This document shows, in pieces, positions 1 through 64,000 of a stretch of DNA of 64,000 nt (the first letter of the stretch is position 1; each line of letters starts with the position of its first letter). The position numbers and the translations under genes were made by a program. Origin of the DNA: Alcanivoracaceae bacterium (GTDB lineage: Bacteria > Pseudomonadota > Gammaproteobacteria > Xanthomonadales > Marinicellaceae); the NCBI GenBank assembly GCA_016744455.1, contig JADGEI010000001.1, positions 518,884 to 582,883 of the forward strand. Direction: 5' to 3'. The notes beneath the pieces were generated by a model, which was not told where the DNA came from, ran no database searches, and was given only the letters and a program-made list of their open reading frames with translations.

Positions 1-62
1 AATAGCAGTGTTTTCAAGTTAAAATAATTTATTTTCAGTAGATTTGTAATTTTTAATCTAAA

Positions 63-863
63 TTACCATTTAGGTTTTTTCTTATCCAAAAACGCTTTTA
101 ACCCTTTTTGCCCTTCTACACTAACACGAACTGAGGCAATGACTTGAGTGGTATATTGATCCAACTTTTTTTGTTGTGGAATAGTACGGGCTACAACAGA
201 TTGAACTAGCTTCTTACTAATTAATTTCGCACTAGGTCCTGTTGATAATAAAAATTTAATTTGCGTGGCTATTAATTCATCTAACTGGTTCAAAGGGCAA
301 ATTTCAGATAAAAGCCCCATTTCATAACCTTTCTGTGCTGTAAAGATTTCGCCAGTTAAAAAATATCGGCGGCTATGGCGTGCAGAAATTGCATCAACAA
401 CATAAGGAGAGATAACAGCAGGGACCAAACCCAGTTTGGCTTCAGTCAAACCAAATTTTGCTTGATCATTAGCTATAACAATATCACAACAAGAAATTAA
501 ACCAACACCGCCTCCTAGTGCCAATCCTTGTACTCGTGCTATAACCGTTTTGCTACAAAAATTAATGGCTCGCATTAGTGCTGCAAGTTTTAACGAATCT
601 TCTTGGTTTTCTGCTTGCGTGGATTGCACCATTGACTTCATCCATTTTATATCAGCTCCTGCAGAAAATGACTCGCCTTCACTTTGTAACAAAATAATTA
701 ACGTATCAGAATTTTTATCAAGGGCTTCAAATGCTGTTGTGAGTTCATTAATCATCTCAGCATTGAATGCATTGTGTACATCAGATCGAGCCATGGTAAC
801 TGAGGTAACACCTTTTCTATCGGTATTGACTTTGATGGTATTATACATGGAAAAATTTTTCAT
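63..863 (-). CDS. enoyl-CoA hydratase/isomerase (crotonase) family protein
   Basis: Crotonase motifs in ORF (SAGADIKWM, ALGGGVGL, FGLTEAKLGLVPA). Confidence 0.9.
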   Translation of the reverse strand: MKNFSMYNTIKVNTDRKGVTSVTMARSDVHNAFNAEMINELTTAFEALDKNSDTLIILLQSEGESFSAGADIKWMKSMVQSTQAENQEDSLKLAALMRAINFCSKTVIARVQGLALGGGVGLISCCDIVIANDQAKFGLTEAKLGLVPAVISPYVVDAISARHSRRYFLTGEIFTAQKGYEMGLLSEICPLNQLDELIATQIKFLLSTGPSAKLISKKLVQSVVARTIPQQKKLDQYTTQVIASVRVSVEGQKGLKAFLDKKKPKW

Positions 864-876
864 AAAGGCCTCTCTA

Positions 877-1962
877 TTAAGCGACAGATTTTGGATAGGA
901 ACCTAGGATTTTGAACTGAGTAGTTACTCGTTGCATCAGTCTTAATGCTTTGGCTAAGTTTTTATCTTCATTATGCCCGTCAACATCAATATAAAAGACA
1001 TAGTCCCATTTTCCTATTTTTGATGGGCGTGATTCGATACGTGTCATTGTGATACCACACTCATGCAATGGTTTTAATATGTTGAATAAAGCACCTGATT
1101 GCTCTTTTGCTGCCACCAATAAAGAAGTTTTGTCCTCTCCACTCGCCACGAGTAATTGTTTACCAATGACTAAAAATCGTGTGGAATTATCACTACGATC
1201 TTCAATTTCTTTATGTAATAGGGTTAACCCATACATGTGTGCGGCGCTTTCGCCTGCAATAGCTGCACAACTTTCAGAATATTGAGCGCGTTTCGCAGCT
1301 TCAGCGTTTGAACTTACGGCAATGCATTCAGCATGAGGCATATTCTCTTTTAACCATGTTCTACACTGTGCTAGAGATTGTCGATGAGAGAATACTGTTA
1401 CAATTTCATCTAAACTTTTGTTTTTGCTCATTAAATTATGATGAATAGGCAAGTCTAACTCGCCACATATTTTTAATGGAGAAGTAATGAACATATCTAG
1501 TGTATTGTTCACTGCACCTTCAGTCGAGTTTTCAACTGGCACCATGCCAAAGTCAGCAATTCCAGCCTCAACTTCGGCAAAAACATGATCAATACTAGTC
1601 ACTGGCATCGCTGAAACTGAGTGGCCAAAGTATTTATAAGTAGCCATTTCCGAAAATGTTCCAGCTGGCCCCAAATAAGCGATGTTCAATGGTTTTTGTT
1701 GAGCAAGGCAAGCTGACATGATTTCACGAAACAAACGTACTAGTGTTTCATCTTTAAGCGGGCCGTCGTTACGTTGTTTTACTGCACGTAAAACTTGAGC
1801 TTCACGTTCAGGTCGGTAAAAGGCACCACCTGATTTAGACTCTGCTTTGGTTTTAGCTACAGATGAGGCTATTTCTGCTCTTTGTGAAATTAGTTCTTGA
1901 ATTGATGAATCAATTGAGTCAATTTTATCTCGTAATTTTGATAGGTCAAGTTTGTTATCCAT
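877..1962 (-). CDS. pheA: bifunctional chorismate mutase / prephenate dehydratase (P-protein)
   Basis: N-terminal chorismate mutase, PDT motif YLGPAGTFSE, ESRPSK ACT motif; start taken as MDNKLDL inside the 1974 ORF. Confidence 0.93.
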   Translation of the reverse strand: MDNKLDLSKLRDKIDSIDSSIQELISQRAEIASSVAKTKAESKSGGAFYRPEREAQVLRAVKQRNDGPLKDETLVRLFREIMSACLAQQKPLNIAYLGPAGTFSEMATYKYFGHSVSAMPVTSIDHVFAEVEAGIADFGMVPVENSTEGAVNNTLDMFITSPLKICGELDLPIHHNLMSKNKSLDEIVTVFSHRQSLAQCRTWLKENMPHAECIAVSSNAEAAKRAQYSESCAAIAGESAAHMYGLTLLHKEIEDRSDNSTRFLVIGKQLLVASGEDKTSLLVAAKEQSGALFNILKPLHECGITMTRIESRPSKIGKWDYVFYIDVDGHNEDKNLAKALRLMQRVTTQFKILGSYPKSVA

Positions 1963-3052
1963 ACTGCTTCTCAAATGCCATCATAAAGTCGATTAGTGCA
2001 TTGACTCCACTGATAGGCATGGCATTATATAAACTAGCACGCATGCCACCTACAGCACGGTGACCCTTTATGGCTTTTAAGCCCGCTGCATCTGCTTGTT
2101 GAACAAATTCATCGTTCAAATTTTCATCAGCTAATAAAAAAGTAACGCTTACATTGGAGCGATTTTCAATACTAACATTGTTGCTATAAAAATGACTAGA
2201 ATCTATATAATCATATAATTTTTCTGCTTTCTTTCTATTCCTTATTGAAATAGCTTCTAGGCCACCCGTATTTTTCATCCAATGCAAAACAAGGTTCATA
2301 ACATACCATGGGAAAGTAGGAGGTGTATTCCATAAAGAGTCATGTTTTGAATAGGTTCGATAATCCATCATTAAGGGTAAATTATCAGGAATAATGCTTA
2401 ACATGGATTTTTTGATGATAACAATATTAATACCTGCAATACCTAGGTTTTTTTGTGCACTAGCATAGATTAGACTGTATTTACTGACATCAATAGCTTT
2501 TGTCATTAAATCAGAAGTCATGTCACAGAACAGTGGTACTCCATTCGTTTCAGGAACTTCGTGCCACTGTACACCTTCTAATGTTTCATTGCTGGTATAG
2601 TGAAAATAATCGGCACTACTATCTAACTGAGACATGTCAAACTCAGGAATGCGAGTATAAATTTCATTTTGAACATATGGAACTAATGGCCGAGCATTAC
2701 AAAATTTTTGGGCTTCAATAATGGCAGATTTCCCCCAGTGTCCATGGACAAAATACATGGCTTTACCTGTCAGGCTAGAGAAACTCATCGGCATCATTGA
2801 ATACTGAAGTCTTGCACCACCTGGTGTTAACAGTACATGGTAATCATCAGGAATATTTAGTATTTCACGAATCAATTCATCGGTTTCCTTAACTAGCTTT
2901 CTAAACAAGGGACCACGATGAGAAACTTCCATGACGGAACTCCCTGATCCTCGCCAATTTGGTATGTCATCAATTATTTGTTGTTTAACTGAATCAGGCA
3001 ACATGGCAGGCCCAGGTGAAAAGTTGTATATTTTTTTATCAGAAATTGTCAT
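1955..3052 (-). CDS. serC: 3-phosphoserine/phosphohydroxythreonine aminotransferase
   Basis: NFSPGPAMLP start, YASAQKNLGIAG PLP lysine motif; overlaps pheA start. Confidence 0.95.
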   Translation of the reverse strand: MTISDKKIYNFSPGPAMLPDSVKQQIIDDIPNWRGSGSSVMEVSHRGPLFRKLVKETDELIREILNIPDDYHVLLTPGGARLQYSMMPMSFSSLTGKAMYFVHGHWGKSAIIEAQKFCNARPLVPYVQNEIYTRIPEFDMSQLDSSADYFHYTSNETLEGVQWHEVPETNGVPLFCDMTSDLMTKAIDVSKYSLIYASAQKNLGIAGINIVIIKKSMLSIIPDNLPLMMDYRTYSKHDSLWNTPPTFPWYVMNLVLHWMKNTGGLEAISIRNRKKAEKLYDYIDSSHFYSNNVSIENRSNVSVTFLLADENLNDEFVQQADAAGLKAIKGHRAVGGMRASLYNAMPISGVNALIDFMMAFEKQYG

Positions 3053-3066
3053 AATGTTATAAAATT

Positions 3067-4071
3067 GTGAGAACTTACGTTACTAATTCTGTTCAAATGA
3101 ACATATTAATTTTGGATAATAACATGAAATTTAAAAATAGCCTTAAAGAGAATGAAGTCACAGATGAAAAACTTTATAAATCACGTCGTAATTTTATCAA
3201 ATCAGCGTCAATTATAACAACAAGTGCTTTGCTTGGACAATCAACTGCAAACGCTTTTGAAATTGGACAACATGAAAGTATTAGTAAGTACAACATAAAA
3301 AACGAGGATATTACAGCAAAAAAATATGCTGCAAACTACAATAATTTTTATGAATTTAGTACCAAGAAGGAAACTCCTGCACATTTGGCTCACACGTTGA
3401 TGCCAAGCCCATGGAAGGTGGAAATTGCAGGCCATGTCAAAAATAAAGGTATATTTGATTTGGAAGATATACTAAATAAACAACAACTTGAAGAAAGAAT
3501 CTATCGTTTTAGGTGTGTAGAGGCATGGTCAATGGTCATTCCTTGGTTAGGTTTTCGCTTGTCTGATTTAATAAAACAATTTGAGCCAACATCCAAGGCA
3601 AAATACGTGTATTTTGAAACGCTTCAAGATACTGAGCAGATGCCAGGCCAAAATCGCCGTACTATACCTTGGCCTTATCGTGAAGGATTAAGAATGGATG
3701 AGGCGATGAATGAGCTTACTTTTATGGCAGTTGGTATGTATGGTGAGAAATTACCAAATCAAAATGGTGCACCATTGCGTTTGGTTGTTCCATGGAAATA
3801 TGGTTTTAAAAACATTAAATCAATTGTAAAAATTCATTTTGTAGATAAACAACCGGTAAATTCTTGGCAACAAATAGCTCGTAGTGAATATGGTTTTTAT
3901 GCAAATGTTAATCCTAAAGTTGATCACCCAAGGTGGTCACAAGCAAGCGAACGCCGAATAGGCGGAGGTTTTTCACTCTTCAATCCAAGAATTGATACCT
4001 TAATGTATAATGGTTATGGTGATTATGTCGGTGACCTGTATAAAGATTTAGATTTGCGGAAATATTTTTAA
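3067..4071 (+). CDS. msrP: protein-methionine-sulfoxide reductase catalytic subunit MsrP (YedY-type molybdoenzyme)
   Basis: Tat-type SRRNFIK signal, FRCVEAWSMVIPWLGF and LVVPWKYGFKNIKSIV motifs; true start may be the ATG at 3124. Confidence 0.9.
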   Translation: MRTYVTNSVQMNILILDNNMKFKNSLKENEVTDEKLYKSRRNFIKSASIITTSALLGQSTANAFEIGQHESISKYNIKNEDITAKKYAANYNNFYEFSTKKETPAHLAHTLMPSPWKVEIAGHVKNKGIFDLEDILNKQQLEERIYRFRCVEAWSMVIPWLGFRLSDLIKQFEPTSKAKYVYFETLQDTEQMPGQNRRTIPWPYREGLRMDEAMNELTFMAVGMYGEKLPNQNGAPLRLVVPWKYGFKNIKSIVKIHFVDKQPVNSWQQIARSEYGFYANVNPKVDHPRWSQASERRIGGGFSLFNPRIDTLMYNGYGDYVGDLYKDLDLRKYF

Positions 4072-4116
4072 TTTTAGAATTCATTGCACAAGCTCATGGG
4101 AACATGTAAAAAGTTA

Positions 4117-4141
4117 CTGCACTCATTAGAATGAGTCGCAG
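4117..4141. terminator. hairpin between convergent msrP and fadJ-like gene, possible bidirectional terminator
   Basis: CTGC+ACTCATT-AG-AATGAGT+c+GCAG stem; no strong T-run. Confidence 0.35.
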
Positions 4142-4180
4142 CAACAATTTGATTTGAAGATTACATGATTAACTGTATGT

Positions 4181-6295
4181 TTATTCGAAAACCATATCAT
4201 TTTTAGCATGTTTGATTAAAATATCAGCAGGTGTAAATCTTACTCCGAAACGGCTTTCTAAATCATTTAATTTATCTAAAATGGTGCTGGCACCTTGGGT
4301 GTTAATGTAACTAAATGGGCCACCAGTAAATGGAGGGAAACCTAAGCCTAATATTGCAGCTAAATCTCCGTCACTGGCAGATGATATAATGCCTTCTTGT
4401 AAACACAGCAGGGCTTCATTAACCATAGATAAGCCAATTTGATTTTGAACTTTTTCTTTATCCAGTTCTTTGCGTTCTTCACCGCCGAAATATTTGTATA
4501 TGCCTGTATTGACGGTTTTACGCCCTTTTTTTGGGTAATTGTAAAATCCTTTATTTGCTTTACGCCCCAATAATTTAGCATCGGATAATCTTTGTACGCT
4601 ATCATCCTCTTCAATCCCGCGATCACGGAACATTTCACCTAAATCACCTCGGGCAATATGAGCTGCAACATCTATACCTACCTCATCGAGTAATGATAAG
4701 GGACCAACTGGAAATCCCCAATCTTTCATAGCGTTATCAATGCATTCTATCGAAGCCCCTTGTTTTAATACTTGAATGGCCTCATGAGTTAAGGCAGATA
4801 GTATTCTTGTCGTATAGAAACCTGGGCCATCTTTAACAATTACGACAGTTTTTCCTTGATCTAGTCCTACATTAGTTGCAATCGCTTTCGCTCTTGCAGA
4901 CGTTTTGTCTGTAATAATGATTTCCAATAATGGCATCTTAGGTACAGGAGAAAAATAATGCATTCCCACTACGTTTTCGGGGTTTTTTGTATTGGCAGCG
5001 ATATCAGCAACTGGTAAAGATGAAGTGTTGGTGGCAAATATAGTGTTGTTTGCACAGGTGTTTTCGACACCTGATAAAATCTTTTGTTTTAAATCAATGT
5101 CTTCGAATACAGCTTCTATAACTAAATCAACTTCTTTCATGTCCGTTTCTTTAACTGTAGTTGTGATCTTTGACATTAATGTGTCACGCTCAACATGTCC
5201 CATGGCTTTGCGTTTAACTAATCGATTAAAGTCGTACCAAATGGTTTTAAGGGCTTTTCCTAAACCTTCTAAATTTATGTCTTTAAGAATTACATCATAG
5301 CCTGCTTTAATTGAAACTTCTGTGATTCCTGCTCCCATAAATCCTGCACCAATCATAGCAATAGTATCTACCTGGTGTGTTTTTGCATCGGACCTTAATT
5401 TTTTGTTATCTTGCATAGCTAAAAATAAGCCAATTAAGTTTTGACACGCAGGTGTTCCATGTAAAAAACCAAATCCCGCTGATTCTGCTTCCAATCCTGC
5501 TGCAAACCCATTATCCAACCCAATTTCCACACAATCAAGGATTTTTAGTGGAGCAGGGTAGTTGCCACGAGTTTTACGAGTGACTGTTTCACGAGCTTTT
5601 TTCAATACAAGGTTCCTGCCTATAGATGTATTTAGAGCCTTATCAAGTATACTTTTTTTGCGAAGTTTTTTCTTTATGCCACCATTCGTTATTGCTTGTG
5701 TAGCTACTTTGATCGCTGCTTGTAAAAGACCTTCTTTATGTATTAGTTCATCGACTAATCCAATTTTCTTAGCTTTGAATGGATAAACGTTTTTCCCTGT
5801 AAGTAACATATCTAAGGCGTTTCGCAACCCTACATATTTGACACTTCTTTGTGTACCACCTCCACCAGGTAGTAAACCTAGCTTAATTTCGGGAAATCCA
5901 AATACGGTTTTCTTGTCAACGCTTGCTATACGGTAATGACAAGCTAAAGCAAACTCTAATCCACCACCAAGTGTTGCGCCGTTTATTGCAGCAATAACGG
6001 GTTTTGATAAATTTGCTAAACGGTTCAACAGTTTGTTTCCACCTCTTGAAAGTTCTTCAGCTTCTTCGCTACTTTTCATTTCCATAAAGGCTTTTATATC
6101 TGCTCCTGCAACCCAGCAATCTTTTTTCTTGCTGTAAAGAATGGCCGCATTTATACCTTTATCTTCTTCAATGGTGTCTAATAAACCTTTGAAATCATCT
6201 AACATACTTGCAGATAAAACATTTACTGGGGATTTTGGCTGATCTAAATATATGATTGCAATGCCATCTTGTTTTTCAATTGTAAAATAGGCCAT
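4181..6295 (-). CDS. fadJ: fatty acid oxidation complex alpha subunit (enoyl-CoA hydratase/3-hydroxyacyl-CoA dehydrogenase), FadJ-like
   Basis: N-terminal crotonase, internal Rossmann IGAGFMGAGI, HYFSPVPKMPLLEII. Confidence 0.9.
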   Translation of the reverse strand: MAYFTIEKQDGIAIIYLDQPKSPVNVLSASMLDDFKGLLDTIEEDKGINAAILYSKKKDCWVAGADIKAFMEMKSSEEAEELSRGGNKLLNRLANLSKPVIAAINGATLGGGLEFALACHYRIASVDKKTVFGFPEIKLGLLPGGGGTQRSVKYVGLRNALDMLLTGKNVYPFKAKKIGLVDELIHKEGLLQAAIKVATQAITNGGIKKKLRKKSILDKALNTSIGRNLVLKKARETVTRKTRGNYPAPLKILDCVEIGLDNGFAAGLEAESAGFGFLHGTPACQNLIGLFLAMQDNKKLRSDAKTHQVDTIAMIGAGFMGAGITEVSIKAGYDVILKDINLEGLGKALKTIWYDFNRLVKRKAMGHVERDTLMSKITTTVKETDMKEVDLVIEAVFEDIDLKQKILSGVENTCANNTIFATNTSSLPVADIAANTKNPENVVGMHYFSPVPKMPLLEIIITDKTSARAKAIATNVGLDQGKTVVIVKDGPGFYTTRILSALTHEAIQVLKQGASIECIDNAMKDWGFPVGPLSLLDEVGIDVAAHIARGDLGEMFRDRGIEEDDSVQRLSDAKLLGRKANKGFYNYPKKGRKTVNTGIYKYFGGEERKELDKEKVQNQIGLSMVNEALLCLQEGIISSASDGDLAAILGLGFPPFTGGPFSYINTQGASTILDKLNDLESRFGVRFTPADILIKHAKNDMVFE

Positions 6296-7698
6296 TATGA
6301 ATTCTCCTCATTAGGATTTACTTTTTTGCTTGTTTTTTTAGTTACTTTCTTTTTTGAAACCTTTTTCTTAGTCACTTTCTTCTTAGTCGTTTTAACAGAT
6401 GGGCTGTTTGAAATTTTCTTGAGTAAAATACTGCTTCCTTGCCCCCCTGCTGCACATGCTGAAATGAGGGCGTATTTACCATCACTTGCCATCAATCTTC
6501 TAGTGGCGGAAATTAATAACCTTCCACCTGTTGCACCAAATGGATGTCCTAGAGATAAAGAACCCCCTTCGGTATTAATTTTATCCATTGGAATCTCACC
6601 AAATGCATCTTTTAATCCCAAATGTTCTCTACAGAATTCTGCATCTTGCAAAGCATTTAAATTGGCAAGAACCTGTCCTGCAAAAGCTTCATGGATTTCA
6701 AATACAGATATGTCTGATAATTTTAACCCAGCTTCATTTAATAGCTTAGGGATAGTGAAGGCAGGCCCTAGTAAGAGTTCACCATCAGGATTATGTGCTG
6801 AATATTGGTAACCATAAATGACAACTTCTGGTGTGTATCCTTGTTTTTTTGCCTCATCTATGTGCATTAATAAACAAGCCGAAGCACCATCCGTCAGAGG
6901 AGATGCGTTACCAGCTGTGACTGTACCAATAGGTTTTACAAAAACTGGGCGAAGGCCTGAGAGTTTCTGTATTGAAGAGGTAGCATAAAATGTGTTATCT
7001 TGTTCCATTGGTTTAAATTCTGGAGCAACCAACATGGGGGCTACTTCATTATCAAACTTACCATCTTTCCAAGCTTGTGTAGCTAATTGATGAGAGCGTA
7101 AGGCAAATTCATCTTGTTGCATACGTGATACACCAAAACGTGCAGCTAGCCTATCAGCATCTTGCCCCATTGTTTTGCCTGTTGAAAACTCAGCAATTGC
7201 AGGTGGTACTGGGATTAAGTCTTTAAATTTAAACTGCTTAAACAAATTCCAATAATCTTTTGCACCTTTTGCGCGCTGTGCTTTCATTAAAACGGTTTTA
7301 AACTTATCTGATATTCTGACTGGTGCATCTGATGTTGATTCTACACCACCGGCTATAGCTGTTTTCATTACACCTGCTTCAATGGCTTCAACGGTATTTG
7401 TGATTGCTCGATTTGCTGATATACAAGCTTGAGTAACTGTTGAGGCTGGTATAGATAAATCATAACCTGCTCCTATCAAAGATTCTCGTGCTACATTACT
7501 CGTAGCAGCATTATGTATAACACAGCCCATGGTTACTTGTTCACATTTATCTTCCAAAATAGGATTACGTTTTTTTAGTGCCAATAAAGCTTCTCTTCCT
7601 AAATCATAGGATTTAAGTTTGGCATACGGCCCGGGTGACTTTGCAAACGGAGTTCTTACGCCATCAATAAATGCTACTTTTGCTTGTTTAAATATCAT
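6295..7698 (-). CDS. fadI: acetyl-CoA C-acyltransferase (thiolase), FadI-like, with Lys-rich C-terminal tail
   Basis: VAFIDGVRTPFAKS, GHPFGATGGR, CAAGGQG thiolase motifs; start taken as MIFKQAK within the 7710 ORF. Confidence 0.9.
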   Translation of the reverse strand: MIFKQAKVAFIDGVRTPFAKSPGPYAKLKSYDLGREALLALKKRNPILEDKCEQVTMGCVIHNAATSNVARESLIGAGYDLSIPASTVTQACISANRAITNTVEAIEAGVMKTAIAGGVESTSDAPVRISDKFKTVLMKAQRAKGAKDYWNLFKQFKFKDLIPVPPAIAEFSTGKTMGQDADRLAARFGVSRMQQDEFALRSHQLATQAWKDGKFDNEVAPMLVAPEFKPMEQDNTFYATSSIQKLSGLRPVFVKPIGTVTAGNASPLTDGASACLLMHIDEAKKQGYTPEVVIYGYQYSAHNPDGELLLGPAFTIPKLLNEAGLKLSDISVFEIHEAFAGQVLANLNALQDAEFCREHLGLKDAFGEIPMDKINTEGGSLSLGHPFGATGGRLLISATRRLMASDGKYALISACAAGGQGSSILLKKISNSPSVKTTKKKVTKKKVSKKKVTKKTSKKVNPNEENS

Positions 7699-7728
7699 GA
7701 ATGTTCTCAATTAAATATGAATCCATAC

Positions 7729-7757
7729 ATTGTTACCATACGCATGCGTATTGTCAA
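7729..7757 (-). promoter_or_regulatory. putative fadI/fadJ promoter with palindromic operator in the spacer
   Basis: Minus strand reads TTGACA-ATACGCATGCGTATGGT-AACAAT (17-nt spacer); perfect palindrome ATACGCATGCGTAT at 7738..7751. Confidence 0.7.
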
Positions 7758-7916
7758 GTGTAGAAAGTCATCAATTATGAACTACATGAATTATTTAAGA
7801 CTTTATATAAAAGAGAAATTTGAAATTAGTAAATAAAAAGAGGTGTTTTTTGCTTAAATTAGATAATTTTTTTCACATATTTCATCTACCATTTAATATT
7901 TCACAAACTTTATACT

Positions 7917-9188
7917 TTAGATTATTTTCCTGTCTCTGGATTTGTGAATTGTGACGAACAGTAAGCAAACAATCATAAAAAATAACCCATAAAAACTCAG
8001 GGTAGGGATGATTCTAATAGCAGATGCCCCGACTACACTAATAGTAATGGGGCTAGAAGTAGCATTACTGATAACATTAAATGAGCCAGTAAAATTACCA
8101 TCACTAATAGGGCTAAATTGAATAACAAAATCACAAGATTGCCCAGCTAATAGTATGACTGGTATTATTAAACAATTCCCGCTAGATATGGTAAATGGTG
8201 TGTTTGGATACGTAAATGAACTTAATACTACATCATTGTTTCCTGTATTAGTTAAGGTCACTGTTTTTGCACTAATATCACCAACAAATATAGTACCATA
8301 ATCCAATGAGTTTGAGTCAGAACTAAGAATATTGTCGGTGCAATCAACAACTAAATCAGAAACATTACTCCCATTGACTTGGCCATTTGCATTGGCAATT
8401 GTACAAGTCTGTGTTGTTGGTTGAGTCAAAACTGTTACAGCATAATTACTTAAATTATTCAAAGCAGTAGTAAATCTGAATCCACCAGTAGCATTAATGA
8501 TTAGGTTATCTGAGCCATTGTTTTGCAAAATGACCGTGTCATTCAAGCCATTTGTAATGCCAGAAATAACAGCTTGTACATTAACAGCTTGTGTTGCAAT
8601 ACCCGTATTGCCAGCTGTATCAGTAGCTGACCAGGTCACGGTATGTGAACTTACTGCAAATGGGCTTGACATATCTGCTGTTGGTGTTATAACGCCATCA
8701 ACAATGTCTACTGCTGTGGCTGTTCCTAAATTCACAACGGTTGTTGCTCCTGTGGACTCTAATACGATATCAACAGGTGGAGTAACAATAGGCGCTATGT
8801 TATCGACAATTGTAATTGTTTGTATTGCACTTCCTGTGTTTGCCGCATTATCCGTTGCTGTCCATGTTATCGTATGTGTGCCAATGGTAAAAGGCCCGCT
8901 CATATCTGGATTTACAGGAGTCACAATTCCATCCACCATATCCGTTGCAGTCGCAGAACCTAAACTCACAGCTGTAGTTGCTCCTGTGGCCTCTAGCATG
9001 ATATCATTAGGCGGAGTGACGATAGGTGCTGTGGTATCAACAATAGTGAGGGTTTGGGTGTTTGTGTTTTGATGACCATGATTATCAGTGACTATCCATG
9101 TAATGTAGTGTACACCTGGAATCAAGCCACTGGTCAAATCATTTTCTATTTTTAAGTTTACATTATCGCTATCTACATCGGTTGCCAT
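7917..9188 (-). CDS. C-terminal part of frameshifted secreted protein: HYR repeats, choice-of-anchor-D (ASPM/SPD-2/Hydin-like) domain, IPTL-CTERM-like tail
   Basis: Repeated TAPIVTPP..ATGATT..TWTATDNAANTG units; C-term IRIIPTLSFYGLFFMIVCLLFVTIHKSRDRKII. Confidence 0.8.
   Translation of the reverse strand: MATDVDSDNVNLKIENDLTSGLIPGVHYITWIVTDNHGHQNTNTQTLTIVDTTAPIVTPPNDIMLEATGATTAVSLGSATATDMVDGIVTPVNPDMSGPFTIGTHTITWTATDNAANTGSAIQTITIVDNIAPIVTPPVDIVLESTGATTVVNLGTATAVDIVDGVITPTADMSSPFAVSSHTVTWSATDTAGNTGIATQAVNVQAVISGITNGLNDTVILQNNGSDNLIINATGGFRFTTALNNLSNYAVTVLTQPTTQTCTIANANGQVNGSNVSDLVVDCTDNILSSDSNSLDYGTIFVGDISAKTVTLTNTGNNDVVLSSFTYPNTPFTISSGNCLIIPVILLAGQSCDFVIQFSPISDGNFTGSFNVISNATSSPITISVVGASAIRIIPTLSFYGLFFMIVCLLFVTIHKSRDRKII
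8590..9180 (-). repeat. tandem HYR-type domain repeats (approx. 240 bp units)
   Basis: Units around PPNDIMLEATGATTAVSLGSATATDMVDG and PPVDIVLESTGATTVVNLGTATAVDIVDG plus a diverged upstream unit. Confidence 0.7.
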
Positions 9189-9702
9189 AGCAGCACCTAA
9201 AAAGGGTAAGGTGGTTGGGCCTGTGGCTTCTACATTGATATCAGCAGGAGCGCTAATGACTGGGATATGGGCTTCAAAGGCTCCAATATCACGTATGGCA
9301 TCAGTTGAAAAACCGCGTTGATCAGTGGGGGTAGCACCTATGCCACCACCATCAAGTGCCTCGCTTCCATGTAATAATGCATGGGTAAATGTAGGTCCAC
9401 CATTGTCAGCTAATGGTCCAATAGAAGAAGCTGTTAATAGCGTGCCTGAGTTATTACAATATACGTGTGATCTAGTAGAAATATTGTTGGCACTTAATGT
9501 AAATTGAACACCATTACATTCAAATTCATTATGATTGTGAAATAGACAGTTTCTGATTGATTGTATAACATCATCATTTCTAATAGCTGCACCATGATTT
9601 GAGGAGTTGCCTGAGAAAGTACAATTTGTAATCGTTGTTATTCTCTGACTAGAATTAAAAATTGCTCCGCCGCCTCCAGCAGCTGAGTTTTCTGTGAAGG
9701 TA

Positions 9703-10443
9703 CTATTTTTTTATGACTTCTATTCTGCCACCGTTTTTAAAAATTGCTCCACCGCCTGAAGGAGCTGAATTTCTAGAGAAAGTACTGTTACTTATTTCTA
9801 ATATATCGCCAGTTTCGTGATACAGACCACCACCATATCTACGGGATTTATTCTGGTCAAATGTGGTTTTCTTTATTATTAAATCCCCATCACTATATAA
9901 ACCTGCGCCAGATCTGCCTAACGAATTAGTAGAGGTTGAATCTGCGCAGCCGTGAGCTAATGTGATGTTTTGCAAGGTTAAACTACCAACTGAAGTTCGT
10001 AATAAGCGAAACTCTCCTACATCAGCTACATGGTTAAGGTTGCAAGTTAATGTATTGTCTCGTTGTAATACATGTCCATGCCCATCAATAATAATAGGAG
10101 AGGTGATTACTGGTGTGCCTGTACGTCCTTTACCGTTTGCACCAGTGTCGTCATTGATGACGGTTGTTAATGTTACATCGACTGTAAGGTTAATGGTATC
10201 TACATTAACGCCAGCTATGCAATCTGTATGTGTTGCAGCATTATCATTGGCATTGATGATAGCCTCAGAAATTGAACAAACTCCATCGCTGTTATCGATA
10301 ATTCCATCACTGGCATCGACAATAATAGTAGCGGCTTTAATTGTTGTACATAGCAACAAGGTTAAAATTGTTGTGATGGACATTAATAGGCGGTTTTTCA
10401 TAAATTTCCCGGTAACTTTATTAGTTGTGATTACTTTAAACAT
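9703..10443 (-). CDS. N-terminal part of the same frameshifted gene: CSLREA-type N-terminal domain, right-handed beta-helix
   Basis: Signal peptide, DGVCSISEAIINAN motif; ORF ends at TAG right after an A7 run; the other frame continues N S T F T E N S A A G G... without a stop into the 9188 ORF. Confidence 0.8.
   Translation of the reverse strand: MFKVITTNKVTGKFMKNRLLMSITTILTLLLCTTIKAATIIVDASDGIIDNSDGVCSISEAIINANDNAATHTDCIAGVNVDTINLTVDVTLTTVINDDTGANGKGRTGTPVITSPIIIDGHGHVLQRDNTLTCNLNHVADVGEFRLLRTSVGSLTLQNITLAHGCADSTSTNSLGRSGAGLYSDGDLIIKKTTFDQNKSRRYGGGLYHETGDILEISNSTFSRNSAPSGGGAIFKNGGRIEVIKK
9706..9712 (-). other. frameshift site (A7 homopolymer on coding strand)
   Basis: Removing one A restores a single ORF 10443 to 7917; I translated the bridge 9705-9188 and found it stop-free and family-consistent (TDQRGFSTDAIRDIGAFE). 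Confidence 0.9.
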
Positions 10444-10514
10444 AAGTTCTTTAATTAATTTATTTGTACATATATGACAATCTGTTTTTAATAATAAACC
10501 ACTAAAATTAAATT

Positions 10515-12056
10515 TTAATCTTCAAAGTCATCATTGAATATCCATGGTGTTCCAAAATATTCATAGGCACCAATGTCTCGTGTTCCATTAATACTATATC
10601 CACGCTGGTCACTGGTAGTGGCATTTACTCCACTGGTATCAATAGCTTCACTATCAACCAACAAAGCATGGGTTAAGGTTGTGCCGCCATTACTACCTAG
10701 CGCTTCAACAGTGCTAGCGGTTAAAGTTGTTACTAACAATCCGGGGCATCCGCCTGAAGCATCATCTGATAGATTATCATTACCAATAAAAGCAGATGTA
10801 TTGTTTGTATAACAATCATCTGTTAGAGAAAATGAATTATTGTTAATGAATAATGAGTTTTTTAGATTGAGAGTTTTACCAGGTGCAGAAACTGAAAGAA
10901 TGGCTGCTCCTTTGTCTGCACTATTTTCATAAAACGTAGAATTTTCTAAGTTAGTAAGAGTGCCTATAAAATTAAGAATGCCCCCTCCGTCATGAATTGA
11001 TGTATTGCCACTAAATGTACTGTTTGAAATGAGGGATATGATGGCTGAAGTTAGATAAATAGCACCTCCACCATTGTTAGAACCAGAACCATTAGCTTCA
11101 TTTTGGGCAAAAGTACTGTTTTTGATTGATATTATTCTATTGCCAACATGATAGATGCCGCCGCCAGCAAAAGTGGCTAAATTACTTGTAAAAGTGCTAT
11201 TTTCAATGATGTCAATTCTACTACTATTGTTAAGGGAAATTCCTGCTCCTGCGCCAGCAGTATTGTTTGTAAAGACAGTATTTTTAATTCTGCGAATAAT
11301 ACCACTGAAACTAATGCGAATCCCACCACCGTTGTTGGCCGCGTCGTTTTGAGAAAACATACTATTCTCAATCAGGTTAACTGTGCCACTACTTGTGATT
11401 CCACCACCTCCTTGAGAAAGTGCAATATTATTTGTTAGGAGGCTGTTATTAATACTTTCAATAGTGCCTATGTTATAAATGCCTCCTCCATTAACCCGCG
11501 CTTGGTTGTTCTCCAGTATGACATTGTTCAAATTGAGTGTACCTAGATTGTATATGCCTCCACCAGTTCCCTCTGACACAAGTGAAGAATCACTGCAACC
11601 ATTTTTGATTATAAGATTATTAATTGTTAAATCACCATTAACATTATTGGCTAAGATACGAAATTCAGAAGTAAGATTAGCTTCATCTAAATTACAGTTT
11701 AGGATTGGGTCACGCTGTAGTTCAAAATCATTGCCTTCAAGAATTATGGGGGAGTTAATATTCATTGTGCCAGTATTGTTAAAAGTAGTATCAACTCTTG
11801 TTGTGAGTACAATATCTGCACTTAAACTGATTGTATCTGTCTCATTGCCAGCCAAGCATTCAGCATATGTAGCCGTATCATTATTGGCATTGATAATTGC
11901 CTCAGAGATTGAACATACACCATCAGTATCATCCAGAGCACCATTAGGTGCATTGACAATAATGGTTGCGGCTTGGCTTGAGTTAAGAATAAATAACAAA
12001 GTCATTGCAGTGATGGTTAATAATGTATTTAATTTATTTATAATCATGGCTTCCAC
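10515..12056 (-). CDS. secreted CSLREA / choice-of-anchor Q beta-helix protein, ends WIFNDDFED
   Basis: Signal peptide, DGVCSISEAIINANN, polymorphic-membrane-type repeats (NSTFxxN..GGGI), DQRGYSINGTRDIGAYE; paralogue of the neighbouring gene. Confidence 0.85.
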   Translation of the reverse strand: MEAMIINKLNTLLTITAMTLLFILNSSQAATIIVNAPNGALDDTDGVCSISEAIINANNDTATYAECLAGNETDTISLSADIVLTTRVDTTFNNTGTMNINSPIILEGNDFELQRDPILNCNLDEANLTSEFRILANNVNGDLTINNLIIKNGCSDSSLVSEGTGGGIYNLGTLNLNNVILENNQARVNGGGIYNIGTIESINNSLLTNNIALSQGGGGITSSGTVNLIENSMFSQNDAANNGGGIRISFSGIIRRIKNTVFTNNTAGAGAGISLNNSSRIDIIENSTFTSNLATFAGGGIYHVGNRIISIKNSTFAQNEANGSGSNNGGGAIYLTSAIISLISNSTFSGNTSIHDGGGILNFIGTLTNLENSTFYENSADKGAAILSVSAPGKTLNLKNSLFINNNSFSLTDDCYTNNTSAFIGNDNLSDDASGGCPGLLVTTLTASTVEALGSNGGTTLTHALLVDSEAIDTSGVNATTSDQRGYSINGTRDIGAYEYFGTPWIFNDDFED

Positions 12057-12195
12057 TTTTTTGGTTAATCTAATGTTGGTATAGAAAAAATATTTAGTTG
12101 TTATATATAAAAGGCGAGTTTAAAAGTAAAACCCCTCAAATTAATTTAGAAATAAATTATTTGAAAATTTAAATAAACATGATAAAGTTGATTTC

Positions 12196-12729
12196 ATGAC
12201 AGGTAGAAACCATTCAACAGATGTCTCTTTAGATGATATAATTTATCAGCAACTTAAAACAATGGCCAATAAGTTGATGAATAAGGAACGTAAGAATCAT
12301 ACTTTATCGCCAACTGATTTGGTGCATGAGGCTTATGTAAAATTATCGGATAGCGAAGCCTCATTTACCGATCAAAAACATTATTTTAGAACTTTGGCTA
12401 GGCAAATGCGCAGGGTTTTAATTGATTATGCACGCAATAAATCTCGCTTGAAAAATAAAGGGAAAATAAACAATGTAGTTTTTACTAATTCCTTGGGGTT
12501 GGCTGATACTATTGTCGATTTTTCTCACATCAGTGATGCCATTGATGAACTTGAAGAAATGGACCAGAGCAGTGCAGAGGCCATTGATTTGGTTTATTTT
12601 GCAGCATTGCCGCAGACTCAAGCCGCTGAACATTTAGGCGTTTCGATTGCAACTTTGGAGCGAAATTTAAAGTTTGGCCGGGCTTTTATCAGTGAATATA
12701 TTCACGATCTAGGAATTGTCGAAGAATGA
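12196..12729 (+). CDS. ECF-family RNA polymerase sigma factor (Sig-70_X6 type)
   Basis: LSPTDLVHEAYVKL, RQMRRVLIDYARNK, AAEHLGVSIATLERNLKFGRAFI. Confidence 0.88.
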   Translation: MTGRNHSTDVSLDDIIYQQLKTMANKLMNKERKNHTLSPTDLVHEAYVKLSDSEASFTDQKHYFRTLARQMRRVLIDYARNKSRLKNKGKINNVVFTNSLGLADTIVDFSHISDAIDELEEMDQSSAEAIDLVYFAALPQTQAAEHLGVSIATLERNLKFGRAFISEYIHDLGIVEE

Positions 12730-15401
12730 ATAAAAAAGAATTTGGCAAACAAGTCAAAGTTCTGTTTGATCAGTGTTTGGACATGTCGCCTGACCAACAA
12801 CATGAAATCATTGATGGCAGCCAATACAACGACACAATTAAAAAACGTGTGCATAGCTTGCTCAATCATCAGCACAATGGCGATTTTCATTTAACCCAAA
12901 GTATTGTCGATACAGCCAAACATGGATTGGGTATTTCTTCAATAAAAACTGGAGATGTCATTGAAAAATACCGTTTGCTTAGTCCAATAGGAGAGGGTGG
13001 GCAGGGAGAAGTGTGGTTGGCTCAGCGTGATGATGGAGAATTTAATCATAAGGTTGCGATTAAATTTATCAAATTAACACACAATCGAAAAGAGCTACAA
13101 CGTTTTCAAACGGAACGTGAATTGTTGGCTTCTTTGCAACATGCTAATATTGCAGGATTGATTGGTGGTGGTAAGTTCGAAGATAGACTTTATATGGTTA
13201 TGGAGTGGATAGATGGTGTTCCATTAATCGAATACTTAAAACATCACACATTGAATCTAATTCAAACCTTGAAATTATTTTTACAAATATGCCAGCCTGT
13301 TAGCTATGCCCACAGTCAAGGAATTATTCATCGAGATATAAAACCTTCCAATATTTTGGTTACTCATGATGGTGTAGTCAAGTTGTTAGATTTTGGCATT
13401 GCGAAAACCCTAGATGCAGATGTTACTCAAGCTCAAAGTGATGCAATGATGACCTTGGCGTATTCAAGCCCTGAACAAATCAATGGTCGTGCTGTTTCAA
13501 CTGCTACAGATGTGTATGCCCTTGGTTTGATATTATATGAGTTGCTCACCAATCATCGCGCCCAAAATCAGACAACAGAATCTGCAGCAGAATATATACG
13601 TTTTATATCTGATGTAACACCTGTAAAACCCAGTGTGGTAGAAACTGAAGAAAAGCCAAAATTTTCAGCCAAAAAAATACAAGGTGATTTAGATAATTTA
13701 GTGATGATGGCAATTCGCAAAGAACCACAAAGGCGTTATAAAAATATTGATGCATTAATCACGGATGTAAATCACTATCTACAGTCAAAACCTTTGCTTG
13801 CTAGTGGTGATAGTTTTCGTTACAAAACAAGTAAACTACTCAAACGTAACCCAATAGCATCTTTGCTAACAATAACTGTTATCGGCTTTTTAATTGCTCT
13901 CCCTATTATAATGTATAAGGCAAGTTTAAAATTAGAAACACAAAGCCAAAAAGCTACACAACAAGCACGAATTGCCGATGCAACCACGGATTTCATGTCC
14001 ACTCTACTGAAATCTGCAACGCCCTTGGCAAATAAAGGTGAAGATTTAAATATGCTGGATGTAATGCGGCAAGCAGAACAAAAATTAATCGTTGGCTCAG
14101 TTAAGCATCCCAAAGTACAGGTTAAGCTTTATCGAATTTTTGCCAGTATTCAGCACAGCTTAGAAAACAACCCTAAATCCATAGAGCATTATCAAAAAGC
14201 AATCGATATTTCTGAACAAATTGGCGATTATGAAGGTCAACTTTCTGCATTAGGGCAACAAGCTGTCATGTACTTTTTTAACAATGAAGTGGAAAAGGGC
14301 AATCTAGCTTTTGAAAAAGCTGATAAAGTTAGCAAAAAAGTAACTGATGCGGAGGAGTTGGCTTGGCATAAACTTCGAAAATCTACCAATGAATATAAAA
14401 AAGGCAATTATCAATTGGCAATGGATCTGGCTCAAGGAGCTTTAGATGATATGGCTGATCAGAAAAATGATGATCCCGAAATACTGGGAAGAATTTACAA
14501 TGAATTGGCCATCGCCCTCAGCGAGTTTGATATGGAAAAAACATTGCCATTAAGAGATAAAGCGATTAAGTATGCAGAGATATTCCATGGAAAAATGCAC
14601 CCTGTGTATGTAGGAAGATTAGGAAATAAGATATATAGCTTATTAAAATTAGATAGGTTTGAAGAAGCTGATAAATTGTTGGTACAAGCGTTACAAATAT
14701 CTGAAAAACTTTTTACAAAAGATCATCCTGATTATGCCTATCTATTGGCAAAAATTGCAGAGTCACATTTTAAACAAGGAGAATATTTGCAAGCCAAAAA
14801 TATCAGAATAGAAGCAAATTTGTTGTTTGAAAAATTTTATGGAACAGTTAGCTTTAACCATGCATTTGGTCTTAATGTCTTAGCAGAAATTTATGCAACT
14901 CTAGGTAATCACATAGAAGCGAAATCACTGTATCAAAAAACCATACAAATTAGAAATGAATTAGATAAAACCAACCTTATTCGCATAGCCACTGTAGAAA
15001 GTAACTTAGCTCGAATGTTGGTGAAAACTGGGGAGTATCAACAGGCTCATGATTTAATTGAGCAAGTAATCAAGATCTATTCACAAAATAATAAGGATAA
15101 TCTATACAATTATATCACAAGAGCAGCTGCTTTTATTGGCAATGGAGATGACATCATTCAATGCCAATTGGGCCTGAAACAATTAAAAAACTTAGCTCCA
15201 ATCTTAAAGGTAAAATCTGATACAAATTGGAAGCGTATGTTAGCTGAAGTTTGGATTGGTGAAATTGCTATGAAATGTGATGATGTTGATACGTCAAAAA
15301 CATTCCTAAATGCAGGCTTAAAAAAATCAAAAATTATTTATAAACCGAATTCATTGGGGCAAAAACTCATAGAACAACGTGTAAAATTATTGTTGAATTG
15401 A
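12726..15401 (+). CDS. membrane Ser/Thr protein kinase with C-terminal TPRs
   Basis: GEGGQGEVWLA, IIHRDIKPSNIL, LLDFGIAK, TM IASLLTITVIGFLIALPIIMY, TPR repeats; overlaps the sigma gene (ATGA). Confidence 0.92.
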   Translation: MNKKEFGKQVKVLFDQCLDMSPDQQHEIIDGSQYNDTIKKRVHSLLNHQHNGDFHLTQSIVDTAKHGLGISSIKTGDVIEKYRLLSPIGEGGQGEVWLAQRDDGEFNHKVAIKFIKLTHNRKELQRFQTERELLASLQHANIAGLIGGGKFEDRLYMVMEWIDGVPLIEYLKHHTLNLIQTLKLFLQICQPVSYAHSQGIIHRDIKPSNILVTHDGVVKLLDFGIAKTLDADVTQAQSDAMMTLAYSSPEQINGRAVSTATDVYALGLILYELLTNHRAQNQTTESAAEYIRFISDVTPVKPSVVETEEKPKFSAKKIQGDLDNLVMMAIRKEPQRRYKNIDALITDVNHYLQSKPLLASGDSFRYKTSKLLKRNPIASLLTITVIGFLIALPIIMYKASLKLETQSQKATQQARIADATTDFMSTLLKSATPLANKGEDLNMLDVMRQAEQKLIVGSVKHPKVQVKLYRIFASIQHSLENNPKSIEHYQKAIDISEQIGDYEGQLSALGQQAVMYFFNNEVEKGNLAFEKADKVSKKVTDAEELAWHKLRKSTNEYKKGNYQLAMDLAQGALDDMADQKNDDPEILGRIYNELAIALSEFDMEKTLPLRDKAIKYAEIFHGKMHPVYVGRLGNKIYSLLKLDRFEEADKLLVQALQISEKLFTKDHPDYAYLLAKIAESHFKQGEYLQAKNIRIEANLLFEKFYGTVSFNHAFGLNVLAEIYATLGNHIEAKSLYQKTIQIRNELDKTNLIRIATVESNLARMLVKTGEYQQAHDLIEQVIKIYSQNNKDNLYNYITRAAAFIGNGDDIIQCQLGLKQLKNLAPILKVKSDTNWKRMLAEVWIGEIAMKCDDVDTSKTFLNAGLKKSKIIYKPNSLGQKLIEQRVKLLLN

Positions 15402-15584
15402 AAATACAATTTTTCTTAAAAACCATCACAATTGTAAATATTTGAAGTATTGAGTATTTCTTGTTTGCAAGGAATACCACTAATTGGGTGCGATAGGATA
15501 ATTTCGAATTAATGACTTGTGTACTATTTAAAAAAAATCATTAACCCGTATAATAATAGCAATAAAATTTAATAGGAGTTTGTT

Positions 15585-16700
15585 ATGGGATTATTCGACA
15601 AGTTGTTTGCTGAATTAGTTGATATTATTGAATGGACTGATGATACCAGTAATACATTGGTTTATCGTTTTCCTCGATATGGAAATGAAATAAAAAATGG
15701 AGCAATGCTCACGGTTAGGGAAGGGCAAATTGCAGTTTTAGTAAATGAGGGACAGGTGGCCGATGTTTATGATCCAGGGCTCTACAAGCTAGAGACGGCT
15801 AATATGCCGATACTTTCTACATTACAAGGTTGGGCTCATGGTTTTGAAAGTCCTTTTAAAGCAGAAATTTATTACTTCAATACTACTCAGTTTACTGATA
15901 TGAAATGGGGTTTACGGAATCCATTGATTATGAGGGACTCTGAATTTGGCGTTGTACGTTTACGTGCTTTTGGAACTTATGCATTTAGAGTGAATAATGT
16001 AAAAACATTATTAACAGAGATTGTCGGTACAGATGGGCATTTTACTGTAGAAGAAATATCTGATCAATTACGAAACTTAATGGTTTCTAGTTTTGCAACA
16101 ATTGTTGCTGAATCAAAAATATCAGTTTTGGATTTAGCTGGAAACTATGAAAAACTAGGCAGTTTACTTTCTGGCCAGTTGGATCCAGAGTTTGAAAACT
16201 ATGGTTTAGCATTAACAAAATTTCTCATCGAAAATGTTTCTTTACCAGAAGCAGTAGAAAAAGCCTTAGATGAACGTTCTTCCATGGGAGCTGTTGGGAA
16301 CTTAGATAAATTCACAAAATTTCAGGCGGCTCAATCCATGCGTGATGCAGCTCAAAATCCAGGTGGCGAAGCAGGAGCAGGAATAGGTATGGGGATGGGG
16401 TTTGCTATGGCACAATCTTTTGGTAATGCCTTAGGAAAAGACCTAAATAACTCAGCAGAAGCAGTTAATACTCAAGCACCTCCACCAATACCAGAAATTG
16501 AACACTATTATATTGTTCGGGATGGTAAAAAAGCAGGACCATTTAATTTGGCAGCAATAAATGCAGATATTGCAAGTGGCTCGATAAATGCAGATACTTT
16601 GGTTTGGAAAACGGGTATGAAAGATTGGCAAACAGCCAGTGAAGTTCGTGAAATTGCTGGTTTATTAAACAGCGGCCCTCCACCAATTCCATCTACTTAA
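15585..16700 (+). CDS. SPFH/YdjI-like virion core protein with C-terminal GYF_2 domain
   Basis: MLTVREGQIAVLVNEGQVADVYDPGLYKLET; C-term YYIVRDGKKAGPFNL..LVWKTGMKDW. Confidence 0.85.
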   Translation: MGLFDKLFAELVDIIEWTDDTSNTLVYRFPRYGNEIKNGAMLTVREGQIAVLVNEGQVADVYDPGLYKLETANMPILSTLQGWAHGFESPFKAEIYYFNTTQFTDMKWGLRNPLIMRDSEFGVVRLRAFGTYAFRVNNVKTLLTEIVGTDGHFTVEEISDQLRNLMVSSFATIVAESKISVLDLAGNYEKLGSLLSGQLDPEFENYGLALTKFLIENVSLPEAVEKALDERSSMGAVGNLDKFTKFQAAQSMRDAAQNPGGEAGAGIGMGMGFAMAQSFGNALGKDLNNSAEAVNTQAPPPIPEIEHYYIVRDGKKAGPFNLAAINADIASGSINADTLVWKTGMKDWQTASEVREIAGLLNSGPPPIPST

Positions 16701-16707
16701 TACATAA

Positions 16708-17802
16708 ATGTCTGAAAAAAAGCCTGTTGAGCATTTTCAATTTGAATGCAAACAATGTGGTTTTGAACTAGATCATGAGATTGGTAAAAACTCTTTGGTT
16801 TGCCAGTCTTGTGGTGAAGTTGAACCAATTGAGTCAGAATCATTCAATATTTTTCATGCTAACCCATATGAATCTACTGTACTTGATTTAATTCAAGACG
16901 AACCAAATGAAGTTCATCACCATGTGCGGTGTGATACTTGTGGTGCTGGTTTTGACTTTCCAAAAGACACACACGCTGATGAATGCCCTTATTGTGATAG
17001 TAATATTGTAGTCCCAGTAAATTTACAAAGGCAGCTATCACCTGATGCTGTTTTACCTTTTGAAATTGAAGAGCAACAAGCCAATAAGTCTTTTAAGAAA
17101 TGGATTAAAGGTCTTTGGTTTGCACCGAATTCTTTGAAAAGATTGGCGATGCGAAAACATCCAATACAAGGTACTTTTATCCCTTACTGGGGGTTTGATG
17201 CTGACACTTTTAGTGTCTACACTGGTCAACGAGGCACCAATTACACAACAACAGTAACTGTACGAGTTAATGGTAAAACTCAAACACGTATTGTTACAAA
17301 AATACGTTGGCGTTCAGTTAGTGGTTCAGTTGGTCATGAATTTGATAATGTTTTGGTACCTGCAAGTGAAATGATTTCAAATAAATTAACTCGCTCGATG
17401 ACAATGTGGGACTTATCAAAATCTAAAAATTATAACCCAAAGTATTTAAGTGGTTATAAATCTGAATTGTATCAAATTGGTCTGCCTAGAAGTTTTAAAT
17501 CAGCGAAAGATATAATGGTAAGAACTATTAGAAGGCTTATACGACGCGATATTGGTGGAGATCATCAACAGATCAGCTCTATGAATACTAAATACCAACG
17601 CGTCGGTTTTAAACTCATGCTTATGCCATTATGGGTATCTGCATTTTTATACAACAAAAAAACGTATCGGTTTATTATCAATGGCCAAACAGGCCAAGTT
17701 AAAGGGGAGAGACCATATTCGTGGGTTAAAATAGCCTCATTGGTTTTTTCTGTTATTTTAATAATTGCTGGATTTGTGGCGTATAATAAAGGCATGATTT
17801 AA
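16708..17802 (+). CDS. TFIIB-type zinc-ribbon membrane protein
   Basis: Several CxxC pairs (CKQCG, CQSCG, CDTCG, CPYCDS), C-terminal TM. Confidence 0.75.
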   Translation: MSEKKPVEHFQFECKQCGFELDHEIGKNSLVCQSCGEVEPIESESFNIFHANPYESTVLDLIQDEPNEVHHHVRCDTCGAGFDFPKDTHADECPYCDSNIVVPVNLQRQLSPDAVLPFEIEEQQANKSFKKWIKGLWFAPNSLKRLAMRKHPIQGTFIPYWGFDADTFSVYTGQRGTNYTTTVTVRVNGKTQTRIVTKIRWRSVSGSVGHEFDNVLVPASEMISNKLTRSMTMWDLSKSKNYNPKYLSGYKSELYQIGLPRSFKSAKDIMVRTIRRLIRRDIGGDHQQISSMNTKYQRVGFKLMLMPLWVSAFLYNKKTYRFIINGQTGQVKGERPYSWVKIASLVFSVILIIAGFVAYNKGMI

Positions 17803-17804
17803 TT

Positions 17805-18665
17805 TCATTTTATTAATTTTTCATACTCTGAAAAGTCATGATCTGTATATTTCTGCTTTAATTCCTTCAAAAACACAGTAGCTTTATCAATGTGTTTTTG
17901 ACTAATTAAACGCTCAAGTTTTTCTATGTCATCTGTCAATGCATTTTGACTATCAGATTTTCTCAAACCTGTTACCATTATATTATCGAGTTCATGTTCT
18001 TCAATAATCACGCTGTTGTATGATTCTTGAGGTAATCCTAAAGCATCATCATTTATAGACGCTCCCTCTTTGAATGGACTTATTGCTGGAGGAGTTGTTG
18101 CTATCTGTTTTTCCTCTTTAGCTGTATTGTTTTTCAATCTTATGTCTTTCTTATTCAGTCTTTTTTTAGGTGATTTATATTCAGGGGTTGTTAGAGGTTC
18201 TTTAGTTTTCAAACTAAAAGAACCATCTAAAGCCTCATTATCTTGATAAAGGGCACCAATTTCTTCTCTGTTTTCTACCTTCTTTTTTGCTGACGGTGCT
18301 TTATTATTGGCTTTTTTGAGTTTTTTTATGTGAGATGCTTTTCGTTTTATTACTTGTGGTTTTGGTGCGACAAGTTCTTCAGAAACAAAATCGACATCTA
18401 ATGGAATGGGCTTTTCATGTACCATTGGAGTGACTTGCATGTCTTGGTTGATGTTTTGTAAATTTAAAATAATGCTAAATCCCATAACAAAAACTGCAGC
18501 AGTTGCTAGTGAATACATCCAATTTCGATTCTTTACAGTAACTGGATTTGATGATTTGCAGCTTTCTTTTGCATGAGATAAGATCAGGTCATCTAAAGAG
18601 GCTGGAGAGCGTTCATTTTTTGTTTTAGTGTATATGTTGTCAATTGAATTATCGTTATTATTCAT
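17805..18665 (-). CDS. single-pass membrane protein, putative anti-sigma partner of the adjacent ECF sigma
   Basis: One TM (SLATAAVFVMGFSIIL), overlaps sigma ORF (18662-18665). Confidence 0.55.
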   Translation of the reverse strand: MNNNDNSIDNIYTKTKNERSPASLDDLILSHAKESCKSSNPVTVKNRNWMYSLATAAVFVMGFSIILNLQNINQDMQVTPMVHEKPIPLDVDFVSEELVAPKPQVIKRKASHIKKLKKANNKAPSAKKKVENREEIGALYQDNEALDGSFSLKTKEPLTTPEYKSPKKRLNKKDIRLKNNTAKEEKQIATTPPAISPFKEGASINDDALGLPQESYNSVIIEEHELDNIMVTGLRKSDSQNALTDDIEKLERLISQKHIDKATVFLKELKQKYTDHDFSEYEKLIK

Positions 18666-19213
18666 CGAATATTCTCCAAATGGCTGCGCAATTTTTTTAT
18701 GGAATAGCGATAACGGGATTTAATTTTTTCTAAACCGTCACCTAACATTTTGGCAATTTGTGGTAATGTTAAGCAGGCCTCTTGATGCAGTAAAAAAACC
18801 TCTCTTTGATTAAAGGGTAATTTATTTATCGCATTCTTTAATTCGTCTGATAGTTTTTTAGTCTGTAAGTCATTTTCTGGGTTCCAATTGCTGATGCTAT
18901 CAATATCTTCATCAGTGTTAGATTCAAATGTTTTAATTTCAAGGTTGTTACGACGATACCAGTCAACTAAACGGTTATGAGCCAAAGTGTAAATCCATGT
19001 TTTAAATTGAGCAGTGACTTTATAATTGGTTTTGGAATTAATAATTTTCATCCATAAATCCTGTGCTAATTCTTGGCAAATAGTATCATTGCTTAGGTGG
19101 CGAAGAAAGTAGCGATAAAGAGCATCTTTATGTCGAACATAAAGTAACTCGAATGCTTTGTTGTCATTTTTGGCAAAGGCTAACATTAGCTCTTCATCGC
19201 TTCTTTCAGGCAT
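18662..19213 (-). CDS. ECF RNA polymerase sigma factor
   Basis: Sigma-70 region 2 (ELAQDLWMKI, FKTWIYTLAHNRLVDWYRR) and region 4 (LPFNQREVFLLHQEACLTLPQIAKML). Confidence 0.9.
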   Translation of the reverse strand: MPERSDEELMLAFAKNDNKAFELLYVRHKDALYRYFLRHLSNDTICQELAQDLWMKIINSKTNYKVTAQFKTWIYTLAHNRLVDWYRRNNLEIKTFESNTDEDIDSISNWNPENDLQTKKLSDELKNAINKLPFNQREVFLLHQEACLTLPQIAKMLGDGLEKIKSRYRYSIKKLRSHLENIR

Positions 19214-19237
19214 ATAAAATAAGGGTGATTAAATCCG

Positions 19238-20950
19238 TTATTCTACATGATTAGCGACTGTTTTGGTTAAACTTTCTGCTAATGAGACCAATTGTAAAAA
19301 CTCGCCTCGGTAACCAAAATTATCATCGGTCATGGTTTGTTTTACTAAGTTTTGCACTTCTTTGTAACTAAAGTTTTGGGTCATCTTACCACCACGTAGT
19401 AATTGTCCAAAACCAGCTACAGCTGCCGACAATTTAAAATTGTTAGAAGTTTGGCTAATTTTTTCTTGAAACTGGTTGTTGTTAATTGTGTTAACAATCA
19501 ATTTTGAAGTATTACCAGCAGGTTTTTTGTAGCGCACTTTTAACGTTGCAATTTCATTAGAAAACGGCTTTTTCTTATTGTTGCTTTGGTATTTTAAAGG
19601 TTCAACCCAGCCTTTATCGCCATTAAGCACTACTTCATACAATGCAGTAACCGAATGCCCGGCGCCAATTTCACCTGCATCTATTTTGTCGTTGTTAAAA
19701 TCTTCATTGTTTAATACGCGGTTTTCATAGCCAATAAGGCGATATTGAGAAACAATCAATGGATTAAACTCAATCTGGATTTTAACATCTTTAGCTATTG
19801 TCATTAAAGTTGAACTCATTTCTTGTACTAGAACTTTGTTGGCTTCTTTTAGCGTATCAATATAAGCATAGTTACCATTTCCAGCATCCGCTAGTTGCTC
19901 CATTAACGCATCATTATAATTTCCACTACCAAACCCTAGTGTTGTTAATGAAACTCCTGTTTCACGTTTACGTTCGGCTAGTTCTTTTAGCTGTTCAAAG
20001 TTAGTTGTTCCAACATTGAAATCTCCATCTGTCGCAATAACAACGCGGTTTATACCGTCTTTGATAAAATTTTCTTCAGCTATTTGATAAGCTAAATTTA
20101 TACCTGCAGCTCCATTAGTGGAACCACCAGCGTCAAGCTTGTCCAATGCTTGCATTATTTTGGATTTTTTATCACCACTTGTTGATTCCAATACAGTTCC
20201 TGCTGCTCCGGCATAGACTACAATGGCTACTTTATCATTTTGAGTTAAATTTTTGGTTAATAGGCCAAATGATGATTTTAATAATCCGAGCTTGTTAGCT
20301 GAATTCATCGAACCAGAAACGTCCACTAAAAACACTAAATTTGAATCAGGACGTTGAGATTTTTCCACTTCATAACCTTGGATGCCAATATGTAATAGTT
20401 TGGCCTCCTCATTCCATGGGGAAGGTGCAAGTTCTGTACTAATTGAAAAAGGTTGCTCATTTGTTTCAGGTTTTGGATAATTGTAACTAAAGTAGTTGAT
20501 AAGTTCTTCGACACGAATGGCATCTTGTGGAGGGACCTGACCATTATTGAGTATTCTACGCATATTACTGTATGCAGCTGTGTCAACATCAATACTAAAG
20601 GTTGATACAGGGTCGTTTTGTACCAATTTGACTTGATTATCTTTGTAGTGTGTGTAGTTTTCATTATAAGGTTCAACCATGGGCGATGCTGGCATGTAAT
20701 AATTCATTTGATCTGCAGCAGCCCCCATTTTATAAGCTTCTTTTCTTACTAAAGGTCGTGCTTTTTTTGGTTTATTCAGGCTTGTCGTTCTGTTGCCAAT
20801 AATCGCAACTTCTTCAGCTTCGATTAAATCTACTGTGACTGCTTGATTAATATTTGTTTTGACAAATTCTTTATCTTCTTTATATTGGCTACAAGCGGTG
20901 ATGCTGGCAATTGCCAATGCTAGAATGGTTTTTTTATAATAAATATGCAT
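19238..20950 (-). CDS. YfbK-like von Willebrand factor A domain lipoprotein
   Basis: Lipobox ASITAC, FLVDVSGSMNSANKLGLLKSS MIDAS, C-terminal DUF3520-like region. Confidence 0.88.
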   Translation of the reverse strand: MHIYYKKTILALAIASITACSQYKEDKEFVKTNINQAVTVDLIEAEEVAIIGNRTTSLNKPKKARPLVRKEAYKMGAAADQMNYYMPASPMVEPYNENYTHYKDNQVKLVQNDPVSTFSIDVDTAAYSNMRRILNNGQVPPQDAIRVEELINYFSYNYPKPETNEQPFSISTELAPSPWNEEAKLLHIGIQGYEVEKSQRPDSNLVFLVDVSGSMNSANKLGLLKSSFGLLTKNLTQNDKVAIVVYAGAAGTVLESTSGDKKSKIMQALDKLDAGGSTNGAAGINLAYQIAEENFIKDGINRVVIATDGDFNVGTTNFEQLKELAERKRETGVSLTTLGFGSGNYNDALMEQLADAGNGNYAYIDTLKEANKVLVQEMSSTLMTIAKDVKIQIEFNPLIVSQYRLIGYENRVLNNEDFNNDKIDAGEIGAGHSVTALYEVVLNGDKGWVEPLKYQSNNKKKPFSNEIATLKVRYKKPAGNTSKLIVNTINNNQFQEKISQTSNNFKLSAAVAGFGQLLRGGKMTQNFSYKEVQNLVKQTMTDDNFGYRGEFLQLVSLAESLTKTVANHVE

Positions 20951-21128
20951 TTTTTACCTCATTTTGATTGATTGTGTTTCTATAATCGAATGAGCTATCT
21001 ATTAGGGTTAATTATTTTTTACTCGTCAGCATAATTATGCAAAGCAACTATGATCAAACACAAGTTCTCTATTATAAACATTAGATATTTATACTTTCAA
21101 AGGCAACTTCTTTTGAGGGGTTTAAAGA

Positions 21129-21509
21129 CTAAAATCCTCCTTTTTTCACCTTAATTAATTCGCGGCGTGATTTTTTGTCGGGGTGCTTAGGGGGGCGCGG
21201 AGCGGTGGAATAGGTCATTTTGTTGACCGTAATAGCGTCTTCTCGCGCTTTTATTGACTCAGGAGTTTCTTGGTAACATTCAACAGCAATTTTAGCAGCA
21301 ACGCGTTTTTCAATTAAGCATATAACTTCTATATTCCAGGAAATTTCACCTTTGCGAATAAGGATAGTATCACCAATATTGACGACTCTTGATGGTTTGA
21401 CTTTCTGCTCAGCAATTTTAACTTTCCCATTTTCAACATGTTTTTTTGCAAGTGAACGAGTTTTATAAAATCGGGTGGACCACAACCATTTATCAATTCT
21501 TACAGCCAT
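21129..21509 (-). CDS. hslR: S4-domain RNA-binding heat shock protein 15
   Basis: RIDKWLWSTRFYKTRSLAKKHVENGKVKI. Confidence 0.9.
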   Translation of the reverse strand: MAVRIDKWLWSTRFYKTRSLAKKHVENGKVKIAEQKVKPSRVVNIGDTILIRKGEISWNIEVICLIEKRVAAKIAVECYQETPESIKAREDAITVNKMTYSTAPRPPKHPDKKSRRELIKVKKGGF

Positions 21510-21584
21510 AATAGTTAGTATTTAATTAAATAAGCGATGATTTTAACAAATAAAGCACAAAAATATTATATAAATTAATCTAAG

Positions 21585-21593
21585 TGTTATAAT
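21585..21593 (+). promoter_or_regulatory. extended -10 promoter of thrS leader
   Basis: TGTTATAAT (TGnTATAAT consensus). Confidence 0.7.
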
Positions 21594-21599
21594 TCAGCT

Positions 21600-21623
21600 A
21601 TGAAAACGACGACCAAAAACTAA
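21600..21623 (+). CDS. threonine-rich leader peptide MKTTTKN of thrS attenuator
   Basis: ATG AAA ACG ACG ACC AAA AAC TAA, three consecutive Thr codons just before a terminator and thrS. Confidence 0.65.
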   Translation: MKTTTKN

Positions 21624-21646
21624 TTTTAGTCACACTTAAACTGCAT

Positions 21647-21670
21647 AAGCACTTTGAGTGCTTTTTTTTT
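21647..21670 (+). terminator. intrinsic terminator/attenuator upstream of thrS
   Basis: AAGCACT-TTG-AGTGCTT perfect 7-bp stem followed by T-run. Confidence 0.85.
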
Positions 21671-21695
21671 GCTTAATTTAAATAGAATAAATACA

Positions 21696-23603
21696 ATGCC
21701 AATTATTACTTTAACAGATGGTTCACAACGTAGCTTTGACAAGACAGTCAGTGCATTTGATGTCGCAATGGATATCGGCCCAGGCCTCGCTAATGCGGCT
21801 CTGGCAGCTAAAATTGATGGGGAATTAGTGGACTTGGCTACAACAATTTCCAACGATGTTGAATTGTCAATAGTCACCAGTAGAGATGAAGACGGTTTAG
21901 AAGTCATTAGACATTCTACAGCTCACTTAATGGCACAAGCCGTAAAAAGATTGTATCCTCAAGTTCAAGTGACTATTGGGCCAGTAATTGATAATGGTTT
22001 TTTCTATGATTTTTCTAGTGAACATCACTTTACGGATGAGGAATTGATAAAGATTACGACAGAAATGCGTAAGATTGTTAAACAAAAACTACCTGTTGAA
22101 CGTCATACTATGTCTCGTGATGAGGCAATTAAATTATTTGAAAATATGGGTGAGAATTACAAGGCTGAAATTATTGCTGACATTCCTGAAGATCAAATAT
22201 TGAGCTTGTATAAACAAGGTGAATTTATTGACTTATGCCGTGGCCCACATGTACCAAACACTTCAAAGCTAAAAGTTTTTAAACTCATGCACGTGGCTGG
22301 TGCCTATTGGCGAGGTGATAGCAATAATGAAATGTTACAACGTATTTATGGTACAGCATGGGGTGACAAGAAAGACCTGAAGGATTATCTGCATATGCTT
22401 GAAGAAGCAGAGAAACGAGATCATCGTAAGCTTGGGAAGCGGATGGATTTGTATCATTTTCAAGAAGAAGCTCCTGGAATGGTTTTTTGGCACCCAAATG
22501 GTTGGTCTATTTACCAAACTGTTCAACAGCATATGCGTAACAAGCTAAACTTACGTGATTACAAAGAAATTAATACACCAGAAATTGTTGACTATAGTTT
22601 GTGGGAAAGATCAGGACATGCCGATAAATTTAGTGATGATATGTTTGCCATCACAACAGATGAACGCAAATATGCCATAAAACCAATGAATTGCCCTTGT
22701 CATGTACAGGTTTATAATCAAGGGTTAAAAAGTTACCGAGATTTACCTTTAAGGTTGGCTGAATTTGGTTCTTGCCACCGTAACGAGCCATCTGGTGCTT
22801 TACATGGTCTAATGCGTGTACGAGCATTTGTGCAAGATGATGCTCATATCTTTTGCACAGAAGAACAAATCCAAACTGAAGTTTCAGAATTTATAGATTT
22901 TTTACATGAAATTTATCAAGATTTTGGTTTTACTGAAATTATCTATCGATTATCAACTCGTCCAGAAAAGCGTGTGGGTAGTGATGAAATATGGGATAAA
23001 TCAGAACAAGCTTTAGCAACTGCTTTAGATAATAAAAACCTTGATTGGGAAGAGTTGCCTGGTGAAGGTGCTTTTTATGGTCCCAAAATTGAGTTTTCAT
23101 TAAAAGATTGTTTGGGGCGTGTTTGGCAATGCGGTACAATTCAGGTTGATTTCTCTATGCCAGATAGATTAGATGCAACTTATATTGGTGAAGATGGTGA
23201 TCGTCATGCGCCAGTCATGTTGCATAGAGCAATATTAGGATCATTTGAGAGATTTATCGGAATTCTTATTGAGCATCATGCGGGTAACTTACCATTTTGG
23301 CTTGCACCAATACAAGCAGTAGTAATGAATATTACAGACGCTCAAAGCGAATATGCGGCCAAAATAGCACAAACTTTGCAAAACAATGGATTTAGAGTTA
23401 AATTAGACTTGAGAAATGAGAAGATTGGCTATAAAATTCGCGAACATACTTTAGAGAAGTGTGCTTATATGTTGGTGGTTGGAAATAAAGAGATGGAAAG
23501 CCAGACAGTAACAGTGAGAAAGTTAAATGGTGAAGATATTGGAAATATGTCAATAGATTCCTTGTTAGAACACTCAAAACAAGCAATGATCGATAAAGTT
23601 TAA
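21696..23603 (+). CDS. thrS: threonine--tRNA ligase
   Basis: [17 protein letters not shown] domain, [26 protein letters not shown]; start set at MPIITL. Confidence 0.97.
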
Positions 23604-23641
23604 ACAATAATATACTAATTAATATTTGAGGATTTAATAAA

Positions 23642-24169
23642 ATCGCAAAGAAACACCAAACGAGAATAAACGATGCAATTAAAGTGATGAAAGTACGCTT
23701 AATTGACAGCGATGGTAAACAGGTAGGCATATTGGCAACAGATGCTGCTTTAGACAGAGCAAAAGCACAGAAATTGGATTTGGTAGAAATATCGCCCAAA
23801 GCTGAACCGCCAGTTTGTAAAATAATGGATTATGGAAAGTTCAGATTTGAAAATTCCAAGAAAAAACAAGCTTCAAAGAAGAAGCAAAAAAGAGTTCAAC
23901 TTAAAGAAGTTAAGTTCAGGCCAAATACTGAAGAAGCGGATTATCAAGTTAAACTTAAGAATTTACGTAAGTTTATTGGTCAAGGCAATAAAGTTAAAGT
24001 CACTATCATGTTCCGTGGTAGAGAACTTGCGCACAGAGATATTGGTGCAAATATGCTAGATCGTCTAGAAGACGATTTGATTGATGAAGTTATGGTAGAG
24101 CAACGTCCAGCAAAAATGGAAGGACGTTTTATGATTATGTTATTAGCCCCAAAAGCGACGGCTAAGTAA
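23642..24169 (+). CDS. infC: translation initiation factor IF-3, probable AUC start
   Basis: DLVEISPKAEPPVCKIMDYGKF, MFRGRELAHRDIG; ATC at 23642 in frame adds (M)AKKHQTRINDAIK matching IF-3 N-terminus; upstream GAGG. Confidence 0.88.
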   Translation: MAKKHQTRINDAIKVMKVRLIDSDGKQVGILATDAALDRAKAQKLDLVEISPKAEPPVCKIMDYGKFRFENSKKKQASKKKQKRVQLKEVKFRPNTEEADYQVKLKNLRKFIGQGNKVKVTIMFRGRELAHRDIGANMLDRLEDDLIDEVMVEQRPAKMEGRFMIMLLAPKATAK

Positions 24170-24212
24170 CAATCATTCGGGCACAAACGCCTAAGAATAT
24201 GGATATAGAAGT

Positions 24213-24284
24213 ACAGATTAGTTTATTCTAATTGTTAACAGCAGTAAGTTAATGAAGCAAAAACAGGTTTCCTGTTACTTACTG
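24213..24284 (+). promoter_or_regulatory. tandem hairpins in rpmI leader, candidate ribosomal-protein autoregulatory element
   Basis: Hairpin 1 ATTAG(N6)CTAAT; hairpin 2 CAGTAAGT...ACTTACTG enclosing ACAGG-TTT-CCTGT. Confidence 0.5.
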
Positions 24285-24313
24285 TAGTTTTATTACTAAA
24301 ATGGAGCATTATT

Positions 24314-24511
24314 ATGCCAAAAATGAAAACAAAAAAAGGTGCTGCAAAGCGCTTTAAGAAAACTGCCAATGGCTTTAAGCGTGGTTACGCTAACAAGAGC
24401 CATATCTTAACCAAAATGACAACTAAACGTAAACGTAACTTACGTGGTACTGACATGATCGATGAATCAGATATCAAACAAGTTAAGTCAATGTTACCAT
24501 ACGCGAAATAA
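24314..24511 (+). CDS. rpmI: 50S ribosomal protein L35
   Basis: [23 protein letters not shown]. Confidence 0.96.
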
Positions 24512-24523
24512 GGAGAAGATATA

Positions 24524-24880
24524 ATGGCAAGAGTTAAAAGAGGCGTTACAGCAAGAAGACGTCATAAAAAAATATTAAAACAAGCAAAAGGTTACTACAA
24601 TGCACGTAGAAAGGTTTATCGTGTTGCTAAACAAGCTGTAATCAAAGCTGGTCAATATGCTTATCGTGATAGAAAACAACGTAAACGTCAATTCAGAGCA
24701 CTTTGGATTACACGTATTAACGCTGCTGCACGTAACAATGGCTTATCATACTCACGATTTATCAATGGTCTTAAGAAAGCTAATATCTCTTTAGATCGAA
24801 AAGTTTTAGCCGATATGGCGGTTCATGACAAAGCAGGGTTTACTGCTGTTGCTGAATTAGCTACTAAAGCATTAAAGTAA
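24524..24880 (+). CDS. rplT: 50S ribosomal protein L20
   Basis: [25 protein letters not shown]. Confidence 0.97.
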
Positions 24881-24923
24881 AACTTCTGCCTGAGTTTTTT
24901 AAAACTCAACAGAATTAAATCTT

Positions 24924-24974
24924 AAGGGGAATTAGCCTTTCAGCTGAGCTGAGAGAGCTATTTCCCTTTTTTTT
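24924..24974 (+). terminator. intrinsic terminator/possible attenuator between rplT and pheS
   Basis: AAGGGGAATTAGC pairs with GCTATTTCCCTT (one bulge) followed by T8. Confidence 0.75.
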
Positions 24975-25032
24975 ATGAAAAACCTAAAAGCACATTAATA
25001 GCAATTTGGGTTGAATTCACAACAGGTGAACC

Positions 25033-26028
25033 GTGGAAAATCTTAATCAAATATTAGAAAAAGCAATAACAGCGATTTCAGAGGCAACTAACAATCAGGC
25101 ACTAGAAGACATACGTGTTGCTTATTTGGGCAAAAAAGGCACAATAACGTCACAGCTAAAGCAACTAGGAACTTTAGCATCTGAGCTAAGACGTGAAGCA
25201 GGCGTGGAAATTAATAAAGCAAAAGGGAAATTGCAGCAAGAAATACAGGTAAGAAGAAATTTTTTACAAATCAAAGAGTTAGAAGAAAAACTTAATGCTG
25301 AATCTATTGATATAACATTGCCTGGACGGAAAGCGAAAAATGCAAATTTGCACCCTGTAACTCGAACAATGAATCGTATCACCAATTTGTTTGCAGGGCT
25401 TGGCTTTGAAGTTAAAACAGGTCCTGAAATAGAAGATGACTACCATAATTTTGAAGCTCTAAATTTTCCTGCGCATCATCCAGCACGAACCATGCACGAT
25501 ACGTTTTGGTTTAATGACGGTCACCTATTGCGTACGCATACATCTCCAGTTCAAATACGTGCGATGAAACATATGGAACCTCCTATAAAAATCATCGCAC
25601 CTGGTCGTGTTTATCGTAGTGATTCTGACCAAACACATACGCCAATGTTTCATCAAGTTGAAGGATTAGTTATCGGTAAAACAGTAACCTTTGCAAGTTT
25701 AAAAGGTGTTTTAAATCAATTTGTAAATGCTTTTTTTGAAAAAGACCTCGAAATTCGGTTACGCCCTTCCTATTTTCCTTTCACTGAACCGTCTGCAGAG
25801 GTTGATGTAGAGTGGCAAAAAGATGATGGAAGCACAAGTTGGCTAGAAGTTTTGGGTTGTGGTATGGTTCATCCTAATGTGTTGAGGGCAGGGGGTATTG
25901 ATCCCGAAATATATACAGGATTTGCCTTTGGATTAGGTGTGGAACGTTTTGCTATGCTACGTTATGGTGTTAAAGATTTACGTCAATTTTTTGAAAATGA
26001 TATCGCTTTCTTAAAGCAGTTCAAATAG
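25033..26028 (+). CDS. pheS: phenylalanine--tRNA ligase alpha subunit (GTG start)
   Basis: [45 protein letters not shown]. Confidence 0.97.
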
Positions 26029-26040
26029 GAGTTTAGACAA

Positions 26041-28413
26041 ATGAAAATAAGCGAAAACTGGTTAAGAGAATGGGTTAATCCTAAAATTTCAACAGATGAA
26101 CTTGTTGAACAGTTAACAATGTTAGGTTTAGAAGTTGATGATGTCATTCCTGCTGCAGGAGATTTTAGTAATGTTGTCATTGCAAAAATAGTAGCCATAG
26201 AAAAACACCCAGATGCTGACAAATTAAACGTGTGTCAGGTAAGTGTTGGTTCTGGAGATAAATTACAAATAGTTTGTGGTGCACCAAATGCACGGGTCGG
26301 TTTAATCGCCCCACTAGCAAAGATTGGAGCTGTTTTGCCTAATAATTTTAAAATAAAAAAATCCAAACTTAGAGGTATTGAATCTTTTGGTATGCTTTGT
26401 TCTGATGTAGAACTTGGTTTAAGTGATGATTCTGCTGGATTAAAGGAACTTCCAATGGATGCTCCAGTTGGTAATAATATACGTGAATATCTTGATCTGG
26501 AAGACACAATTATTGATATTGATATAACGCCAAATCGTGCAGATTGTTTCTGTGCTAAAGGCATTGCAATTGATGTCGCCTGTTTAAATGATGTTGACTT
26601 AACAAAACCAGTTATTAATGAACAGGATGTATCACACACAGATAAAATTGTAGTAAACCTAAAGGCAGAAAATCAATGTCCACGTTATTTGTGCCGTGTT
26701 ATCAGCAACATAGATAATAGTAAAACGACACCAATATGGATGCAAGAGAAATTACGTAGAAGTGGTATTCGCTCAATTCATCCGGTTGTTGATGTTACCA
26801 ACTACGTTATGTTAGAGTTAGGTCAGCCAATGCATGGTTTTGATAAGGCTGCAATTAATAGCTCTATCACTATTAAGATGGCAGAAAACGGAGATAAAAC
26901 TACATTGCTTGATGGTAAAGAAGTTAAGCTTGATGATTCATTTCTAATGATTGCTGATGATGAAAATTATTTAGCAATTGCCGGTGTAATGGGTAGTTTA
27001 AATAGTGGATGCAACGAAAAAACTACTGATATTGTTTTAGAATCTGCCTACTTTGATCCAGCTACTATTATGGGCAAGTCACGTGATATTGGTGTTCATA
27101 CTGAATCAGCATTAAGGTTTGAACGTGGTGTAGATCCTTACCTACAAGAACAAGCCATGCATAGAGCAACTGAGTTAATAATAGACATATGTGGTGGCGA
27201 AATAGGGCCGATAACTACAACTCAAAGTGATGAATTTTTGCCTAGCGCAAAAGAAATCACATTGACGAAAAATAAACTTGCTAGAGTCTTGGGGTTTGGA
27301 GTATTGGATTCTCAAGTCACATCTATTTTGACAGGGTTAAATATGTCAGTAAAGGTACAGGAAGATTGTTGGAAAGTTACAGCTCCAACTAGTCGTTTTG
27401 ATATGGATATTGAAGAAGATTTAATTGAAGAAATTGTAAGAATGATAGGTTATGATAAGATGCCCTCAGCCAATTTATTTGGTGAAAGTGTTATCATGCA
27501 ACTCCCTGAGGCCATAGTTAATGCTAATCATCTTAAAAAACAGCTCAACACATTGGGTTATATGGAGGCCATTAATTATAGTTTCGTGTCTGAAAAGCAA
27601 TTAACCAATTATGAAAAATTGGACGACTCTATTGCCTTGAAAAACCCACTAACCGAAGAATTTGCTATAATGCGTACTACGTTATTACCGGGCATGATGG
27701 AAACAATTAAATATAACCTAAGGCGACAAAACGATAGTATAAAAATGTTTGAAACAGGACATGTCTTTCATCAGAAAGAGACAATTGTCGAAGACCAGAA
27801 AATCATGGCAATATGCACAGGTAAAAGAAACCCAGAACATTGGGGAATGGTTAAAGAGGCTATTGATTTTTATGATTTAAAAGGCGACTTGGAAAGCTTG
27901 TTGGAAAACACAAAATCAAACTATAATTTTGACAAATCAACGCATAGTTTTTTACACCCTGGTCGCCAAGCTAACGTTGTTTTAGCGGGAAAAACAATAG
28001 GCTGGATAGGGCAGATACACCCTGAAACATGTCGTAGAATTGGGATTAAAAAGGATGTCTATGCATTTGAATTATCACAATTTTATATTCAGCAAACCTC
28101 CTTACCATTGTTTGAAGACATTTCAAAATTTCCGTCAGTTAGACGTGATATTGCAATGGTAGTTGATAATGCTATATCTTATCAGCAAATAAAAGATATT
28201 ATTACTGATAATATTAATAAATACTTAGTTGATATTGTCGTATTTGATCAATACCAAGGTGAAAATATTGGTCAGAATAAACGATCTTTAGCGGTTGGCT
28301 TAGTACTACAGCAAAATAATTCAACTTTTGAAGATAAAGATGTAGACAAACTGATGACAAAAGTGTTAAATTCTATTCAAGATAAATTAGGTGTGGAAAT
28401 AAGGGGACTTTAA
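26041..28413 (+). CDS. pheT: phenylalanine--tRNA ligase beta subunit
   Basis: MKISENWLREWVNP, TPNRADCFCAKGIA, FPSVRRDIAMVV. Confidence 0.97.
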   Translation: MKISENWLREWVNPKISTDELVEQLTMLGLEVDDVIPAAGDFSNVVIAKIVAIEKHPDADKLNVCQVSVGSGDKLQIVCGAPNARVGLIAPLAKIGAVLPNNFKIKKSKLRGIESFGMLCSDVELGLSDDSAGLKELPMDAPVGNNIREYLDLEDTIIDIDITPNRADCFCAKGIAIDVACLNDVDLTKPVINEQDVSHTDKIVVNLKAENQCPRYLCRVISNIDNSKTTPIWMQEKLRRSGIRSIHPVVDVTNYVMLELGQPMHGFDKAAINSSITIKMAENGDKTTLLDGKEVKLDDSFLMIADDENYLAIAGVMGSLNSGCNEKTTDIVLESAYFDPATIMGKSRDIGVHTESALRFERGVDPYLQEQAMHRATELIIDICGGEIGPITTTQSDEFLPSAKEITLTKNKLARVLGFGVLDSQVTSILTGLNMSVKVQEDCWKVTAPTSRFDMDIEEDLIEEIVRMIGYDKMPSANLFGESVIMQLPEAIVNANHLKKQLNTLGYMEAINYSFVSEKQLTNYEKLDDSIALKNPLTEEFAIMRTTLLPGMMETIKYNLRRQNDSIKMFETGHVFHQKETIVEDQKIMAICTGKRNPEHWGMVKEAIDFYDLKGDLESLLENTKSNYNFDKSTHSFLHPGRQANVVLAGKTIGWIGQIHPETCRRIGIKKDVYAFELSQFYIQQTSLPLFEDISKFPSVRRDIAMVVDNAISYQQIKDIITDNINKYLVDIVVFDQYQGENIGQNKRSLAVGLVLQQNNSTFEDKDVDKLMTKVLNSIQDKLGVEIRGL

Positions 28414-28715
28414 TGTCAGTTACAAAAACAGATTTAGCTGAAGCTCTTTACATGGATGTTGGCTTAAATAAATGCGAAGCAAATGAATTTGTTGACGCAT
28501 TTTTTAATGTCATAAAAGACATATTAGTTGACGGCAATAATTTAAAGTTATCTGGTTTTGGAAATTTTGAATTACGTGATAAAAAAGGACGCCCAGGAAG
28601 AAACCCTAAAACGCTTGAAGAAGTCGCAATACCTCCAAGAAGAATTGTTGCATTTAAACCAGGACAGAAAATTAGAGATACTATAGAGACATATGCTGGA
28701 TCAAGGACACAATAA
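28413..28715 (+). CDS. ihfA: integration host factor alpha subunit
   Basis: LSGFGNFELRDKKGRPGRNPKT. Confidence 0.96.
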   Translation: MSVTKTDLAEALYMDVGLNKCEANEFVDAFFNVIKDILVDGNNLKLSGFGNFELRDKKGRPGRNPKTLEEVAIPPRRIVAFKPGQKIRDTIETYAGSRTQ

Positions 28716-29046
28716 TTCATTACCAACAATACCCGCAAAACGCTATTTCACAATTGGTGAGGTTAGTAACCTGTGTGATGTAAAACCTCATGTTTTGAGG
28801 TACTGGGAAAATGAATTTCCTAATTTGAAGCCAGTTAAAAGACGCGGAAATAGGCGTTATTATCAAAGACATGATGTTATTATGATACGTCAGATTCGTA
28901 GCTTGCTTTATGAACACGGCTATACCATAAGTGGAGCACGTAGTAAGCTTGAAGGGAATACCGAAGATAAAGATGCCAGTAAGTCCTATCAAGTTATTCA
29001 ACAAACACGATTGGAACTCGAAGAAATTCTTCAATTATTAAAATAA
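28693..29046 (+). CDS. MerR family transcriptional regulator
   Basis: YFTIGEVSNLCDVKPHVLRYWENEFP; overlaps ihfA end. Confidence 0.9.
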   Translation: MLDQGHNNSLPTIPAKRYFTIGEVSNLCDVKPHVLRYWENEFPNLKPVKRRGNRRYYQRHDVIMIRQIRSLLYEHGYTISGARSKLEGNTEDKDASKSYQVIQQTRLELEEILQLLK

Positions 29047-29083
29047 CAACTCAATGTAGTCTAAACTTACTGTGACTGGCTAT

Positions 29084-29644
29084 TTATTTAAGTCCTATTA
29101 CTTGATAGTTACCAGAAGTTTTAAGTTCAATAATTACCTCTTGATTTGAGTTATTTTTCCAATACCAACCATGTGAACCTTCAAATGGAACAATTGCAGA
29201 ACCCAGCATTTTATTTGTGGTTGCAATTGTAAAACTTTCAAAATAGCCTGTCGTGTCACCTGCAGGTTCTCCATGAAAGTCAAAATATACTTTTGAGTTA
29301 TCAATTGTCTTCCATTGGTATTTAAGGTTGGCATATTTTTCAAGTTTAAATTTATACTCTACACCTTTCAGGGCAGGGACTGTTACCATCACAACGTCTT
29401 CTCTTCTTATTGGAGTTTGATTTGCTGTATCATAACTTTCATGCACGGGTTCTTGTGCAACGGTCTCAGATAATGCAGTTAACCCCATTCTCTTGCCGAT
29501 ACCAGTCGGATCGATATTATATTCCGCAGGTAATACGATTATAATATAGAGCAAAAAGGCAATAACGACTGCTGTTATTGATGCGATTAATAATGAATGA
29601 CGAGAGGGTAATGTTTTATTTTCTGATGGGTTCATATTGTTCAT
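29084..29644 (-). CDS. single-TM transmembrane anchor protein
   Basis: N-terminal TM LLIASITAVVIAFLLYIIIVLPAEYNIDPTGIGKRMGL; next to HupE/UreJ-like gene. Confidence 0.6.
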   Translation of the reverse strand: MNNMNPSENKTLPSRHSLLIASITAVVIAFLLYIIIVLPAEYNIDPTGIGKRMGLTALSETVAQEPVHESYDTANQTPIRREDVVMVTVPALKGVEYKFKLEKYANLKYQWKTIDNSKVYFDFHGEPAGDTTGYFESFTIATTNKMLGSAIVPFEGSHGWYWKNNSNQEVIIELKTSGNYQVIGLK

Positions 29645-30358
29645 TTAATTTTCTAAGAAATAACCTGTTAATTGATACATAATCAATAACATGCCTGCCG
29701 CCATTAATAATGTATTTATTAGTCCTGAAAACTTGATATAAGAATCAAACTTTCTCCAAATGTTTAAGGCAATTAATACAACGACTAGTGCAATAAATTG
29801 ACCAAGCTCAACTCCTATATTAAAAGCAATCAAATTAGATAATAAGCCTTCATTATTAAGCTCATATCCTTGTAATTTTGTAGCTAAACCAAAGCCATGA
29901 AATAACCCGAAAACTAAGACTGCAATTTTTGTATTGAGTTGGAACCCAATTAATTTATTAAACCCACCTAGGTTGTCAAACCCCTTATAGACAATGGAGA
30001 AACCAATAATAGCATCGATTAAATAAGGATTGACCATAATGTCATTAAAGACACCAAGTAATAATGTAAAGCTGTGTCCAAGAGTAAATAGGCTTACATA
30101 GATTATGATATCTCTTGTTTTATAGAGAAAAAATATGACTCCGATTAAAAATAGCAAATGATCATAACCTGTTACCATATGTTTGGCACCAATATAGATG
30201 AAAGGAATGATTGATACACCCGTGTTATTTAGAAGGAATGACTTAGTTGTAGAATCTATACCGTGGGCTACTATTAGAGTTGAAAATGTTAAACCTAAAA
30301 TTAGCAGTAGTAAATTCAGTTGAGGATTTATAAAATATTTAATAGTCTCTTTATTCAT
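29645..30358 (-). CDS. HupE/UreJ family membrane protein
   Basis: GAKHMVTGYDHLLFLIGVIFFL, TLGHSFTL, FGLFHGFGLA. Confidence 0.85.
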   Translation of the reverse strand: MNKETIKYFINPQLNLLLLILGLTFSTLIVAHGIDSTTKSFLLNNTGVSIIPFIYIGAKHMVTGYDHLLFLIGVIFFLYKTRDIIIYVSLFTLGHSFTLLLGVFNDIMVNPYLIDAIIGFSIVYKGFDNLGGFNKLIGFQLNTKIAVLVFGLFHGFGLATKLQGYELNNEGLLSNLIAFNIGVELGQFIALVVVLIALNIWRKFDSYIKFSGLINTLLMAAGMLLIMYQLTGYFLEN

Positions 30359-30386
30359 CTATGCGCTTTGATTTTGTCATGTGTTT

Positions 30387-31088
30387 TCAAAGTCCTAATT
30401 TCTTAATTAAAGCATCGCTAGTTAAGTGTTTCAACACATTAAAAGGTTCACACTTTGTTTTCCCTGATTCTACAGGGATAGAGCCAATAGTTTTAGCAAC
30501 TTTAATTGCTGCCTGATTTAATTTAGCATTTCTTTTCCCAATTCCCATCAAGGCTGCTCCTATAGACATATAAACTGACTTATCTTCGCTGGCGTAAATG
30601 TTATCCATGTGATTAATGTGTTTTAGAAAATAATCATCATTTGGCGCAGATTTCTTTTTAGATTTAGATAACTCGTATAAAAACCCATAAGCACATCGCC
30701 TCTTGATTGAATCAGAGCTCTCTACCCATTCAGCGGCGATTTTATCTATAGATGAAAGTTTTGTCACAGGTGCTCCACATGCTGAAAATACATGCACCAT
30801 AAAGCCAAAATCAATATCCTTAACTTGTTTTTCCATCTGCTTTAATGTAATAAGTTTGGGGTCGTCAATTAATATTGAAATCACTTTTGCATCGTAATAT
30901 TCACTGTCCCAAAGCTCCATTGCTAAGTCATGGTTTTTTCCTACTTTCTTTGCTAATTTTCGTAATTGGGTTAAGCCAATTCCAAAGCTTTTATAGTGAC
31001 ATTTTGGAAATTCCATTTCATCCCAATTACTGATGCCTCTATCATTCTTATTCTCTTCAAGTAGATTTAATACTTCTAACTTAGTCAT
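30387..31088 (-). CDS. DNA alkylation repair (AlkD-like HEAT) protein
   Basis: AMELWDSEYYDAKVISILIDDP, CAYGFLYEL; start chosen at MTKLEV with RBS AAAGGTGA. Confidence 0.8.
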   Translation of the reverse strand: MTKLEVLNLLEENKNDRGISNWDEMEFPKCHYKSFGIGLTQLRKLAKKVGKNHDLAMELWDSEYYDAKVISILIDDPKLITLKQMEKQVKDIDFGFMVHVFSACGAPVTKLSSIDKIAAEWVESSDSIKRRCAYGFLYELSKSKKKSAPNDDYFLKHINHMDNIYASEDKSVYMSIGAALMGIGKRNAKLNQAAIKVAKTIGSIPVESGKTKCEPFNVLKHLTSDALIKKLGL

Positions 31089-31823
31089 AGAGTCACCTTT
31101 ATAAAAATAATAATTAATAACAGAGAGTATTGCACAACCCTCAACCATAGTTTATCTTAAATATGCTTTCAAATTAAGCTTATGTATACACTATGCATAA
31201 ATAAACTGGAATTATAGGTTATTCTAAGTCATCTGATAATTATTCAATAATGATCCTTTAAATGATTTACAAAAACCATATTGCATGGTGCTACCTATAT
31301 GTCCAATAAAACTTGGTAAGGATTTCTCTTAATAAAAGATGTTTTTAAATATATCGACACGGTAGGAAAAGCCATTAAACATCTAAAATGTATTAAAGAA
31401 GATCTTGTGGAGAAAATATTGAAAATAGAAAACAACAACTTACACAATGTATTTACAAGCTCCATAAACCTCTATAATACAGTCATTTTATAGTAGTTGT
31501 CTAAATATAGGGTTTAATTAAAAAGCAAAAGGTTTAGTTAGGTTTTTAGTTAGGTTTTCACGTATTTCTCTAATTATATAAGTTATTGTTATATGCGTAT
31601 AATACATATTATGTTAAATAATGAAATATTGTGAACTAACTATTGATGATATATATGCATGATGTTTTGTTCTGATCTTTTGTATTTAAATGAGTATGAT
31701 AATACTTTGGTAGGAATTATTTGTTGTTAATAAGTGTTGGTAGTAAAAATTAAGTAATATGGTGTAATTGAACGTAATCTTGTTTGATGTTAATATGATG
31801 TCTTATTTATTTACGGCTTTACT

Positions 31824-33347
31824 ATGACACAGATTACTAACCACTACCTTTCGTGGATAGATATAGACAAAGAGCTACATAGTGAGGTATTACTAACTTC
31901 AAAGGCTAAGATTACTGTTGGCCGATCAAAAAAAGCAGATATAGAAGTATTTAAAACCAGTGTATCGCGTGAACATTTAGAACTTACATGGTTGGATGGT
32001 AATCTACAAATAAAGGACATCAATTCGAGTTATGGATCTTGGGTTGATAGTGTGAGATTGAATCCAGGTGAAATTAAAACAGTTAGTAAAGATGTAGAAA
32101 TTCGAATAGGAAATTTAAGCATGTGGTATGAGTTGCGTCGTGAAGACGAATCACAAGAAATGATGCAAACTGTTTTTCATTCAACTAATGTTACTGATGA
32201 GATAGGATTATCAAGTGAAATTAATAATTTCAGAGTAAAACTACAATCCTTGTTGCAAGAAAGTTTTGGAGACAACACATTAAATAGCCAATTAATCAAC
32301 ACACTAAATGAAGAACTATTACAACTGATTAACAAGCAAGAACGTCAACTTAAGGAGCAACGAATATTAAACTCCATCAGCCATATACTTAACCGTAGTT
32401 TGACGTTGTCTGAGCTGCTTAAAACAGCCTTAAACCTTGTCAGCAAGGTTTTGAATGCAGAGCGTGGCTTCGTCGTTTTACGCCATACAAATGACAATAA
32501 AAGTGAAATTTATGCCCTACGCTATTTTGATGCTGTTGTCTGGTCAGATGACAATAATAACCCAAAACAATATAGCCAAACTCTTGTGGATAGCTGTTTT
32601 AAACAAAATGAAGTGATTATTGTTGGTGATACTCAACTATCTAACCACTTAAAGGATTTAGCAAGTGTAAAAAATGGAGGTGGGCGTAGTATTGCAGTTA
32701 TTCCGCTAGTTCAGGATGGTGAGGTTGTTGGTGTTATTTACCTTGATAATCAACAGCTTCCTCATAATTTTGATAAACTACAAATCCCTTTTTTAAATAC
32801 ATATGCTGCTCATACGAGTATTGCTTTACATAATACTCTATTGTTTAAACGGGCTATTACAGATGATTTAACACAACTTTATACAAGACAACACATAGAT
32901 GAAGGATTGGAATTAGAAATCCAACGAGCACAGAGTGATAAGCAAGATTTATCAATTTTAATTCTTGATTTAGACCATTTCAAAAAAATTAATGATAATT
33001 ATGGCCATACAACTGGTGATTTAGTACTGCAAATATTTTCTAGAATCATAAAAGAGCACCTCCGAGATGACGATATGGCAGGCCGGTTTGGAGGTGAAGA
33101 GTTTGTTATAATTCTTCCAAATACTGGTTTGAAAGGGGCAAAAGGTTTAGCAGAGCGTATTCGACTATCGATTGAAAAAGAAGTCATCATTAAGGACAAT
33201 CAGACTGTCCCGGTTACAGTAAGTGTTGGTGTTGCCAATTATCAATCTCAACACGGCGATAAAGCCTTACTATTATTTGAAGATGCGGATACTGCTTTAT
33301 ACAGAGCCAAGGAAAAAGGGCGTAATCAAACAATATGCTTTTCATGA
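31824..33347 (+). CDS. FHA-GAF-GGDEF protein (probable diguanylate cyclase)
   Basis: FHA VGRSKKADIEV..VSREHLEL; GAF region; GRFGGEEFVIILPN. Confidence 0.92.
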   Translation: MTQITNHYLSWIDIDKELHSEVLLTSKAKITVGRSKKADIEVFKTSVSREHLELTWLDGNLQIKDINSSYGSWVDSVRLNPGEIKTVSKDVEIRIGNLSMWYELRREDESQEMMQTVFHSTNVTDEIGLSSEINNFRVKLQSLLQESFGDNTLNSQLINTLNEELLQLINKQERQLKEQRILNSISHILNRSLTLSELLKTALNLVSKVLNAERGFVVLRHTNDNKSEIYALRYFDAVVWSDDNNNPKQYSQTLVDSCFKQNEVIIVGDTQLSNHLKDLASVKNGGGRSIAVIPLVQDGEVVGVIYLDNQQLPHNFDKLQIPFLNTYAAHTSIALHNTLLFKRAITDDLTQLYTRQHIDEGLELEIQRAQSDKQDLSILILDLDHFKKINDNYGHTTGDLVLQIFSRIIKEHLRDDDMAGRFGGEEFVIILPNTGLKGAKGLAERIRLSIEKEVIIKDNQTVPVTVSVGVANYQSQHGDKALLLFEDADTALYRAKEKGRNQTICFS

Positions 33348-33486
33348 AACATTGATGTAAATTATTCAATTAGAACCATGAAACATTTGCAATATATATA
33401 GATTGCCTACAATATGTTAGAAACTCCTGTTGCTATTGTGGCATAATCTAGGTTAATACTACCAATAATTCACTTGTTAATAATCA

Positions 33487-36330
33487 ATGGGAAATAAAGC
33501 TAATATACAATGTCCTCAATGTTTTCACTTAAATTCATTAGATACAATGAAATGTACTCTATGTGATTGGCCGCTAAAGGATGAAAATTTAGATAAAACA
33601 CAACTATTCAATAAGGGTATTGATGAGATTGATGCAAATCTCACAACTGCACCAAACTTAGAGTTTGTAGAGGGCATTGATCCTGATGTTACTCAGGCCC
33701 CTACCCCGCCATCTCATGATACAACCAATCCAGTTTTTTCAATGGCAGAAAAACAAACCTTCCACTTAGCTGGTGATTTAGCTCATTTTGAAGTGCGTGA
33801 AATCCTAGGCCAAGGTGGAATGGGGGCAGTGTATCATGCCAGAGACATTACTTTACAACGTGATGTTGCAATTAAAATGTTGCGACCTTTACAAATAGGT
33901 AATCAATTAAACAACGACACCTTATTAGATGAAGCACGAATGGCAAGTAAGCTTAATCATCCAAATATCGTTACCATTTATGATGTTGCTCGCAGTAAAG
34001 ACAGCAATTATATTGTGATGGAATGGGTGGATGGTCAACCATTGGATGAGTTGATACCCGATAAAGGATTAGAGCTAGAAAAAGCATTGAAATATGCTTG
34101 CCAAATTGTTGATGGCTTAACAAATGCACACGAAAAATACATTATCCACAGAGATATTAAACCGCAAAATATTATGCTTGGTCAGCAAAATAACATAAAA
34201 ATATTGGATTTCGGAATCGCTGGATATATCAACAACCTCAATGAGGATAACAATGGAAGTACAGATTCAGAGCAAACAACAATCGGCACACCAAGCTACA
34301 TGTCACCTGAACAAGCACAAGGCTTAAACCTAGACCAACGTACAGATATTTTTTCATTCGGTATTGTTCTTTACCAAATGCTGACGGGCAAACGCCCATT
34401 TATTGCAACCAACCTAACTGAACTCAAAAAACTTATTTGCACTGGAGATTATTTACCCATTCAAAAGCATCTACCAGATTTACCTAGTAATGTTGTGAAT
34501 CTTGTAGAAAAGATGTTGAAAATTAAGAAAGATGAACGTTGGCAGAGTTCAAGGAAGCTTTCTTGCGAGCTTCATAAAATATACAAAGATTTAACCTATA
34601 AGAAAAATTGGTGGCAACGCAGAAGTTGGCTCTACAAAGCTGCCATCCTATTGCCTTTTGTATTGGCCATAGGTTGGAGCAGTAAAGAAATCCTCTTCCC
34701 CGCCTCAACTCAACAATTGATTGAACGACAATTAAAAGAAGCCAACAAAATAGCTATACTACCGTTTAACAACATCAGTGGCGATCCATTGATACAGTTG
34801 TTTGGTGATGGCTTGGCGGTCAATCTAGGTAGTGACCTATCTGCTATCGCCTCACACCAAGGTAACACCTGGATAGTCCCCTCCACCGAAATCAGCCGTA
34901 TGAAAGACCAATCGGTCAAAAAAGTAGCCGATAAATACGGTGTTAATCTTATTTTGACCGGTAGCATTCAACACATGGGTTCTACTCGCTTGTTAGTTCT
35001 TAATTTAATCAATGCCCAAGATGGCCAACAATTAAAAACAGTTGAGGTGAGTATTGATGCTGAAAAATTATTTCAGGGACATGCTGAAATTAGAAAACAA
35101 GCGTTGGCGTTATTGAACTGGATAGTTCCTGATGAACTAAGCGCTAAATTTCAAGCTGATAGGCCGCAACTTGATGGCGCTTATAAAGAGTACATAAAAG
35201 GAATTGGCTATTTTTATCGTTTTGACCAACCAAATAATTTAATTAAAGCAGCGCAATCTTTCAAAACAGCCATAGAACTTTCGCCGAACTACCCATTAGC
35301 ATTTATTGGATTAGCTGAAAGCCAACTCATGAATTTTCGCCAAACCAAAAATAATATCTGGTTGGATGAGATGGAAAAGACCATAACTATTCTTGGTAAA
35401 ATTAGCTCAGACCAATGTCAAGTCGACTACTTGAAGGCTGAATTATTAACCAGAAAAGGGGAATACCACCAAGCCATTAATTTGTTCAATAATTGTATTA
35501 AGAAAAATCCTAAGCATATATCATCATATCTTGGTTTAGCTAATGCTTATGCTAAAAATGGGGACAGGAAATCGGCTGAAAACTATTATGAAAAAGCCAT
35601 AAAAATATCACCCAATAATGTTAAAAGCATTATAGATTCTGGAATTTTTCATTATTACAATGGTAATCATGAAAAAGCCATAGAACAATCAAAACTTCTT
35701 GCAAAAGTTGCTCCAAACAATGTAAATGCTTACATATATTTAGCTGGTAATTATTATGCATTGGGTGAAATTGAAAAGGCTATAAGTTACACATTGTTTG
35801 CCATTGAATTAAAGCCAACTGATTCAGCATATTCTAATCTAGCTACTATGTATTTTTCTAAAGGGGAGTATCAAAAAGCCGTTTCGGCCTATGAACTAGC
35901 CATTGAACTTAACCCATCATACTATATTTTTTGGGGAAATCTTGCAGATGCTTATAAATTAACTGGGAGTAGTAAGACTAAACAAATTTACAATAAAGCT
36001 GTAGAACTGGCGTCAGAAGCATTGAAAACCAACCCTAATGACTCATCTGTAAAAGCAAATCTTGCTTATTATCTTGTGAATAACAATAATATGAAAAAAG
36101 CACTTTTCTATGCAAATCAAATTGGTGAAAATAGTACAGGTTGGGAAAATTTTTTAGTTGCTCAGGCATACGATCAATTAAACATGATTGATGATTCAAT
36201 TAAACATCTAAAGTATGCTATAGATAAAAGCTATTCGATTGAAGAGATTCGTAATACACCTTTATTAGTCAACACTAGAAAAAATGAAAAATTTGAATCA
36301 TTGTTTATAAAAAACAATAACTTTAATTAA
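33487..36330 (+). CDS. Ser/Thr protein kinase with N-terminal zinc ribbon, TolB/FlgO-like region and TPRs
   Basis: CPQCFHLNSLDTMKCTLC; GQGGMGAVYHARD; IIHRDIKPQNIM; IAILPFNNISGDPLIQLFGDGLA; TPRs. Confidence 0.92.
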   Translation: MGNKANIQCPQCFHLNSLDTMKCTLCDWPLKDENLDKTQLFNKGIDEIDANLTTAPNLEFVEGIDPDVTQAPTPPSHDTTNPVFSMAEKQTFHLAGDLAHFEVREILGQGGMGAVYHARDITLQRDVAIKMLRPLQIGNQLNNDTLLDEARMASKLNHPNIVTIYDVARSKDSNYIVMEWVDGQPLDELIPDKGLELEKALKYACQIVDGLTNAHEKYIIHRDIKPQNIMLGQQNNIKILDFGIAGYINNLNEDNNGSTDSEQTTIGTPSYMSPEQAQGLNLDQRTDIFSFGIVLYQMLTGKRPFIATNLTELKKLICTGDYLPIQKHLPDLPSNVVNLVEKMLKIKKDERWQSSRKLSCELHKIYKDLTYKKNWWQRRSWLYKAAILLPFVLAIGWSSKEILFPASTQQLIERQLKEANKIAILPFNNISGDPLIQLFGDGLAVNLGSDLSAIASHQGNTWIVPSTEISRMKDQSVKKVADKYGVNLILTGSIQHMGSTRLLVLNLINAQDGQQLKTVEVSIDAEKLFQGHAEIRKQALALLNWIVPDELSAKFQADRPQLDGAYKEYIKGIGYFYRFDQPNNLIKAAQSFKTAIELSPNYPLAFIGLAESQLMNFRQTKNNIWLDEMEKTITILGKISSDQCQVDYLKAELLTRKGEYHQAINLFNNCIKKNPKHISSYLGLANAYAKNGDRKSAENYYEKAIKISPNNVKSIIDSGIFHYYNGNHEKAIEQSKLLAKVAPNNVNAYIYLAGNYYALGEIEKAISYTLFAIELKPTDSAYSNLATMYFSKGEYQKAVSAYELAIELNPSYYIFWGNLADAYKLTGSSKTKQIYNKAVELASEALKTNPNDSSVKANLAYYLVNNNNMKKALFYANQIGENSTGWENFLVAQAYDQLNMIDDSIKHLKYAIDKSYSIEEIRNTPLLVNTRKNEKFESLFIKNNNFN

Positions 36331-36388
36331 ATCAAAGAGTAGTAATTAGTTACTACTCTCAAAATTCAATGAAAAACCTTTTTTAATA

Positions 36389-36757
36389 TTATGATGGCTT
36401 GATTACTATACTAGGGTCCTTAGTAAAAGTCTGTCCATCAATGGTCAAAGTAAGATCATAAGTATCAGATGTAATTTCTGCATCATTTTCAACTGCGAGT
36501 GTATGTGTAGCAGAAGCTGTAGATGATACTCTTGTCATTGGAAAAGAAGTATCGCCAGCAACCTCATCATTAAATGGGTCTTGATCACCGCTATTTGCAA
36601 AACTCAGATCGCAACTAATGGTATTTGATGCGCTACTTGGCCATGTGACAGTCACATCTAGATTGCCTCCTTCATTAACATTGACACTAGAAGTTACAGT
36701 TGGAATAGTTCCTTCATCTAAAGAGCTAAGGTTTACGGTTATTGTTGGATTTGACAT
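36389..36757 (-). CDS. small beta-sandwich-like protein of unknown function, no signal peptide
   Basis: 122-aa ORF flanked by kinase and FHA-regulator genes; RBS-like GGAGAA upstream. Confidence 0.6.
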   Translation of the reverse strand: MSNPTITVNLSSLDEGTIPTVTSSVNVNEGGNLDVTVTWPSSASNTISCDLSFANSGDQDPFNDEVAGDTSFPMTRVSSTASATHTLAVENDAEITSDTYDLTLTIDGQTFTKDPSIVIKPS

Positions 36758-37136
36758 AATTTCTCCTGTTATTCGTATATGAGAGCTTTACTCAACTCTC
36801 TATAATTATTAAGTTATTGGGTTATTCAGTTTTATTTTTTATAATCACATATGACAGCCATTTTAGTAAATTAGCGTCTTCACAGCATTGAAGATAAGAT
36901 AGTGTGTTTACTTTTTATTAAGAAAGAATAATTAATAACAAATAATAGCTGAAAAAGATTAAAAAAGATATTACAATTTATTACATCCGTAGCAGCATTA
37001 TGATTTAAGTTACTTTTAAATTTACCTAAGCTATTGTTACCACTAAGTTTTGTATAGTATTTCACTGCAATCTATTTGATTGCTGTATTGAATTATAGTT
37101 AACCACGTATTAGATTAATAACTAACTAACTGAGAT

Positions 37137-38069
37137 ATGGCTACATTAAAAAACACAGTGTCTAACGAAACTATCCTATTGAGAAGTCATCACCTATTTG
37201 GCCGTCATTCTGGCAGTTCCAATACATTATTAATCAACCCTGAGTCATCACGTTTGCATGCATCAATCCATTGGAACGGAACCTCATGGATTTTACAAGA
37301 CTCAAGTAGTAATGGTACTTTTATCAACGAACAAGCTGCTACATTAGGTAACAAAGTAATACTTAATCTAGATGATAACATTCAATTCGGTGCGTTAGAT
37401 GCGGATGTGTGGTGTTTAATTAACAACGATTGCCCCAAATGCTTACTTGTACCAATTGAATCTAATTTAAAGCCGATTGAGTTAGAGGAAGTAGTTTTTC
37501 TACCTAATGAAGAGTACCCGGAAATGACTATTTATCAATCAATAAATAATGAATGGGTCTGTGAAAGTCAAGACGGCATTATGCCACTAGAATCAGGTGA
37601 AAAATTATCAACATTAGCTGGTAGTTGGTATTTTGTTAACGTCGATAATTTTGAAGAGACTAAAAAAAATGTAACTAAGCAAACGACTAAAGCTTTAAAA
37701 ATTAACGCTAATTTTACAGTTAGCAAAAATGAAGAGCATGTCAAATTAACGATTCTATTAGAAGATAAAATGATTGATTTAGGTGAAAGAACACATCATT
37801 ATTTGTTGTTAATACTAGCAAGAAAACGTATGGAAGACCAACAATCTTTAGCAGAAGAAAACGAACATGGCTGGATGGATAAACTTTTAATATGTCAACA
37901 AATAGGTTTGGATGAAAATCATTTAAACATTCATATCTATCGGTTTAGAAAACAACTTATAAAAGCACGCCCAATAACGATGCAATTAATGCAAATTATC
38001 GAAAGAAGGCGGGGCGAAATTCGCTTAGGTTTGGATACAATCAATATTACTGGTGGTTTTGATTCATAA
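37137..38069 (+). CDS. FHA-domain protein with C-terminal winged-helix-like region (putative regulator)
   Basis: FHA LFGRHSGSSNTLLINPESSRLHASIHWNG..SSNGTFIN; C-term DENHLNIHIYRFRKQLIKA resembling OmpR-type DNA-binding helix. Confidence 0.75.
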   Translation: MATLKNTVSNETILLRSHHLFGRHSGSSNTLLINPESSRLHASIHWNGTSWILQDSSSNGTFINEQAATLGNKVILNLDDNIQFGALDADVWCLINNDCPKCLLVPIESNLKPIELEEVVFLPNEEYPEMTIYQSINNEWVCESQDGIMPLESGEKLSTLAGSWYFVNVDNFEETKKNVTKQTTKALKINANFTVSKNEEHVKLTILLEDKMIDLGERTHHYLLLILARKRMEDQQSLAEENEHGWMDKLLICQQIGLDENHLNIHIYRFRKQLIKARPITMQLMQIIERRRGEIRLGLDTINITGGFDS

Positions 38070-38113
38070 AAACAAATAACTGTAGACCTCATCACCCTAT
38101 TCTATTAACTGTA

Positions 38114-39181
38114 TTATGATTTCCCAATGTTTCTCCTTAAACCAAATAGTGGTCTGATTAATGTAAACCTTCTAATAATAAATTCATAAAATACTAGTGA
38201 ACCCATAAAAAGTATTAGCACCACGCTAATAAACTTTAATCGGTAATCTATTGCCAATGGAAATACTAAAAATGAGGCCAAATATAAAAACACCATATGG
38301 ATTATGTAAATCGGATACGCTCCTTGACTTAAGTATTTTAAAGTGGTGCTGTTTGTGTTTAAATATTTATAGGCATAGGCAAAAACTGTAAATATCCATA
38401 AGTTTGATTCAATCGATAGTCGATAATATGACACTTGAAATTGACCTTGTACAACCCGATAGAAGTAAAACGCCAAAGCAGAGATAAGAAACAACGCTTT
38501 CCATTTACAAATCATAGTCCAAAAAGGTGTTCCCGAATACATAAATAAAAACCCAAATAAAAAAGCTAAAAATCCTAATGTGAATCCATGTGTTGTCATA
38601 GCATAGAGTTCAAAAGGTATAGGTTTTAGAACCATAGCCTCTGTAATAAAAATCACACCTACTAATACTAGGCCAACAGGGTGAGAGAGTAATGAGCGTA
38701 ACAGGATTAAAGCAGGCTTATTTTTATTGTGTTTTAAATACATAAACGCTGGTAACAGTACAATAGTATAAACAAATATATTAACTAAAAACCATAAATG
38801 AGAAGGGTTTGGGTTGTAACTATAATCCCAACCATAATAACCTTGCAACAGTAAAAGGTGTAATGGAACAATAAATAGCATTCCAAAAATAAACGGTAAT
38901 AATATTCTTGTTGTTCTCTCTTTAATTAATTGAAGCCAGTTTCTTTTTTGAATTGCAAAATACACCCCCATTCCTGCCACAAAAAAGAGTAATGGTATTC
39001 TCCAAATATTGAGCATGGTCATAGGTAACCATAAATTTTCCCAAGGTTGTTGGTTTGTTATAAATCCAATCATAAGACCCCAACTCTGAAAACCAATTGC
39101 TGTATGGTATATTAGCAACATTGTGATGGCTATTACTCGTAGCCAGTCAATGTCATATCTTCTAGTTGAATCGTAGTTCAT
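38114..39181 (-). CDS. acyltransferase 3 family membrane protein
   Basis: RRYDIDWLRVIAITMLLIYHTAIGF and multiple TMs. Confidence 0.88.
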   Translation of the reverse strand: MNYDSTRRYDIDWLRVIAITMLLIYHTAIGFQSWGLMIGFITNQQPWENLWLPMTMLNIWRIPLLFFVAGMGVYFAIQKRNWLQLIKERTTRILLPFIFGMLFIVPLHLLLLQGYYGWDYSYNPNPSHLWFLVNIFVYTIVLLPAFMYLKHNKNKPALILLRSLLSHPVGLVLVGVIFITEAMVLKPIPFELYAMTTHGFTLGFLAFLFGFLFMYSGTPFWTMICKWKALFLISALAFYFYRVVQGQFQVSYYRLSIESNLWIFTVFAYAYKYLNTNSTTLKYLSQGAYPIYIIHMVFLYLASFLVFPLAIDYRLKFISVVLILFMGSLVFYEFIIRRFTLIRPLFGLRRNIGKS

Positions 39182-39187
39182 TATGAA

Positions 39188-39775
39188 TTATCTCAATAGT
39201 TCTGCAATTATAGGCCTAGTCTTTTTCAAATTATCATAATCTAATTTTAACCCTAGTGGGGCTAGCGACTGACCAAGAACATCATAAATTGGTTTTACTT
39301 CTTTGAAGGGGCCTGAAACAGAACCATAGGCAGTTGTATTCATATTATTTCTTATGTTTTTATCGATGCCTTTATCAAGTAATAATTTAACTATTTCTGG
39401 CCTACAAAAGAATGCGGCTGTATGTAGTGCAGTTGCCCCATCATTATTGACAAAGTTTATGTCTACATTAGCATTTAAAAGTACTTGGACAATTTCGGTT
39501 TTTCCAAATAATGCAGCACTAATTAATGGGCTTGAACCGCCGAAAGGGTCTTTTTGATTGAGATCAGAGCCTGCTCTGATGTGCTGTTTTATTGCCTCCA
39601 AATTATTAGCAATAACAGCTGAATGCATATCAATCTGAGGTGCTATTGGCCTTGATTTTTTGTTATCATCGGTTGAACTGCTTTTTGAATCAGATTCACA
39701 GCCATTTAATATAAATAAAGCTAATACAGCGATAATAGTCATTAATTTTGGTGTATTTGGAGTTTTCATAGTCAT
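39188..39775 (-). CDS. ankyrin-repeat lipoprotein
   Basis: Lipobox ALFILNGC, ankyrin units GSSPLISAALFGKTEIVQVLL, GATALHTAAFFCRPEIVKLLL. Confidence 0.85.
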   Translation of the reverse strand: MTMKTPNTPKLMTIIAVLALFILNGCESDSKSSSTDDNKKSRPIAPQIDMHSAVIANNLEAIKQHIRAGSDLNQKDPFGGSSPLISAALFGKTEIVQVLLNANVDINFVNNDGATALHTAAFFCRPEIVKLLLDKGIDKNIRNNMNTTAYGSVSGPFKEVKPIYDVLGQSLAPLGLKLDYDNLKKTRPIIAELLR

Positions 39776-39887
39776 AGTTTTCCTGTTGTGTTTGTAATAA
39801 AGACATAATTTACTAGAGAAAAATAAATGCCCTTGGGGAAATGTTTTAATTCTTTAAATAAAGAAGTTTTGCACAGTTCTCTATTCG

Positions 39888-40568
39888 TTAGATAAAATCT
39901 TTTTTTCGTACCTGAAAAATGAAAATTAATGCAACGATTAAAATGGCACTTATAATTTCAAGAATAATGATTTGTATTGCCATTGAGTTCCATACCGCTA
40001 TTGGCCCTTCCATAAATTTAGCAATGTCATTAATACTTGCAATTAAAAACATAAATAATGAAACGCTGATATTTGTGATGGTCATAATAACAATTGTCCA
40101 AATTTCTGATTCTGTTATCAGTGCTGTTGCCAATATCAAAATGAAAGCTACCATTAATTCAAGCATAATTATTAAGGCATAAGGAATTAAACCATTGGGC
40201 AGGTGATTAGAAAAATAAATTACAATTACAGTTGAGCTAGTTAAAAGTAACCATATTAAACAGTATACCACTAAATTAAAAGTAAGTTTGGCTTGTGTAT
40301 AATCCATAATGGTGATTGGTAAACTCATGATGAATACAAGGGTTTTCTTTTTGTATTCATTGACCACTGTTGTTGTTACCAACAATGCACCAATTAAGAT
40401 TAAGACTGATAATAATAAAACCAAACCTACATAAAATAGTTTGCTTTCAATAGTTAACAGATAGATAGAAAATAATGCTAGTAGGGCAAATATATAAATA
40501 TTATTTTTATTAAAATGCCAATCTTTTTTAATAATGGACTGGATTATATTAACTTGATTATTACTCAC
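39888..40568 (-). CDS. ABC transporter permease
   Basis: Six predicted TM segments, overlaps ABC ATPase ORF. Confidence 0.7.
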   Translation of the reverse strand: MSNNQVNIIQSIIKKDWHFNKNNIYIFALLALFSIYLLTIESKLFYVGLVLLLSVLILIGALLVTTTVVNEYKKKTLVFIMSLPITIMDYTQAKLTFNLVVYCLIWLLLTSSTVIVIYFSNHLPNGLIPYALIIMLELMVAFILILATALITESEIWTIVIMTITNISVSLFMFLIASINDIAKFMEGPIAVWNSMAIQIIILEIISAILIVALIFIFQVRKKDFI

Positions 40569-41497
40569 TTTAATTCTCCTTTAACGTTTCTATTCTTTAA
40601 CCGGCTTGCTTGAACTTCAGATACAAATATTTCTTCAAGGGACATGTTTTTAACCTCATTAATGGTTATTCCCATCGCCTTATACTTTTTAGCTAAATTA
40701 TCGTTATATTGCTTTGTTGTGACAATGGCTTGATGACCATACACTCTTTGTTCAACTGTCCCAGGGAGCTGTGGCAATTTCACAGAATTATTTAATGTTA
40801 ATCTTATACGTCGCCATGAGTCGATGAAACTTTCTTTATCTTTAGCTGCAATTATCCTGCCTTTATCAATAAAAGTAATATCATCGGATATCTGCTCGAT
40901 ATCTTGAGTATTATGAGAAGAGTAAAATATACTGCGATCGCAATCTAACAAAACATCCATTAATTCATTTAGTATTTCATGTCTTGCAACTGGATCAAGC
41001 CCTGTAGTTGGCTCATCTAGTATTAAGAGTTTTGGATGCCTTGCCAGTATTAATAGCAATGCAGCTTTAACTCTTTGCCCATGTGACAATCCTTTAATCG
41101 GATGATTATCAAGAAGATCAAATCTTTTTAATAATATTTTTGCATAACCTTTATCCCACGACGGGTAAATTGAATTAATGTAGTCCATATGCCATGCAAT
41201 GGTTGCGTTTTCATATAATCGTAAGTCTTCTGAAGCATACCCAATATCCCATTTTGCTGTTACTTGCCTTTCAGGTAGTTGGTGATTTAGCACTTTAACA
41301 AAACCGCTATCTTGTTGAATTAAGCCCATTAGGATTCTAATAGTTGTAGACTTTCCTGCTCCATTTGGACCGATAAAACCCATGATATTCCCTATTTCTA
41401 ACTGTAAGTTTATATCTGTTAAACTAAAATGAGGGAATATTTTATTTACATTTTTTAAATCAATGGCATAACGAGGTTTAATTATTTTAGTCATTGT
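40565..41497 (-). CDS. ABC transporter ATP-binding protein
   Basis: Walker A GPNGAGKST, signature LSHGQRVKAAL, Walker B LLILDEPTTGLDP; start taken near MTKIIKP. Confidence 0.92.
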   Translation of the reverse strand, partial: TMTKIIKPRYAIDLKNVNKIFPHFSLTDINLQLEIGNIMGFIGPNGAGKSTTIRILMGLIQQDSGFVKVLNHQLPERQVTAKWDIGYASEDLRLYENATIAWHMDYINSIYPSWDKGYAKILLKRFDLLDNHPIKGLSHGQRVKAALLLILARHPKLLILDEPTTGLDPVARHEILNELMDVLLDCDRSIFYSSHNTQDIEQISDDITFIDKGRIIAAKDKESFIDSWRRIRLTLNNSVKLPQLPGTVEQRVYGHQAIVTTKQYNDNLAKKYKAMGITINEVKNMSLEEIFVSEVQASRLKNRNVKGELK

Positions 41498-41906
41498 TTC
41501 TCTCTTTATCATGTGAGTTTTCTTTATTTTGTAGTTCTATTAACCTTTTTTGTAACTTAGTCATACTCATGCCAATTGATTTTCCTATATCTGTCGCTTT
41601 AACTAAATGAGTATCCATTTCTGTCATTTTTAATTTAATAGATAAATTATCAACTTCTGATATGAATGATCCTTTTCCATGTTGTGTAATTATTATCCCT
41701 TCAAGTTCTAGCTCTTGATAGGTACGTTTCACCGTAATAACACTTACCTTTGCTGCTACTGCCATTTCTCTTATTGATGGAAGTCTGTAACCTTGTGACC
41801 AATCGCCTATAGTAACTTTAGTTTTAACGTGCTCCATAAGTTGTTGGTACATAGGGCGGCCATCTGTTTGTGATAATATAAATTCAATTGTAGGGTCTAA
41901 TGGCAT
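41487..41906 (-). CDS. GntR family (YtrA-type) transcriptional regulator
   Basis: PMYQQLMEHVKTKVTIGDWSQGYRLPSIREMAVAAKVSVITVKRTYQELE; start set at MPLDPTIEF. Confidence 0.88.
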   Translation of the reverse strand: MPLDPTIEFILSQTDGRPMYQQLMEHVKTKVTIGDWSQGYRLPSIREMAVAAKVSVITVKRTYQELELEGIIITQHGKGSFISEVDNLSIKLKMTEMDTHLVKATDIGKSIGMSMTKLQKRLIELQNKENSHDKERNND

Positions 41907-41907
41907 A

Positions 41908-41952
41908 ATCTGTGTATACTGTATATATATGATATACACAGTATACACAGAT
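41908..41952 (-). promoter_or_regulatory. perfect inverted repeat operator upstream of GntR-ABC operon
   Basis: ATCTGTGTATACTGT - 15 nt - ACAGTATACACAGAT. Confidence 0.85.
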
Positions 41953-42077
41953 AAAATTAACAATCAATTAAATTTTAATGAATTGATAAAAAGAGATTGA
42001 GGAAGCCATGGAAATACGCGATGTGAGTGATTTTTTTAGGTTGGTTTGTTAGCCAAAATTTCTTTAATAAACTTAAC

Positions 42078-42887
42078 TTACCATTTTTTTCTGGGCATAA
42101 AAGTTTTATGTTGATGATTTTTATGGGTTTGGTTATAAGATTTTATTTTGCTGTTTTTTCCCATGATGATTCGTAGTTGATATAAAGATTCACGCATTAA
42201 TGCTGTCCCTGCTCGGCTATACCAACTTTTGTTATAAAGTCTTTTTACGGCAGCAACGGTATCTGGAGATTGCCGGCATATTTCATCAGCTAACTTTTTT
42301 GCACTACTAATAGGATCTTCACTTACATGTGTCACTAATCCAGCTTTATAGGCTTGTTCACCATCAATAAATCTTGCCGTCATGGCTAATTCTTTTGCTA
42401 CATCCATTCGGCATAATTCACGCAAGGCTAATGTGCCACCCATATCAGGTATCAAACCCCATCGCCCTTCTAAGATAGAAAGTGATGAATCAGCTTTAGC
42501 AATACGAAAATCACCTCCCAATGCGATTTGTAAGCCTCCTCCCCAACAGCGGCCTTGGATAGCCATAATCACTGGTACAGCAAGTTTTTGCCAGCCTGTA
42601 GATACTCTTTGTGCTAAATTGGACCTCCATGGTAAGAATTTAATTAATAGCTTCAATGGCCCTTTTGATGACTTTAAGACTGACTTAACATCAAGTCCTG
42701 TGCAAAAATCAGGACCTTGTCCAGATACAATAATTGCACGTATCGAACGGTCTTTTTTTAATGATTTAATGGCTTTTACTATGGATTCAAACATTGCTAT
42801 ATCTAGAGCATTATGTTTCTCTGGTCTTGCTAAACTCACGTGAGCTACGTGGTTTTTAATTTCAATTGTAATTCTTTTTGTGTTAGT
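42078..42887 (-). CDS. crotonase/enoyl-CoA hydratase family protein
   Basis: ARPEKHNALDIAMFE, GPDFCTGLDVKS, GRCWGGGLQIALGGD; start taken at MTNTKRI. Confidence 0.88.
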   Translation of the reverse strand, partial: TNTKRITIEIKNHVAHVSLARPEKHNALDIAMFESIVKAIKSLKKDRSIRAIIVSGQGPDFCTGLDVKSVLKSSKGPLKLLIKFLPWRSNLAQRVSTGWQKLAVPVIMAIQGRCWGGGLQIALGGDFRIAKADSSLSILEGRWGLIPDMGGTLALRELCRMDVAKELAMTARFIDGEQAYKAGLVTHVSEDPISSAKKLADEICRQSPDTVAAVKRLYNKSWYSRAGTALMRESLYQLRIIMGKNSKIKSYNQTHKNHQHKTFMPRKKW

Positions 42888-43062
42888 CATGTTGGTTTTC
42901 TTTAAATTAGTATGGTGTGTGAATAACCATACTACGTACATATTAGCATAGTTTTAGAAATGTCACATTTTAAGCTAATTAAATAGGAGTATAAAGTATT
43001 AATAAAAATAATCACCTGGCAATTAATATAAAATTAGTGCCTTATAGGCTATTGATAAATTT

Positions 43063-43764
43063 ATGCTTTTGTTTTATTCTATGTTAATGACGATTTTAAT
43101 TTTACCTTTGTTAATTATGCTTATTTTTGCACCACAGTTTTGGGTGCGTTATGTGTTGAAAAAACACCATAAACTTTTAGATGGTATGCCGGGAACAGGA
43201 GGTGAGTTGGCCAAACACTTAATTGATAAATTCAAGTTAGAAGGTGTAACTTTGAAACAAGGCAAAGTTAATGAAGACCATTATGATCCACAAAATAATT
43301 GTGTGTGTTTAAGCCCTGAAGTATTTCAGAGAAAATCATTGACAGCTGTAGCAGTTGCTACGCATGAAGTTGGACATGCCATTCAATTTAACAGAAATGA
43401 AGCTGTGAGCCATTTACGAAAGAAATACTTGCATAAAGCCCATAAAATTCAACATTATGGTGTCTATATACTTATGAGCTTTCCATTGGTTGGGTTGGTA
43501 TTTCGAGTTCCACACTTAGCTCTACTAACCATAGTAGTAGGCTTGATTACGATGTTAGCATCGGTATTTATGTACGCGGCCATCTTACCTGAAGAATACG
43601 ATGCCAGTTTTAACAAAGCCTTGCCTATTTTAGAAAAAGGTTATGTACCAGAAGAATATATGCCTGCTATAAAACAAATTCTAAAAGCTTGTGCACTAAC
43701 CTATGTCGCAGCTGCTTTGGCTGATATGTTAAATTTATGGCGTTGGATCGCTATTATTCGGTAA
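43063..43764 (+). CDS. YugP-like neutral zinc metallopeptidase
   Basis: TMs and ATHEVGHAIQF zinc site. Confidence 0.9.
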   Translation: MLLFYSMLMTILILPLLIMLIFAPQFWVRYVLKKHHKLLDGMPGTGGELAKHLIDKFKLEGVTLKQGKVNEDHYDPQNNCVCLSPEVFQRKSLTAVAVATHEVGHAIQFNRNEAVSHLRKKYLHKAHKIQHYGVYILMSFPLVGLVFRVPHLALLTIVVGLITMLASVFMYAAILPEEYDASFNKALPILEKGYVPEEYMPAIKQILKACALTYVAAALADMLNLWRWIAIIR

Positions 43765-43813
43765 AATATCTAGCAATCTATTACGTCTTCTATGGGTTAT
43801 GTAGGTATTTTTT

Positions 43814-45628
43814 TTATTCAAAAGAATTACTAAAAATCAGTTTGGTCAAGGCATTCACAACTAACGCATTATCAATGGTAAATGCAGATAATTTCCAATC
43901 AATTCCAGTGATACTGCTATCTAAATCAGTATCTAAATAGACAGATGCTAAAATATCGTAATTGCCTAAGTCTAAGGAGTGAGGTATGTCAAACTGGCGC
44001 TGTAACACTAAATTCCCAGCTTGGTTAATACTTGTGCTAAAGTCATTCGTCGGGTCTGAATAAACTGATATGCCGTTACTTATACTTGCGCCAAGTATTA
44101 TAGGTCCAAAACCAATGATTACATCACTGCTATTAACGAGTTCATAGTTTAAAGTAATTGATTGATTTGGCATAACATTATTGGTGCTAGAACTTACTGA
44201 ATCTAACCAGACAGGTGTACTAGAATATTGGCTGCGATTGTCTACTGGATTGTTACTGTCGTTATAATAATGATCGACGATTAAAGCATAGTTTTTATTA
44301 TCTTGTGCATGATATTGTGTTCCCCATTGGGACATTCCCCTCCCGTGTCCAAAGCAACCTCTACCTGTTGTAAGTGGATCACTTAAACATGGCCAACCTG
44401 TAGCGGGCGAACCAATAAAGCCATCCCCGCAACTTAAATCACTATTGTTACAATTTAATCCGTCATTGGGGTCATCCCAACTGTTATTTTGAGCTGAATA
44501 TTCTGATCTAGCTAAATCGCCATTTAGCTCTAACATGATACCATTAGTGGATTTTGCAGCATTAATTGTAGCTGTATAACCCGTACTCTCATAAGCTTGG
44601 CAACAGGGGCCTGCACATATATCATAGCCGGTATAAGGTGTGTGTAGAACATGCCATGCTCCATACGAACGATAAGGAATAGATCCTGATTTTAAGCTAT
44701 TAGTATTCCATGAAGCAATCCACTCATTATCCAATCCTTTTTGTACATAGGACTCAAATGGAATGATTTGTAATGTTGAGCACCCTGCTCCACAACAGGT
44801 TCCGCCTGATGCATTAAATCCTACCCTAATTGATGCAGGTGGTTGAAGAAAAATGGCACCATTTATACGCTCCCTGTTTACTCTTGGAGGAGTTGATTTA
44901 TCTTGAGATAACTTTGCAATCAACCAGTTAGGGTCAATTTGGTTTAACTTGACATCTGTTAATGGATGTCTCATGCTGTGTTCATTGACACCTGATCCTT
45001 TTTCTAAGTCTACAATTAACTGGAATGATTCGTCAAGATCAATTGGGTTCCATATTTCAGTACGATAATTAGTCTGACTAATTGATAATGTGGCATTTTC
45101 TAACATGGCATGCTTAATAGCAAAAAAACCCGTGTGGTTGCTCTTAGTATGGTATCGTGCTTGGTTGTTAGAAAGTTCAATTGAGGCTCCTTCTAATGGC
45201 TTTAATGATTTTTTGGTATAGACATAACCACATACTGAAAATTCATTGCAGGCATTCTTCATTTTTTCTGTTGAATTCCTTACTAAATTTATACGGGTTA
45301 ACTTAGTTTTCTGATTTGGTTCAATATAACTATTAAGTGTTTGGTATCCTTCGGCTGTAATTTTCAAAACTTGCAATTGACTACTTGTTAATAAGGTGAA
45401 TTTATTCTTATTGGAGTAGGTATTGTAGTTAGTGAGCTCTTTATTTAGAAAACCTTTTCCCAGTTTGATGTCCCACCACTGGTCAGATGATAAATTCTCC
45501 AATTCAATAGGAGTGACATTAATAACTGCATTTAAACTCATGCCAGTATGACTATCACGTACGCTAAATTCATAACCGTATACGAAGTATGTGCACAATA
45601 AACAAGTAATTAAGGTAATGATTTTCAT
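43814..45628 (-). CDS. secreted SpoIID/LytB-domain protein ending IFSNSFE
   Basis: FESYVQKGLDNEW, GHGRGMSQWGTQYHA; signal peptide; C-terminal LIFSNSFE. Confidence 0.8.
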   Translation of the reverse strand: MKIITLITCLLCTYFVYGYEFSVRDSHTGMSLNAVINVTPIELENLSSDQWWDIKLGKGFLNKELTNYNTYSNKNKFTLLTSSQLQVLKITAEGYQTLNSYIEPNQKTKLTRINLVRNSTEKMKNACNEFSVCGYVYTKKSLKPLEGASIELSNNQARYHTKSNHTGFFAIKHAMLENATLSISQTNYRTEIWNPIDLDESFQLIVDLEKGSGVNEHSMRHPLTDVKLNQIDPNWLIAKLSQDKSTPPRVNRERINGAIFLQPPASIRVGFNASGGTCCGAGCSTLQIIPFESYVQKGLDNEWIASWNTNSLKSGSIPYRSYGAWHVLHTPYTGYDICAGPCCQAYESTGYTATINAAKSTNGIMLELNGDLARSEYSAQNNSWDDPNDGLNCNNSDLSCGDGFIGSPATGWPCLSDPLTTGRGCFGHGRGMSQWGTQYHAQDNKNYALIVDHYYNDSNNPVDNRSQYSSTPVWLDSVSSSTNNVMPNQSITLNYELVNSSDVIIGFGPIILGASISNGISVYSDPTNDFSTSINQAGNLVLQRQFDIPHSLDLGNYDILASVYLDTDLDSSITGIDWKLSAFTIDNALVVNALTKLIFSNSFE

Positions 45629-46061
45629 ATTTGACTAGAGAATAATATAGGATTAATTATATCAGAACTATTATTTTCACACTTGAATCATTTATATTAT
45701 TTACTGAAGAACAACTGTTATAATAATCTTCTTTAGAGGGTGTTAATGTCACTTTTTCAGACATGAATTCACCATTTAACAAAAGCAACTTTCCGAAATT
45801 TACCCATCGATTTTTATGATTCACCTTGGCAATTTTTACTAATGTAAATAGGCTATCTCCAAAATATTTAATAAGCTAACAGCCATTGAATTTAAATAAT
45901 TTAGAATTAATATCTAATTATGCAAATATATAGAGAGTGTTATCCAGAATTCATAACCCTGTTTTTGTAAAACTTAATTTGTCTAAAATGTAACTTTGCT
46001 ATATTTGTTACGCCCTAGAAAATATCAAAAATACTGCCAGCAAATGCATGGCCAATCTCAA

Positions 46062-47282
46062 TTAGTCTTTAAATTTTTGCAATACCAAAGTAGCATTGGT
46101 TCCACCAAATCCAAAACTATTTGACATGACTGTTTTTAATTCAATGTCTTCAATTAACTCACTTACAATTGGTGTGCCTTCAGGAATTTTCTCGTCTAAT
46201 TGTGTTATGTTGGCAGAAGCTGAAATAAAGCTGTTTTCCATCATTTGCAATGAATATATTGCTTCATGTACACCTGCTGCGCCTAATGAATGGCCTGATA
46301 ATGACTTGGTTGATGTGATTTTTGGCATATCATCTTTGAATACTTCAGTAATGGCTTTGAGTTCAGTTGTATCACCTGCGGGTGTACTTGTGCCATGTGC
46401 ATTGAGGTAATCTACTCTACCTTCTACTGTGCTCAATGCTTGATTCATACATCTAACAGCACCCTCACCTGAAGGGGCGACCATATTATACCCATCTGAT
46501 GTAGCACCATAACCTACAATTTCACAAAGAATATTAGCACCACGTGCTTGAGCATGTTCTAAACTTTCCACAACCACAACCCCTGCCCCACCAGCAATAA
46601 CGAACCCATCGCGAGTTTGGTCATAGGGTCTTGATGCGGTTTCTGGTGTATCATTATACTTTGTTGATAAAGCTCCCATAGCATCAAACATCATACTCAA
46701 AGTCCAATGTTCTTCTTCTCCACCACCTGCAAATACAATATCTTGTTTACCAAATTGAATTTGTTCCATTGCTAAACCAATGCAATGCGAACTTGTTGCA
46801 CAAGCTGAGCTAAGTGAGTAATTTAAACCTTTAATTTTAAATGGTGTCGCTAATGTCGCGGATATACCGCTCCCCATCGTTTTGGTTACCACATAGGGGC
46901 CAACTCGGCGAATTCCACGTTCTCGTAAAGTGTCTACTCGGTCGACTATACAATCTGAAGATGTGCCTCCAGCACCTATGATTAATCCAGTTCTAATATT
47001 CGATACTTGATCATCATTTAACCCAGAATGTTCGATGGCTTCTTTCATCGCGATATAAGCATAAGCAGAACCAGTTCCCATAAAACGTAAATCCTTACGC
47101 CCTATATGGTCTTTAAAGTTAATGTCTACACTGCCAGATACATGGCTTCTTAAACCTTGTTCTTTATAGCTTTCATTGTATGATATCCCAGATTCACCTG
47201 ACTTAAGGGAGTCTAAAACTTCTGTTTTATTATTGCCTAAGCATGACACAATCCCATAACCCGTGATAACAACTCTTTTCAT
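46062..47282 (-). CDS. fabB: beta-ketoacyl-ACP synthase I
   Basis: [52 protein letters not shown]. Confidence 0.96.
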
Positions 47283-47797
47283 CAGAAATTCTCCGTCGAA
47301 GTGAATAGCCCTACACGTAATTTATTTGCAGTATATATAATTTTCCCATCTACATTTACAGTACCATCAGCTATAGCATACTTTAGTTTTGAATCTATCA
47401 TGCGTTTAATATTGAGCTTATATGTGACTTTCTTTGCATTTGGGAGTACTTGCCCTCGAAATTTAACATCACCAACACCAAGGGCTCGCCCTTTGCCTTT
47501 GTAACCGTTCCAGATCATATGAAAACCAACGAGTTGCCATAATGCATCAAGACCTAGGCATCCAGGCATTACTGGGTCACCTTCAAAGTGACAAGCAAAA
47601 AACCATAGATCTGGATTTATGTCTAATTCAGCAATTATTTCACCTTTTCCAAACTCCCCACCATCGCTATTAATATTGATTATTCTATCTACCATTAACA
47701 TATTACCAGCAGGTAATTTTGCATTATCCATCCCAAATAATTTTCCTTGACTACACTTGATTAAGTCATTTTTACTAAAGCTGCTTTGTTGCGACAT
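47282..47797 (-). CDS. fabA: 3-hydroxydecanoyl-ACP dehydratase/isomerase
   Basis: [24 protein letters not shown]. Confidence 0.96.
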
Positions 47798-47992
47798 ATT
47801 TTATTTCTTGAAGAGTTTAAAACTTGGCATACTAAGTGGATTAATTAGCATTGTCAAGCAAGCCACTTAAATTATGAATTAAAGTTTACATGTGTACGCT
47901 TAAATTTTATATTGAAATAATCAAACGTTGAATATATCATGGTAACCATATGATATACATGAATTATTTATACAATTGACTTATATACATAC

Positions 47993-48006
47993 ATACGCAT
48001 GCGTAT
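47993..48006. promoter_or_regulatory. palindromic operator upstream of fabA-fabB
   Basis: ATACGCATGCGTAT, identical to the site at 7738..7751. Confidence 0.65.
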
Positions 48007-48066
48007 CTAATTGGTAAAATTAATTTTGGTGTAAGCAATTGATCTTGTCTTTAAGAATAATACGTA

Positions 48067-50472
48067 TTATTCAAACCCATTAGAAAAAATAACACCCGTA
48101 TCTATAAAAGGCGCTAGAATAATTACATCATCAATATGCCAACCGTCTTCGTTTACTGAACTATCACTAGTGACTCGAAAACGAATCATTGCATTGCTAT
48201 TTGAAAGTTGAGGCAATGCCAACTCTACTGAACTCCATTGTGTATTTCTTCCATTGTAACTAGTAACTTGTTGCCAATTGCCCCCAGCATCTGTAGAGAT
48301 CTCTAATAACCCATAATCAAACCCTGATTCAAAATCATAGGTATGCTTAAATGTTAGAATAGGATCTTGTAGTTGAATTAAGTTTATGACTGGAGAAGTC
48401 AATGAAAAATCTGCATTATCCGGATAATTACTTCCTGGGCTATCTGCCCACGAATGTGTTGGGCTTGCTGATTTCTCATTTGTTATAGCCCAAGAAGAAT
48501 CTGCAGACCATCCATTAGAACCCGTTTCAACATACTCAGTATACACATTAACCAAAGGAACTAATTCAAAATCATGTTGGCTACTTTGCGAGTTAATAAC
48601 CGTGATTTCACTTTCTTGTTCAGATAAATAACCATCAATAGTTACGACCATATCATAAGTTGCAACAGGCAACTGTAGGCTGTATTGACCATTTGCATCT
48701 GTTTCAATTTGATATGAGTTTATTTTTATTTGTGCAAATTGAATAGGAGCGCCTGTATTAATATCACTAACAGTTCCTAAAATTGTTGGAGCAATGTTTG
48801 GGTCAATTAAATCAAGGTATACTGAACTTACTGCACCCCAATTATCTTCACTATCCTTTGCCCTTATAAAAACAAGGTTTCTCCCTAGCTCTAGATTTCC
48901 AGTGTTAACATTAGCATTTACAGTTTCTTGTTCGTCATCATAGCTACCATCAACTGCCTGCATGCTAATCGGAGATGCAGAAGGGGCCCATGGTGGTGTG
49001 TTGATTGTGATTTCTGCAGCATTGATAGTTTGTGTTGGCTCTATTCCAGTTCCGTTTGTATATCTTGTATCATCAGTAAATGCTGTAATTGAAACATTAG
49101 CACCTAGTGGGTGAGGGATATTTAACTGATATGGCGTGCTATCTGGCCCTAATGGAATTGTGTATGGCTTTCTTGATGCTTTTGCAGCATAAATTAATGT
49201 ATCTATATTACTATCTACAATCGAATTTTCAAAAAAATCACACTCTTCAAAAAATTCAGTACCAAGTTCGATTGTATAACCTGGAACACCAAAACGGCCA
49301 TAGGCAAAATCTTTTGTTGATCCATCAACTGTACCTAGGCTCCCAAGTTGGGGTGCATAATTATTAAAATAAGCAAATTTTCTTGCTAAGCTTAAAATTC
49401 CATCACCATTGGGTGGAGGCGTAGATGAAAAACCCCATGATGACAATATAACTTGCCCATAGCTATGTATGTCAAGGTAGACACCTACAGTATCAAGTGG
49501 TGCAACAGATATTAAATCATCATCACGTTGATCATCAAAGTTTAATGATAAATAGTCGATAATTGATTGTGTCTCTGGCTCAGATGATGAAGAAGGCCCC
49601 CTGAAAGATGTGCTACATGGGTCCGTACTTGAGCCTCCACAACAGTCCCATTGAAAATTGAAATTTCTATTTAGGTCAATACCTCTGTTATTTGAGTTCG
49701 AACAAAAATTGTTATTTGTGTTTTTTCTCCAAGAAAGACCAGTTTCTGCCTTTTTTCTACCGTCAGGATTAGAATTTAAAATCAAATGAATTTCGTGATG
49801 ATCAACCAACCATGTAATATCTGGGTTTTCACCGTATTCATTTAGTAATTTTTCAGCAAAGCGTGTCACCAGTTCTGAATTTGTATATTCTCTTGCATGT
49901 ATACCACTAGTAACAATTAATGGTGGTTTATCTCCAGTTACTGCTGTGTTACTAATTTTTAAAACTTTAATATCGTACCCTTCAGAGATGTTTTGAGTTT
50001 TCTCCCAAGAGTCACCTATATCATTCCACTCTGCAAGGTTTGGATAGGATGCCACCAATGACTCAGCAGTATTGAATGTTTCTTCTACAGTTCTATAACA
50101 AGAAAACCCAGGAATTGATTCCGTTGTTTTAGTGTTATTAACTTCCACAAAATTTTGGGCATTACTGTTTATAGCAAGATTGGTGTTTAAATTAGCTGTT
50201 TTAGGTTCATTTATTTTCATACTAAATCTATGATTTTTCAACCAATCAAATTCTGATTTGCCAACATCTAAAATGACAAGGTTTTTTGCTGGGTGGTGAT
50301 TGAAATGATCAAATTTACTTTTAATAAGCTCTAACTCAAGCTTGGTACTATAATTAATGTTAATTATCCATCTTTGTTTATCTATTCCAGAGCTAGTAGT
50401 ACTAAATATTAGGAGCAAAATTAGAGGAAAAATTGATGAATTGATACTTCTGTAATTTATAATGTTATGCAT
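48067..50472 (-). CDS. secreted M14 zinc carboxypeptidase with CarboxypepD_reg-like and MAM/immune-inhibitor-like regions, ends IFSNGFE
   Basis: VTSGIHAREYTNSELV, LNSNPDGRKKAE, GIDLNRNFNFQW, TIELGTEF; C-term VIFSNGFE. Confidence 0.9.
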   Translation of the reverse strand: MHNIINYRSINSSIFPLILLLIFSTTSSGIDKQRWIININYSTKLELELIKSKFDHFNHHPAKNLVILDVGKSEFDWLKNHRFSMKINEPKTANLNTNLAINSNAQNFVEVNNTKTTESIPGFSCYRTVEETFNTAESLVASYPNLAEWNDIGDSWEKTQNISEGYDIKVLKISNTAVTGDKPPLIVTSGIHAREYTNSELVTRFAEKLLNEYGENPDITWLVDHHEIHLILNSNPDGRKKAETGLSWRKNTNNNFCSNSNNRGIDLNRNFNFQWDCCGGSSTDPCSTSFRGPSSSSEPETQSIIDYLSLNFDDQRDDDLISVAPLDTVGVYLDIHSYGQVILSSWGFSSTPPPNGDGILSLARKFAYFNNYAPQLGSLGTVDGSTKDFAYGRFGVPGYTIELGTEFFEECDFFENSIVDSNIDTLIYAAKASRKPYTIPLGPDSTPYQLNIPHPLGANVSITAFTDDTRYTNGTGIEPTQTINAAEITINTPPWAPSASPISMQAVDGSYDDEQETVNANVNTGNLELGRNLVFIRAKDSEDNWGAVSSVYLDLIDPNIAPTILGTVSDINTGAPIQFAQIKINSYQIETDANGQYSLQLPVATYDMVVTIDGYLSEQESEITVINSQSSQHDFELVPLVNVYTEYVETGSNGWSADSSWAITNEKSASPTHSWADSPGSNYPDNADFSLTSPVINLIQLQDPILTFKHTYDFESGFDYGLLEISTDAGGNWQQVTSYNGRNTQWSSVELALPQLSNSNAMIRFRVTSDSSVNEDGWHIDDVIILAPFIDTGVIFSNGFE

Positions 50473-50523
50473 GATTTATCTTGGATGAAAGAAATTAATT
50501 AAACTATAATAAAATATCTACAT

Positions 50524-50551
50524 TAAAAAAGCCAGTTAAAAAACTGGCTTA
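50524..50551 (-). terminator. intrinsic terminator downstream of M13 peptidase gene
   Basis: Minus strand AAGCCAGTT-TTTT-AACTGGCTT-TTTT. Confidence 0.88.
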
Positions 50552-50575
50552 TTTCTAGAAATTTTGGCAGGTTAA

Positions 50576-52612
50576 TTACCAAATTTTAACTCTTTTTTCA
50601 GGTTGCAAATACATTCCATCACCAGGTTTAACATTAAATAATTCTAAAAATGGTGGAAAGTTTCTTAAAGGGCCATTTCCCCTGAATTCACTAGGAGAAT
50701 GTGGATCTGTCGCAACTTGTTGTAGTAACCTTTCATCGCGCATTTTTCCTCGCCAAATTTGTGCCCATCCATAAAAGAATCTTTCATCTGCTGTTAGACC
50801 TTCTATTTTCGAATTATCTGGGTGTGCTTTTTTATAGGCTTTATAAGCAATAGTTAAACCACTTAAGTCTCCAATGTTCTCACCTTGAGTGAGTTCGCCA
50901 TTGACATGAGCAGAGCCATCAAGAACTTCAAAATTATTGTATTGTTCAATCAATAGTGCAGTTCTTCCATTAAACTTTTCTCTATCTGCTTCTGTCCACC
51001 AACTATTAAGGTTGCCATCACCATCAAATTTAGAACCTTGATCATCAAATCCGTGCCCCATTTCATGACCAATCACTGCGCCTATGCCACCATAATTGAC
51101 AGCATCATCTGATGATAGATTGAAAAATGGCGCTTGTAAAATTCCTGCAGGAAATACGATTTCATTTTTCGTTGGGTTATAGTATGCATTAACTGTTTGC
51201 GGGTTCATGCCCCACTCTGTTCTATCTATTGGCTTGCCAAGTTTACTACGGTTTCGTTTAATTCCCCATTTCTGAATTGCAATCATATTATCGACTAATG
51301 ATTCTTTTGAAATATGTAAGCTACTGTAATCTTTCCACTTAGTTGGGTAACCAATTTTTGGATCAAATTTATTTAATTTATCAAGTGCTTTCAATTTCGT
51401 TTCATCACTCATCCAATCTAACTCTTTAATTGAGTCACCATAAGCAGAACGTAGGTTTTCTATCATTGTATCCATACGTGATTTAGCATCAGGTGGAAAG
51501 AATGATTTTATATAAACCTTGCCGACTAACTCACCGATACTACCATTAACATTAGAAATAGCTCTTTTCCAACGATCTTTTTGTTCAGTAGTTCCATTGA
51601 GAACTGTACCATAAAATTTGAAATTTTCGTCATCAAAATCCTTTGGTAAAAACTCGGCAGATTGGTTGAGTAACTGCCATGTATAGTACGTTTTCCAATC
51701 TGCTATAGAGGTTTCTTTTACAAGTTTGTTGATTTTTTCTAGGTAGTTTGGTTGTGCCACTACAATTTCTTTTATCTTTGGCAATGTCGTTCCTGACATC
51801 CAAGCATCAATATTTAGATCAGGCATCAATGCTTTAAATTCATCGTATGTTTTTAAATTATATGCTTTTTCACTATCTCTTGTCTCGACGTTTGTCCAAT
51901 GACCTTCAGCAATTTTAGTCTCAATATCCATTACCGTTTGAGCAGATTGAACTGGGTTATCAAAATTTGCGAGTGTATACATGTTTTCAATAAAACTTAA
52001 ATATTTAGCTCTAATGTTTTTATATTTGGCATCTTCATTGAAATAATAATCCCTATCTGGCAAACCCAATCCTGATTGAACTACATAGGTGATGTGCTTA
52101 TTTGAATCTTTCAAGTCTATATAAACATACAAACCTATTGGGGAGTTTGTGAACATATCAGCATAAGACATGTAACTCAGCAATTCATCGTAATTGTTAA
52201 TGGCGTTTATTTTGGCTAAATCCTTATGTAAGACACTTAATCCTGCTTTTTCAATACTTTGTGTATCCATGTAACTATTGTATAAATCACTAATTTTCTG
52301 CTCATCTGTATCTTTACTATAAGTATTTTGAGCTAGTTTGTCGATTATGCCTTTAACATCTTTTTCTGATTTATCTCGCAAAGCATCAAATGAGCCATAT
52401 CGTGACTTGTCTGCGGGCATCTCATATTCTTCTATCCATTTACCATTGACATAACGATAAAAATCATCTTGTGGTCGAACTAAGCTATCTACGTATTGTA
52501 AATCTATTCCTGAGGATAGTGACGTTATCTTATCTTGTTGATGTTCGATTTTATTGCTGGTACAACTCGCTAGTGTGAAAACTGCGGTTGTTAATATTAT
52601 TGCTTTTTTCAT
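50576..52612 (-). CDS. M13 family metallopeptidase lipoprotein (PepO/neprilysin-like)
   Basis: Lipobox TLASC, VIGHEMGHGFDDQGSKFDGDGN, GENIGDLSGL. Confidence 0.94.
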   Translation of the reverse strand: MKKAIILTTAVFTLASCTSNKIEHQQDKITSLSSGIDLQYVDSLVRPQDDFYRYVNGKWIEEYEMPADKSRYGSFDALRDKSEKDVKGIIDKLAQNTYSKDTDEQKISDLYNSYMDTQSIEKAGLSVLHKDLAKINAINNYDELLSYMSYADMFTNSPIGLYVYIDLKDSNKHITYVVQSGLGLPDRDYYFNEDAKYKNIRAKYLSFIENMYTLANFDNPVQSAQTVMDIETKIAEGHWTNVETRDSEKAYNLKTYDEFKALMPDLNIDAWMSGTTLPKIKEIVVAQPNYLEKINKLVKETSIADWKTYYTWQLLNQSAEFLPKDFDDENFKFYGTVLNGTTEQKDRWKRAISNVNGSIGELVGKVYIKSFFPPDAKSRMDTMIENLRSAYGDSIKELDWMSDETKLKALDKLNKFDPKIGYPTKWKDYSSLHISKESLVDNMIAIQKWGIKRNRSKLGKPIDRTEWGMNPQTVNAYYNPTKNEIVFPAGILQAPFFNLSSDDAVNYGGIGAVIGHEMGHGFDDQGSKFDGDGNLNSWWTEADREKFNGRTALLIEQYNNFEVLDGSAHVNGELTQGENIGDLSGLTIAYKAYKKAHPDNSKIEGLTADERFFYGWAQIWRGKMRDERLLQQVATDPHSPSEFRGNGPLRNFPPFLELFNVKPGDGMYLQPEKRVKIW

Positions 52613-52796
52613 TGGACTCTTTATATTAAGTTTACGGGATTCTAATAGAAGTGTCTAATTAATACAATAGGCCAATAGTCATGCCATTAATTTTGCATTG
52701 TAATTTAGAAAAATGACCCTGTAATAATGTGATGTAATTCAAGTTTATTTCCTTCAATTTTGTTATTGTTGATTTACCACAATAAGAAATAAAATT

Positions 52797-54785
52797 ATGT
52801 CAAATTTAACCTTGTTTTTAACACTAGCACTATCAACATTATGTTTCTCAAGCTACACTCTATCAGCCACTTGTGATGATGTTTTTTCAAATAGTTTTGA
52901 ATTGAACACTAATACACCGGGGTGTTTAGCGCTTAACATTGAAGATATGGGAATGCATACAGTAAACCATGGTGATATTTTCAACTTTCAACCGAATATA
53001 GTTGGAGAAATCAATGTCTGTCGAAAAGACATGGGACATGACGATGTATTTGTTGACTCAGAAACAGGATTAATTTCATGGGATACAAGCTCTTTAACTT
53101 TTGGCAGGGGCTTTCACATTCGAATTAAATGCAGTAATTACAACCAAAGTAGTTTTGCTTCCATGGTAGTACATGTTGATAAAACTGGAACAAGCCAATT
53201 ACATGTAGCGGGTGAAAATGGTGTATCACCATTTATAAGAACCGCTGCAGATAATATGCAAGGTGGCGACACAATCGTCTTCCCAGATGGAATATATCCT
53301 GTATCTGTCACAGGCGATGCAAGTTATGAAAATGCTTTAAAACAAACAAATAACATACCTACTGATGGCACAAATGATCAATTGAGTACTATTATATCTC
53401 AATCTCCGGGTGGAGTAGTTATAACAGGTGAAGCGCATGATGGTATTCCAAAACAAAAAAATGCATTTCAAATGTCTTCAACAAATTTTGTAGCGATTGT
53501 CGGCTTCACAATAAAGGACATTAAAAGAGAATCCTTCACCGCTAGTAATGGAAATCATATGTTGATAGAGTTTTTAGGGACTGCTGGAGCAGGTACAAAT
53601 GGTCTTCCCTGCTCTAATTTTATAGAAGCTAGTAATGGTTGGTGTTCAATGGCAGGTATGCGTGCAAACTCTGGTACTCCATTGTTTCAATCCAATTATG
53701 ATTGGGGTCATAATCGTTATGGTATTATGACTCGTTCAACAACTGCTTCGTTGACACGTCGCTCATTTGCCCGCTTAGACGAGCATAAAGGAGATCAACC
53801 ATATGGTGCATTTAGCGACTATTGTGATGAGGCACACTTAAGCCAAGATAATACTATATTCGACTCTTTGGCCATTGCTGCGCCTCACTATAAGAACTAT
53901 GCAGGATTGAGCGCCTTTCCCGCAACAGGTTGTGAAAACACACCATCAAATTTGGCAGTGCATGGTTTATTAGCTGTGAACAATGATTTGTCATTATCTT
54001 TGCTAGACTCACAAGCTGGCATTGCGCATGAATGGGACCATATTGTATCCTATGATTCACAAGCTACGTGTGCTCCACAAACTAACAACTGTGCCTTTGC
54101 CTTACTACAGGCAGATAAAAGTATGAACCTCAGCAACTCATTCTTTGGACTGACGATAGACTTTCCAGGTAATTCCAATACCCCTTCTTTTACTCCATCA
54201 ATAAATTTTGTTGAAAATGTTGTCTTAGAAAACGTCACAGAAGAAAATGATGTTGGTGAACCACCTAGGTATTTGCCAGAAAATTTATTGTATTTTCGTG
54301 GTAAATCAGACACCTTCTTTGGAGACAACAATTATAACCAACTCACTTCGGTAAGGCGTTGGCCAATTGGTGGAGAAGATATTATTGCTGCTAATATGCG
54401 AAGTTATCACAATTCAGTAGCCTTTAAAGTGGGCGGTGGCACTATAGATATTGATGGAAACAGGGGTGCAACTGCAGATAATGAATCTATCTCAGAATAT
54501 TTGTGGGCTTATAAAGACCCTTTAATTCCGCCATTAGTGGTAAGAGTAAAGGACAAAGGTAGTTATCATCGGGTAGCTTGGGAACATTTATCATCGTTCC
54601 GTCGTATAAATGTTGTTGGCTGGAAAGTAATATGTGTTTCTGACAATAATGCGTTGTTAGCGAGTTTACCTGAAACTGAATTAATGTATAAAAACCTTCA
54701 AACCAGTTGCAATAGTTATGCGGTGAAGGCTGTATATAATAGTGGCGAAAGTGCAATAGCTTATGTAGAAGAGGTATCATTGTGA
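52797..54785 (+). CDS. secreted protein of unknown function, probable right-handed beta-helix; FSNSFE motif just after signal peptide
   Basis: Signal peptide then ATCDDVFSNSFELNTNTPGC; beta-helix-like central region. Confidence 0.7.
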   Translation: MSNLTLFLTLALSTLCFSSYTLSATCDDVFSNSFELNTNTPGCLALNIEDMGMHTVNHGDIFNFQPNIVGEINVCRKDMGHDDVFVDSETGLISWDTSSLTFGRGFHIRIKCSNYNQSSFASMVVHVDKTGTSQLHVAGENGVSPFIRTAADNMQGGDTIVFPDGIYPVSVTGDASYENALKQTNNIPTDGTNDQLSTIISQSPGGVVITGEAHDGIPKQKNAFQMSSTNFVAIVGFTIKDIKRESFTASNGNHMLIEFLGTAGAGTNGLPCSNFIEASNGWCSMAGMRANSGTPLFQSNYDWGHNRYGIMTRSTTASLTRRSFARLDEHKGDQPYGAFSDYCDEAHLSQDNTIFDSLAIAAPHYKNYAGLSAFPATGCENTPSNLAVHGLLAVNNDLSLSLLDSQAGIAHEWDHIVSYDSQATCAPQTNNCAFALLQADKSMNLSNSFFGLTIDFPGNSNTPSFTPSINFVENVVLENVTEENDVGEPPRYLPENLLYFRGKSDTFFGDNNYNQLTSVRRWPIGGEDIIAANMRSYHNSVAFKVGGGTIDIDGNRGATADNESISEYLWAYKDPLIPPLVVRVKDKGSYHRVAWEHLSSFRRINVVGWKVICVSDNNALLASLPETELMYKNLQTSCNSYAVKAVYNSGESAIAYVEEVSL

Positions 54786-55639
54786 TTAAGTGGATGATAC
54801 TTCTATTTTCAATGAATTCTTACTCTGCCATTCTTGCACCGTTTGCATTAAGTAATTACCTAAACCCAACTGATGTTGGACAATTAACTGCATCATCTAA
54901 TCTTTCTGGTATCACCTATAACTGGGTTGCAAATGAGTATATTACAGTCCACCAAAATTCTTATTGCCGTTTAGATAGTAATTTAGATGAGTTGTTTTGT
55001 GGTTCCTTGGCTTGTGGTGATTGTGAAGATATTAACTTTTTAGGGCTAAACGGAGAATTTTATGAATATGCTATAGTCGAAGAAGGTGGGTCTGAAGGTT
55101 CCGTTATCATTGTTCAATCTCCAATTTCAACACATAACTTACGATTCGACCAAGTCGATGTACAAGTTCTCACGTATGCTCCAACAGCAGGTGGTGACGC
55201 AGGAGAAGGAGTTGCCTTTGATGCCTTGAACTCAATATTTTATGTTTGTATTGAAGATCCAAACATGCAGGTTTTGTCATTCACTAGACCTGCAAATTCG
55301 AATGATGCAACCTATGCTGATGGCTCACTAATTGTTACAGAATCTTTGTCGTCACTTCAATTAACTTCACTATTAGGAGCTAATGCTGACTTATCTAGTT
55401 GTTACTTTCATGAAGTAACAGGTAGATTATGGCTGATGTCACATATTGCACACACAATAATTGATGTTGATTTAAGCGGTAACCTTGTCGACCAGTTAAT
55501 ACTCCCACAAGGTCAGGTAGAAGGTTTTAGTTTCAACAATGACTATAGTGAATTAATCGTAGTAATCGAGCCTAATAATCATCAAATCTATTTTGCTTCA
55601 GTAGAAAATGATACCGTATTTGTCAATGGATTTGAATAA
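54782..55639 (+). CDS. secreted SdiA-regulated/beta-propeller-like protein of unknown function ending VFVNGFE
   Basis: Signal peptide, overlaps upstream gene stop (GTGA), C-term TVFVNGFE; propeller call is weak. Confidence 0.6.
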   Translation: MIKWMILLFSMNSYSAILAPFALSNYLNPTDVGQLTASSNLSGITYNWVANEYITVHQNSYCRLDSNLDELFCGSLACGDCEDINFLGLNGEFYEYAIVEEGGSEGSVIIVQSPISTHNLRFDQVDVQVLTYAPTAGGDAGEGVAFDALNSIFYVCIEDPNMQVLSFTRPANSNDATYADGSLIVTESLSSLQLTSLLGANADLSSCYFHEVTGRLWLMSHIAHTIIDVDLSGNLVDQLILPQGQVEGFSFNNDYSELIVVIEPNNHQIYFASVENDTVFVNGFE

Positions 55640-55713
55640 CTACTGAATTATATAAGTTAGACTTCAACCTTAGTTTGTAATAATTTAAGAGAGTTTTGTA
55701 CAATTCTGTGGCA

Positions 55714-55902
55714 ATGAATAAAAAGAATGATAAATACACCAGCCAAGACGAAAAATGCATCAAATATCTTGTTATTTGCATTTTTTTAATGCTTAGTGGT
55801 GCTCTTAGCAACTTTTTTACACGTTCCACGAGTTATGCAATATTCTCTTTAATATGGTTAGGTATTATTTTCCTGTTATTTTTTCCTACAGATAACTCGT
55901 AA
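55714..55902 (+). CDS. small two-TM membrane protein
   Basis: Two hydrophobic segments in a short ORF (MNKKNDKY start); no clear RBS. Confidence 0.35.
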   Translation: MNKKNDKYTSQDEKCIKYLVICIFLMLSGALSNFFTRSTSYAIFSLIWLGIIFLLFFPTDNS

Positions 55903-56619
55903 ATTTGCTCGATGACTCCACTTAAATTTGATCACTTCAAAACCATGTTTTGTTAATAATCTACTCATGGTTTTTTTACTAAAAAACACAATGTGCTCAG
56001 GAGGTGTCACTTGTCTCCAAGACAAAAAGTCTTTTGGGACTTTCCTGTGGCCTGCATCAGGTGTGGTAATATATAAAACGGCTCCTTTAGAAAGAACAGC
56101 ACTAATGGATTCTAGAAATTCATGAGGGTCTGGAACGTGCTCTATCACTTCAGCACAATAAATAAGATTGAATTTCAGGTTTTTTGCTTGTAAGTCATCA
56201 AGTGTTAATGTATCAAAGTGGCACCCAGGAAATAGTTGTTTAGCTTGCTTAATTACTGAGTCATCTAAATCGATACCGGTTGCGTTATAACCTAAGCGGT
56301 GTGCGGCTTCAACCGTAGCCCCAATACTACAACCAACATCTAAAAAATTATTTTGTTGAGGGTTGGTATATTTTCTTAATTTCTTTAACTTGTACTTAGA
56401 TGTAAATAGTTTCTTTTTAAGTTTTCTTAAGTAATTTGAAGTTTGGTGATACTCATGATAAATCCCTTCAATTTTTGAGGCTACAGGCATAGGATTCATA
56501 AAAATCAATTGGCAATTATCACATTGAACAATAGTACATTTATTCTTATTTCCAATTTTTGAGAAATGTTCCTCATGACATAGTGGACAATTCATCCTAA
56601 TGTTGGTATTTTTTCTCAC
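55876..56619 (-). CDS. class I SAM-dependent methyltransferase with N-terminal zinc ribbon
   Basis: CPLCHEEH..CDNCQL, FLDVGCSIGATVEAAHRLG, YCAEVIEHVPDPHEFL. Confidence 0.88.
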   Translation of the reverse strand: MRKNTNIRMNCPLCHEEHFSKIGNKNKCTIVQCDNCQLIFMNPMPVASKIEGIYHEYHQTSNYLRKLKKKLFTSKYKLKKLRKYTNPQQNNFLDVGCSIGATVEAAHRLGYNATGIDLDDSVIKQAKQLFPGCHFDTLTLDDLQAKNLKFNLIYCAEVIEHVPDPHEFLESISAVLSKGAVLYITTPDAGHRKVPKDFLSWRQVTPPEHIVFFSKKTMSRLLTKHGFEVIKFKWSHRANLRVICRKK

Positions 56620-57457
56620 CCGCTTCTATGAAAGCTCGAATTCGATTTTGTGGTGGTGGTAGTGGGCAGGTTGAGTAATCAGTAAATGCACAAGGCGGGT
56701 TGTAAGATTTATTAAAATCTATTGTCGTCATATTTCCTTGTGTTGGTTTCGGAACATAAAGAAAACGCCCTGGTCCATAAGTTGTTCTACCACTAGTTCT
56801 ATCGGCGAAAATTAGGTAAAAATCCTCACCTGCATCCATGACATCAAGTTGGAAATTATTACCATCAATTTCGAACTTGAGTTTTCCTATTGCTTCATCC
56901 TTATTTAACAGTCCTAATACATTGATAATTTCTAATTCTTTAGGGGGTTGATAAGGTGTAAATTCTGCTTGTAATCTAAACTTATCAGTTGCTGGGAAAT
57001 ACTCAATTCCTTTAAATTCTTTTCTTGTCTTTGCTGTGGAGTCTTTTATCCTCAGGGCAGGTTTTCCTCTTTCAATTACATGAAACTTAAAGGTGTCAAT
57101 ACTAAATACTGTAGGCGAACCACTTGAATCCATAGCCACATCAATTGTACCGTCAACGAATTCATTGTTGGCTTTTATTTGTACCCCATTATTGGCCGTG
57201 AAGGTAATTTGTTCACCGTTTAAATTGAAACTACCAATATAACTTGGCCCATGAGGAAGAATAATTCTATTGTCTTTTGCCGATCCAATCGTATTATCGT
57301 CATGGTGAAACCATTCCATGCCAATAAGACTTAACCATCCATGTGGTTTTTCAAGGCGTTCAATTCTTTGATTTTTCCAATTTTGCAACTCTTGCTTCCA
57401 TGGTTCTGCAAATGCTAATGAGTTAATAATTAGTAATACATATAAAAGTTTTTTCAT
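56597..57457 (-). CDS. DUF1684 family protein
   Basis: HGWLSLIGMEWF, FNKSYNPPCAFTDYSTCPLPPPQNRI; signal peptide. Confidence 0.85.
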   Translation of the reverse strand: MKKLLYVLLIINSLAFAEPWKQELQNWKNQRIERLEKPHGWLSLIGMEWFHHDDNTIGSAKDNRIILPHGPSYIGSFNLNGEQITFTANNGVQIKANNEFVDGTIDVAMDSSGSPTVFSIDTFKFHVIERGKPALRIKDSTAKTRKEFKGIEYFPATDKFRLQAEFTPYQPPKELEIINVLGLLNKDEAIGKLKFEIDGNNFQLDVMDAGEDFYLIFADRTSGRTTYGPGRFLYVPKPTQGNMTTIDFNKSYNPPCAFTDYSTCPLPPPQNRIRAFIEAGEKKYQH

Positions 57458-57481
57458 AATTTAATTCCTAAATCAGGTTGT

Positions 57482-58822
57482 TTAGTTCATTGTAACAAGC
57501 TCTTCTGCTGAAGTTGGGTGAATACCAATGCATTGGTTTAATTTTGATTTTGTGATACCTTGCTTAATAGCAACAGCAAAACCTTGGATCATCTCACCAG
57601 CATCTGCTCCTACAATGTGGCAACCAACGACTAAATCAGTTTCTTTTTGAACAATTAATTTCATAAATGTTTGATCTTGAATATCAGTCATTGCATATTT
57701 CATCGCTCTAAATTTACTTGTGAAAATTTGCAAAGCACCAAAATGTTCTTCCGCTTGCTCTTCAGTATAACCGCATGAGGCAATTTCAGGTTGAGAAAAT
57801 ACAGTGCTTGGCAAATAATCGTATTCAATATAACTATTGCCGTTACCATACCACCTGTCCATGAGTAAATGCCCTTCTTTAATCGCAACAGGTGTTAAGT
57901 TGTCATTATTGCACACATCACCTACTGCAAAAATAGAACGTGGACCACAATTTTGTTCAGCGTCAACATCAACTTGACCATTATACTTTAGTTTCACTTG
58001 TATGTTTTCCAAGCCTAAATTATATGTATTTGCAATGCGACCTGTTGCGCATAAGACAACTTCTTGATTTTTTAGGCTAATATCAGAATCAAGCACTAAA
58101 TCAAATTTTTCATGGTTTGGTTTAATCTCAATGATATTAGAATTCAATATAACGTTGATACCATTCTTGATATAGGACTCTTCTGCGAAATTTCTAACAT
58201 CATTATCAAATCCTCTAAGGATTTTATCACCTCTATAAACTAAATTAACTTTTACACCTAGTGCATTGAATATACATGCAAATTCGACAGCAATATACCC
58301 TGCACCCATGATTGTCATTTCTTCAGGGAGTGAATTTAATGACAAAGCTTCATTGGAACTGACGGCATGTTCTATACCATCAATTTCAGGAAAAAATGGC
58401 GTACTTCCAGTTGCAATTAAAATTCGTTTAGCGCTATAGTTTTTATTTGCGGCAACAACTGTATGGTTATCAACAATGGTAGCATGGTGTTGTATTAATT
58501 CGACGCCTGAATTACTTAATAAACTCAAATATATTTTATTTAAACGGTTAATCTCAGCATCTTTATTAGCGATTAAATTTTGCCAATTAAAGCTTGCATC
58601 ATCGATGTCCCAGCCAAAAGCTTGAGCTGATTTAAATGTTTTTACAAAACCTGCTGCATAGACTAATAGTTTTTTCGGCACACAACCACGTATGACACAC
58701 GTACCTCCAACATCACTGCCTTCAAAAATAGCGACTTTTTTACCGTATCCAGCTGCAATTCGTGCCGAACGAACTCCACCAGAACCTGCGCCAATAACAA
58801 TTAAGTCAAAATCAAAACCCAT
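57482..58822 (-). CDS. gor: glutathione-disulfide reductase
   Basis: GGTCVIRGCVPKKLLVYAAG redox motif, FAD/NAD motifs, GIHPTSAEELVTM. Confidence 0.92.
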   Translation of the reverse strand: MGFDFDLIVIGAGSGGVRSARIAAGYGKKVAIFEGSDVGGTCVIRGCVPKKLLVYAAGFVKTFKSAQAFGWDIDDASFNWQNLIANKDAEINRLNKIYLSLLSNSGVELIQHHATIVDNHTVVAANKNYSAKRILIATGSTPFFPEIDGIEHAVSSNEALSLNSLPEEMTIMGAGYIAVEFACIFNALGVKVNLVYRGDKILRGFDNDVRNFAEESYIKNGINVILNSNIIEIKPNHEKFDLVLDSDISLKNQEVVLCATGRIANTYNLGLENIQVKLKYNGQVDVDAEQNCGPRSIFAVGDVCNNDNLTPVAIKEGHLLMDRWYGNGNSYIEYDYLPSTVFSQPEIASCGYTEEQAEEHFGALQIFTSKFRAMKYAMTDIQDQTFMKLIVQKETDLVVGCHIVGADAGEMIQGFAVAIKQGITKSKLNQCIGIHPTSAEELVTMN

Positions 58823-58902
58823 AAAAGAAACCGATTGTTTAAATAGGTGAGAGATTCTAACACAGATGATGTAAAATAAACTTTTTTAAATCAATAGTAA
58901 CT

Positions 58903-59445
58903 ATGAATCAAGACAATCTACTGCCTGAAAATTGCTCCTTACTTTTCAGCAAAAAGAAAATAAAAAAAAGCATTAAAAAAATGGCAAAACAACTTAATAC
59001 TGATTATGTAAACCAAGGCATTGTTTACCTAACGATCATGAATGGTGGCATGATATTTGCCTCAGATCTTGCCAAAAAACTAAACCTTGATATGGAAATG
59101 GATTACGTACAGGTAAGTCGTTATGGATTAGAAACCCATGGAGGGCAGCTCATCTGGAAACATCAATGTGAAACCAACCTAGAAGGAAAACACGTAATTT
59201 TGGTTGATGATATATTCGATGAAGGTTATACCCTGCAAGCAGTTGATGAATGGTGCAGAAAAAAAGGAGCTAAATCTGTTAAATCAGCAGTTTTAGTCAG
59301 CAAAATTCATGAGAGAGGCTATGCTGATTTACGCCCTGATTATTCAGCCATAGAAGTAGAAGACCTCTATATTTTTGGTTACGGAATGGATTATCAAGAA
59401 AAACTCCGCCATTTGAATGATATTTATTATTTGAAAACTAGCTAG
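58903..59445 (+). CDS. hpt: hypoxanthine phosphoribosyltransferase
   Basis: HVILVDDIFDEGYTL PRPP motif. Confidence 0.85.
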   Translation: MNQDNLLPENCSLLFSKKKIKKSIKKMAKQLNTDYVNQGIVYLTIMNGGMIFASDLAKKLNLDMEMDYVQVSRYGLETHGGQLIWKHQCETNLEGKHVILVDDIFDEGYTLQAVDEWCRKKGAKSVKSAVLVSKIHERGYADLRPDYSAIEVEDLYIFGYGMDYQEKLRHLNDIYYLKTS

Positions 59446-59486
59446 TAAATTAATTAACAACTTCTTTAAAAGGCTGTACTCAACAC

Positions 59487-60326
59487 TTAGTTATCTATAT
59501 GTTGATAAATATAGTTCATTCGTGTTTTGTGGGTTTCTTTGTAGCCTTTTTGCTTGAGAATTGTTAACAAATCACTTTGCCATTGGGTGTTGTTGTTTTC
59601 GAAGACAATACATTGAGGCAGTAATGTTTTCGGCGCATAATTAAGAAAAGGCGCTAGGGCTTTATCTTCGGCTCCTTCGATGTCACACTTTATTACGTCT
59701 ATTTTTGTTATCTTTAGCGTTTCAACTATTTTTAATAATGTTTGGCAATTTATAATTAAACTATTTTGAGATTTGTTCGGGATTAAGGAACTGGCTCCTA
59801 GGTTGTTGTCATCTAAAAACAATTCAATTTCTTCATTCTTATTGCTAACGCCTAGCATAAGTGCATCAACCTCAGGAATGTTCTTATTCATTTCGGCTGT
59901 CGCATTGAGGTTGAATTGTAATCGAGAAAATACGACTGGATTGGGTTCAATTGCAACAACTCTTCCCAGTTTTTGTAAGTGACTAATAGCAATTGTTGAA
60001 TAAATACCTACATTAGCACCAATATCAATAAATACACCATCTTTAGGGAGAACTTCCAATAGGATTTGTCGCTCAATAACATCAAATCGCCATGGCATAA
60101 AAATAAAATTCCGTTCAGAGACATTGTCAGTGAGATTACTACGCAAATGTACATTATTAATAGACAAGTCCATTGGCATTTGTTCTGTTTTAAGCACACG
60201 TTTACGGATAAATTGCGCTAGTTGTTTTCCCAACCAGTTAGCGGGCAAACGTTGACATAAATCAATTTTCTTTTGAACTTGTAGATTGGGTTTAAATTGA
60301 CCAAAGGGGTGCTTTATTTTCTTCAT
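59487..60326 (-). CDS. FkbM family methyltransferase
   Basis: DGVFIDIGANVGIYSTIAISHL, VVAIEPNPVVFSRLQFNL, IDVIKCDIEGAED. Confidence 0.88.
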   Translation of the reverse strand: MKKIKHPFGQFKPNLQVQKKIDLCQRLPANWLGKQLAQFIRKRVLKTEQMPMDLSINNVHLRSNLTDNVSERNFIFMPWRFDVIERQILLEVLPKDGVFIDIGANVGIYSTIAISHLQKLGRVVAIEPNPVVFSRLQFNLNATAEMNKNIPEVDALMLGVSNKNEEIELFLDDNNLGASSLIPNKSQNSLIINCQTLLKIVETLKITKIDVIKCDIEGAEDKALAPFLNYAPKTLLPQCIVFENNNTQWQSDLLTILKQKGYKETHKTRMNYIYQHIDN

Positions 60327-60468
60327 CTTTTAGACTTTACCATAAAAGATAAAGAATGATTAACCTATCGATCTTTTTCAGTATATTTCTATTTAATTCT
60401 ATTAGTGCATGAAATATTCTTAATCACTTCATGTTATAATTGTTGGCTTTTGAAAAATGTAGAAATTT

Positions 60469-61524
60469 ATGACAGAAACGTGGTTGGTTACAGGTGGTGC
60501 TGGCTTTATAGGCGGAAATTTTGTTTTACGCCAAGTACTAAAAAATAAGCGCAAAATTATAAATCTAGATAAGCTGACTTATGCAGGAAATTTAGACACT
60601 TTACAGCAGCTAGAAGGCAATCAAAATTATGAATTTATAAAGGGCGATATTGGTAATAACGATTTAATAGCTGAATTAATAACTAAACACAAACCACAAG
60701 CAATCGTTAATTTTGCAGCTGAGAGTCATGTTGATCGGTCAATTGATGCGCCTGATGACTTTATAACTACCAATATTCTTGGCACATTTAATTTATTAAA
60801 ACATGCCTTGAATTACTACAAATCATTAGACGACAATAAAAAAAGCGCATTTAGATTTTTGCATGTTTCAACGGATGAAGTTTATGGTTCGTTGGGTGAA
60901 ACCGGTCTGTTTACAGAAACAACACCCTACTCACCAAATTCACCTTATTCAGCATCAAAGGCATCATCTGATCATTTAGTAAGAGCGTATCACCATACTT
61001 ATGGTTTACCTGTTTTAACGACAAACTGCTCAAATAACTATGGCCCTTTTCAATTTCCCGAAAAACTCATTCCATTAATTATCACAAAAGCACTCAATTT
61101 TGAAGCTTTACCAGTTTATGGTGATGGCAAGAATATCCGTGATTGGCTTTATGTTGAAGATCACTGCAGTGCTATCGAAACGGTGGTAACAAATGGTAAA
61201 GTTGGTGAAGTCTATAATATTGGTGGCAATGAAGAAAAACAAAACATTGAAGTAGTACATGCCTTATGTGACATTTTAGATGAACTTCGCCCAGTTTCAG
61301 GAAAATCTAGAAGAGATTTAATAACCTATGTTAAAGATCGTCCAGGTCATGATCAACGTTATGCAATTGACTCATCAAAGTTACAGGATAATCTTGGGTG
61401 GGCCCCTTCTGAATCATTTTCCAGCGGAATAAGGAAAACTGTAGAATGGTATTTAAATAATAAAACTTGGAGCGACCGTGTTTTAGACGGATCATACCAA
61501 GGTCAAAGATTAGGAGAAGATTAA
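60469..61524 (+). CDS. rfbB: dTDP-glucose 4,6-dehydratase
   Basis: [37 protein letters not shown]. Confidence 0.96.
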
Positions 61525-62396
61525 TGCAACGTAAAGGCATTATTTTAGCAGGCGGTTCAGGTACTAGGCTCTATCCACTAACCCATTCAATCAGTAAACA
61601 GCTTTTACCGATTTACGACAAACCAATGATTTATTATCCATTAACTACCCTAATGTTGGCTGGAATCAAAGATATTTTGATAATAAATACACCTCACGAA
61701 CAAATGCTTTTTCAGAAGTTGTTGGGCGATGGTTCTCAATGGGGAATAAATATATCCTATGCTGTTCAGCCAGACCCAGGTGGGTTAGCACAAGCGTATT
61801 TAATTGGTGAAAAATTTGTTAATAATCATCCCTCTTGCCTTATACTTGGTGACAATATTTACCATGGTGCTGGTATGGAAAATTTGCTGGCAAAAGCAGA
61901 TGCACGTACGACTGGTGCTAGCGTCTTTGGTTATCGAGTCCACGACCCTGAAAGGTATGGAGTGGCAGAATTTGATAAAAAAGGGAAAGTTATTGATTTA
62001 GAAGAAAAACCTAAAAACCCACGTTCTAATTATGCTGTTACAGGCCTTTATTTTTATGATAACCAAGCCTGCGATATTGCAAAAAATCTAGCACCTTCCG
62101 ATCGTGGAGAACTTGAAATTACAGATTTAAATAAAGTTTATTTAAAACAAGATCAGTTGATGGTTGAGCTGATGGGTCGCGGTTATGCTTGGCTTGATAC
62201 AGGGACACATGATTCCTTAACAGATGCCAGTAATTTTATAGCGACCATAGAAAAACGCCAAGGCATCAAAATTGCCTGCCCTGAAGAAATTGCATTTCAG
62301 AAAAATTGGATTGATGCAGAACAAGTGTTAAAACTGGCAAAACCCATTAGCAAGAATGGATATGGTCGGTATTTAATAAGCTTGGTAAATGATTGA
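61524..62396 (+). CDS. rfbA: glucose-1-phosphate thymidylyltransferase
   Basis: [20 protein letters not shown]; start overlaps rfbB stop (TAATG). Confidence 0.96.
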
Positions 62397-62947
62397 TGAA
62401 GACCATTAAAACAAAACTTGATGGAGCCTTAGTATTTGAACCAAAAACATTTGCGGATGATAGAGGTTTTTTTATGGAAACATGGAATTATCAACGATAT
62501 AAGGAAGCTGGATTGGATGTTAAATTTATTCAGTCCAACTTATCAAAATCTGCACAAGGGGTTTTACGTGGCTTGCATTTTCAAAACCCTAACCCTCAAG
62601 GAAAACTGGTGCAAATATTGACTGGAGAAGTCTTTGATGTTGCTGTTGATATTCGTGCAGGTTCGAAAACATTTGGGCAATGGCATGCTGAAATACTTAC
62701 GGGTGATAATCATAAACAGTTTTATATCCCAGAAGGCTTTGCTCATGGTTTTTGTGTTTTATCTGAAACGGCAATATTTTCTTATATGTGCACTAATTTA
62801 TATGATGCGGAAGCTGATACTTCAATTGCTTGGAATGATCCGAAAATTGATATAGATTGGCCAATAAAAAACCCTGTGTTATCTGACAAAGATAATAATG
62901 CTCTCACTCTTGACACAATTAACCACAATAGATTGCCACAACTATGA
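62393..62947 (+). CDS. rfbC: dTDP-4-dehydrorhamnose 3,5-epimerase
   Basis: [39 protein letters not shown]. Confidence 0.96.
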
Positions 62948-63840
62948 AAATTCTACTCACAGGTGCTAACGGTCAAATTGGTTATGAATTATGGAGAACA
63001 TTGCAATACATTGGAGAGGTAATCCCAACAACTAGATCTGGTATTGATGTTAACGGAATGCCAACGCTTGCATTAAATCTAAGTGACTCAGAAGATATTG
63101 AAAAAAAATTAAATGCTATTCAACCTGATCTTATCTGTAATGCTGCAGCCTATACAGCTGTTGACACCGCGGAAGAAAATAAAGAAATCGCAAAAACAAT
63201 TAATACAGATGCCCCGGCATTATTAGCCAAATACTCAGTAATTAATGATACTATGTTAGTTCATTATTCAACAGACTATGTTTTTTCAGGTCAATCAGAT
63301 AAACCGTGGCAGGAAAATGATACTACTGCTCCAACTGGGGTCTACGCAAAAACCAAATTATGGGGTGAGCAAGCCATATTGGATTCTGGGTGCCAACATA
63401 TGATAATTCGGACTGCATGGGTCTATTCTTTAAGGGGTAACAATTTTTTAAAGACAATGCTCAATCTTGCGCAATCTCACAAAACATTAAATGTAGTTGA
63501 TGATCAAATAGGCTCGCCAACTTCAGCAAGCTCTATAGCTATGGCTACAACATTTGCGCTAAAAAACCCAATAAATGGTTTATACCACTTAACATCATCA
63601 GGAAAAACATCGTGGTGTGGTTTTGCCAGAAGAATATTCTCTCAAGCAGGGCAATTGAACAGTATTAGTAACGTCCCAACTGTTAATGCAATTACAACAG
63701 AACAATACCCAACACCTGCCGTTCGCCCGAGTTATTCTGTATTAAACTGTGAAAAATTTTCTACCACATTTGGAATCACATTACCAAATTGGAAAACCTC
63801 ACTTCATCTATGCATGCAAAATATTAGGAGACAAAATTGA
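62944..63840 (+). CDS. rfbD: dTDP-4-dehydrorhamnose reductase
   Basis: [42 protein letters not shown]. Confidence 0.95.
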   Translation: MKILLTGANGQIGYELWRTLQYIGEVIPTTRSGIDVNGMPTLALNLSDSEDIEKKLNAIQPDLICNAAAYTAVDTAEENKEIAKTINTDAPALLAKYSVINDTMLVHYSTDYVFSGQSDKPWQENDTTAPTGVYAKTKLWGEQAILDSGCQHMIIRTAWVYSLRGNNFLKTMLNLAQSHKTLNVVDDQIGSPTSASSIAMATTFALKNPINGLYHLTSSGKTSWCGFARRIFSQAGQLNSISNVPTVNAITTEQYPTPAVRPSYSVLNCEKFSTTFGITLPNWKTSLHLCMQNIRRQN

Positions 63841-64000
63841 ACTTAATTCCGGTCATCTTATCAGGAGGAGCTGGCACGCGTTTGTGGCCAGTTTCACGAC
63901 GAGCCTACCCGAAGCCATTTATGCAATTATCCGATGGTAGTACGCTTGCTGAACTTACTTTTAAACGCGCATTAGAAGTCTCTGATGGTGGTACTGTTAT
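63837..64000 (+). CDS. manC: mannose-1-phosphate guanylyltransferase, 5' part only (TTG start, runs off window)
   Basis: Translation LNLIPVILSGGAGTRLWPVSRRAYPKPFMQLSDGSTLAELTFKRALE; AGGAG 6 nt upstream. Confidence 0.85.
   Translation, partial: MNLIPVILSGGAGTRLWPVSRRAYPKPFMQLSDGSTLAELTFKRALEVSDGGTV

Follow-up and report, generated by a model that had tools for sequence, protein, structure and literature searches.

By what means is thrS, the gene of threonyl-tRNA synthetase (ThrRS), controlled in the bacterium whose DNA is analysed here? In E. coli, ThrRS binds tRNA-like hairpins in the thrS operator and acts on translation. For the present locus, contained in a stretch of 64,000 nucleotides (hereafter the window) of a 3.62-Mb genome, a comparison of related genomes suggests that the element preceding thrS is very probably a ribosome-mediated, leaderless transcription attenuator that senses charged tRNA-Thr.

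The window's thrS is 64–75% identical to other gammaproteobacterial thrS loci; its nearest relatives are Lysobacterales MAGs and Marinicella gelatinilytica (73–75% identity), and the family is Marinicellaceae. Within the genus, identity over the first 201 amino acids compared is 80–89%. Since the upstream neighbour (21129–21509) is encoded on the opposite strand, the thrS promoter should reside within the interval before thrS, the features of which are as follows.

21585–21593, + strand: extended −10, TG-T-TATAAT (TGTTATAAT), with the −10 hexamer at 21588–21593 (direct reading)
21594–21599, + strand: 6-nt gap between the −10 and the leader ATG (length kept, bases variable)
21600–21623, + strand: leader ORF for MKTTTKN, with Thr codons at 21606–21614 (direct reading)
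21611–21631, + strand: weak hairpin GAC...GTC, from the Thr codons to the region after the stop codon (folding; some relatives)
21633–21640, + strand: 5′ arm of the competing (antiterminator) hairpin, CACTTAAA, pairing with 21653–21660 (minimum-energy fold; compensatory changes)
21642–21651, + strand: inner stem of the competing hairpin, TGC-ATAA-GCA (folding)
21647–21670, + strand: intrinsic terminator, AAGCACT-TTG-AGTGCTT and T9 (direct reading, folding, conservation)
21653–21660, + strand: 3′ arm of the competing hairpin, TTTGAGTG, overlapping the terminator loop and 3′ arm
21696–23603, + strand: thrS, heading the series thrS-infC-rpmI-rplT-pheS (ORF translations, from which the names are taken)

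A seven-codon threonine leader

Four of these features had been claimed in an earlier note on this DNA, and all four were found in their exact places: the extended −10, the leader ATG AAA ACG ACG ACC AAA AAC TAA, the terminator (arms at 21647–21653 and 21657–21663, run of nine T at 21662–21670) and the thrS ATG at 21696, whose ORF extends to 23603. The leader ATG and the end of the T run delimit a segment of 71 nt.

Conservation was assessed in the 10 genomes of the genus, including the window's own, that have a readable thrS upstream region. The earlier note had named lack of conservation of the leader ORF or its Thr codons as grounds for abandoning the attenuator; the seven-codon ORF proved to be kept in all 10 genomes, with two to four Thr codons in each. 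The encoded peptides are MKTTTKN, MKTTTTN (three genomes), MKTTTTI, MKTTTIT, MNTTILN, MITTTIN and MKTTTIN (two genomes); the leader of one genome, G009, retains only two Thr codons. Codons 3 and 4 are invariably ACG ACG, and codon 5 specifies Thr in nine genomes through the synonymous triplets ACC, ACA and ACG, and is ATT in the remaining one. ACG, the commonest Thr codon of the leaders, accounts for only 82 of the 955 Thr codons in long ORFs of the window, fewer than any other, so that the leader codons are not a random draw from the Thr codons. The pattern TGTTATAAT-N6-ATGAAAACG occurs once in the genome. Matches to TATAAT-N6-ATGANNACNACNAC were present in two of 387 gammaproteobacterial genomes, one of them being the window's genome; in the other, the match opens an unrelated and longer reading frame.

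Start of the leader RNA

The extended −10, TGNTATAAT, is present in all 10 genomes of the genus, and the DNA on its 5′ side diverges among them. Only six bases separate the −10 from the ATG, so that transcription should start on or next to the A at 21600; the gap measures 7 nt in G004 and 6 nt in each of the nine other genomes. No Shine-Dalgarno-like run precedes the leader ATG in any of the 10. The RNA is thus predicted to begin with the leader ATG or no more than two bases from it.

A similar geometry was seen in the his operons of the family, for which we used the hisG upstream regions of Marinicellaceae (L130 and L135–L163). An automatic scan detected His-rich leaders starting 6–7 nt after TTGAC(A/T)-N16/17-TANNAT in 18 genomes, which belong to two genera, and three further cases were recognized by eye (L138, L140 and L141). 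The arrangement in the window's genome is TTGACA-N16-TACTAT-N7-ATG (MNINLIALHHHHHHFIMDGAC). The his leaders of Marinicellaceae are apparently leaderless, and their geometry lends independent support to leaderless initiation at thrS. Taken together, the conserved gap of 6–7 nt, the absence of a Shine-Dalgarno sequence and the his-leader geometry make the A of the thrS leader ATG the favoured transcription start. The sequence TGNTATAAT-N6-ATG was found at nine sites genome-wide, compared with three in a reversed control, and at five of the nine the ATG begins an ORF, 76 to 501 codons long. To judge from these five sites and the his leaders, leaderless starts seem to be nothing unusual for this organism. 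Before ilvB, two aspartate kinase genes and trpE of the window's genome, no leader was seen in the upstream sequence that was read. In three of the hisG upstream regions (L140, L141 and L157) there seem to be two His leaders.

Two competing hairpins and the proposed switch

The earlier note had discerned no convincing antiterminator by eye. Folding supplied one: the minimum-energy fold of the leader (−13.3 kcal/mol; z −4.0 without the U tract) lacks the terminator and contains a long hairpin, formed by 21633–21640 and 21653–21660 with the TGC/GCA stem inside it. An alternative fold competing with the terminator, the absence of which the note had regarded as fatal to its proposal, therefore exists. 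The long hairpin draws on bases of both terminator arms, GTG in the 3′ arm and GCA in the 5′ arm, so that the two predicted folds are mutually exclusive. In eight of the 10 genomes its predicted stability exceeds that of the terminator, by 0.8 to 5.5 kcal/mol; G004 and G009 show the reverse order. The inner stem of the long hairpin occurs as UGC/GCA or in a shortened form in most relatives and is absent in G009.

Comparison of the folds across relatives, which the earlier note had recommended, revealed that the competing fold covaries and that the terminator arms are invariant. The terminator GCAC/GTGC and nine T are identical in all 10 genomes, and the stretch between the terminator and thrS diverges. 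In the long helix, alignment columns 57 and 82 pair as GC, AU, GU and UA, and columns 60 and 79 as AU, GU and UA. The covariation score of the helix was 0.186 against 0.084 in shuffles, none of 500 shuffles scoring as high, and sliding the partner strand abolished the signal. This count is conservative, since G009 is misaligned by one base in the long helix and was scored as broken. The invariant GCAC lies partly in a loop or mismatch of the long hairpin. Separate conservation of both predicted folds is the signature of a switch, as judged from the alignment. When the intervening stretch was shuffled with the terminator fixed, an equally good competing hairpin appeared in 22% of shuffles for G009 (224 of 1000), in 7% for G006 and in 0–2% for the eight other genomes. 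Only one base separates the long hairpin from the T run, and weak termination by the long hairpin itself is conceivable.

Two further stems were considered and set aside. The GAC/GTC stem at 21611–21631 is predicted in the window and is not kept throughout the relatives; a classical 1:2 stem, in which 21625–21631, just after the stop codon, would pair with the long hairpin's 5′ arm, was not predicted when that stretch was folded in isolation (0 kcal/mol). A search against Rfam gave no match at gathering score, to the T-box or any other family, anywhere in the window.

We infer the start site, the ribosome positions and the direction of response described below; the parts, their conservation, the exclusion of one predicted fold by the other and the covariation are evident in the sequences themselves. 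With the RNA beginning at or near the leader ATG, the seven-codon leader would be translated from a 5′-terminal AUG. When Thr-tRNA is ample, the ribosome would reach the UAA with its leading edge near 21633–21635 and disturb the base of the long hairpin, whereupon the GCAC/GTGC hairpin would form before T9 and transcription would stop. When Thr-tRNA is scarce, the ribosome would stall at codons 3–5 with its edge near 21624–21626 or earlier, and the long hairpin (21633–21660) would take the terminator 3′ arm, so that polymerase continues into thrS. Threonine shortage should thus turn thrS up.

A ribosome with UAA in its A site should hide about 10–12 nt past the stop codon, and one stalled on leader codons 3–5 would hide at most 2–3 nt. 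The long hairpin begins 9 nt after the stop in the window and 12–15 nt after it in the relatives, so that the ribosome at the stop would only just reach it. For the eight genomes in which the long hairpin is the stabler, the terminator becomes the predicted fold once 11 nt (window) or 13–14 nt (relatives) past the stop are hidden; G004 and G009 need no hiding. Covering the first one or two bases of the long hairpin, roughly the point to which a ribosome at the stop would extend, is thus enough to switch the prediction. Set against the 10–12 nt hidden by a ribosome, these values would put the events in the right order with a small margin, and it is at this point that the attenuator model is weakest.

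thrS control elsewhere and rival explanations

An RNA model built from the ten genomes matched only this genus among 120 genomes representing 56 genera of the order. The element was absent from 18 upstream regions inspected in sister genera of Marinicellaceae, in four of which (L110, L114, L115 and L120) the stretch inspected was not exactly at the thrS start. Among 80 other gammaproteobacterial loci, thrS is preceded in 39 (within L005–L080) by a hairpin with a 7-nt loop resembling the tRNA-Thr anticodon. This hairpin stands 16–30 nt before thrS, its loop is mostly YUNGUAN, and position 34 is A, C, G or U. These properties are consistent with an E. coli-type ThrRS operator, and such translational operators look widespread in gammaproteobacteria. 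None of the 10 genomes of the genus has a hairpin of this kind upstream of thrS, bearing out the contrast with E. coli thrS drawn in the earlier note. A tRNA gene, often followed by a terminator, lies directly 5′ of thrS at 26 of the 80 loci, all lacking the operator-like hairpin and mostly from Methylococcales (for example, L028, L029 and L032). Upstream of thrS in Marinicella gelatinilytica, which belongs to a sister genus, there are an extended −10 and a CCAAAGA/TCTTTGG hairpin, without a Thr leader.

These comparisons also bear on other readings of the locus. The window shows no good −35 box before the thrS leader, as might be expected if a Thr attenuator were transcribed from a start further upstream and its ORF initiated internally without a Shine-Dalgarno sequence. 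We consider this unlikely: the distance from TGNTATAAT to the ATG varies only between 6 nt (nine genomes) and 7 nt (one genome) while the bases within it change, Shine-Dalgarno sequences are absent from all 10, and the family's his leaders combine the same geometry with full −35 and −10 elements. Decidedly improbable is an arrangement in which both hairpins are terminators, the long one being the stronger, with constant low read-through and no ribosome switch. The C and nine T following the long hairpin would be an acceptable terminator spacing, but the separate conservation of an invariant GCAC/GUGC and a covarying long helix speaks against it, and the conserved Thr codons would be left without a role.

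The established autoregulation of E. coli thrS, together with the tRNA-Thr-like hairpins at 39 of 80 other loci, could suggest that the leader is instead a target of ThrRS and its short ORF incidental. This seems very improbable, because no member of the genus has such a hairpin, neither predicted hairpin presents an NGU anticodon-like 7-nt loop, and the seven-codon Thr ORF is conserved. AT-rich DNA commonly contains short ORFs and terminators, and an ordinary terminator might have come to stand beside a functionless ORF by chance; we give this next to no credence, as the genome comparison already contradicts it, with the arrangement kept in 10 of 10 genomes at 80–89% thrS identity through synonymous codon changes and compensatory pair changes.

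The leaderless attenuator favoured here resembles the classical attenuators of E. coli (thrLABC, trpL, hisL and pheM-pheST), in which regulatory codons, a stop codon, a competing fold and a terminator precede the gene. It differs from them in lacking a Shine-Dalgarno site and, as predicted, a 5′ UTR, and in that the competing hairpin, 9–15 nt past the stop, takes the terminator 3′ arm. With the E. coli thrS operator it shares the gene and the physiological purpose, but not the hairpin type. Leaderless attenuator leader peptides are also known in actinobacteria. The rnTrpL RNA of Sinorhizobium meliloti starts at the ATG of the short attenuator ORF of a leaderless trpL (PMC7298713). It shares with the thrS leader transcription attenuation and an RNA start at the leader ATG, both of which are predicted here, and differs in concerning tryptophan, a biosynthetic operon and an alphaproteobacterium. 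Closer in content is thrL, a Thr leader peptide that precedes thrS in Streptomyces lividans TK24 and is reported from RNA-seq to be leaderless; it has 18 codons, two of them Thr, and no clear intrinsic terminator (PMC8079986), whereas the Marinicellaceae leader, from an unrelated phylum, is only 7 codons long with as many as four Thr, and is followed by a clear T9 terminator and a competing hairpin that covaries. Given these precedents in Sinorhizobium, actinobacteria and S. lividans, the kind of system is already known. As far as the searchable literature goes, the gammaproteobacterial occurrence, the compact form and the apparently leaderless leaders across the family are new; no thrS attenuator in gammaproteobacteria was found in the open-access literature, and Lopatovskaya et al. 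2010, which concerns attenuation of aminoacyl-tRNA operons as cited in PMC4833913, could contain earlier predictions.

On balance, we lean towards the view that leaderless attenuator leaders (his and thrS) are general in Marinicellaceae and that in one genus a leaderless Thr attenuator, with its competing hairpin on the terminator 3′ arm, took over the control of thrS, the ThrRS operator being absent. Together with the his leaders, it suggests a whole gammaproteobacterial family that starts attenuators without a 5′ UTR. The very small system packs predicted 5′-terminal initiation, a seven-codon ORF and two competing hairpins together, and would lend itself to work on translation initiation on leaderless RNA with polymerase a few dozen bases ahead. 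One housekeeping gene would also be controlled differently in related lineages, by a tRNA-like operator, an attenuator or neither.

Further along the same gene series, the rplT-pheS gap (24920–24975 of the window) contains a long hairpin and T run (AAGGGGAATTAGC...GCTATTTCCCTTTTTTTT), without a Phe leader ORF. The hairpin is kept in six relatives (L168–L173) with compensatory-looking changes, and separate control of pheST is possible.

Follow-up and report, generated by a model that had tools for sequence, protein, structure and literature searches.

A palindrome repeated before fadIJ and fabAB as the probable operator of a TfmR-type TetR regulator

Introduction

In Escherichia coli, the acyl-responsive regulator FadR acts on both the fad genes and fabA/fabB, while FabR provides a second input at fabA. 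A comparable coupling is raised as a question by the window studied here (the whole stretch of DNA analysed, 64 kb), in which the same 14-nt palindrome, ATACGCATGCGTAT, stands before the fabA-fabB operon of unsaturated fatty acid synthesis and before fadI- and fadJ-like genes of beta-oxidation. The E. coli FadR operator consensus differs from this palindrome, and the original prediction had accordingly proposed that a single factor other than FadR serves both pathways. Which protein reads the sequence, and with what effect at each operon? Computational analysis supports the proposal of one shared factor, pointing to a TetR gene linked to fadE and to further sites in related genomes.

The repeated palindrome and its setting

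The features of the two loci are as follows.

4181..6295, minus strand: fadJ-like multifunctional beta-oxidation subunit (best NCBIfam match FadJ; Pfam ECH_1 and 3HCDH)
6295..7710, minus strand: fadI-like thiolase (likely ATG near 7700; best NCBIfam match FadI)
7729..7757, minus strand: fadI promoter (TTGACA, 17-bp spacer with the palindrome, AACAAT; promoter scan 10/12)
7738..7751, no strand assigned: identical palindrome, predicted operator (exact match; before fadIJ, inside the -35/-10 spacer)
46062..47282, minus strand: fabB (NCBIfam NF005935, 684.6 bits, above cut-off; overlaps fabA, one operon)
47282..47797, minus strand: fabA (NCBIfam TIGR01749, 273.8 bits, above cut-off)
47829..47857, minus strand: fabA core promoter (TTGACA, 17 bp, TAGTAT; promoter scan 10/12)
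47884..47900, minus strand: FabR-like box AGCGTACACATGTAAAC (centre 34.5 bp 5' of the fabA -35)
47993..48006, no strand assigned: palindromic operator (predicted), ATACGCATGCGTAT (exact match; before fabAB)

The exact repeat was borne out, with one copy at 47993–48006, 195 bp 5' of the fabA ATG (47797), and the other at 7738–7751, approximately 38 bp 5' of the probable fadI ATG (~7700). The 3,623,685-bp assembly contains no further exact copy, and none of a reversed control pattern. From a first-order Markov model of the window, 0.00013 exact copies per 64 kb and 0.007 per genome would be expected, in agreement with the earlier view that a chance repeat is unlikely. Degenerate copies, by comparison, occur in the 64-kb window at chance level (four matches with up to three mismatches vs 2.45 expected), so that the signal resides in the exact and flank-matching copies. 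Genome-wide, the looser pattern ATACG-N4-CGTAT with one mismatch was found at 34 places as opposed to 104 for its reversed control; apart from the known sites, those inspected were mostly intragenic, and the pattern alone therefore reveals no larger regulon. Two-mismatch matches to ATACGCATGCGTAT other than those at tetR/fadE and fadH are mostly coding as well, and a literature search for the motif yielded just unrelated primer-type sequences among the matches listed.

At the fad locus, the fadI-like thiolase scores 445.7 bits against NCBIfam FadI, under the equivalog cut-off, and exceeds the TIGR01930 subfamily cut-off, while the fadJ-like subunit reaches 790.6 bits against NCBIfam FadJ, just under the cut-off of 869. 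In the fadI promoter, -35 and -10 are separated by a 17-bp spacer that contains the palindrome; this is the classical occluding position of a repressor. Its position is the same family-wide and the TTGACA flank is kept beside it; exact copies in the family are mostly found 5' of fadI, within CTTGACA-ATACGCATGCGTAT-GGTGACAAT, with a few others at tetR/fadE.

A position weight matrix was built from 74 tetR/fadE and fadI sites, all from other genomes and none from fabA. In the window it ranks the fadI site first (32.0) and the fabA site second (15.8), the third best place scoring 1.1, and 10 Mb of Markov-random sequence contains no place with a score of 15.8 or more. One place in an ftsI-like coding region of this genome matches the score of the window's fabA site; the matrix alone is thus insufficient proof, and the fabA case is carried by sequence identity and conservation.

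The motif beside a fadE-linked TetR gene

The original prediction had also suggested a search for a TetR or GntR gene whose own promoter has this site. Such a gene was found outside the window, divergent from a gene for a FadE-type acyl-CoA dehydrogenase and with the motif present twice in the intergenic region.

G000:C4:101036-101602, minus strand: TetR regulator gene, 189 aa, divergent from fadE

The protein matches the TetR N-terminal helix-turn-helix (PF00440) with 45.7 bits over a cut-off of 24. A two-mismatch search placed ATACGCTAGCGTAT at G000:C4:101668, directly 5' of the gene, and a second intergenic site, ATACTATGGCGTAT, lies 37 bp from it; both fit ATAC-N6-GTAT. This arrangement is kept across the family (G001-G032) wherever enough sequence is available, usually as two copies 37 bp apart. 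Most of the order's other families contain orthologues with 34–45% identity and ATAC-N6-GTAT alongside; there, an alpha/beta-hydrolase gene often separates the sites from fadE (tetR|hydrolase-fadE), a gene order described for TfmR of Xanthomonas citri (PMC6637906). In the window organism's family, fadE has no such hydrolase gene beside it. The recognition-helix segment is near-invariant in 50 orthologues (consensus GVTKGSFYWHF), and outside the order a comparable protein was found in only five of ~270 sampled genomes of the class. G011, a near-complete genome of the same family and another genus (L190), lacks an orthologue of this TetR protein; it also lacks a close FadI, and its fabA has no palindrome nearby.

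A further site of the palindrome type precedes fadH, in the window genome as a two-mismatch match and in 9/9 further genus genomes in which the DNA before fadH is readable. Elsewhere it was found in one f10 and one f2 genome, with a weaker site in another f2 genome.

The fabA site within the genus and beyond

The fabA core promoter is conserved in an alignment of seven genus genomes. The palindrome centre lies 142 bp 5' of its -35, far from the core promoter and with no overlap in the genus. ATACGC-N2-GCGTAT stands before fabA in all five genus relatives that are readable there (G004, G006, G007, G009, and G010), a count that excludes a sixth relative whose contig ends too early. Both half-sites are unchanged, while the two central bases vary (AT, TA, CT, CA or TG, AG, TT). 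Close relatives thus carry the motif before fadI, fadE and fabA, the very places where its absence had been named as evidence against shared control. The fabA sites have one outer GG/CC flank or neither and score 15.8–23.7 with the matrix, as opposed to ~30 for most fad sites; due to these flanks, they are predicted to be weaker operators.

Across lineages, the distance from the centre of the distal palindrome to the fabA -35 is 142, 142, 143, and 132 bp, the sequence in between being ~60% identical in a gapped alignment; the change in spacing corresponds to one helical turn. This spacing suggests an action that would depend on the face of the helix. Between operator and fabA promoter, several relatives also share a recurring stretch resembling ATCAATAA-N-TTAG (L174-L179). 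In G000, pepO is separated from the fabA operator by an M14 zinc carboxypeptidase gene (48067-50472); in G009 and G004, pepO adjoins fabA with no peptidase insert, and the operator stays with fabA. A distal fabA promoter whose spacer would hold the operator was sought by eye in the alignment, but the signal was too weak for a claim. A transfer of the window fabA from Pseudomonas, considered on the basis of a tree, was likewise dropped because FabA of family f8 is equally close (up to 71%).

Although the fabA site at first seemed restricted to one genus, a wider sample showed otherwise. In family f2, which may be the family containing Xanthomonas, the exact core TACG-N4-CGTA precedes fabA in 14/25 sampled genomes, mostly ~90–100 bp upstream, and several others have it with one mismatch. 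The site is also found in one f4 and one f11 genome, is mostly missing in f12, and was found at none of 77 fabA loci from named genomes (mainly Pseudomonas). In nearly all core-bearing f2 genomes, the core centre lies ~18 bp 5' of a conserved TTGAT element, the putative -35, and one f4 genome shows the same geometry; the f2 core would therefore sit near -54, a position usual for an activator. Since the flanks of the f2 fab sites (TACG-N4-CGTACGG) are slightly unlike those of the fad sites, common ownership of both, as judged from their sequences, is likely rather than certain. Just 3' of the fabA palindrome, some f2 and f4 genomes (L342, L353, L355, and L347) contain TTGA(C/T)GC-N-GTCAG or TGATCTGCGTCAA, sequences which recall an FNR/ANR-type box.

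FabR and its separate box

The genome encodes an orthodox FabR (294 bits over a cut-off of 151), and its own box is the candidate at 47884–47900. In the seven genomes compared, presence of the box tracks the fabR gene: G000, G002, G007, and G010 have both, while G004, G006, and G009 (95–100% complete) have neither. The palindrome does not follow fabR in these genomes as a box of the AGCGTACA-N2-TGTACGCT type does; it persists in the three FabR-less genomes, where it is even doubled with copies 27 bp apart. As the palindrome is kept where FabR has been lost, it is not a FabR site. In the window organism, fabAB is thus predicted to receive two regulatory inputs, one through the FabR box and one through the palindrome.

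Proposed regulator and sign of control

Taken together, the sites and their conservation, the regulator gene with sites of its own, the synteny and the co-variation of FabR and box make it probable that the palindrome is the operator of the fadE-divergent, TfmR-type TetR repressor and is shared by the fad genes and fabAB. The ligand-free dimer would bind in the fadIJ promoter spacer, over the tetR and fadE promoters and just 5' of fadH, thereby blocking transcription. Long-chain fatty acid, the ligand expected by analogy with TfmR of Xanthomonas citri, would release the dimer and switch beta-oxidation on. The same protein would bind 5' of fabAB beside the FabR box, so that the synthesis of unsaturated fatty acids would respond to this signal as well.

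The sign of control at fabAB is less clear. Based on the position of the site, upstream of the promoter in the genus and with the f2 geometry described above, activation by the ligand-free protein is slightly favoured, at about even confidence; it would reproduce the logic of E. coli FadR through an unrelated protein. A TfmR-type protein can activate, as TfmR of X. oryzae directly activates rpfG and hrpX (PMC11173191). The report on X. citri (PMC6637906) bears on the question from both sides: oleate relieves the growth defect of tfmR mutants, which was counted for activation, and the tfmR mutant contains more total unsaturated fatty acid, with branched forms raised and straight-chain forms unchanged. 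The higher unsaturated fraction does not favour simple activation.

The same regulator might instead repress fabAB, either via a distal promoter or together with FabR, the loss of which would then be offset by the second operator. TetR proteins mostly repress, the operator is doubled in the three FabR-less genomes, and the excess of unsaturated fatty acid in the X. citri mutant (PMC6637906) agrees with repression as well. This reading appears doubtful, however, considering that the site lies outside the core fabA promoter in the genus and that the f2 site is placed just 5' of the putative -35, not across the promoter. Furthermore, repression by the ligand-free form would be uneconomical, with fabAB rising amid plentiful external fatty acid.

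Ownership of the fabA palindrome by another TetR protein with nearly the same recognition, for example a PsrA-like or FabR-like one, is improbable. There are candidates enough, with 11 TetR_N proteins in the genome, including FabR and two PsrA-like ones, and thus 10 others, and the deviating f2 fabA flanks would fit a different owner; against this, the site is kept in FabR-less relatives, and fabA and fadI have the very same 14-mer, the fadI site in turn having the tetR/fadE motif. Moreover, the PsrA motif G/CAAAC(N2-4)GTTTG/C (PMC10304680) is dissimilar to ATACGC-N2-GCGTAT, so the palindrome does not qualify as a PsrA operator. The two PsrA-like genes (L132 and L140; G000:C13 and G000:C40) coexist with the TfmR-type gene and FabR. 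That a perfect palindrome recurs by chance and has no role at fabA is hardly credible: the lack of enrichment of degenerate matches and the coding-region place with an equal matrix score would allow it, but ~0.007 exact copies are expected genome-wide, and the site is retained with a varying centre in 5/5 relatives and duplicated in three.

Returning to the TfmR-type regulator as shared owner, a fuller scenario can be offered tentatively and at less than even confidence. The TetR protein would have reached the full FadR logic independently, its ligand-free form blocking beta-oxidation from promoter spacers and activating fabAB from an upstream site. This would be an old trait of the order, which in the genus came to use a distal operator in helical phase. 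In lineages that lost FabR, the operator would have been doubled, and control of unsaturated fatty acid synthesis would have passed mainly to this protein.

Comparison with known systems

It is already known that one protein can control both pathways (FadR) and that either pathway can be under a TetR protein (PsrA, FabR, and TfmR). The novelty, at the level of sequence analysis, lies in a motif for the operator of a TfmR-type protein, in the prediction of fadIJ and fabAB as targets, and in operator copies that co-vary with FabR. The result is a compact predicted regulon comprising tetR, fadE, fadIJ, fadH, and fabAB for a regulator family hitherto known from a small number of plant pathogens, and the prediction that this family controls unsaturated fatty acid synthesis too. 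If true, the coupling of fatty acid synthesis and breakdown through a single sensor evolved separately in the GntR (FadR) and TetR families, and FabR loss with operator doubling would represent a readable regulatory takeover.

The proposed system resembles that of E. coli FadR in having one regulator for the fad genes and fabA/fabB and FabR as a second input at fabA. FadR is of the GntR type with another operator, whereas here a TetR-type protein with a distal fabA operator would do both jobs. FabR, itself a TetR regulator of fabAB, has an orthologue and a box beside the palindrome; it differs in that FabR-less relatives keep the palindrome, and its known targets are genes of fatty acid synthesis (and des), not of beta-oxidation (PMC5343134). 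PsrA of Pseudomonas, Azotobacter, and Shewanella is a TetR protein released by long-chain fatty acids and represses beta-oxidation in Pseudomonas, but its operator is GAAAC-N4-GTTTC and separate PsrA-like genes are present in this genome. PsrA and TfmR share 18% identity (PMC13104628). In Azotobacter vinelandii, PsrA acts directly at fabAB; on the sign of this action the same source is divided, its text giving negative control and a title that it cites positive control.

The closest counterpart is TfmR (X. citri XAC3052 and X. oryzae pv. oryzicola). TfmR of X. citri represses mhpC/fadE and fadH, the latter a direct target bound by the protein, and long-chain fatty acids release it (PMC6637906). 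The likeness extends to membership of the TetR family, a length (189 aa) within about 190–200 aa, a gene divergent from the fadE unit with operators in between and, in many order relatives, an intervening hydrolase gene, sites in its own promoter region, and fadH as a target, here a predicted one (PMC6637906). The designation as TfmR-type is thus made provisionally from synteny and targets, plus the order relatives at 34–45% identity, rather than from the XAC3052 sequence. Neither an operator motif nor a fab target was found in the passages on TfmR that were consulted. In contrast to TfmR as described there, the system considered here has a defined motif, a near-perfect fadIJ operator and no hydrolase gene beside fadE, and adds fabAB to the predicted targets.
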